Source: a virus
Direction: 5' to 3' (one strand)
Virus record (IMG/VR): IMGVR_UViG_3300000239_000014
Coordinates: 1-29,371 of that record
Length of the DNA: 29,371 bases
The notes under the pieces were generated by a model that was given only the letters and a program-made list of their open reading frames with translations, was not told where the DNA came from and did no database searches. Both the position numbers and the translations under genes were made by a program. Of this stretch, positions 1 through 29,371 are shown in pieces (position 1 is the first letter of the stretch; each line of letters starts with the position of its first letter).

Positions 1-1
1 A

Positions 2-142
2 GATGTAACAGTAGTAGATTGGACTGAACAAAGACCAGTTGATGATATGATTACACAAGCAGAAAAAGAATTAGTAACAGCTGAAGCAAGAGTAGTATCA
101 TTAAAAGCAGACATTGTTGAATATAAAAAGATTAAGGGTTAA
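2..142 (+). CDS. C-terminal end of a truncated virion-type gene
   Basis: The window opens inside a rightward reading frame that stays open from base 2 to the TAA at 140-142, giving 46 residues. The tail is rich in Glu, Lys, Ala and Val and looks helical or coiled-coil (QAEKELVTAEARV). It ends two bases before the ATG of the next gene, as is usual for a late operon. The N-terminus lies outside the window, so no family can be assigned; a structural protein is inferred only from position. Confidence 0.6.
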   Translation, partial: DVTVVDWTEQRPVDDMITQAEKELVTAEARVVSLKADIVEYKKIKG

Positions 143-144
143 GT

Positions 145-501
145 ATGGCATTACCAGTAGTAGGTAATACTAATGTAGGATTGGCTTATAATGGTGCAGC
201 TTTATCAGAAGCGTGTGGATTAGAAGATACCGACCATACGGTAGGTGGAAATCAAATGACAAATATTAGTCTAAAAGGACTATGTACTGGAGTTTCAGGA
301 GATAGCAAGGTTTATTCTTTTGAAAGTGTAGGTGGTGCAGCAGACACTATGGATAACTATGGAGGTTCTAATAATCCATTACAATCTAGTGGTGGAACAG
401 CTATACCAGCAGCAGATGCTTTGAATATAGGCACTGCACCTTTTCATATGAGCCATTGTATAGGTGGACAACACGAAGAAGGTGGAGGTGGAGGTAGATG
501 A
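145..501 (+). CDS. Gly-rich hypothetical late protein
   Basis: This 118-residue protein starts with ATG two bases after the preceding stop and overlaps the next gene by four bases (ATGA). It is rich in Gly, Ser, Ala and Asn, has few charged residues, and ends in EEGGGGGR. Such composition is common in small tail or surface proteins of phages, but I recognise no family. No signal peptide or membrane segment is visible. A structural role is inferred from its place in the late cluster. Confidence 0.6.
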   Translation: MALPVVGNTNVGLAYNGAALSEACGLEDTDHTVGGNQMTNISLKGLCTGVSGDSKVYSFESVGGAADTMDNYGGSNNPLQSSGGTAIPAADALNIGTAPFHMSHCIGGQHEEGGGGGR

Positions 502-1142
502 AGGGTTATGCTGCAACTGCAACATATACAATTAAAGATGATTGTATTATAGATGAGAAACTAGGTTGGGATGTAATGTCAACTTGGGAAACACCTATAA
601 TGCAGAAACACGCTGATATGGTGTGTGCTAATGGTGGACATATATTAGAATTTGGATTTGGTATGGGTATTAGTGCTGGATTAATACAAGAGCACGATAT
701 TGAATCTCATACTATAGTTGAAATTAATGATGGAATATATGCTAATTTAGTAGAGTGGGCTAAAGATAAGCCTAATGTAATACCAGTTAAAGGTGACTGG
801 TACGATGATATACCTACAGATAAAAAGTATGATGGAGTATTTTATGATGGTTTTGGAGATATGTTAAATAAAAGACATTTTCCAAGTCGTATTATACAAC
901 ATTGTAAAGTAGGTACTATATTAACTTGGTATAGTAACTTCTTATCTGAAGAAAGTCAATATTCAGGAGAGCAGAAATATCATAAGAGACACGAGTTAGA
1001 GCAGTTCGATAGGACTGAAAGAATTACATACCAACAAGTAGAGCTTGAAATACCAGATAAAGCTAGAATAGATTGGTATTTAAAAGGTGAAGGTAATATT
1101 TATTACGCACCACAATTAATAATAGATAATAATGATTTATAG
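498..1142 (+). CDS. GAMT/RMT2-like SAM-dependent methyltransferase
   Basis: The 214-residue product is a class I Rossmann-fold methyltransferase most like guanidinoacetate N-methyltransferase (GAMT) and the arginine methyltransferase RMT2. Visible marks are WETPIMQ (30-36), SAM motif I LEFGFGMG (50-57), the acidic segment IVEINDG (73-79) whose Glu would bind the SAM ribose, VIPVKGDW (94-101), YDGVFYDGF (111-119), and YYAPQLI near the C-terminus, which matches the YYAFPQMI-type end of GAMT. Family members methylate guanidino groups; the substrate here is unknown and could be a small molecule or an arginine in a protein. It overlaps the previous gene by four bases and sits in the late cluster, unlike typical phage DNA methyltransferases. 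The class is confident; the GAMT assignment rests on remembered motif similarity. Confidence 0.82.
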   Translation: MKGYAATATYTIKDDCIIDEKLGWDVMSTWETPIMQKHADMVCANGGHILEFGFGMGISAGLIQEHDIESHTIVEINDGIYANLVEWAKDKPNVIPVKGDWYDDIPTDKKYDGVFYDGFGDMLNKRHFPSRIIQHCKVGTILTWYSNFLSEESQYSGEQKYHKRHELEQFDRTERITYQQVELEIPDKARIDWYLKGEGNIYYAPQLIIDNNDL

Positions 1143-1260
1143 AGATAAAATACTTGACATAAAGACTAATAATTTATTATTTTCTTATGGTGAGGTACAT
1201 ACAAATCATATTTGTAATGTTTTTACTTACAATAAAAGGAGAACCAATGAGCGTAGATAG
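1132..1260 (+). CDS. Possible 42-aa mini-protein
   Basis: An ATG overlapping the end of the methyltransferase opens a 42-codon frame that fills the otherwise empty stretch before the lysozyme-like gene and ends at a TAG just inside it. The product is basic near the C-terminus (YNKRRTNERR). I see no convincing ribosome binding site before the ATG, and the last codons also contain the ribosome binding site of the next gene. It may simply be an untranslated spacer. Confidence 0.25.
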   Translation: MIYRDKILDIKTNNLLFSYGEVHTNHICNVFTYNKRRTNERR

Positions 1261-1735
1261 TACTCAGATTAAAAATCTTATTAAAGATGTATGCGTTCAG
1301 TTAGGAGAAAAGTATGCGAAAGCTGAGGCTTTGGATATTGTCTATGCAACTGGACTTGTGGAGAGCAAGTACGAATACATTGAACAAATTGGAGCTGGTC
1401 CTGCTAGAAGTTTCTGGCAAGTGGAACCTGAAACAGCTGTCGACAATTGCAAGAACTTTATATCGGCTAGGCCTGAACTTATGCAAAGGGCTGCAGATAT
1501 TCTTGGAATTGACCCTTATCACTTTATTGACCCTCAGCCTGATAATTGGGATTGGATTCTTCGTACTAATATTGCTGCTGGTGTTTTGCACTGTAGGATT
1601 AAGTACTGGCGTGTACCAGAAGCTATCGAGCCTGGTCCCGAAGGATTAGCAAAGTATTGGAAACAACACTACAACACTGTTGAAGGTGCTGGTAGTGTAG
1701 AACATTTTTTATTATTAACAAAAGGAAAAATATAA
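1247..1735 (+). CDS. Lysozyme/transglycosylase-like virion protein
   Basis: From ATG 1247 the protein has 162 residues. The segment VYATGLVESKYEYI followed by GPARSFWQVEP resembles the lysozyme-fold pattern in which a catalytic Glu (in VES) is followed by a Gly/Ala-rich turn and a Q-V/I-E-P strand, as in transglycosylase-like phage virion proteins. I chose this start because AAAAGGAGA lies just before it; an upstream in-frame start at 1187 would add 20 hydrophobic residues but lacks a ribosome binding site. Its stop overlaps the next ATG (TAATG). The likely role is local opening of peptidoglycan during DNA entry rather than lysis, inferred from its place among virion genes. Fold confidence is moderate. 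Confidence 0.6.
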   Translation: MSVDSTQIKNLIKDVCVQLGEKYAKAEALDIVYATGLVESKYEYIEQIGAGPARSFWQVEPETAVDNCKNFISARPELMQRAADILGIDPYHFIDPQPDNWDWILRTNIAAGVLHCRIKYWRVPEAIEPGPEGLAKYWKQHYNTVEGAGSVEHFLLLTKGKI

Positions 1736-2403
1736 TGGCAACATTATCACAAATATTAGCTGGATTAAGAGCAGACCAACAGCTAGGTCAAAAAGAAACA
1801 CTAGGAATGTTAGGTAGCTCTATCTTTGAATCAGAGAAATCTATAAAAGAAGGAAGTAGGGCATATCAAGAAGCAGCAGATGATGTAGGACTAGACATTC
1901 AAGACTATGGAGAGAAGGGAGCAAAGATTGATACTTTACAAACTTTAGGTAGTATTATTCCGGGAGCAGCAGTTCCTTTAGCTATCTTAGGATTTGGTGC
2001 TAGAAGAGCTAGAAAAAAACCTAAATTTACTTTTGATATAAATAAGGCGGCTCCAGGATTTGAAGATAGACTATTTGCAGACCAAGCAGGAAAAGACTTA
2101 CTTTCATCTATACAAGGGACTAGAGATATTGTATCGCAAGCATTAAAAGGTTCTTTCTTTAATGATTTAGTTTCAACAGCTACTAGTTTATATGGAGGAT
2201 ATCAAGCAGCAGAATTAGCTGGAACTGTTTCTGAGGGAACTTCGTTTATGGATTTTTTAAGAAATCAAGCTAAAGAGACTGATAAAGCTCCAGTAGTTGA
2301 TGCTACTAGAAATATTTTTAACAATGATAGTTTTAATACATTTAGAAGCAATAATTATGGTTTAGGAGATAGAAGTTTATACAATATAGGGATAGAAGAA
2401 TAA
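1735..2403 (+). CDS. Putative internal virion protein, unrecognised
   Basis: This 222-residue protein starts within the stop of the lysozyme-like gene and ends within the start of the next, so the three are probably translationally coupled. It has a helical, Gln/Glu-rich N-terminal third, a short hydrophobic patch (LGSIIPGAAVPLAILGFGARRARKK, about residues 71-95) followed by a basic cluster, and a polar C-terminus. The hydrophobic-plus-basic segment could contact membrane, as expected of ejected internal virion proteins, but no family is recognised. Confidence 0.6.
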   Translation: MATLSQILAGLRADQQLGQKETLGMLGSSIFESEKSIKEGSRAYQEAADDVGLDIQDYGEKGAKIDTLQTLGSIIPGAAVPLAILGFGARRARKKPKFTFDINKAAPGFEDRLFADQAGKDLLSSIQGTRDIVSQALKGSFFNDLVSTATSLYGGYQAAELAGTVSEGTSFMDFLRNQAKETDKAPVVDATRNIFNNDSFNTFRSNNYGLGDRSLYNIGIEE

Positions 2404-3068
2404 TGGCTATAGAATATAAAACATTAGAACAATTATTAGAAGAAAGAGGTCTTTCTATGGACGCTCTTAAAGACCCTGGTCAAAGATTTGGCTATGGTTC
2501 TGGTGGAGAGTATGGACAATTCTTTTCTCCTTTTGACATAGAAGGGTATCAAGAAGGTATACAGTCCTTAAAAGGATTGGAGTCTTCTTTAATGGGAGGC
2601 ATTGAACAACAGTTTGGATTCCAAGCGGGAAGACAAAGAACTGGATTACAGTCTGAGCTTCAGAAAATACAACAAGCTGGAAAGCCTAGCGGTCTTACTG
2701 GTGGAGCTCAAGATAGATTGATGAGCATGGCAAGACAAGCTGGAAGTGAATCATATGGAGACTTAGCAAGACAAACTTCTCAAAAAAGAACTGCTACTCA
2801 AGAACAGTTAGGTAGTCAGTATGGTGCATTACAAGGTATGTTTACATCTTTCTTAGGAGATTCAACAACAAGAGCATTACAAATTACTCAAGCAGACCCA
2901 ACGGGTGGGAATCAAGGAAGGCTTGTTACAGCACAAGACATAGAATCTTTTAATTCTAGATTAGGGATGGGAGATAGAATGAGTTTTAATGCTGCTGCCC
3001 AAGGTTTAATAGGGCAAGACTATCAACAATTAATTGACTTATATGGAGATTACGCACAAAATGGCTAG
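2403..3068 (+). CDS. Gln/Gly-rich virion-type protein, unrecognised
   Basis: The 221-residue product begins with a short charged helix (EYKTLEQLLEERG) and continues as a low-complexity region rich in Gln, Gly, Ser and Arg, with repeated helix-type pieces such as RQTSQKRTATQEQLGSQYG. No signal peptide, membrane segment or catalytic motif is seen. It overlaps its upstream neighbour by one base and its downstream neighbour by a few bases. Position and composition suggest a virion component between the lysozyme-like protein and the very large protein. Confidence 0.6.
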   Translation: MAIEYKTLEQLLEERGLSMDALKDPGQRFGYGSGGEYGQFFSPFDIEGYQEGIQSLKGLESSLMGGIEQQFGFQAGRQRTGLQSELQKIQQAGKPSGLTGGAQDRLMSMARQAGSESYGDLARQTSQKRTATQEQLGSQYGALQGMFTSFLGDSTTRALQITQADPTGGNQGRLVTAQDIESFNSRLGMGDRMSFNAAAQGLIGQDYQQLIDLYGDYAQNG

Positions 3069-4158
3069 AACAGTTATAAACCCAACATTATCAAAATCTT
3101 TAGGACAAACAGCTCTTGAGAAAGCTATGGATACTTTAAAAGATATTACTACAGAAAACGCAAAAAATAAAAGACAAAGTGAGTTGATTAAATATAATAA
3201 AAATAAAGATGCTAAAGACCTTCTTGTTAAACAACAAGAAAATAGTGTTAAAATGGAATCAAGTTTTAACAAAGATTACTTTGTAGATATAAGAACTGAA
3301 ATAGAAAAAGGAACCATGCAAGGTTATAATAATGCAGAAGCACTTCTTGGAATAAGAGATGATGGTTCTTCTATATATGACATAAGACGAGATAGAATGG
3401 TGGGAGAAACCAATAAAGATTTATATAAAGACTCTAAGGGTTGGATGGATGTTATAAATAAAGGTAGAGGTGCATTGAAAGAAATATCTTCTGACCTTGC
3501 TATTACAGCAGATATATCACAACCTATATCAGAGCATAAAAATGCAATTGCTAGAACACTTAGAAGAGTAAAAAATGGATTGCAACCTTATTCAGATTTT
3601 GAAAAAATGATGAATATGTATAAAAAGAATGGCTTATCCGATGAGTTAGGATTTGATGATAAAGAAATAGGAGGATTAACTGCATCTACAATTAATTCTA
3701 GTATGAAATCTCTTTACAAAGTTATGGGAGATTATGAGAGAGTTAACGCTCCTACTTCAGACAACTTAGAAACATTTATAAACTTACAACCAGCAGGTTC
3801 ATACAGTTATGATGAGAGTAGATATGAGAAAGCGTCTGTAGACTTTAAAAAAGTTTCTACTGAAAATGCAAAAGAAGCATTAAGACAGATAAAATCTACT
3901 ATACTACTTAGAGAACCAGGAGAGCAAACATTCTTTCAACAAGTTGGTCCTTATAGAAAACAAGAGATTGTTAATACTATTGGAGGGTTAATTATTGAAT
4001 CAAACCCTGAGCTATCTAAATTATCTAGAGAAAAATTAGCCGAAGCCTTAAATAAAGATAAAAATATAAAATATATGTCAGAGCAATTTTTAGAATACAT
4101 TGGCCCTGAATACCAAGAATTTATAACAACAGCTAACTATAATTTACTAGGCATATAA
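3061..4158 (+). CDS. Helical virion-type protein, unrecognised
   Basis: The 365-residue product is predominantly helical and charged, with a Lys/Asn/Glu-rich N-terminal region that looks coiled-coil (about residues 18-65). I place the start at ATG 3061, giving an eight-base overlap with the preceding gene (ATGGCTAG); in-frame starts at 3043 and 3034 exist and neither has a clearly better ribosome binding site. The C-terminus has another charged helical stretch. No motif identifies a function. It lies immediately before the 1572-aa gene with one base between, so co-assembly is plausible but unproven. Confidence 0.55.
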   Translation: MARTVINPTLSKSLGQTALEKAMDTLKDITTENAKNKRQSELIKYNKNKDAKDLLVKQQENSVKMESSFNKDYFVDIRTEIEKGTMQGYNNAEALLGIRDDGSSIYDIRRDRMVGETNKDLYKDSKGWMDVINKGRGALKEISSDLAITADISQPISEHKNAIARTLRRVKNGLQPYSDFEKMMNMYKKNGLSDELGFDDKEIGGLTASTINSSMKSLYKVMGDYERVNAPTSDNLETFINLQPAGSYSYDESRYEKASVDFKKVSTENAKEALRQIKSTILLREPGEQTFFQQVGPYRKQEIVNTIGGLIIESNPELSKLSREKLAEALNKDKNIKYMSEQFLEYIGPEYQEFITTANYNLLGI

Positions 4159-4159
4159 T

Positions 4160-7100
4160 ATGTCAGAACAAGACAAAAAACCAGATTTTTCAGCTGGGTT
4201 AGGACTTCCTAAAAAACAGGAAGTAACCATACCTGATACTTTATCACTTAACTTTTCAGCTGGAGTTTCCCCGACTCCTACGGAAGTAGATACATATAAA
4301 TCTATAGATGATTTAACCCCTATAGACCTTGCTTCAAAATCTAAAGATGAACGCATAGGAGAGTTTTGGGATAAGTACTTACCTGACGTTTTAAAAGAAG
4401 GATATAACAACAGCATAGATGGTATTGCTAAAGAAATATTAACAGGTAACAAAAGATTTGGAGTTCCAAATAGAGATGTTGTTGATAGAGGTATTATGTA
4501 TGATATAGGCGTAGCGGCATCGTCTTTTCTTTTACCTACCCCTTCAAATATTGCAACATTAGGATTGGGTGCTGGTGCTGGTAAAGTAGCACAAATTGCG
4601 GGTGGAAGAAAAGCAACTGAATTTATAGCAAATACAATGATAAAAAAAGGGTTTATGTCAAAGGGTTCTAAAAAAGAATTTGTAGACAATGTTTCTAGAA
4701 TAGCTTTTACAGAAGCGGGTGCATTTGGAGCACAGGAAGGATTTTATACAGGAGCAGCTGAAATGAGAGATGCTGTAATAAATTCTGAATTTGATATATC
4801 TAAGTATCAAAAGATTAAAGATAAAAATAAAAGATATTTAGCAATAATGTCTGACATTGGAAAACAGTCTGACCCACTAGATTACTTGAGAGGTTATGGA
4901 GTTGGTGTTATAGGAGGAGCTGGTTTTGGTACTGCTAAATACGCTGGCACGGCTAATAAAGGAATTCTACTAAGCGGTAGAGCTAAAGGAAAATCTAGAG
5001 GAATTGAATCTGGAATTGCTGGAGAAATTGGAGCAATAATGGCTTCATCTGGACTTATATATGAAAGAGATTTTGATGCAGAACAAAATAGTCCTTTTAT
5101 GCAAAATTTTGTTCTAGCAGCAGGTATTGCATCTGCAGCTGGATTACCTAGAAGTACATTTAACTCTTTAAGAGCTTCTTATAAAAAAGGTAAAAGTATA
5201 CCTTTAACAGAGGTTGATGGAAAAATACTAAGAGGTTTAAATTGGGATGAAATATCAGAAATTATACCCGAATCTGTTGAGCTCCAAAGATATTTAAGAC
5301 AAGGTTCAGATGTGTTCAAAAGAGTATCAGAGCCTTTAATTAGGTTGACAGGAAGAAAAGGAGACCCTAAAATAACAGAACAGGTTTCTTTATCGATAAA
5401 AGATTTAAATAAAAAAAGATTACCTGCTGGTATGGCAAGTGGACCTTATGCTAACGTAGAAATAGTTGGCTCACCTGTAAAAACAGGAGGAAAGAAAGGT
5501 AAGATAACTGTAGAAACTAGAGCACCGGAACCTATTCCTACAAGCCTTGATGCAAAGATAGATAGAAAGAGCCTGGAAGTTACAGAAACTGGAGCTAAGT
5601 TTAATGTAAAGATTGGAAGAAATACATACGCTTTAGATGAAGTAAACTCAGAATTGTTTTTAAAGAATTATACCTCACAACCTACATTAGCTAAAAATTT
5701 AAAAGATAAAAACAGAGGTTATTTTGCTTTAACATTAGAAAGAAGAAGAGCTTTAAGACAACTTAGAGCCGACTCTAATGCCGGTAAAAATGGATTAGAA
5801 GAAGGAGATTATATAAGAGCTATAGAAAATACAGCTAATGAATATAATATTGAAAAATGGAGCAACTTAAAAGAACCTCCTAAGATAAAAGATATGACCG
5901 ACGTTGAACTTAGATTAGTAACAGAACAGTTTGGAGACATACAGTTTATTAAAAATCATGAAAATTTTATAAGAGATGAATTTGGTTCTGTAATAGATGA
6001 TATAACTGGAGTAGCAGGAGAATCTATTATTGTAAACTTTGGAAAAACATTAGTTGGTAGTTTAGGAAGTGATTTAAAAAGTCCTGCAGCTAGGACAGCT
6101 GTTAGACTTCTTTCTAAGTTAGATAGAAATATTGTTACTGCTGCTACTACAAGAATAACAGATTTACAAAAAGCAATTGGTATGGATACAGCTGTACTTA
6201 GTATGAGAAAAGTTCTTCCTAGATTCATGACAGGATATAATCCATTCAGAAATCAGAATATGGAAAATTGGATTGTTGGAAATAAAGTAGAACTTAGTAA
6301 TGGAAAAACAATACCTTCCGGTTTTGATGAATATAGATTGTTAGATGCAAATCCTAAGCACCTAATTACAATGAAATCTAATGCTACTAAAATGATTAAA
6401 AAAGGAAACCTAACAGATAAAGAAGTTTCTTTCTTACAAAGAAGAATAAAAACAGTAGAGCAGATAAAAACCATAATGGATGAGACTTACGACGATGCTA
6501 TAAAAGCAAAGATAAAGGTTGCTGGAAGAAAAGAATGGTACATGCCTTTTGTTATAAGTAAACCTATAAGAGATACTATTTATACTGAAACACTTTCCTT
6601 GAACGAAAAAATATCGAAACTTACTAGAGGAGACTTATCCCTAGACCCCGAAGTTGCTCTTAGGAATGCAGACGAAGCAACAAAAACAAAAATAAAGAAA
6701 AGCGTAGAAGACTTTGTTACTAAATTAGTCAAGTCTAATGACCCTAATAAAAAAGCTGTTGGAGAAATTTTTACTGAAACAAGAAGGATTTTAGATAGAA
6801 AAGGTTCTGTTTTATCAGACGTACCTGAGTATGATGTTTGGGCTGCTGTAAATGCTAATATATATACAGATGGATTTAAAGTATACGCTCCTCTTGAAAA
6901 ATCTAGAAAAGTAGTGGGTTCTGCTGGAACTATAGATATTGTAGCTGGACTTGTTGAGTCTAAGTCTAAGATGTTAGACAAAAACTTATTAACTCTTTTT
7001 ACAGACTATATAAATGGTTCTACAAAACGTATTGAACTATCAAAAACATTTATGCCAGACGGAGCATTTTTAGATAAATTAATTTCTAGAATACCGGAAG

Positions 7101-8878
7101 GAGCAGAGATGTCTGGAATTGGTGCTGCTATAGGAAGAAGGTTAGGAAAAAATTCTTTAAACAAAAAAACAGGAAGTGCTGATGTACCTGAGTTTATATT
7201 TAAGGAAAGAGATGCTGTTAGGTTGGTAAAAGAATCTATAACTGGTGAAGATGCTCTTACTAGACAAGGATTATTATCAAACGGACTTTATGCTGCTTCG
7301 GAATTTGAAATGTTAAGTAAAATATCTTTAGGTACAGCTACCATACCAAACATGACTCAGGCTTTTATATCTACAATACCTCAGTTGGGAGTAGGTTCTG
7401 TTGTAAGAGGATTAACTAATTACGTATTTAACCCTCAGGTTAGAGACATGGTAAAACAATCCGGAGTTACAGCTCTTTCTTTGTTTGATGAAATTTTAGG
7501 AGGTAGTAGAGCTTTACAGATTGGTCAAGCTAGGTTAATAAAATTTTCAGACCCTACTCAAGCTTTTATAAAAACTTTTAAAGGTGAAATGGGATTAAAA
7601 GATTGGTATACAATGGCAAAAGATTTTGCAGCAAAACCATTTATGGCAATTAATTTATTTAATAAAATGCAAGCTGGAGCTGCTGCTGAAGATTATATTA
7701 GAAAGCTAGTGATGATGTATGATGGAAAGATGGGGCTGGCTCAAAATTTAGAAGTTACTGCTACAATGCCTTTAATAAATAGAAAAGCTTATGCTAAGAA
7801 TAAATTAAAAAACACATTTGGAATAGATGCAGATGAAGCTTTGAAATATAAGAAATCTATTATAGATAGAACTTATAATCCCGCAAATGCTGGAGAAGCT
7901 CAAATGAAAAAAAAGATTTTAAGAGGTATGGAATCATATGCCAGTGACTCTCAACAAGGAAGAAACTTTGATAAAGATGCATTAGCTTTAAATGATTCTT
8001 ATTTTAAACCTTTTACGCTGTTTAAAAGATTCCCTATAAGACAATCTAAATATGCTCTTAAAATAGTTCAAGATGAAATGGCTAATGGAAATATATTATC
8101 TCCTCTTTATTTAGCAGCTAGTGGTGCTATTGGTGGCTCTATATCTTTAAAAGCTAGAGCAGATTTATTAAAATATATGTCAGGAGACTTGAGGTTTAAT
8201 AGCGAGGAAGAAAGAACTAAATACGTTCAATTGGGAACAGGAAAAGAAATTGCTTCTGCAATGGCTGCCGGAGGAGTTTTAGGTGCCTATGGAGATATAG
8301 TGGATAACAATGAACCTTTCAATGCTATATCTTTTTTAGTTAAACCCGTACTTCTTGATGACGCTGAAAGAATAGGAACTGTAGCACTAAATAGTATATT
8401 GAACTTTGCTACCAATGAACATGATTTAAATATACAGACTAGAAAAAATATGATAAAATTAGGACCTACTTTTGGAAGTATGATAAATGCATCACTATCT
8501 TGGTATGCATATAAAGGAGACCTTCCTGAATTTTTGGGAGGAGAAGGCAAGCCACCACCTAAACTATATAGAGACAATGCGGAAACCAGAAGAGGTTATG
8601 TATTCCAAGAGATACAAAGAATAATTCTTCTTGGCACTGGCCCAGGAACAGCTAAGTATGAAGACAATGCAGAAGCAGCTGCTAAGTTAGCTTCAGACTG
8701 GAATAAGTCTCAATACGTAAAAGATATCCCAGCTCTTGCAATTAATCCGTATGAAAATTCATTAAGGAATCCTTTTAATTCAAAATCCTTAAATAAAAAA
8801 TTTGTAAAAGAAGTGAATAAAAACAGAGAATATTACGAAGATAAAGACTTCGACATAACACAATACTTAGAGGACTAA
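4160..8878 (+). CDS. Very large (1572 aa) internal-virion-type protein
   Basis: At 4.7 kb this is the largest gene in the window. The N-terminus is polar and repeats FSAG twice (about residues 10 and 32). Residues about 115-330 contain several Gly/Ala-rich hydrophobic segments (for example GVGVIGGAGFGTAKYAG and NFVLAAGIASAAGLP) that could insert in membrane; the central and C-terminal parts are long charged helices, with another Gly/Ala-rich stretch near residues 1310-1390. This combination of huge size, hydrophobic patches and helices resembles the large internal virion or ejection proteins of podoviruses, which form a DNA conduit through the cell envelope. I see no catalytic motif. Position after the lysozyme-like gene supports the role, but homology is not established. 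Confidence 0.6.
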   Translation: MSEQDKKPDFSAGLGLPKKQEVTIPDTLSLNFSAGVSPTPTEVDTYKSIDDLTPIDLASKSKDERIGEFWDKYLPDVLKEGYNNSIDGIAKEILTGNKRFGVPNRDVVDRGIMYDIGVAASSFLLPTPSNIATLGLGAGAGKVAQIAGGRKATEFIANTMIKKGFMSKGSKKEFVDNVSRIAFTEAGAFGAQEGFYTGAAEMRDAVINSEFDISKYQKIKDKNKRYLAIMSDIGKQSDPLDYLRGYGVGVIGGAGFGTAKYAGTANKGILLSGRAKGKSRGIESGIAGEIGAIMASSGLIYERDFDAEQNSPFMQNFVLAAGIASAAGLPRSTFNSLRASYKKGKSIPLTEVDGKILRGLNWDEISEIIPESVELQRYLRQGSDVFKRVSEPLIRLTGRKGDPKITEQVSLSIKDLNKKRLPAGMASGPYANVEIVGSPVKTGGKKGKITVETRAPEPIPTSLDAKIDRKSLEVTETGAKFNVKIGRNTYALDEVNSELFLKNYTSQPTLAKNLKDKNRGYFALTLERRRALRQLRADSNAGKNGLEEGDYIRAIENTANEYNIEKWSNLKEPPKIKDMTDVELRLVTEQFGDIQFIKNHENFIRDEFGSVIDDITGVAGESIIVNFGKTLVGSLGSDLKSPAARTAVRLLSKLDRNIVTAATTRITDLQKAIGMDTAVLSMRKVLPRFMTGYNPFRNQNMENWIVGNKVELSNGKTIPSGFDEYRLLDANPKHLITMKSNATKMIKKGNLTDKEVSFLQRRIKTVEQIKTIMDETYDDAIKAKIKVAGRKEWYMPFVISKPIRDTIYTETLSLNEKISKLTRGDLSLDPEVALRNADEATKTKIKKSVEDFVTKLVKSNDPNKKAVGEIFTETRRILDRKGSVLSDVPEYDVWAAVNANIYTDGFKVYAPLEKSRKVVGSAGTIDIVAGLVESKSKMLDKNLLTLFTDYINGSTKRIELSKTFMPDGAFLDKLISRIPEGAEMSGIGAAIGRRLGKNSLNKKTGSADVPEFIFKERDAVRLVKESITGEDALTRQGLLSNGLYAASEFEMLSKISLGTATIPNMTQAFISTIPQLGVGSVVRGLTNYVFNPQVRDMVKQSGVTALSLFDEILGGSRALQIGQARLIKFSDPTQAFIKTFKGEMGLKDWYTMAKDFAAKPFMAINLFNKMQAGAAAEDYIRKLVMMYDGKMGLAQNLEVTATMPLINRKAYAKNKLKNTFGIDADEALKYKKSIIDRTYNPANAGEAQMKKKILRGMESYASDSQQGRNFDKDALALNDSYFKPFTLFKRFPIRQSKYALKIVQDEMANGNILSPLYLAASGAIGGSISLKARADLLKYMSGDLRFNSEEERTKYVQLGTGKEIASAMAAGGVLGAYGDIVDNNEPFNAISFLVKPVLLDDAERIGTVALNSILNFATNEHDLNIQTRKNMIKLGPTFGSMINASLSWYAYKGDLPEFLGGEGKPPPKLYRDNAETRRGYVFQEIQRIILLGTGPGTAKYEDNAEAAAKLASDWNKSQYVKDIPALAINPYENSLRNPFNSKSLNKKFVKEVNKNREYYEDKDFDITQYLED

Positions 8879-8882
8879 GACT

Positions 8883-9554
8883 ATGAAAAGTGAAGACATG
8901 AACAATAAAACATTAATGGACTATTTCGGAGAAAAGAGTGCAGAATTTGATTCTTCTGGAAGAGTATCTCCAGAGGAAATGGAACAACTAGAACAAATAC
9001 TTATGGGTTTAGTAGACCCAGGAAAGAAGCTTAAGCTTGCTGGAACTGCAGCAAAAAGAAGTGGTAAGACCCTTATGAGAATCTTTGACGAATTGATGGG
9101 TAGAGGAGCTAAGCAAGCTGACGACTTAGTCGCTAGAAAACCTATTGATACATCTTATATAACAGGAAAGAATCCGAACGCAGTAACCATGCAGGACGTT
9201 TTAAAAGGAAGTCAGAAATCTTTAAATATGCCAGCTTTTGAAAGAGAAGCTTTAGGTTTAGTTAAAAGAGTTTCTGTTGGAAAGAGTACTGCTAAAGGAT
9301 TATCTAAAAAACAATTGCTTGAAAATTCAATTAAATCGAATGAGTCTCAAATAGCTAAACTGCTATACAACCAAGACAGAAGTTTGACAGGTACGATATA
9401 CGACATATCTAAAAGAGGAAGAGATTTTCTTCCAGCTATAACAAAGAAACAAGGTTTAGCTGGTCCTGGAATGCCAACCTATAGAGCTCAAAGCGACATA
9501 ATGAAGATTTTAGAATCAATATCTAAAACTCTTAGCAAGGGTCCTTTTGATTAA
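8883..9554 (+). CDS. Hypothetical late protein
   Basis: This 223-residue protein follows the giant gene by four bases. It is basic and helical, with an acidic segment near residues 25-45 (SPEEMEQLEQILMGL) and many Lys and Ser later. The middle contains MQDVLKGSQKSLN, and the next protein contains LSDVLKGADNFLF near its own N-terminus, so the two may share a short docking motif. No enzymatic signature is visible. Function is unknown; a virion or assembly role is inferred from the operon. Confidence 0.55.
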   Translation: MKSEDMNNKTLMDYFGEKSAEFDSSGRVSPEEMEQLEQILMGLVDPGKKLKLAGTAAKRSGKTLMRIFDELMGRGAKQADDLVARKPIDTSYITGKNPNAVTMQDVLKGSQKSLNMPAFEREALGLVKRVSVGKSTAKGLSKKQLLENSIKSNESQIAKLLYNQDRSLTGTIYDISKRGRDFLPAITKKQGLAGPGMPTYRAQSDIMKILESISKTLSKGPFD

Positions 9555-10479
9555 TAAAGAAAATATAGAAACAAAAAATAAACAAAAAACATTGTCGGAC
9601 GTTTTAAAAGGTGCTGATAATTTTTTGTTTAAGACTGGACCTGAAGCTTTAATAGGTGGAATATCAAAAGGACTAGGTTTAGGAGTTGATATTTTATCTG
9701 ATTATGTTAAAAACCCTGTTCAAAATATTGCTTTTGATGCAGCTACTTTAGGCTTAGGTAAAGGTATTAAAGGTATTGGTTTGGCTGCAGGATTATTAAA
9801 TCCGAAGATTAAAAAAGGCTCAGTTTCTCTTTTCAGAGGCGATGAAAATGTTTTACCCACAACTACTGCTATGCAAAAATTAGTTGAAAAAGGCAAGCGT
9901 GTTGGTGGGGGTAAAAAAATATTTAATAAAGATAAAGATAATTATCCTGGAGTTCTTTATTCTACATTATTTCCCAATTATGCAGAAAGGTATGCTTCCG
10001 GATATTCTCTTACAGGAAGCAAAGAATTGCCTGGAACTGTATCTCAATTTCAAGTTCCTTATGAATATATAATGAAAAAAAATGAACTTGCTAGTGCACA
10101 ACTTGTTAAGGCCTACGACAAGGTAAAGAGTAAGATGGTAGATTCTCCATTTGAATATAATGCTAATATGGCTGACTATGATTTGAGACGAAATGAAACT
10201 AAAATTATGCGTGATGTTGGTCAGGTTATAAGGGGTGCCGTTGGTCAAAATAAATATCCATCTCTTTTAGACATTGAAGAACTTGCTGAAATGGCTGCAA
10301 AAAATCCAGAAGAAATTACACATAAAGGTATATACAGATTTAGAGAGGGAATTCCTATAAAATTTTTAGAAAACTTAGAGTTTGTTCCTGGAAAAAATAC
10401 ATCATACAAACAAAAGGAATTTTTAAACGACCCAAATAGGATAAAAGAATTAATATCCTATTTAAAAGAATTACGTTAA
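9547..10479 (+). CDS. Virion-type protein with possible ADP-ribosyltransferase fold
   Basis: The frame starts at TTG 9547, preceded by AAGGG five bases upstream and overlapping the previous stop; no ATG occurs before about codon 109, so the TTG is favoured. The 310-residue product begins with a helical Gly-rich region (about 20-85). Residues 93-175 have the layout of an ADP-ribosyltransferase core: VSLFRG with Arg97, then GVLYSTLFPNYAERYA with Ser139-Thr140, then FQVPYEYI with Glu173. This R/S-T/E order matches the R-S-E class of toxins and phage transferases, but spacing and fold were judged by eye. It is the last gene of the rightward cluster, and its stop overlaps that of the opposing helicase gene. 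If active it might modify a host protein after ejection. Confidence 0.6.
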   Translation: MINKENIETKNKQKTLSDVLKGADNFLFKTGPEALIGGISKGLGLGVDILSDYVKNPVQNIAFDAATLGLGKGIKGIGLAAGLLNPKIKKGSVSLFRGDENVLPTTTAMQKLVEKGKRVGGGKKIFNKDKDNYPGVLYSTLFPNYAERYASGYSLTGSKELPGTVSQFQVPYEYIMKKNELASAQLVKAYDKVKSKMVDSPFEYNANMADYDLRRNETKIMRDVGQVIRGAVGQNKYPSLLDIEELAEMAAKNPEEITHKGIYRFREGIPIKFLENLEFVPGKNTSYKQKEFLNDPNRIKELISYLKELR

Positions 10480-11789
10480 AATGGAACGTCAGGCATAACC
10501 TTGGCGACACTTGCCTCTGCTTCTTCCACAGTATCATACAAAGTACAAGTATCTGGAGAAAATCCAACGGTTGCCTTTCCAGTAGAGCCATATCTATTTT
10601 TAGCCACAACAATATCTAATCCATATTTACCATTCTTTGCATTCTCAAAATTAACAGTCCAAGGATAGTGCGTGAATGCTACAATCTCTGCATCTTGTTC
10701 TAGATTACCAGACTCTGCAAGGTCACTAAGCTTAGGAATACGTTCTGTTCTATATTCTATATTACGATTAAGTTGAGAGACTAATATTACAGACATTTCT
10801 TCTGACTTGCATAACCACTTATACTTTCTTGAAGTGTCGCCGATTTTTAATCTTAAGTCTCTCATGTCATTAGTAGGATATTCTATAAGTCCTATATGGT
10901 CATCAATAACCACATCCGGCTTTATACGTCGTATCTCTCTAAAAGTTCCTTCTAAATTACTAATATTGTCAAACATAAATAATTTGTCGGTATATCTTTC
11001 TTTAATAATATTTAAACTTTTCTCAATCTCTGATTTACTAGTAACTGCATTATGTCTTAACATGTGATAAGTTATTCCTTCTGATTCCATAGCAATAAAC
11101 TTCTTCATCATTTCGGTATTAGGCATCTCTCTGTTGAACATAACTACTTTCTTTCCAGCTAAGACTAAATTCCTAGCAATGTTAGCAACGGTAGTAGTCT
11201 TGGCATTACCAGGTCTACCTGCAAATATAGTTATTTCTCCCTTTGTCATACCTGATATAATATTATCAATAGGCTCAAATCCTGTGGTGGTTAAACTTCT
11301 CTTGCTAAACAAAGAATCTTTAGTCATAGATAACAAAGCGTCTAAGTCAAATTTTTGTCCCGGCTCTAGATTAAGTAAAGAGCTTGCCGTGTCATGCACG
11401 TTAACTAAAAGACTACTTATATCATTTGTATCGTCAGATGCTTTATTAGCAATCTCTTGAGACTGTCTTATAAGTTTTCTTCTTAACCAATCTGAATGTA
11501 GTTGTTTTGCATAAGACTCTACATTTGCCGTAGAAGGCACAGACTCTACTAGTCCAGTAATGTAATAAGTAATACCTTTTACTTTGCTAGATATATTAAC
11601 CATGTCTATAGGTATGTTTTCAGATTTTAAATCTATTATAGCATTCCATATCGTTTGATGTTTTTCTATATAAAAAGCGTCTTTATCTATTATATAGTCT
11701 TTTACTACATCTAAACATTTTTCATCTTTTAATATTGAACCTAGTACAGCTCTTTCTGATTCTTCGTTGAATATTCCTAGTCCTTGCAT
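10476..11789 (-). CDS. dnaB: DnaB-family replicative DNA helicase
   Basis: The 437-residue protein has the two-domain DnaB layout. An N-terminal helical domain starts SERAVLGSIL (11-20) and is followed by a linker and the RecA-like motor: Walker A GRPGNAKTT (191-199), the strand PDVVIDDHIG (291-300) as Walker B, VSQLNRNIE (337-345), and SDLAESGNLEQDAEIV (355-370), a hallmark of the family. A late VAKNRYGSTG supplies the arginine-finger region. The Walker A has Ala where Gly usually precedes the Lys. It would unwind DNA at the phage fork as a hexamer. The gene overlaps the upstream zinc-binding gene by 13 bases and is the last of the leftward unit. No DNA polymerase or primase gene is visible in the window. 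Confidence 0.93.
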   Translation of the reverse strand: MQGLGIFNEESERAVLGSILKDEKCLDVVKDYIIDKDAFYIEKHQTIWNAIIDLKSENIPIDMVNISSKVKGITYYITGLVESVPSTANVESYAKQLHSDWLRRKLIRQSQEIANKASDDTNDISSLLVNVHDTASSLLNLEPGQKFDLDALLSMTKDSLFSKRSLTTTGFEPIDNIISGMTKGEITIFAGRPGNAKTTTVANIARNLVLAGKKVVMFNREMPNTEMMKKFIAMESEGITYHMLRHNAVTSKSEIEKSLNIIKERYTDKLFMFDNISNLEGTFREIRRIKPDVVIDDHIGLIEYPTNDMRDLRLKIGDTSRKYKWLCKSEEMSVILVSQLNRNIEYRTERIPKLSDLAESGNLEQDAEIVAFTHYPWTVNFENAKNGKYGLDIVVAKNRYGSTGKATVGFSPDTCTLYDTVEEAEASVAKVMPDVPF

Positions 11790-12136
11790 TTATGACACAC
11801 TCCTTTCACCATAGGTATTGTCTTGTATACAGACTGGTCTAAATATCCTGGCTCAAATTTATTACTGTCTTGCATTTCTATTGCCCAAGCTTTTTGACAT
11901 ATTGGACATCTAGTAGGAACTCTGACCATAGATACATTCTCATTACTAGGTTTAGCTCTCTGTGCAAAAAAATAAGGATTTTTCTTTCCCATTATATATA
12001 GGTCTACTATATCCTTATCGAACCAATCTTCGTACCCCTCCGGGTCTACTTGTTTTAAGTATAGATAGTAAGACATAAACTCACTTTTTTCGCGTTGCCA
12101 CTCTTCTTGTGGCTTATAAGTAAAGACACTTCTCAT
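11777..12136 (-). CDS. Small zinc-ribbon protein beside the helicase
   Basis: The 119-residue product has an acidic, aromatic N-terminal half (EDWFDKDIVDLYIM) and a likely zinc site in the C-terminal half formed by CPIC (about 77-80) and CHKC near the end (about 114-117). The start is supported by GGAG six to ten bases upstream, and the end overlaps the helicase start. Zinc ribbons next to replicative helicases sometimes belong to loaders or primase-like partners, but nothing else here supports such a role. Function unknown. Confidence 0.6.
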   Translation of the reverse strand: MRSVFTYKPQEEWQREKSEFMSYYLYLKQVDPEGYEDWFDKDIVDLYIMGKKNPYFFAQRAKPSNENVSMVRVPTRCPICQKAWAIEMQDSNKFEPGYLDQSVYKTIPMVKGVCHKCKD

Positions 12137-12158
12137 TTTATTCTCCCTGTATTTTTAT

Positions 12159-12497
12159 TTAACTTAACTGAAAAGTAAGCTGAATTAATTCTAACAAATC
12201 TTTGTATCGAATAGTTGCATATATTTCCCCTCTATCTTGTTTGATAAGGGTAATATCGCAATCGTCTGGTGGTAAAAGGTAACTGGCTATAGATTTTCTT
12301 ACTTTACATTGAACCTTCATTTTTCTTGAGGTTTCTTCATCTAGTAGATAGTCTACAATTAAATCGACTTCTGGAGATTCACCTAAACTTCTTCCGTCAC
12401 TACCCCAAGCTCTCTTTGCATTGAAGCCATGGGATTGTGCGATGTCTACGCACTCCTTCTCGAATCGATTACCTTTTGCTTTTGATTTACATGCCAT
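12159..12497 (-). CDS. Hjc-like Holliday junction resolvase (PD-(D/E)XK)
   Basis: The 112-residue protein matches the archaeal Hjc-type resolvase pattern: KGNRFEKECVDIAQSHGF (8-25) with Glu13, KRAWGSDGRSLGESPEVDLIV (28-48) with Asp45, then the strand KVQCKVRKS (61-69) with Lys65. The usual Glu of the E-x-K motif is Gln63 here, a substitution tolerated in some relatives. Such dimeric nucleases cut four-way junctions, which would serve phage recombination and the resolving of branched DNA before packaging. It lies in a cluster with annealing protein and other nucleases. A promoter-like element ends five bases before the ATG, implying a leaderless message. Confidence 0.72.
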   Translation of the reverse strand: MACKSKAKGNRFEKECVDIAQSHGFNAKRAWGSDGRSLGESPEVDLIVDYLLDEETSRKMKVQCKVRKSIASYLLPPDDCDITLIKQDRGEIYATIRYKDLLELIQLTFQLS

Positions 12498-12502
12498 ATT
12501 AT

Positions 12503-12532
12503 AATTTACAAATTTGTTTTTATTTCAGTCAA
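12503..12532 (-). promoter_or_regulatory. Promoter, TTGACT-18-TAAATT, leaderless type
   Basis: Reading leftward, TTGACT (12532-12527), 18 bases, then TAAATT (12508-12503) is followed by five bases and the ATG of the resolvase gene at 12497. The same spacing and distance to ATG occur at 15956-15927. Transcription would begin at or next to the ATG. Confidence 0.55.
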
Positions 12533-12533
12533 C

Positions 12534-12935
12534 TTATTTCAAATGCTTTAATTTTTCTATATCAAATCTTTCTGCAGTCCTTTTAACGAATTCGTCAAAA
12601 ACCATAAATGTCTCTTTCCACTCTCCGTTGTAATACACCTTAGTAACTACAGTATTAGCCAACATTATAGATTGCTCTGTACTTGTGCTGTGAGTAGCTA
12701 TAACCCCTAGAGATACTTTCTTTGTAGCTCTCCAGTTATCGACAATCCTTTCTATAACTAGTCTTTGCCCAGTAGGAAATGGTGCGTCATCTTTTTTACA
12801 GTCTCCTATTAATAAGAATTTATTACCTACTTCAAAGCAAAAGTCAATATCTGTAGGAGAAACAAGCCCATCTTGTAATCCGTCAAATATTATTGATTGT
12901 TTGAATCTTTTTTCGTATAAAATTGGTCTTTTCAT
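12534..12935 (-). CDS. Putative PD-(D/E)XK-superfamily protein
   Basis: The 133-residue product contains SPTDIDFCFEVGNKFLLIGDCKKDD (about 26-50), which reads as the D...(D/E)-x-K core of a restriction-endonuclease-like fold: Asp in TDID, then strand FLLIGDCKK. A helix with QRLVIERIVDNW follows, as often seen after the core. The remainder is a mixed alpha/beta region. It may be a small nuclease or a degenerate member used for binding. The ribosome binding site AAGGA precedes the ATG, and the start overlaps the stop of a 28-aa upstream gene (ATGA). Family assignment is by motif only. Confidence 0.5.
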   Translation of the reverse strand: MKRPILYEKRFKQSIIFDGLQDGLVSPTDIDFCFEVGNKFLLIGDCKKDDAPFPTGQRLVIERIVDNWRATKKVSLGVIATHSTSTEQSIMLANTVVTKVYYNGEWKETFMVFDEFVKRTAERFDIEKLKHLK

Positions 12936-13018
12936 TTTTTTTCCTTACGAGAATGCCCCTCTAATCGATTATAATTACATTTGCGACATAAGTGTCGTCT
13001 AACCTGCCAAATGTCCAT
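12932..13018 (-). CDS. 28-aa mini-protein with a possible zinc knuckle
   Basis: A 28-codon frame starts at ATG 13018 and ends in a TGA that overlaps the next ATG (ATGA), the coupling seen throughout this operon. The peptide is strongly basic and contains HLCRKCNYNRLEGH, a compact H-x-C-x2-C...H arrangement that could bind one zinc. A GAGG lies about ten bases upstream. The ends of the element carry an eight-base inverted repeat (12956-12963 and 13018-13025). Length alone makes it uncertain, but overlap and composition favour a real gene. Confidence 0.45.
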   Translation of the reverse strand: MDIWQVRRHLCRKCNYNRLEGHSRKEKK

Positions 13019-13042
13019 AGAGGGGTAACCTCATTTGTTATT

Positions 13043-13276
13043 TTAGTTTAATGCTCTTTTTTGAGAAAAAATCATATTTTTATTGCAATCTAACCAAAAA
13101 AAGGACAAATCTATATGGTCATCTACAATACTTATATTGTATCCTTCTTTAATCATTTGGCTAACTACTTTTTTTGTAACTGAAGGGAATGCTCTATATC
13201 TAACAAAGCATTCATTGGTTGACGTTACTCCCGTCTTCTGTATTTTTTCTCTTATCATCACTTCTTTTTTTGTCAT
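13043..13276 (-). CDS. Hypothetical 77-aa protein
   Basis: The start has a good ribosome binding site (AGGGAGA about eight bases upstream). The product has a basic helical N-terminus (MTKKEVMIREKIQK), a segment SVTKKVVSQMIKEGYNISIVDDHIDLSFFWLD that alternates helix and strand and might form a small winged-helix-like unit, and no cysteine pair. It overlaps the upstream gene by 65 bases, a long overlap for this genome. I do not recognise the family. Confidence 0.5.
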   Translation of the reverse strand: MTKKEVMIREKIQKTGVTSTNECFVRYRAFPSVTKKVVSQMIKEGYNISIVDDHIDLSFFWLDCNKNMIFSQKRALN

Positions 13277-13466
13277 TTAATATCTCCCTATATCTTTTAC
13301 GTAGTATGTGGACGAGATACTTTTCCTCTCGCCCACTTATATCTACTATTGACTTACGTCCTAGCTTACTAAGACGTTTAGTGACAAGGACCTCTGTTAT
13401 TCCCTTGTCATATCCCAAGAGTTCTTGGAACGAATTCATAATGCTATTCCAGTTAGAAATATCCAT
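13212..13466 (-). CDS. Hypothetical 84-aa basic protein
   Basis: The start codon overlaps the stop of the upstream gene. The N-terminal half is mixed and the C-terminal half is a basic, helical, very hydrophilic stretch (LRKRYREILNDKKRSDDKRKN). The C-terminal 20 or so codons are shared with the next gene in another frame. The charge pattern suggests nucleic-acid contact, but there is no recognised domain. Confidence 0.5.
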   Translation of the reverse strand: MDISNWNSIMNSFQELLGYDKGITEVLVTKRLSKLGRKSIVDISGREEKYLVHILRKRYREILNDKKRSDDKRKNTEDGSNVNQ

Positions 13467-13699
13467 TAATCACAATTGTCACAAAATCCAGGACCAAGAG
13501 TTTTCTTAGCAGAGTCTATTATATCATCTGCTACTAAAATTACCTCTTCTTCATGTTTGATAAACTGAGACTGGAATTGAGCTTTTATAGAAGTTCGAAC
13601 ACTGGAAAAGCATTCTTCTTCTCCTTCGCATCTATGCTGCTCAATCATCTCAATCAGTGACATTAATTGCTTTTCGTCTAATGTTATAGTATAGTCCAT
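13466..13699 (-). CDS. Hypothetical 77-aa acidic protein
   Basis: The product is acidic and helical (EKQLMSLIEMIEQHRCEGEEE) and ends in GFCDNCD, a CxxC that with an earlier Cys might bind metal. It lies directly after the SSB-like gene, sharing one base of start and stop, which suggests co-translation. Function unknown; a role with the ssDNA-binding protein is conceivable only from position. Confidence 0.55.
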   Translation of the reverse strand: MDYTITLDEKQLMSLIEMIEQHRCEGEEECFSSVRTSIKAQFQSQFIKHEEEVILVADDIIDSAKKTLGPGFCDNCD

Positions 13700-14259
13700 T
13701 AGAATGGCAATTCGTCTTCCGTCAATGGCTTTTCAACTACCCTGTTTGATTTGAATACGTTGATAGCAATTGGTGTTACTCTTGTCTCTCCAGATTGGTC
13801 GGTCCATTTATCGTGAACAACCTTGATAGTAACTGCGTTACCTGAGATATCAGATTCCATCACCATAGGAAGAAGATATCTTCCTTGGTCGTCTTTTTTC
13901 ATCTCAAATCCACAAGCCTCGGAGAAAATCATGTAACCTTTATTGTTACCTTGATTATCCTCTAGCTTAGGATGTTTGTCTTTATCTGGAGTTTTAAACC
14001 TAAAGTATCCTTTAGACTTAATTTCCCTACCCTTTAAATCTGGGTATCTTTTGTCGTCAAGCTTATAACTAGCTTCAAAGATATCGCTGATATATTGGTT
14101 CTTTACAATAATATCTTTTTTGATAGTTAGTTTACTGACAGTAGCTTCATATGTTCCTTCTTCTATAGTAGCATATTTCTTGCCACTAGTATCGTCAGAA
14201 GGATTATAATAAGCTACATTGTTATCTATGTCATTTAAGACATCTGATACATTACTCAT
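13699..14259 (-). CDS. ssDNA-binding-like protein with acidic tail
   Basis: The 186-residue protein begins with an acidic segment, then a beta-rich body (YATIEEGTYEATVSKLTIKK; EASYKLDDKRYPDLKGREIKSKGYF), and ends in LTEDELPF. An acidic C-terminal tail closing with Pro-Phe is the classic partner-recruiting tip of bacterial and phage single-strand-binding proteins, and the beta-rich body fits an OB fold of the phage SSB-like type. It stands between the Rad52-type annealing protein and recombination genes and overlaps the former by eight bases. It would coat single strands during replication and annealing. I cannot name the Pfam family with certainty. Confidence 0.6.
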   Translation of the reverse strand: MSNVSDVLNDIDNNVAYYNPSDDTSGKKYATIEEGTYEATVSKLTIKKDIIVKNQYISDIFEASYKLDDKRYPDLKGREIKSKGYFRFKTPDKDKHPKLEDNQGNNKGYMIFSEACGFEMKKDDQGRYLLPMVMESDISGNAVTIKVVHDKWTDQSGETRVTPIAINVFKSNRVVEKPLTEDELPF

Positions 14260-14902
14260 CTTTAGACTCCTCTATTTTGAGTTTAGACATTACTTTGTCG
14301 TAATTGTCTGTGTTTATTTTACCAGATGATAAAGCAATCTCGACTTTTTCTGCTTCCTGTACATCTAGCTGTGACATGACTAGTAGCAATGCGTCATACT
14401 GATTTTGACTAAGAGTCTTATCAACGTATTGTTTCCTGTACACGTCATCTGCAACATTACATAGTCTGTTAACTGCAACTTTAAATGCATCTGAATTTGC
14501 GGCTTTTAGGTCATTACCTAAGTCCACGTATCCAGCTCCACTTCTAGCTTGTGCTATTCTATGTGCTGCTACTGAGTCAAAACTACGTGGTATACCTTCG
14601 TCCATAATCTTTAGACGTCCATGTACTACTATAGCCTTGTCTCCAAGTGTCTCGTACTTTATTACTTCCCAAGACCAGACAGGATAATGTTGGTTTAATC
14701 TCCAACGCATATATCCTTCGTCTACGTAATCAAAACCATTTCTACTTTTAACTACGTCTTGAGGAGTAGGTGCTTCTGAGACATTTTGGTGTTTTGAAAT
14801 CAAAGAACTTTCTTCATAGATTTCTGGTCTACTAGACTCTATGTCGTCAGATATTTGTTGAATATCTTGTTTCACTAAGTCTAACTCACTCATTTTACCC
14901 AT
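14252..14902 (-). CDS. Rad52-type single-strand annealing protein
   Basis: The 216-residue product matches the phage Rad52/Sak-like annealing family: GFDYVDEGYMRWRLNQHYPVWSWEV (about 56-80), then a strand pair with VVHGRLKIMDEGIPRSFDSV, then GYVDLGNDLKAANSDAFKVAVNRLC (about 125-150) and VADDVYRK. These correspond to the conserved hairpin and the helix with K-x2-x-SDAFK. Such proteins form rings on ssDNA and anneal complementary strands, usually after a 5'-3' exonuclease has made overhangs. It overlaps the RecB/Cas4-like nuclease upstream by eight bases and the SSB-like gene downstream by eight, forming a recombination trio. The C-terminal 50 residues look like a protein-binding tail. Confidence 0.75.
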   Translation of the reverse strand: MGKMSELDLVKQDIQQISDDIESSRPEIYEESSLISKHQNVSEAPTPQDVVKSRNGFDYVDEGYMRWRLNQHYPVWSWEVIKYETLGDKAIVVHGRLKIMDEGIPRSFDSVAAHRIAQARSGAGYVDLGNDLKAANSDAFKVAVNRLCNVADDVYRKQYVDKTLSQNQYDALLLVMSQLDVQEAEKVEIALSSGKINTDNYDKVMSKLKIEESKDE

Positions 14903-15776
14903 TTACACTCCCATTATTATATGGACATAGATTTCTTACGTCACAATAAGATTGACATTTTCTTCCATTCCATGTTTGTTCACTACTACATTTCTGAGGC
15001 AAGTTTCCAGTCTCTAGAGCTTTAGTTAATTCATCTCTAGCTGTTAAAAACCTATTTTCTAATACCTCATCGTCATATTTTGGTACTTCGATTAAATAAA
15101 TATGCTTATCTAATCCTCTATCTCTAGACACTGCTAGACCTCCGTCTCTAAGTGTAACTTGTATGTACATGTTATCGACTTCGTATCCTGATTTTGTCAA
15201 GAGATATCTATACCAGTTTAATTGCCAACCCCAGTCTCCGTATTCTGCTAAACCTTCGTCGCGGTACCATTGTTTAACCATTTTAGGAGAACCTTTTCTT
15301 CCCCATTTACCACTCGATTTGTATTTAGCTCCAGACGGGTCTGGTGTTAGATTGTATGTCATCCCTAATAATTGAGCACATTTATAAGAACCGGTATTTT
15401 TATAGTCTAATAACATCTTAGTTTTCTTGTCATACAAGTCTGCTATTCCAGTTATATTAAACTCTTCTAATTTCTGTTCTAGTAGATGTCTATCGTCTTC
15501 GTGTTTTTCTAGTCTAGAATGGTGCATAGTTCCTGCTAAGGAGAATGCTCTATCTTGTGGGTCTACAAAGTAGTCCTTAGTCCTTTTTAAATAGGATTCA
15601 CAAGTTCCAGTTAGAAGCTCAGTAGTTGATGGCTTTCTATTAGGGTCTCTTTCTTTCGACATTTCAATTAAAGTCGGTAACGACATTCCCATTTCTAGGA
15701 TATCTACATTACCTTCTCTTACATCGTCAAAAGAGACTGTGTTACCATTTGGGTATTTGAAACCAACGGCGGGCAC
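14895..15776 (-). CDS. RecB/Cas4-like PD-(D/E)XK nuclease with Fe-S cysteines
   Basis: The 293-residue protein starts at a GTG preceded by AAGGAG nine bases away. Visible marks are AGTMHHSRLEKH (81-92), GIADL with Asp113, the strand MLLDYKNTG with Asp124-x-Lys126, and a Q-x3-Y type helix (WGWQLNWYRYLL). Cys59 together with Cys263, 274, 278 and 284 resembles the split cysteine set that holds a 4Fe-4S cluster in Cas4, AddB and related nucleases. It most likely resects DNA ends to feed the neighbouring Rad52-type annealing protein, with which it overlaps. The start lies inside the end of an upstream ribbon-helix-helix gene. Confidence 0.78.
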   Translation of the reverse strand: MPAVGFKYPNGNTVSFDDVREGNVDILEMGMSLPTLIEMSKERDPNRKPSTTELLTGTCESYLKRTKDYFVDPQDRAFSLAGTMHHSRLEKHEDDRHLLEQKLEEFNITGIADLYDKKTKMLLDYKNTGSYKCAQLLGMTYNLTPDPSGAKYKSSGKWGRKGSPKMVKQWYRDEGLAEYGDWGWQLNWYRYLLTKSGYEVDNMYIQVTLRDGGLAVSRDRGLDKHIYLIEVPKYDDEVLENRFLTARDELTKALETGNLPQKCSSEQTWNGRKCQSYCDVRNLCPYNNGSVNG

Positions 15777-15921
15777 TTTTTGTCTCCTTGGAATTGACGT
15801 AGTCTAGCATTAGACTATGTAATTTATCTTTAATTGATACACCTTCTTTTAGGGTTCTAGATTTAAACTTTATCCAAAGTTTTTTATCTACAACAAAAGA
15901 AGTTTGATATCTATTTTTCAT
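15742..15921 (-). CDS. Ribbon-helix-helix (CopG/Arc-type) regulator
   Basis: This 59-residue protein has the RHH pattern: a beta strand RYQTSFVVDKKLW (4-16), helix one IKFKSRTLKEG (17-27), a turn, and helix two SIKDKLHSLMLDYVN (29-43). Such proteins dimerise through the strand and bind operator DNA. It ends 35 bases inside the nuclease gene. A promoter TTGACT-18-TATATT ends five bases before the ATG, so the message is probably leaderless. As a small DNA-binder at the head of the recombination operon it may regulate that operon or this promoter. Confidence 0.65.
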   Translation of the reverse strand: MKNRYQTSFVVDKKLWIKFKSRTLKEGVSIKDKLHSLMLDYVNSKETKSARRWFQIPKW

Positions 15922-15926
15922 AAAGC

Positions 15927-15956
15927 AATATACATATTAAATTTTATTTGAGTCAA
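15927..15956 (-). promoter_or_regulatory. Promoter, TTGACT-18-TATATT, leaderless type
   Basis: Leftward reading gives TTGACT (15956-15951), an 18-base spacer ending in ATG, TATATT (15932-15927), then GCTTT and ATG at 15921. The distance from the -10 box to ATG is identical to that at 12503-12532. It would drive the RHH gene and the nuclease, Rad52-like and SSB-like genes downstream. Confidence 0.6.
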
Positions 15957-15972
15957 CATAAACTTTATAACT

Positions 15973-16224
15973 TTATAAATTAAGTTCCATTAGTTTACTA
16001 TCAACATCTTGTTTTGAATCGTCGGGTATAGAGTCAAAATATTCCGACAAAATACTATAACCCTCTTTATATCTATCTAAGTCATAAGCTAGTTTTTTGA
16101 CTAATTCTTGTACTTGTCCTATATATAAAGTTAGCTGTTGTTGACTAAAACTCATTACTTCTACCTCTACTTTAAGGCTATCTATAAGCTTGTCGCCAGT
16201 AGTTCTGTTGTCTATTTTCTTCAT
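15973..16224 (-). CDS. Hypothetical 83-aa coiled-coil protein
   Basis: The protein is almost wholly helical, with heptad-like hydrophobic spacing through SFSQQQLTLYIGQVQELVKKL and an acidic C-terminus. GGAG lies before the ATG, and the start overlaps the stop of the upstream mini-gene (ATGA). No family is recognised. Confidence 0.55.
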   Translation of the reverse strand: MKKIDNRTTGDKLIDSLKVEVEVMSFSQQQLTLYIGQVQELVKKLAYDLDRYKEGYSILSEYFDSIPDDSKQDVDSKLMELNL

Positions 16225-16376
16225 TTAATCTCCGTTAATTGCATTAACTCTCCAAGCTTTTTATCAAAGCTTTTTAAAGTTAATTGTCTGTTTATTTTTT
16301 TAGACCCGTTCGAGCTACACTTAAAATATATCTCTTGCGTGAGTCTAGGCACTGCACCTTTATTCAGTTTTGTCAT
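16221..16376 (-). CDS. 51-aa basic mini-protein
   Basis: A 51-codon frame, ATGA-coupled at both ends, fills the gap between two larger genes. The product is basic (MTKLNKGAVPRLTQEIYFKC; KKINRQLTLKSFDKKL) with one Cys and ends in a short amphipathic helix. GGAGGAAGA lies directly before the ATG and serves as ribosome binding site. Function unknown. Confidence 0.6.
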   Translation of the reverse strand: MTKLNKGAVPRLTQEIYFKCSSNGSKKINRQLTLKSFDKKLGELMQLTEIK

Positions 16377-16546
16377 TCTTCCTCCAATTCAAAGTCTGCC
16401 CAATCACGACATTCGCTACATATAGCAATTCCTATGTCGCCGTCTTCTGCAACTTCTGTCATTGCGTTACCACCACAACAAGTTGACATCCAAACACAAT
16501 CGTCTTTATCTTTGATTTCTATACTTCCTTCTTCATGTTCAATCAT
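16373..16546 (-). CDS. 57-aa zinc-ribbon mini-protein
   Basis: The product is acidic and carries Cys17, a CysCys pair at 23-24 within STCCGGN, and CSEC (43-46), a plausible zinc-ribbon set. The GAGGAAGAATG sequence at its end provides the ribosome binding site for the next gene, and its ATG overlaps the stop of the upstream membrane mini-gene (TAATG). Small zinc ribbons in phages often act as adaptors on host RNA polymerase or nucleases; none is recognised here. Confidence 0.6.
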   Translation of the reverse strand: MIEHEEGSIEIKDKDDCVWMSTCCGGNAMTEVAEDGDIGIAICSECRDWADFELEEE

Positions 16547-16635
16547 TATTTGTCTCCTTCTCTATCAATCTCTTCTAAGATGAATTTTGCGTAGACTAAT
16601 AATAAAAATACTAGAATTACTATTACGACACTCAT
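16546..16635 (-). CDS. 29-aa single-pass membrane mini-protein
   Basis: This 29-codon frame begins with a single hydrophobic helix (SVVIVILVFLLLVYAKFIL, residues 2-20) and ends with nine charged residues (EEIDREGDK). It overlaps the stop of GroES by four bases (ATGA) and the start of the next gene (TAATG), so coupling is strong. Such one-helix phage peptides can be holin accessories or modulators of host membrane proteins; no specific role is shown. Confidence 0.55.
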   Translation of the reverse strand: MSVVIVILVFLLLVYAKFILEEIDREGDK

Positions 16636-16904
16636 TTAGAATCCTCTAGTATAGCTAAGACTTCAGCTTCTCTCATTATCAAGTATTCTTCTCCGTCGGT
16701 ATATATAATAGTACCTGCATAATCTGGATATGTAATATAGTCGCCAGACTTAAGAGTCTCAACTTTCGGTCCCACTTCAAGGACTACTCCCTTATTTGGT
16801 TTCTTTTGAGTTTCAGAAGAAACTAAGATACCGCTATCCGTCTTCTCTTTTACTGCGTCTGCTTGTACTAGTAATCTATTATCTAATGGTTTTATTTTAT
16901 TCAT
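16632..16904 (-). CDS. groES: GroES-like co-chaperonin (Cpn10)
   Basis: The 90-residue protein is a clear Cpn10: IKPLDNRLLVQ at the N-terminus, the mobile-loop region EKTDSGILVSSETQKKPNKGVVLEVGP (20-46) with the hydrophobic tripeptide ILV that docks on GroEL, KSGDYITYPDYAGT, and YLIMREAEVLAIL at the C-terminus. The length is close to the usual 95-100. No GroEL gene is in the window, so it would act with host GroEL, as T4 gp31 does, to fold a phage protein such as a capsid protein. AGGAGG lies inside the end of the upstream gene. It sits among early-type mini-genes, not with virion genes. Confidence 0.9.
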   Translation of the reverse strand: MNKIKPLDNRLLVQADAVKEKTDSGILVSSETQKKPNKGVVLEVGPKVETLKSGDYITYPDYAGTIIYTDGEEYLIMREAEVLAILEDSK

Positions 16905-17064
16905 CTTCTTTTCCTCCTAGGATTTCTATTGTCATTCTAATTTCACCTGCCAACCATTTCATAGTCGTAGGCTTTATTCCCGATTCATCTTTTTCTATTA
17001 AATCTAATAGTCCGTCTAAATGCGTAATAGCATTATCTACTTTCCATTTTACTATTGTTCTCAT
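16897..17064 (-). CDS. 55-aa hypothetical protein
   Basis: A 55-codon frame ATGA-coupled to the upstream gene ends eight bases inside groES and carries the groES ribosome binding site (AGGAGG) in its last codons. The product is a helical, mixed-charge peptide (NAITHLDGLLDLIEKDESG; GEIRMTIEILG). No family recognised. Confidence 0.55.
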   Translation of the reverse strand: MRTIVKWKVDNAITHLDGLLDLIEKDESGIKPTTMKWLAGEIRMTIEILGGKEDE

Positions 17065-17387
17065 TCTTCCTCCATTTTTAGTCTTTCTGTCGGGTCATAC
17101 ATCTGACCAACATCATCAATTACCATTTCATCGTCGCAAGTCATATTGTCTAGAGCATAGTCGTTATTCTTCTCTTGCTCTGCGTCTAACTTAGCTTGGT
17201 AGTCGTCTTGAAATTTAGGTTTACTATGTTCGTCTAGTTCGTGGTTTTCTCCAGTGTTGTTATCAACTAGCTCCGACGCCCAACCTGCACCTGGTATGTA
17301 TGTGCATTTTATTCTAAATCCTAGACTATGTAGTTTTGATGTCGCATTTACTACTTGTCTCTGTAATCTTATTGCTTCTTTACTCAT
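17061..17387 (-). CDS. Hypothetical 108-aa acidic protein
   Basis: The N-terminal third is basic and amphipathic (KEAIRLQRQVVNATSKLHSLGFRIKCTYIPGAGW), followed by an acidic, Asp-rich C-terminal region (NNDYALDNMTCDDEMVIDDVG) with many GAC codons. The ATG has GGTGAG-type pairing upstream and overlaps the previous gene by eight bases. No domain is recognised. Confidence 0.55.
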   Translation of the reverse strand: MSKEAIRLQRQVVNATSKLHSLGFRIKCTYIPGAGWASELVDNNTGENHELDEHSKPKFQDDYQAKLDAEQEKNNDYALDNMTCDDEMVIDDVGQMYDPTERLKMEEE

Positions 17388-17577
17388 TACTCACCTCCAT
17401 TTTATAAAGATACTCCGACATATCATTGTCGTCTCCTGCCATACTTATATCTTCTATAATATGACTTAAGTCTAACTCGCTTGTATTTACTTGATACTCT
17501 ACTCCGTCTAACATTACAAAGACTCCACTTAGCTCTGCGTTATTTCTTAAGTATCCTGATGTTATTTTCTTACTCAT
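17380..17577 (-). CDS. Hypothetical 65-aa acidic protein
   Basis: The product starts MSKKITSGYLRNNAELSG and has a beta-type middle (VFVMLDGVEYQVNTSELDL) and an acidic C-terminus. It overlaps both neighbours by eight bases, so the four genes 16897-17899 form one coupled block. No family recognised. Confidence 0.55.
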   Translation of the reverse strand: MSKKITSGYLRNNAELSGVFVMLDGVEYQVNTSELDLSHIIEDISMAGDDNDMSEYLYKMEVSNE

Positions 17578-17899
17578 TACTGCCTCCGTCTATTCCCTTG
17601 CCTTCCATTCCTGGAAAAGGTCTAGGTTGTTGTTCTTCTGCAAAGTAGTAGTCGTCGTCATAAGTGTCGCAGTTATAATCTCCGTCTAGCCACACTAGTA
17701 AGTTACTCTTAACTTCGTCGTATATTTCGTCATATATAGAATCTAAATCGTAGTTTTCATTAAATTCTCTTATTGCGTAATTTACTGCGTCTTCATTATT
17801 CTCTGCCTCTACATCTACAGTAGTCTCAAAACTAGTCATTAAATCTGAAATGTCATATTCTACTGGAATGCTTACTCTTACTTTATATTTCTTATTCAT
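17570..17899 (-). CDS. Hypothetical 109-aa acidic protein
   Basis: The N-terminus YKVRVSIPVEYDISDL followed by TTVDVEAENNEDAVNYAIREFNENYDLD resembles a strand-helix unit typical of small phage early proteins, and the rest is very acidic (YNCDTYDDDYYFAEE) with a Pro/Gly-rich end. CCGGAGA lies seven bases before the ATG. It is the first gene downstream of the structured element at 17916-18033, and so the most likely gene under its control. Confidence 0.6.
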   Translation of the reverse strand: MNKKYKVRVSIPVEYDISDLMTSFETTVDVEAENNEDAVNYAIREFNENYDLDSIYDEIYDEVKSNLLVWLDGDYNCDTYDDDYYFAEEQQPRPFPGMEGKGIDGGSNE

Positions 17900-18041
17900 T
17901 ATTTTCTCCGGTTAAAGTGGTGGATAGGTTTGCCAACCGATTATATTCGCAATTAAATATTAGGGAAAGGCGGGGTTCAATACCCGCAACTATCCTTATA
18001 ATAGTTTTTAATTGTTTATATTTATCCACCACTAGTTTCAT
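17892..18041 (-). CDS. Doubtful 49-aa frame over the structured element
   Basis: An ATG at 18041, nine bases after a -10 box, opens a 49-codon frame ending eight bases inside the next gene. The frame runs exactly through the inverted repeats and tRNA-like hairpin, and the piece VAGIEPRL is the kind of peptide produced by reading a tRNA T-arm backwards. A longer version from TTG 18101 exists. I think structure, not protein, is what is conserved here, but a leaderless mini-gene cannot be excluded. Confidence 0.25.
   Translation of the reverse strand: MKLVVDKYKQLKTIIRIVAGIEPRLSLIFNCEYNRLANLSTTLTGENNE
17916..18033. ncRNA. Structured 118-nt leader/tRNA-like element
   Basis: An 11-base inverted repeat (17916-17926 with 18023-18033) closes a 118-nt segment. 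Inside lie GGATAG/CTATCC (17922-17927 with 17990-17995), ATATT/AATAT (17943-17947 with 17956-17960) and a GC-rich hairpin GCGGG/CCCGC (17970-17974 with 17983-17987) whose loop holds GTTCAATA. The GGATA bases can pair either with CTATCC or with TATCCACC, so two folds exclude each other. On the plus strand 17922-17995 has tRNA size with acceptor-, anticodon- and T-arm-like stems, but no proper D-arm, and eight-base loops. On the minus strand it forms the leader of the 17570-17899 gene, starting about ten bases after the predicted transcription start. A switch-like leader or a decayed tRNA are the two readings. Confidence 0.45.
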
Positions 18042-18050
18042 ATTCTTAAG

Positions 18051-18079
18051 ATAATACATATTATATACATAAAATCCAA
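18051..18079 (-). promoter_or_regulatory. Putative promoter, TTGGAT-17-TATTAT
   Basis: Leftward TTGGAT (18079-18074), a 17-base spacer ending in TG, and TATTAT (18056-18051) stand between a terminator and the structured element. It would start a new transcript near 18044 serving the 17899-16632 block. Confidence 0.4.
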
Positions 18080-18162
18080 GCTTTTTATTGTCATTTGTCA
18101 ATTATTTTGTCCTTTCTAGTCGAGCTGTCATTGAGCTACTATAATAATATTATAAAAATAAA

Positions 18163-18213
18163 TCCAAAAAATAGCAGACAAAACCGATAAAAATGTCGAT
18201 TCTACCTGCTATT
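18163..18213 (-). terminator. Rho-independent terminator after the amidoligase gene
   Basis: Reading leftward, AATAGCAG (18213-18206) pairs with CTGCTATT (18177-18170), and the second arm runs straight into a T tract (CTATTTTTTGG). The hairpin begins 12 bases after the amidoligase stop. The loop is long (28 bases) with a small inner stem. It isolates the amidoligase unit from the promoter at 18051-18079. Confidence 0.6.
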
Positions 18214-18224
18214 CTCTTTTTATG

Positions 18225-19961
18225 CTACAAGGTATACTGGAGTAATTCCCTGTTTCTACCATGAACGTCAAATAGACTTCCAAGTTCACTTGCATAATAT
18301 GTGCTAGATATTAATGGATAGTCTATTAAAGGAAACTGACTACCTAAGCTATCTACGTATTTGAATGACATTGTCTTTTTGTCAAACTCTACTATGCTTG
18401 TTCTATTGTCAAAACACTTGTCTATATGTTCTTTATCTGCGTTTATCTCAACCATACGAGACTTCATAAATTCTGCAGTTTCGTCAGGTATGTTGAAAGT
18501 GTCAAATATATTACTAATAGACATTACTGCTTGTTGTGGTCTTGTTCTCACATGATTCAACATAGGTTGCAATAGATAAGGTTTATCTCTTTTTGGCAAT
18601 CTAAGATAACGTCGCATTTTCTCACTATCTGTCATATAACCCTTAATCGACACAGAATCTCTAGCATAGGTATTATTAGATTCCATCTCTCTTACCTTTT
18701 TGTCAATCGCTCTATTATACAACGATTTAAACATTCTAGACTGATTAAGGTTTGGGTCGTATGCAAACTCGTCACGCATACTCTGCCCTATTTCATAAGC
18801 AGTGTCTACGACATTAGACCAAAATATAGACCAGTGTCGCATTTTTTCGGGGTTCAATGTCCCTGCGTGGTATCTTATCTCTATACCTTGATTAGCCTGA
18901 AAATGAGAATGGAGATTAAATCCATGATAACGCTTGTCGTTATATTTGTCGTTAGTAAAAGAACCATTGTCATACCAAAAATCGACGAATGCATCTCTAC
19001 TTGTAATATAAGAGAAGTCGTTAAGCGACTGACTGACAGGCTTACACCACCTACCATTTAATCTAGAAGGAGGAACCCACATATAGACGTGAGGCTCTAT
19101 CAACTTAACTAGTAAAGTTAAGACAGAAAAATGATACCAGTCATAATCTCTGCAGTCTATATGTAAATGCATACCACAATGTCTACTTACGTAGGCACCA
19201 TTCGCATGCTTCAATACATCACATATCGTCTGAACGTCCTTATGAAGGATATCGCCTCGTCTAGGTTGCATAACTACTTCTGTCCCATACTCATGCTCTC
19301 CTCTTCTTACGGAGCCGTCTCCAGGAATATGTAGTCTACCTAAATGCCTATTGTCTTCAGGGTTGTTGCTTCCTAATATAGTATGGTCTATATTACATTT
19401 ATCTTCTAATCTACTTTGTGCTATAGACATATCTAATTCAAATCTCAAATTACCTTCATCTACATATTCATGGAAATTAGTCTCTATCTCAATTCCCATA
19501 TATCTTTTAGAAGGTATCAATTTAAATGTGTCTCTAGAGTAGTAGTCTTTTCGAGGACTAGTAAAAGACTCTGCAGTTTTAACGTATTCGTTAGAATATA
19601 CGTCCCATGAAGGATAATCGTCAGATGGTTGATAACAATCTTCGCAATAATATTCTCCTTCATTTTCGTCGTAGACAAAATTGTCATGAGTGTCTTCATG
19701 TCCACATTCATAACAAGTAGATATGTTCTCACTATAACAATCGTCGCAATAAGGGTCTGAATTAACCCAATAGATATTGTCTACATGGGTTGTTTCGTCG
19801 CATTCTCTACACATTGTGTAATCCTCGTCGCAACTCTGACATATTTCGTCGTTATCGGCATTATAAACCGGTTCGTCTGTAGTTATGTCTGTGCTACAAT
19901 CTGCACAACACTCAATTTCAGACTCTATCGCTTCGTTAATAGCTCTATCTGTCTGTGGCAT
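18225..19961 (-). CDS. Putative amidoligase (GS-like COOH-NH2 ligase) with N-terminal zinc ribbons
   Basis: The 578-residue protein has two parts. Residues 18-109 hold paired cysteines at 19/22, 41/44, 51/54, 72/75, 83/86 and 106/109, alternating with acidic residues, as in tandem LIM- or treble-clef-like zinc ribbons. Residues about 150-400 match the Amidoligase_2 pattern of the glutamine-synthetase-like COOH-NH2 ligases: YMGIEIET (154-161), GDGSVRRGEHEYGTEVV (214-230), HCGMHLHIDC (261-270) and IEIRYHAGTLN (360-370), which supply the metal and ATP ligands. Such enzymes join a carboxylate to an amine using ATP. The last 180 residues are unassigned. The gene overlaps the upstream class II amidotransferase by 17 bases, which suggests ammonia or an aminated intermediate is passed between them. 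The substrate is unknown; the zinc part could recognise a protein or nucleic acid. Confidence 0.85.
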   Translation of the reverse strand: MPQTDRAINEAIESEIECCADCSTDITTDEPVYNADNDEICQSCDEDYTMCRECDETTHVDNIYWVNSDPYCDDCYSENISTCYECGHEDTHDNFVYDENEGEYYCEDCYQPSDDYPSWDVYSNEYVKTAESFTSPRKDYYSRDTFKLIPSKRYMGIEIETNFHEYVDEGNLRFELDMSIAQSRLEDKCNIDHTILGSNNPEDNRHLGRLHIPGDGSVRRGEHEYGTEVVMQPRRGDILHKDVQTICDVLKHANGAYVSRHCGMHLHIDCRDYDWYHFSVLTLLVKLIEPHVYMWVPPSRLNGRWCKPVSQSLNDFSYITSRDAFVDFWYDNGSFTNDKYNDKRYHGFNLHSHFQANQGIEIRYHAGTLNPEKMRHWSIFWSNVVDTAYEIGQSMRDEFAYDPNLNQSRMFKSLYNRAIDKKVREMESNNTYARDSVSIKGYMTDSEKMRRYLRLPKRDKPYLLQPMLNHVRTRPQQAVMSISNIFDTFNIPDETAEFMKSRMVEINADKEHIDKCFDNRTSIVEFDKKTMSFKYVDSLGSQFPLIDYPLISSTYYASELGSLFDVHGRNRELLQYTL

Positions 19962-20973
19962 TAGCTTCCTCTTCCCATTTTAAGCTGTCGTAGTATTGTT
20001 CTTCAGATATCTGTTCTTCAGACTTTATTTCGCCTGAGACATTATCTAGAAAATACCACTCTTGCTGTGTTTCGTCCCAAAACCACTCCTCCGGTCTACC
20101 TCCGTAGACTTGTGATAGATGTAATGTCTCGTTATCTATCATAGACTGGGGAACTATAGGTTCCCATTCGTCGTCTGTAAGACTCCAGGCATTCGTCTGA
20201 ACTTGTGTTGGGTACTTGTTAATCTGATATTGATATACTCTAGAATCGTATTTAAATGATTCTTTGACTACATTCATTTTCTCGTCAGTAAACTTACTAA
20301 CGTCAAACGTGTAAAGTGTATTTTTATTTAAACTAAATACGTCTGCTTCAATGTTATTCATTGTCAATGCGTCCTCAATAAATTCCGATTCACTAGCATA
20401 AAATAACGTCTTCATTGACGGAATGTATGCCACGTGTAAAGGTCTATTACTTTCTCTACATAGATATAATACCATTGGATTTGCTTTGACAAAAGACAAC
20501 GCAAAGTCTGAGTCAAAATCTTTGACTGCTTCTTGTATGTTGTCGTTGTCGTTAATTGCTTTAAATATCAATTGAGAGTCTACCGGACATTGTTTGTCTA
20601 ATTGAGTCTCCATTTCTTTGACATTGTAAACACAGCCATTATGAGCACCGACGACGTCGCCTACTCTGAAAGGGTGTGCATTTGATTTGACTATTGCTCC
20701 TTGTGTAGCAAAACGCGTATGTCCTAGCAATATAAATGAATCGTCTTTTAATGACTTAACAGACTCGTTATATTCCAAAGTGTCTACAAATTTACTAGAC
20801 GGCAATAGTGACTTGTGAATCCTAGTCGAACTACCGACTCTTGCAATTCCTGACGATTGACTACCTCTAGTCTCGCTATCTATTGCAATTTCCCTTAATA
20901 CCTTTTTGACAATATTTAATTGCTTCGTAGTATAAGGTGTCGGTGATTTCGCTATTCCATATATTCCACACAT
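19945..20973 (-). CDS. Class II glutamine amidotransferase (Ntn-type)
   Basis: The 342-residue protein starts MCGIYGIAKS, so removal of Met exposes the catalytic Cys2. Further class II marks are ETRGSQSSGIA (34-44), GHTRFATQG (84-92), NAHPF (98-102), GAHNG (109-113, the oxyanion-hole Asn-Gly) and VDSQLIF (131-137), as in GlmS and PurF glutaminase domains. It releases ammonia from glutamine. Unlike GlmS, the remaining 130 residues contain no sugar isomerase domain but an acidic, Trp-rich tail (EEWFWDETQQEWYFLDN). The acceptor is probably the amidoligase encoded directly downstream with a 17-base overlap. AGGAGA precedes the ATG. Confidence 0.9.
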   Translation of the reverse strand: MCGIYGIAKSPTPYTTKQLNIVKKVLREIAIDSETRGSQSSGIARVGSSTRIHKSLLPSSKFVDTLEYNESVKSLKDDSFILLGHTRFATQGAIVKSNAHPFRVGDVVGAHNGCVYNVKEMETQLDKQCPVDSQLIFKAINDNDNIQEAVKDFDSDFALSFVKANPMVLYLCRESNRPLHVAYIPSMKTLFYASESEFIEDALTMNNIEADVFSLNKNTLYTFDVSKFTDEKMNVVKESFKYDSRVYQYQINKYPTQVQTNAWSLTDDEWEPIVPQSMIDNETLHLSQVYGGRPEEWFWDETQQEWYFLDNVSGEIKSEEQISEEQYYDSLKWEEEANATDR

Positions 20974-20976
20974 AGT

Positions 20977-21108
20977 CTAATCTCCTATTTTGGTTATCGT
21001 TACATTAATTGTCTTTCGACAAGTCTTCGTGACAAGGTCATAATCGACGAGAAAGGATTCCGTCTCTATGCTCTCGACAAAGCCTAGATAATAATTATGC
21101 CTTGTCAC
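20977..21108 (-). CDS. Possible 43-aa mini-protein with GTG start
   Basis: A GTG-started frame fills the gap between two genes and stops three bases before the amidotransferase ATG, carrying that gene's ribosome binding site (AGGAGA) in its last codons. AGGGA lies nine bases before the GTG. The product is mixed in charge with strand-like segments (YYLGFVESIETESFLVDYDLV). The fit to both borders supports it; nothing identifies its role. Confidence 0.45.
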   Translation of the reverse strand: MTRHNYYLGFVESIETESFLVDYDLVTKTCRKTINVTITKIGD

Positions 21109-21110
21109 TA

Positions 21111-21326
21111 TTAATTCGTCCCTACTCGTCTAGCTAGTGTTAATATCCTAGTAGACTGATTGTTAAAACTTCTCGTATTGTGTTGCCATACGTTAAATAA
21201 ATCTCTTGTCAAGTTCTTATACTTGCGTCTTAAAAACCAAGCACGTCTGTTATAATCTAACTTTCTTTGCTCAGAAAGGGACAACGTAATTTGTCGTCCC
21301 TTATTATCTTTCTTCATTACTATCAT
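21111..21326 (-). CDS. Hypothetical 71-aa strongly basic protein
   Basis: The product is rich in Arg and Lys (NRRAWFLRRKYKNLTRDLF; LTLARRVGTN) and probably binds nucleic acid or another polyanion. It starts one base after the previous stop. No family is recognised, and an internal ATG at codon 4 could be the true start. Confidence 0.5.
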   Translation of the reverse strand: MIVMKKDNKGRQITLSLSEQRKLDYNRRAWFLRRKYKNLTRDLFNVWQHNTRSFNNQSTRILTLARRVGTN

Positions 21327-21327
21327 T

Positions 21328-21549
21328 TTATAGTCTATCTCTCGTTATAAGGTGTAAGCATTCTAACCCGTCGTTTAATGATTCATATCCGTTTGTCATT
21401 AGGTTAGCCATCTCTACGCATTCCGTCTTATTAATCTCTAAATCGGCGACTAATATATTTGCGTCTACTCTTACATTTAATATCGCTCTTTTAATACGTC
21501 CTAATTCATTGACTATACGTCTACGTTCTTTTATCTGTTCATCTATCAT
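21328..21549 (-). CDS. Hypothetical 73-aa helical protein
   Basis: The product is helical, with a basic N-terminus (EQIKERRRIVNELGRIKRAIL) and an acidic, Leu-rich remainder. It overlaps the upstream gene by four bases (ATGA). No family recognised. Confidence 0.5.
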   Translation of the reverse strand: MIDEQIKERRRIVNELGRIKRAILNVRVDANILVADLEINKTECVEMANLMTNGYESLNDGLECLHLITRDRL

Positions 21550-21743
21550 TTTTCTTCCTTTTCTTCTTCTAGTTTACGTTCAATCATTATGACTAGATTA
21601 TATAACCTGTCGCAAGTGTCTACACACTCACACCACGTTATTAAGTTCTTAAGAAGAGTTCTAGTCTCTAAGTTAATACCGAGATTATAATTTACTCTCT
21701 TACCTCTTATTATAATCTTACCATTTTCGTCTCTTTTTATCAT
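21546..21743 (-). CDS. Hypothetical 65-aa protein
   Basis: A basic beta-type start (KRDENGKIIIRGKRVNYN) precedes a helical part with Cys residues (ITWCECVDTCDRLYNL) and a Glu/Lys tail. GGAAGACAA precedes the ATG and the gene is ATGA-coupled at both ends. No family recognised. Confidence 0.5.
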   Translation of the reverse strand: MIKRDENGKIIIRGKRVNYNLGINLETRTLLKNLITWCECVDTCDRLYNLVIMIERKLEEEKEEK

Positions 21744-21910
21744 TTGTCTTCCTTTCCCTTTAAGACATTACCGGCTTTAATAAATAAATTAATTAAAGAC
21801 TTTTTGTCTATTGTTAACCCGTTATTATAGTCTTCTAATTGAGAATTGACTATATTTTTAACGTAGTTTAAATATGCTACGCTTTTATTATCGTTACATT
21901 TTTTACACAT
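21740..21910 (-). CDS. 56-aa hypothetical protein
   Basis: A 56-codon frame, ATGA-coupled to the next gene, starts MCKKCNDNKS, with one CxxC pair, and continues as a helix with Lys/Asn-rich composition. The final codons provide GGGAAAGGAAG as ribosome binding site for the next gene. The overlap on both sides supports it as real. Confidence 0.5.
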   Translation of the reverse strand: MCKKCNDNKSVAYLNYVKNIVNSQLEDYNNGLTIDKKSLINLFIKAGNVLKGKEDK

Positions 21911-22007
21911 TATGTCTGCTCTCTTTCCTAGACATCATAGAGTCTAGCTTATTGTTTATATACAAAGTCTTAATCAAATCTTTTGTCTGTTTTGTGGGGT
22001 TAGACAT
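21903..22007 (-). CDS. 34-aa mini-protein
   Basis: A 34-codon frame starts inside the stop of the upstream gene (TAATG) and ends eight bases within the next. The peptide is basic (SNPTKQTKDLIKTLYINNK; SRKESRHNV). Only the coupling pattern supports it. Confidence 0.4.
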   Translation of the reverse strand: MSNPTKQTKDLIKTLYINNKLDSMMSRKESRHNV

Positions 22008-22423
22008 TACCTGTCAATCTGTCTGTTACGTCTTGATTGTCTCTTTGCCTTGCGTAGACTTTTAAGTCCTTTTTCTACGTTTGACGTTTCTAGAACGTGT
22101 CTTCGGCTGTGTGTCTCATATTTGTCCATATAGTTGCTATCGACTCTTAATATTGTATTGTCCTTTAAATACTTGTTAGCGTAAAGGGCAATTACTACGT
22201 CTGACTCTGCTTTAGACATGCTTTCGAATACGTCTACGTCTCCTGCTTTGTCTTGATACCTAGGACGGACAAGCTCTATGGTAACGTCTACCCTTCCTTT
22301 ATTGTCTTCTATTGCATAAACCTCAATTCCTACCTTTGGCTTCGGGACGTCGATTTCTCGTGTCCATAATTGACTGCAACAAGGACATTTATCAGTAATC
22401 GTCTTTTTCATTGTTTCCGACAT
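22007..22423 (-). CDS. Hypothetical 138-aa protein, first gene of the leftward unit
   Basis: The product has a CPCC pair near the N-terminus (13-16), a beta-rich middle (VGIEVYAIEDNKGRVDVTIELVRPRY), and a strongly basic C-terminus (LRKAKRQSRRNRQIDR). AAAGGA lies before the ATG within GAAAGGAAATA, a leader word shared with genes 23280 and 23561. Being first after a promoter in the early-type operon it may be expressed first; function unknown. Confidence 0.55.
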   Translation of the reverse strand: MSETMKKTITDKCPCCSQLWTREIDVPKPKVGIEVYAIEDNKGRVDVTIELVRPRYQDKAGDVDVFESMSKAESDVVIALYANKYLKDNTILRVDSNYMDKYETHSRRHVLETSNVEKGLKSLRKAKRQSRRNRQIDR

Positions 22424-22480
22424 ATTATTTCCTTTCGTCGTTTTTGAAATGCGTTGTAGATGTAATTATTTGCATAGCAA

Positions 22481-22509
22481 AATATACAACTTTTTGACGA
22501 CAATAACAA
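22481..22509 (-). promoter_or_regulatory. Putative promoter of the main leftward unit
   Basis: TTGTTA (22509-22504), 17 bases ending in TG, and TATATT (22486-22481) read leftward; transcription would start near 22474 and give a 50-base leader with GAAAGGAAATA before ATG 22423. Confidence 0.45.
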
Positions 22510-22560
22510 GCGACGTTCGGGTTTATTTTGTCCAGCCTAAACTATTTTGTCGGGGAGGAT

Positions 22561-22588
22561 TGAAAGCTAGGCGAAAGTCTAGCTTTCA
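22561..22588. repeat. 12-bp palindromic hairpin with GAAA loop
   Basis: TGAAAGCTAG (22561-22570) pairs perfectly with CTAGCTTTCA (22579-22588); the intervening GC-GAAA-GT adds a G-U and a C-G pair and a GNRA tetraloop on the plus strand. It lies upstream of the lone rightward gene, with no T tract, so it is not a standard terminator. A related palindrome with the same core GCTAG/CTAGC lies downstream at 23143-23179. Confidence 0.6.
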
Positions 22589-22697
22589 GCTATAGTCCAG
22601 CTTACAGGTGGATTCTCACAGGATATAAAAAGAAAAAAAGATTATAAAAGACAAAATAATCCTTGTGCCTTATGTTAGAAATGACTATTTTATAGGT

Positions 22698-23054
22698 ATG
22701 AGTAACAAAATAACGCAGGGATTAGCAGAATTACTAAAAGCCAAAGGTATAACTGCCCAAGAAATGAAGGACTTTAATGTCTCCGTTTCAGTTCCTGCAA
22801 CAAATGAAGGACGCGTTGTTGCTAACGCGTCGAAGTTGGCACAAAGCAACGACAAAGCCGTCGCAAAAGATGGCGAAAGAATCTTAGAATTAATTCAAGA
22901 TTCATCAAGAGAGAAAGAGTTAAATTCTCTAATTCGTAAACACGAGGGCGAAATGGTTTTTACAAAGCCCCTTAAAAATGCCGAAACCGGCGAAATAGAA
23001 GAGACTGAAACATTGCCCCAATTAAAGGACAATTTTGAGTCTAGGAAGGTATAA
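22698..23054 (+). CDS. Lone rightward 118-aa hypothetical protein
   Basis: This is the only rightward gene between 10.5 and 24.4 kb. From ATG 22698 the protein has 118 residues: a helical start (QGLAELLKAKGITAQEMKDF) that might be a helix-turn-helix, a middle rich in Ala, Asn and Lys, and an acidic C-terminus (KNAETGEIEETETLPQL). A GTG at 22665 could add 11 residues, but neither start has a clear ribosome binding site. Codon use is visibly more GC-rich than in the late genes (GCC, GCG, GTC). Strong palindromes flank it. A regulator is possible, based only on location in the divergent control region. Confidence 0.55.
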   Translation: MSNKITQGLAELLKAKGITAQEMKDFNVSVSVPATNEGRVVANASKLAQSNDKAVAKDGERILELIQDSSREKELNSLIRKHEGEMVFTKPLKNAETGEIEETETLPQLKDNFESRKV

Positions 23055-23063
23055 TATAACAAA

Positions 23064-23094
23064 AGCCCCGCTTTCTTAGGACGTTAGCGGGGTT
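23064..23094 (-). terminator. GC-rich hairpin, leftward terminator
   Basis: AGCCCCGCT (23064-23072) pairs with AGCGGGGTT (23086-23094), nine pairs including one G-U. On the minus strand it is followed by CTTTTG, giving a leftward terminator; on the plus strand no T tract follows. It would stop leftward transcription from running antisense through the lone gene. Confidence 0.55.
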
Positions 23095-23099
23095 CCTCT

Positions 23100-23124
23100 A
23101 TACCGGCTATAATTTAGCCGGTAT
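23100..23124. repeat. 10-bp palindrome
   Basis: ATACCGGCTA (23100-23109) and TAGCCGGTAT (23115-23124) pair perfectly around a five-base loop TAATT. It is the middle one of three palindromes in 120 bases and has no T tract. It could be a protein-binding site or part of a small RNA. Confidence 0.55.
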
Positions 23125-23142
23125 AATGGGTATCGTCGGGGG

Positions 23143-23179
23143 TTAGAGCTAGACTAAGTCACTTATAGTCTAGCTCTAA
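23143..23179. repeat. 14-bp perfect palindrome, possible small RNA
   Basis: TTAGAGCTAGACTA (23143-23156) pairs perfectly with TAGTCTAGCTCTAA (23166-23179) around nine bases. A further GTATCG/CGATAC (23130-23135 with 23201-23206) encloses it, and GCTTTTTTTT follows at 23214, so a rightward small RNA of about 90 nt that ends in the T run is conceivable. The core resembles the hairpin at 22561-22588. Confidence 0.55.
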
Positions 23180-23236
23180 AGGCAGTCACTATTTATCTCG
23201 CGATACAGCTCATTGCTTTTTTTTATTATTATATAC

Positions 23237-23270
23237 AAAAAAATACCCCAGGATTTTACTCCCAGGGTAT
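23237..23270 (-). terminator. Terminator of the 23280-23785 unit
   Basis: Leftward, ATACCC (23270-23265) pairs with GGGTAT (23248-23243), with extra GG/CC pairs inside, and is followed by TTTTTTTG. It begins ten bases after the stop of the membrane protein gene. Confidence 0.6.
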
Positions 23271-23279
23271 CTTTGGTTA

Positions 23280-23513
23280 CTATCTGATAAATTCAGAATA
23301 GACATCATTTCTTATTCTCTGGACGTCGTCGTTAGTTACGCAGTGACTTTCAACAATCTCATGAACTCTATTTTCCAAGACTTCAACCCTCTCGTCCCAG
23401 TCCTTAGCATACTTCATACCTTTATTGTAACCATTGCTATATTCCGCACTTATGGCCTGTACTATATTCATTAGTACACTAAGTATCAAAGCCATTATTA
23501 TTATTTCATTCAT
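23280..23513 (-). CDS. 77-aa single-pass membrane protein
   Basis: Residues 4-22 form one hydrophobic helix (IIIMALILSVLMNIVQAIS), followed by a hydrophilic, charged, coiled-coil-like domain (KDWDERVEVLENRVHEIVESH). The form fits a small anchor such as an inner-membrane spanin-like protein, but no Rz1-type partner is seen, so this stays open. AAAGGA within GAAAGGAAATACA precedes the ATG. It is the second gene of a two-gene leftward unit with its own terminator. Confidence 0.55.
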   Translation of the reverse strand: MNEIIIMALILSVLMNIVQAISAEYSNGYNKGMKYAKDWDERVEVLENRVHEIVESHCVTNDDVQRIRNDVYSEFIR

Positions 23514-23533
23514 TGTATTTCCTTTCGTTGTGA

Positions 23534-23551
23534 CGGGAGCCGAAGCCCCCG
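23534..23551. promoter_or_regulatory. C(UUCG)G hairpin between two genes
   Basis: On the minus strand GC-UUCG-GC with a seven-pair stem (one A-C mismatch) forms an ultra-stable hairpin just after the stop at 23561 and about 20 bases before the next ATG at 23513. It lacks a T tract, so it may protect or process the message rather than terminate it. It is markedly GC-rich for this genome. Confidence 0.45.
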
Positions 23552-23560
23552 CCGTTATTG

Positions 23561-23785
23561 TTATTTAGATTCTCTCCAACCCTGTACTCTTTTGCCGTAG
23601 TGGGAGTTAGATTTTACAATCTCAAGTACTAAGTTGCCATCATCCGTATATGATGTCTCGTATATTTCATAGTAATCATCATCATTGTACTGGGCTAAGG
23701 TTCTGATTATGATACGCTTCTCTGTATCAATCTCGGGCCTATTCTCTGCTATGCGTACTATATCATCTATACTATTTGTTTCCAT
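23561..23785 (-). CDS. Hypothetical 74-aa protein
   Basis: I place the start at ATG 23785 because AAAGGACATACA lies directly upstream, the same leader word as in two neighbouring genes; a frame extension to 23842 would bury this site. The product has an acidic helix start (SIDDIVRIAENRPE), strands (KRIIIRTLAQY; NLVLEIVKS) and a basic end (GKRVQGWRESK). No family recognised. It is first in a leftward unit driven by the promoter at 23827-23855. Confidence 0.5.
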   Translation of the reverse strand: METNSIDDIVRIAENRPEIDTEKRIIIRTLAQYNDDDYYEIYETSYTDDGNLVLEIVKSNSHYGKRVQGWRESK

Positions 23786-23826
23786 TGTATGTCCTTTCAT
23801 TGTTATGTTTATTTCTGTCATGATAG

Positions 23827-23855
23827 ATATTAGGGGAGCCAATATTAAGAGTCAA
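23827..23855 (-). promoter_or_regulatory. Promoter, TTGACT-17-TAATAT
   Basis: Leftward TTGACT (23855-23850), 17 bases, TAATAT (23832-23827); transcription would start near 23820 and give a 35-base leader before ATG 23785. Confidence 0.55.
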
Positions 23856-24358
23856 GTAAATAATGCAAATAAATAAAAATAAATAGCGACGGAGAATATA
23901 CAATATTTAACGAAGGTTATCAGAAAACCAAATTTTCAACCTTTTTTTGGAATTTCCAATTAGGAATACCCCCGCCGGCTTTTTAAAACACAAAAGGGAC
24001 ACACAAAAACCTGCTATTTTTCAACCAAGTAGCAAATTTCGGGGTTATAATGGTATATAATATAAATTTCGGGGCTTTCAAAAATTTTGCGATTTGTTTT
24101 TTAGGAACACCCTCTCCGAGCATCGAACATTATTTTAAATTAAGATTTAATAATTTAAGCATTTATTGAACATCGAACATTAGTGTTTTTTTTCGTCCTT
24201 CGGACTGTTAAAGTTAGTCTGTTTGCTTTACTTGAGTCAATATATTTCTTTATTGTTAACCCTTTTTTGTATTTGTAGCCAAATATAGAATATGGAGTAC
24301 TAAGAACATTGAGTTATTGACGTGTCGTGCGTTTTTTTAAAGAAAAGTAATATTTTAT
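23856..24358. other. 500-base noncoding region with direct repeats, origin candidate
   Basis: No credible gene is seen. AAATTTCGGGG occurs at 24034-24044 and again at 24064-24074, 30 bases apart, and CATCGAACATTA at 24121-24132 and 24171-24182, 50 bases apart. The 38 bases between the latter are nearly all A and T. There are also TATAAT-like words near 24046-24062 and a short GTCC/GGAC hairpin near 24195-24205. Repeats beside a very AT-rich tract in the gap between divergent units is the layout of many phage origins or regulatory hubs. Confidence 0.4.
24211..24240 (-). promoter_or_regulatory. Possible leftward promoter, TTGACT-18-TAACTT
   Basis: TTGACT (24240-24235), 18 bases, TAACTT (24216-24211), leftward. 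No gene follows for over 400 bases, so it would make an untranslated RNA across the repeat region, for example a replication primer. Confidence 0.3.
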
Positions 24359-24388
24359 TTGACTTGTGTAGTAGTTTTTATGTAATTT
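24359..24388 (+). promoter_or_regulatory. Promoter of the rightward packaging unit, TTGACT-18-TAATTT
   Basis: TTGACT (24359-24364), an 18-base spacer ending in TATG, and TAATTT (24383-24388) precede the first rightward gene by 30 bases, with GGGAG as ribosome binding site. The form equals the two leaderless promoters except for the leader. Confidence 0.6.
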
Positions 24389-24417
24389 GCATACACAATT
24401 AACAATATGGGAGTATT

Positions 24418-24726
24418 ATGAAAGAAAAAACAATGGGATTACACATAGGTGGTCATGATTATAGTATATTAGAGCTATCATTAGAACATGAGGACAGTAG
24501 TAAAGAATTATACGGAAGACACCTAGTAAAAGAGAATTTAATACTTATTAACAAAGATATCCATGATTCAAGAAAGAAAGAGACATTGATGCATGAGATA
24601 TTACACGCATTGTTCTATAATTATGGCTTAGAGCACGATGAGAGTAAAATAGATGCAATCTCTAATGGATTGTTTCAACTGGGAGTAGCAGAGTTCTTAT
24701 GGAAGAAATCACAAAAAAAATCATAA
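24418..24726 (+). CDS. Zincin-like metallopeptidase (HExxH), ImmA/IrrE-like
   Basis: The 102-residue protein contains LMHEILHALFYNYG (57-70) with the zinc motif HEILH (59-63), preceded by strand LILINKDIH and followed by ESKIDAISNGLFQLG, where Glu75 or Asp80 may be the third ligand. This compact layout is typical of the ImmA/IrrE and related phage zincins, which cleave repressors or regulators. GGGAG lies before the ATG, and it is the first gene of the rightward unit. No partner repressor is recognised, so the target is unknown; processing of a phage or host protein is inferred. Confidence 0.7.
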   Translation: MKEKTMGLHIGGHDYSILELSLEHEDSSKELYGRHLVKENLILINKDIHDSRKKETLMHEILHALFYNYGLEHDESKIDAISNGLFQLGVAEFLWKKSQKKS

Positions 24727-24857
24727 AAGCAAAAAATGAGAAGAATTATAGTCTAGTTCAGAAATTACAGCAAGAAGTAGATATATTAAGACGATTAGAA
24801 GATAAACCCGATATGGAGGATTTTCCAAAACATGGAACAAAAAAAGACAACAGCTGA
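24699..24857 (+). CDS. 52-aa coiled-coil mini-protein
   Basis: A 52-codon frame overlaps the peptidase gene by 28 bases and the next gene by 26, filling the gap between them. The product is highly charged and heptad-like (KNEKNYSLVQKLQQEVDILRRLEDKPD). GGAG at 24816-24819 inside it serves the next gene. Coupling and composition favour a real gene. Confidence 0.5.
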   Translation: MEEITKKIIKAKNEKNYSLVQKLQQEVDILRRLEDKPDMEDFPKHGTKKDNS

Positions 24858-25191
24858 GAATGTAGTATTACATATAAAAGATAACTTTCCTGAAACAGAA
24901 CAAGAATTTCAAAAGATACTTAATACTATGTATATGACATTTTGTAAAAAACAATTTGACTACGGTCCTGGCAATATTGCTATGGGAACTCAATTAAAAT
25001 CAGAGGAAGAAGTCAATATAGCCTTATTAGGTATTATAGTAAGGTTGAATGATAAGATAAACCGACTAGTTAACCTATCAACTAAACATAACTTCAAGGC
25101 ACAGAATGAGCCTATAGAAGACGCGTTTTTAGATACTGCTGTATATGCAGTGATGGCGTTAATAGTCAAAAACCAGAAATGGGGTAAATAA
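24832..25191 (+). CDS. DUF1599-like protein (nucleotide-modification-associated type)
   Basis: The 119-residue protein has TFCKKQFDYGPGNI (about 32-45), GIIVRLNDKINRLVNL (about 66-81), and EPIEDAFLDTAVYAVMAL (about 96-113). The order K..DYG, R-x2-DKI-x-R, and E-D-x3-D-x3-Y matches DUF1599, named nucleotide-modification-associated domain 1, an all-alpha family found in phages and tied by gene context to nucleotide metabolism. The Glu and Asp residues could bind metal and a nucleotide, as in MazG-like enzymes, an alternative family. GGAG precedes the ATG. No other base-modification gene is obvious here. Confidence 0.6.
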   Translation: MEQKKTTAENVVLHIKDNFPETEQEFQKILNTMYMTFCKKQFDYGPGNIAMGTQLKSEEEVNIALLGIIVRLNDKINRLVNLSTKHNFKAQNEPIEDAFLDTAVYAVMALIVKNQKWGK

Positions 25192-25325
25192 TGGCAAAAG
25201 CTAAGAAAAGTAACACAAAGACTACAAAAAGAACATACGCGAAAAAATCGTTGTCTTTTTGGGATAGAGTAGCAAGAGGGGTCGGACGACTGTTTTCTAC
25301 TGCATTTCCCAAGAGAGGTAGATAG
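25191..25325 (+). CDS. 44-aa basic amphipathic mini-protein
   Basis: The frame shares one base with the preceding stop (TAATG) and with the next GTG start (TAGTG). The N-terminal half is a Lys-rich hydrophilic tail (AKAKKSNTKTTKRTYAKKS) and the C-terminal half an amphipathic segment (LSFWDRVARGVGRLFSTAF) ending PKRGR. It could bind DNA, RNA or anionic membrane. The tight coupling on both sides makes it a likely gene despite its length. Confidence 0.6.
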   Translation: MAKAKKSNTKTTKRTYAKKSLSFWDRVARGVGRLFSTAFPKRGR

Positions 25326-26053
25326 TGTCAATAAATAGATGGACAGAAGATGAACTTGAAATTTTAGATAAATATTCAAGAACAAATAAGTCTGCTTTTG
25401 AATTATATCAAATGATTAGAATTGCGGGATATAATAGAACATACAAAGCAGTTACTAGAAAAATAGAAGCTTTAGGATTAAGAAAGCCTGAAAGATATTC
25501 TACTGGACATGATATGACTATTGGTTATTTAGATATTGAATCAACAGGTTTTAGTGCTAATATTGATATAATGTTGTCTTGGTGTATAAAAGGTAGAAGT
25601 AATAAGAAGGTAGAAGGTGCTTGGATAACAAGAGAAGAGCTTATGTCCAAAAATCAAGATGCTAGAATATTAGAGCTATTAGTAGATGAAATGAATAAGT
25701 ATGATGTTATATATACTTACTATGGAACACACTTTGATATTCCGTTCATTAGGACTAGAGCTTTACACCACGGAACATTTTTTCCGTTACACAACCAAAA
25801 ATCTCATAAAGACTTGTATTATCCTGTAAAATCAAAGTTAAAGCTTCATAGCTCGTCATTAATGGCAGCAACTGAATTCTTTGATATAAAGGGAAAAACA
25901 AGGGTTGAGCCTAAATATTGGGCACAAGCTAGATGGGGAGACGAGAAGTCTATAAAAAAGATATATGAACACAATGTGGCTGATGTAGTAATTCTAGAAA
26001 AATTACATAGAAGACTAGAAGAATACATCAACCCTACAGTTAACCCGCTATAA
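25325..26053 (+). CDS. DEDD 3'-5' exonuclease (RNase_H_2/YprB-like) with N-terminal HTH
   Basis: The 242-residue protein starts at GTG. Residues 5-50 (RWTEDELEILDKY ... YKAVTRKIEALGL) look like a Myb/SANT-type helix-turn-helix. Residues 66-240 form a DEDD exonuclease: TIGYLDIESTGF with Asp70 and Glu72, TYYGTHFDIPFIR with Asp138, and IYEHNVADVVILEKL with Asp220 and the catalytic Tyr/His region before it. The family is that of RNase H-fold exonucleases like YprB, distinct from polymerase proofreading domains. The HTH could guide it to DNA. It would process ends or trim nucleic acid in phage DNA metabolism; specificity is unknown. Confidence 0.75.
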   Translation: MSINRWTEDELEILDKYSRTNKSAFELYQMIRIAGYNRTYKAVTRKIEALGLRKPERYSTGHDMTIGYLDIESTGFSANIDIMLSWCIKGRSNKKVEGAWITREELMSKNQDARILELLVDEMNKYDVIYTYYGTHFDIPFIRTRALHHGTFFPLHNQKSHKDLYYPVKSKLKLHSSSLMAATEFFDIKGKTRVEPKYWAQARWGDEKSIKKIYEHNVADVVILEKLHRRLEEYINPTVNPL

Positions 26054-26064
26054 TAGGAGACGAA

Positions 26065-26298
26065 ATGGCTGAAAAAGAACAAATGATGAAAATCATGCAT
26101 AATGAAAAAGAATATGAGTTTTTACATTCTGAACTATCAGATGAAGCAAAAGCTCAGTTTTTAAGAGCGAATCAACTTGGAGCAGCTTGCCAACAAGCAG
26201 AGCAAGACTTAATGGAGAAACGCTTTCTTTTGAATAACTATATAAACTTCGTTGTTGATGAACTTAACAAAGATGTTGACGACAAAGAGGAAAAATAG
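26065..26298 (+). CDS. 77-aa hypothetical, common pre-terminase type
   Basis: The product opens with a beta hairpin-like piece (MKIMHNEKEYEFLHSELSDEAKAQF) and goes on as a helical, Gln/Glu-rich coiled coil with a charged end. Short proteins of this form (strand, E-x-LSDEAKA, coiled coil) are frequent in marine phages, though I cannot state a function. GGAGACGAA precedes the ATG. The terS gene follows eight bases later. Confidence 0.6.
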   Translation: MAEKEQMMKIMHNEKEYEFLHSELSDEAKAQFLRANQLGAACQQAEQDLMEKRFLLNNYINFVVDELNKDVDDKEEK

Positions 26299-26305
26299 TT
26301 AACTT

Positions 26306-27070
26306 ATGAAAACAAGAACAGTAAACGGCGACACTAAATACTTATTTGATAACGTAGAAGAGTTTGCAGAATATAACCCTTCCGTCTCTCTTTGTGAAGA
26401 CTGGAGACATGCTTCTGTAGATGATTGGATTGTGTCAGATGATGGGCAGGTTTGTCAAGTACTGTATGTCGGGATATTAAAAAGACCCGACAGAAAAAAA
26501 GAGACTACATTTATTAGAACTATAATAGGTTCTTTTGTTTGTGGTCCAAACGTTACTATGACGGGAGAAATGCGTACTAATATGCATACATTTGCAACAG
26601 ATGGCAAATCTCCCTCAGTACGTAAGAAAGAAAGAGTAAAAGCAACAGAAAAAGAATTTTTATTTGCTAAATATGTAGCAAAGGGAGATGATGTTGTAGA
26701 TGCTTATATGACTGCTTTTCCTAGTAAAAAGAAATCATATGCAGCTTCTCAAGCAAAACTGTTGCTAAAAACCGATAGGGTGAAAAACTTGATTAGAGAA
26801 GAAGTAGATAAGCATTTAAACGAAGCAGAGATTACGCCTAAGTATCTTTTAGAAGAAATGAGAAACGTAATAGATAAATCTGAGTCTAGCGATAGAGATA
26901 AGATTACAGCACTAACAACATTAATGAAAATATCCGGAATGATGGATACTGAGAAAAAATCAGAATCTGTTACATTATTCCAAGGATTTTCCAAGGAGCA
27001 ACTAAATGCAATTCAAGAATCCAAATACGAAAAATTGGCTGAAGTTAAAGCAGATATCGAAGAAAAATAG
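26306..27070 (+). CDS. terS: Terminase small subunit
   Basis: The 254-residue protein has an extra N-terminal domain (about 1-105) with beta-rich, Trp-containing sequence, then the recognisable terminase part: KATEKEFLFAKYVAKGDDVVDAYMTAFP (about 113-140), SYAASQAKLLLKTDRVKNLI (about 145-165), and EITPKYLLEEMRNVIDKSESSDRDKITALTTLMKISGMM. This matches the Terminase_2-type small subunit with its N-terminal HTH, which binds the packaging site and feeds DNA to TerL. Usual length is 130-180, so the N-terminal 105 residues are an extension. TerL is encoded 530 bases on. Confidence 0.72.
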   Translation: MKTRTVNGDTKYLFDNVEEFAEYNPSVSLCEDWRHASVDDWIVSDDGQVCQVLYVGILKRPDRKKETTFIRTIIGSFVCGPNVTMTGEMRTNMHTFATDGKSPSVRKKERVKATEKEFLFAKYVAKGDDVVDAYMTAFPSKKKSYAASQAKLLLKTDRVKNLIREEVDKHLNEAEITPKYLLEEMRNVIDKSESSDRDKITALTTLMKISGMMDTEKKSESVTLFQGFSKEQLNAIQESKYEKLAEVKADIEEK

Positions 27071-27233
27071 ATGTCATATATGTCACTATCATCTTAAAAA
27101 GACTGGTGTTTATATATGGGATGCTCGTAAAAAAGATTGTAGCGGTATTAAATGTTTTAACTGTTTAACCATCTATTCTCCAAAATTTTTAATTATGGAG
27201 ATGGGAATACCTAATACGGTAGGGTATTCTTGA
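27006..27233 (+). CDS. 75-aa zinc-finger protein overlapping terS
   Basis: The ATG at 27006 lies 65 bases inside terS in another frame and has a good ribosome binding site, AAGGAG with eight bases between. The first 20 residues are basic; then CHIC (23-26) and CFNC form a zinc-ribbon pair around VYIWDARKKDCSGIK. The stop overlaps the next ATG (TGATG). A packaging or DNA-binding role is possible from location only. Confidence 0.6.
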   Translation: MQFKNPNTKNWLKLKQISKKNRCHICHYHLKKTGVYIWDARKKDCSGIKCFNCLTIYSPKFLIMEMGIPNTVGYS

Positions 27234-27628
27234 TGAGGTTGGCTGTATATGGAACACTTAGAAGAGGATATCCCGATACTGGTAAAGTAGAAGGATTTAG
27301 TTTAGTTTTTCCCGGAACACAATCTTTTCCAGCTGTTATTAAAAATGAAAAAGGAAAGGGTGCTGTAGTTGAGTTAGTAGATGTTACATTAGAAGACCTT
27401 AATATGTACGATGAATATGAAGGTGTAGCAAATGGGCTATATATAAGAACAACAGCTCCTATTAATATGGATGACGGAAAAACAGAGAAAGCTTGGATAT
27501 ACGTAGCTGGTCCACAACTTTGGGCAAGTTCTAGTTCCTTTACAGAAGTTCCTGATGGTGATTGGCACTCAATAAAAACATTACAAATGTTAGATAGGGT
27601 TTATGAAAAAGAATTCCAAGAAGCCTGA
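27233..27628 (+). CDS. Gamma-glutamylcyclotransferase-like (AIG2/BtrG fold) protein
   Basis: The 131-residue protein begins RLAVYGTLRRG, the substrate-loop signature YGTLRxG of the GGCT/AIG2 fold, and has the catalytic-Glu region NMYDEYEGV (57-65, Glu63 most likely). Family enzymes release pyroglutamate from gamma-glutamyl amines or finish aminoglycoside side chains (BtrG). A TTG one codon earlier is a possible start, but ATG 27233 overlaps the previous stop. It overlaps TerL by 26 bases. Although 6 kb from the amidoligase and amidotransferase, it would complement them by trimming gamma-glutamyl groups. Confidence 0.8.
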   Translation: MRLAVYGTLRRGYPDTGKVEGFSLVFPGTQSFPAVIKNEKGKGAVVELVDVTLEDLNMYDEYEGVANGLYIRTTAPINMDDGKTEKAWIYVAGPQLWASSSSFTEVPDGDWHSIKTLQMLDRVYEKEFQEA

Positions 27629-29189
27629 ATTATTTAATATAGTTCCACCAGACTTGTCACAAAAAGAACAAGCCTTAGAACTAGCTAGGAAAGACATTAT
27701 AACCTTTGGTCAAATGTTTTTGCCTGAAGATTTTATGAAATCTACTCCAGCTCCTTATCAATACGAGTTAAGCGACTTGTTGTTAGGAGATGAAAAAAGA
27801 GCTTGCATTATATTACCTCGTGGTCATGCAAAGTCTACATTAGCAAAAACAGCGTTATTATATCAATTATACTTTTCTCCTCCAGAAAAGAAACAATTTA
27901 TTGCTTGGGTGTCTGAAGAGCAGTCTCAGGCAATTGACCATATTAAATACATTCAAAACCACATAGATGTTAACCCTGCCTTACAATATTACTTCGGAGA
28001 TTTAAAAGGTAGTAAATGGACAGAAAAAGAGTTTACTACTGCTAGAGGAGATAGGATTATCGCTAAAGGTACAAGTCAACGTTTACGTGGTCGTTCTCAG
28101 TTAGGCTTAAGATATACTAATATTATACTTGATGACTTCGAATCAGAATTAAATACTAAAACACCGGATAGAAGAAGGGAGATTAAAGAATGGGTAATGT
28201 CTACGGTAGAGCCCGCATTAGAAAACTCAAAAGAACAAGAAGGGTCAATATGGCTTATTGGTACAATAGTCCATTATGACTCTTTTCTTCAAGGCGTATA
28301 TGACGGATATCTAGATGCCGAAAAAGAAGGAAGGAAATCTGCTTGGAATGTATTATATAAAAAAGCTATGGTTGACGGAGTTCCTTTATGGCCAAATTAC
28401 TTTACAAAGAAAAAATTAGACGACATTAAGTCAAGGTTCTCAGAAATGGGATTAACTCACAAGTTTGCTCAAGAGTACATGAATGAGGCTAGAGATTTAG
28501 AAACTGCTAAATTTAAAATTGATAGAATAAATAGGTATAGAGGGCATATAGAGGAAAGAGGAGGATTTAATTATATGATGATTGATGAATCTGCTATTCC
28601 TGTAAATGTATATATGGGAGTTGACTTAGCTTACGAAACAAATGCTAGAAGTGACTTTCAAGTTATAGTTACAATTGCAATAGATAGTGATAGAAACATA
28701 TATTTAGTTGATTATTATAGAGAGCACTCTCCTCTATATGACATGCCTAGAGAAATTATAGATATCGCAAGAAAGTATCACCCAGTAAGAAGGGTTAATG
28801 TAGAGAAAGTTGGGGCTCAAGGTATTATTAAAGACCATGTTAATAAATTAGCTGGTAGTGATAGAAAATTAGCTCCGGGGCTATCACAAGGAATTAGACC
28901 TCCAGGAGGTATCAAAAAAGAAGATAGGCTTGAAGCACTGTTATGTCCTATAGTTAATAGAAGAAAACTTTTTATAAAAAAAGAACATGATGCTATTGTC
29001 GACGAGATGTTTGAATTTCCAAAGGGAAGAAACGACGACCTTCTTGATGGTCTATGGTATGCTGTAACGACAGCAAAGCCTCCAAAGAGTTCTGCTATAG
29101 ATATTAACAAGTTAGGTGAAAGACTAGAAAAAAGAGAGAGTAATCTAGCTAATAGAACTATTAATTGGATAACTGGACAAAAAGTTTAA
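27603..29189 (+). CDS. terL: Terminase large subunit
   Basis: The 528-residue packaging motor has Walker A LPRGHAKST (71-79), Walker B NIILDDFE (173-180), the coupling region SIWLIGTIVHYDS (about 222-234), and a C-terminal RNase H-like nuclease starting VYMGVDLAYET with catalytic Asp, and ending with DDLLDGLWYA. The xAK[ST] form of Walker A is usual in T7-like terminases. It cuts concatemers and drives DNA into the prohead with TerS upstream and the portal downstream. A strong hairpin begins at its stop codon. Confidence 0.92.
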   Translation: MKKNSKKPELFNIVPPDLSQKEQALELARKDIITFGQMFLPEDFMKSTPAPYQYELSDLLLGDEKRACIILPRGHAKSTLAKTALLYQLYFSPPEKKQFIAWVSEEQSQAIDHIKYIQNHIDVNPALQYYFGDLKGSKWTEKEFTTARGDRIIAKGTSQRLRGRSQLGLRYTNIILDDFESELNTKTPDRRREIKEWVMSTVEPALENSKEQEGSIWLIGTIVHYDSFLQGVYDGYLDAEKEGRKSAWNVLYKKAMVDGVPLWPNYFTKKKLDDIKSRFSEMGLTHKFAQEYMNEARDLETAKFKIDRINRYRGHIEERGGFNYMMIDESAIPVNVYMGVDLAYETNARSDFQVIVTIAIDSDRNIYLVDYYREHSPLYDMPREIIDIARKYHPVRRVNVEKVGAQGIIKDHVNKLAGSDRKLAPGLSQGIRPPGGIKKEDRLEALLCPIVNRRKLFIKKEHDAIVDEMFEFPKGRNDDLLDGLWYAVTTAKPPKSSAIDINKLGERLEKRESNLANRTINWITGQKV

Positions 29190-29217
29190 ATATCTCTTGA
29201 CTAAAGAAGAGATATTT
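29188..29217 (+). terminator. Strong hairpin/terminator after terL
   Basis: AAATATCTCTT (29188-29198) pairs perfectly over 11 bases with AAGAGATATTT (29207-29217), then ATTTATTTTTT follows. The stem takes in the last base or two of the terL stop codon. It should end or attenuate transcription of the packaging unit before the portal gene. Confidence 0.65.
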
Positions 29218-29251
29218 ATTTATTTTTTAAGTAAAACTAATTTAGGATTTT

Positions 29252-29371
29252 ATGGCAGAATACGACGAAAATAAAAGTAAACCTCAAATTTCCAGAGAAT
29301 TATTTAGAAGATGGAGAGACGCTAGGCAGCAATGGGACGCCGAAGCTAGAAATGCGGTAGACTTTACACTT
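29252..29371 (+). CDS. Portal-like protein, N-terminal fragment
   Basis: Forty codons from ATG 29252 run to the window edge; AGGA lies before the start. The sequence ISRELFRRWRDARQQWDAEA and NAVDFTL has the W-x3-R...W-x-E-x5-N-x-DF rhythm found at the start of podovirus and related portal proteins. Position just after terL supports this. The rest lies outside the window. Confidence 0.65.
   Translation, partial: MAEYDENKSKPQISRELFRRWRDARQQWDAEARNAVDFTL

Follow-up and report, generated by a model that had tools for sequence, protein, structure and literature searches.

In the window analysed here, the whole 29,371-base viral record IMGVR_UViG_3300000239_000014, a GS-like amidoligase and a stand-alone class II glutaminase are encoded by two overlapping genes, and the same DNA carries a gamma-glutamyl cyclotransferase (GGCT). 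This set is a reduced variant of a known phage cassette rather than one that is new in kind. The reading that we favour, and hold to be moderately probable, is that the pair forms a two-subunit, glutamine-dependent amide-forming ligase and so constitutes a reduced version of the phage peptidoglycan cassette. Sequence data revealed that cassette years ago while its substrate is still guessed. What was observed directly, and is described below, concerns the domains, the intact state of the active sites, the order of the genes, the selection on them and their co-occurrence.

The gene pair

The glutaminase gene comes first and is followed on the same strand by the amidoligase gene (Table 1), and the ORF coordinates confirm the overlap of 17 bases that had been reported in a sequence-only reading of this DNA. 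Purifying selection acts on each of the three genes, with dN/dS values of 0.28-0.35 for the amidoligase against near relatives, 0.12-0.27 for the glutaminase and about 0.08 for the GGCT. A near-identical contig of 56.9 kb, which shows 99.9% identity over the window, encodes a P22-type portal and SU10-type capsid proteins and this fits a podovirus-like relative of the cassette phages.

Table 1. Positions in the window of the gene pair, its sub-features and the GGCT gene.
Feature	Position	Strand	Size or basis
Class II glutamine amidotransferase (stand-alone Ntn glutaminase), 5' gene of the pair	19945..20973	-	342 aa; PF13522 E=1.1e-14
Overlap of glutaminase and amidoligase genes	19945..19961	-	17 bases
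Amidoligase_2 (GS-like COOH-NH2 ligase) with N-terminal zinc-ribbon modules (predicted)	18225..19961	-	578 aa; PF12224 E=7.9e-21; phrog_2443
Three tandem CxxC-x(17-19)-CxxC modules, amidoligase residues 19-109; predicted zinc ribbons/LIM-like	19635..19907	-	Cys conservation
GS-like catalytic core, amidoligase residues about 153-390	18792..19505	-	invariant residues, 27 amidoligases
Terminator-like hairpin and T tail directly 3' of amidoligase gene	18168..18215	-	consensus match only
GGCT/AIG2-like gamma-glutamyl cyclotransferase, upstream of and overlapping terminase gene	27230..27628	+	PF06094 E=9.5e-15

The amidoligase

The description of the first enzyme as a GS-like COOH-NH2 ligase carrying six CxxC pairs was borne out by profile match, active-site residues and the Cys pairs. 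A Pfam profile search matched residues 155-382 to Amidoligase_2 (PF12224) with 75.5 bits against a curated cut-off of 22, and PHROGs agrees with Pfam on both members of the pair. The window ligase was aligned with 26 other, widely divergent phage amidoligases. The His, Glu and Arg ligands, the loss of which had been named as a point against the assignment, are intact in all 27 sequences (E158, E160, E228, H265, H267, E361 and R363), as are D215, S217 and N349, and R300 is conserved in 26. Twenty-five relatives retain the Cys pairs as well as the GS-type residues. The catalytic roles of individual residues, here and in the glutaminase, we take to be those generally known from GS and class II amidotransferases.

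The predicted structure of the ligase (mean pLDDT 78) gave no Foldseek match at E<=1e-3, a marginal result that weighs against the favoured reading. The best eight PDB matches are all of the GS fold, with YbdK first, at E=1.5e-3 at best and with low TM-scores. YbdK/GCS2-type ligases and the EgtA-EgtC enzymes of ergothioneine synthesis would resemble the window pair in the GS-like fold predicted for its ligase and, in the Egt case, in having a class II Ntn partner. The window ligase has in addition a C-terminal domain and the zinc modules, and shows no sequence-level match outside Amidoligase_2.

The glutaminase

The second enzyme had been read as a glutaminase with all the marks of class II and no synthase domain of its own, and it proved to be so. 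GATase_6 (PF13522) is its closest Pfam family, matched with 55 bits against a cut-off of 27, and the class II set is complete, comprising an N-terminal Cys nucleophile, a glutamine-binding Arg, an NG oxyanion pair, an Asp and the Ntn fold. Cys2, R87 (in GHTRFAT), the NAHPF motif, H111-N112-G113 and D132 are invariant in all 20 glutaminases aligned. Solved relatives found by sequence are PurF-like. The predicted structure (mean pLDDT 79) clearly matches GlmS/GFAT (E=7.9e-13) in Foldseek, as well as PurF and EgtC (E about 2e-9). In one relative (L030:8001-9059 / G003) the glutaminase gene has a single in-frame TGA and the ligase is intact.

EgtC is a gamma-glutamyl hydrolase, which cleaves gamma-glutamyl amides and donates no ammonia. 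Since the fold of the window protein also matches EgtC, donation of ammonia by the glutaminase is likely rather than certain. Of the earlier suggestion, which was modelled on known families in which such glutaminases feed a partner, the domains, sites and strict pairing are supported, while the feeding itself would be a further step. The main rival explanation begins at this point. It is a gamma-glutamyl on/off pathway, which we consider rather unlikely as a whole. The amidoligase would link the gamma-carboxyl of glutamate to an amine, in the manner of EgtA or PuuA; the class II Ntn protein would be an EgtC-like gamma-glutamyl hydrolase and the GGCT a second remover, with no transfer of ammonia. 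The structural match to EgtC is consistent with such a pathway, as is the rank of YbdK, which is glutamate-cysteine-ligase-like, as best match of the ligase. So is the distribution of the GGCT, which the clade conserves and which in Faecalimonas and Bacillus phages occurs alongside amidoligases where no GATase is present. However, the GATase matches the glutaminase domains of GlmS/GFAT and PurF better than it matches EgtC, and its closest Pfam family being GATase_6 also argues for a glutaminase.

Co-occurrence of ligase and glutaminase

The pairing of the two enzymes is more than chance. A ligase homologue lies directly after the glutaminase gene in 40/40 related viral loci with room downstream, and an adjacent glutaminase is present at 74 of the 77 loci found through the ligase profile alone, so that the survey of gene neighbourhoods proposed in the sequence-only reading found the two genes together. 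As many of these 40 and 77 loci are close relatives, 19 annotated phage records from several families with a related GATase were also surveyed, a sample that is slightly biased in that a few were chosen for an amidoligase or GGCT already apparent in the match. Amidoligase_2 was present in 18 of the 19, within about 4 kb of the GATase gene, and a GGCT in 12. This sample includes phages of Escherichia, Pseudomonas, Vibrio, Proteus, Aeromonas, Rhizobium and Arthrobacter, and the association of ligase and GATase is therefore wide. When a genome collection was searched with the ligase profile one relative only was recovered, in an Elusimicrobia MAG (L091:4611-7382). This Amidoligase_2 protein has 29 overlapping CxxC motifs and the next gene encodes a class II GATase.

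The GGCT gene

The GGCT matches PF06094 with 55.7 bits against a cut-off of 22.8, and a YGTLRRG motif and D-E-Y-E-G are visible in its sequence; a search by sequence for solved relatives of the protein found none. Each of the 39 relative contigs extending to this locus keeps the gene. Membership of the pair's operon was rejected, as the gene lies some 6.3 kb from the pair on the other strand, in the transcription unit of the terminase genes, and this lack of co-transcription counts against the favoured reading. It had been proposed that ammonia release, amide formation and gamma-glutamyl trimming are combined in one phage. The GGCT is real and conserved, and the domains are supported, but the three do not share an operon and a functional link of the GGCT to the pair is what we infer.

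Relation to the known cassette and to other systems

Sets of GATase and ligase genes in phages have been named the ‘peptidoglycan modification cassette’ (PMC5498523, PMC11945000) and this established phage enzyme set also appears in PMC3890496. The idea is traced to Iyer et al. 2009, a study cited by PMC10580990. The biochemical reading made from the sequence alone is a good one, but the set that it describes is not new. Alteration of peptidoglycan by the cassette is a hypothesis in this literature (PMC5498523, PMC11945000), in which no biochemical or genetic test of the cassette was found.

The full cassette consists of GGCT, glutaminase, COOH-NH2 ligase, amidoligase and ATP-grasp genes and occurs in phiEco32-, PA11-, LUZ24- and RIO-1-like phages. 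The larger set of GATase, COOH-NH2 ligase, Amidoligase_2 and ATP-grasp was seen in Vibrio phage 1.293.O, ctwe8250, PA11 and SU7, mostly with a GGCT, PA11 being without one. The cassettes of phiEco32/SU7/PA11/LUZ24/RIO-1-like phages share with the window an Amidoligase_2 and a class II GATase encoded near each other, a GGCT in many cases, an early or replication-side location and zinc-type CxxC modules on one partner. They differ in that two enzymes are added, an ATP-grasp and a COOH-NH2 ligase (PF14395), and many of them carry the Cys modules on the GATase C-terminus and not on the amidoligase. PF14395 gave no match in five contigs of the clade (43-57 kb), the completeness of which is uncertain, and a RimK profile detected no ATP-grasp there, whereas four full-cassette phages were positive for the former and gave weak matches to the latter. 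It is likely that both enzymes are truly absent from the clade. As neither was found, the product cannot equal the multi-linkage structure of the cassette, which counts against the favoured reading. In this clade the cassette is pared down to a GGCT and a two-gene operon whose ligase bears the zinc modules, and comparison of the two-gene set with the five-enzyme cassette points to the ligase and its glutaminase as the core steps.

Arthrobacter phages Ottawa and Edmundo have the same three enzymes as the window, in the order GGCT, amidoligase, GATase, and a COOH-NH2 ligase was not found in them. Unlike the window, they have these genes in a single block that the GGCT opens, with the ligase preceding the GATase, and their ligase of about 330 aa is without CxxC modules. 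The OM43 phages MEP401/402 and metagenomic relatives are described in PMC10580990 as having PF12224 and PF13522 genes, regarded as auxiliary metabolic genes of unproven role. These are marine phages and their likeness to the window is one of domain content.

A parallel in function is MurT-GatD of Staphylococcus aureus, two co-transcribed genes that are responsible for peptidoglycan amidation (PMC3267633). The likeness to the window is a functional analogy and lies in adjacent genes for a glutaminase and an ATP-dependent ligase and in glutamine-dependent amidation. The folds are unrelated, MurT-GatD being of Mur-ligase type with a class I GATase and the window pair GS-like with class II. On the best reading, the window pair would be MurT-GatD-like in logic and not in ancestry.

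Proposed mechanism and the role of the Cys modules

In the two-subunit ligase that we favour, we infer the formation of a complex, the transfer of ammonia within it, and the substrate and purpose of the reaction. The class II glutaminase would release ammonia from glutamine and the GS-like amidoligase would use ATP to activate a carboxylate, which then reacts with this ammonia or some other amine. Docking of the partner or of the substrate is the probable task of the ligase's three zinc-ribbon modules. The GGCT, supplied from the packaging-side transcription unit, may take off or recycle gamma-glutamyl groups that arise in the pathway or near it. Because the window set is a reduced peptidoglycan modification cassette, the likeliest substrate would be the peptidoglycan stem peptide or its precursor.

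The modules themselves are built from six CxxC pairs (C19/22, 41/44, 51/54, 72/75, 83/86 and 106/109). Ten of the 12 Cys are strictly invariant in 25 relatives and the other two nearly so. Apart from these Cys the region is the fastest-changing of the ligase, with 60% identity between the window and L018 against 90% for the GS core. Searches by sequence for solved relatives of the ligase returned weak LIM matches only, which fall in the Cys modules. A canonical LIM domain was rejected, as the spacers between modules are of 6-7 residues where LIM needs exactly two and the PF00412 match does not reach its cut-off.

CxxC modules are missing from the ligases of those full-cassette phages that were checked, and in PA11, SU7, Proteus, Aeromonas BUCT695 and other phages modules of the same kind are found at the GATase C-terminus. 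In a sister group (L150, L151, L152, L154, L155, L156, L160, L161, L163 and L166, with L159 and L167 truncated) a single GATase with C-terminal Cys modules, as in L150, L155 and L163, is flanked by two ligases with N-terminal modules. On a common origin of the GATase and ligase modules the result was divided: a profile of ligase residues 14-116 scored above all 50 Cys-preserving shuffles in some GATase C-termini (L152, L163, L166, Proteus, BUCT695, IME271 and, narrowly, Phriendly) and did not do so in others such as L150, L155 and phiEco32. These variants, with one ligase or two and with modules on either partner, provide a testable idea of the role of the modules. A bolder reading, which we regard as unlikely, is a distinct lineage of phage amidation systems in which the ligase is held by fast-changing zinc-ribbon modules either to its glutaminase or to a host target that varies, and one or two ligases per glutaminase make amides on a substrate other than peptidoglycan.

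Two further explanations are less likely than the amide-forming ligase acting on peptidoglycan. Amidation or aminoacylation of a modified base of the phage genome by the pair is very improbable. An ORF resembling DUF1599, the ‘nucleotide modification associated domain 1’, at 24832-25191 (+) would agree with it (PF07659 E=1.5e-4, below cut-off; present in 15/16 relatives), but no thymidylate-synthase-like, TET/JBP, glycosyltransferase or 7-deazaguanine gene was detected in a scan of the larger ORFs of the window and the 56.9-kb contig. Conjugation of a small phage peptide to target proteins, as Pup is conjugated by PafA, is scarcely to be expected: the weaker structural matches of the ligase include the depupylase Dop and zinc modules could recruit protein substrates, but no small ORF beside the pair is conserved clade-wide, two upstream small ORFs occurring in 7/16 and 4/16 relatives, and the search for a conserved tiny ORF beside the pair that could serve as peptide substrate found none among 16 relatives.

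Other features of the window

A 1572-aa ORF at 4160-8878 (+) has no PHROG or Pfam match. A phage GroES-like co-chaperonin is encoded at 16632-16904 (-) (phrog_3188 E=2.9e-22) and was found by tblastn in 3/16 relatives. Positions 1-179 of the window match a second place in the near-identical contig (G001 411-588) with 88% identity and represent a short repeated segment. The ORF at 24418-24726 (+) encodes a 102-aa HExxH protein that is Peptidase_M78/IrrE-like (E=5.9e-6) and is present in all 16 relatives.
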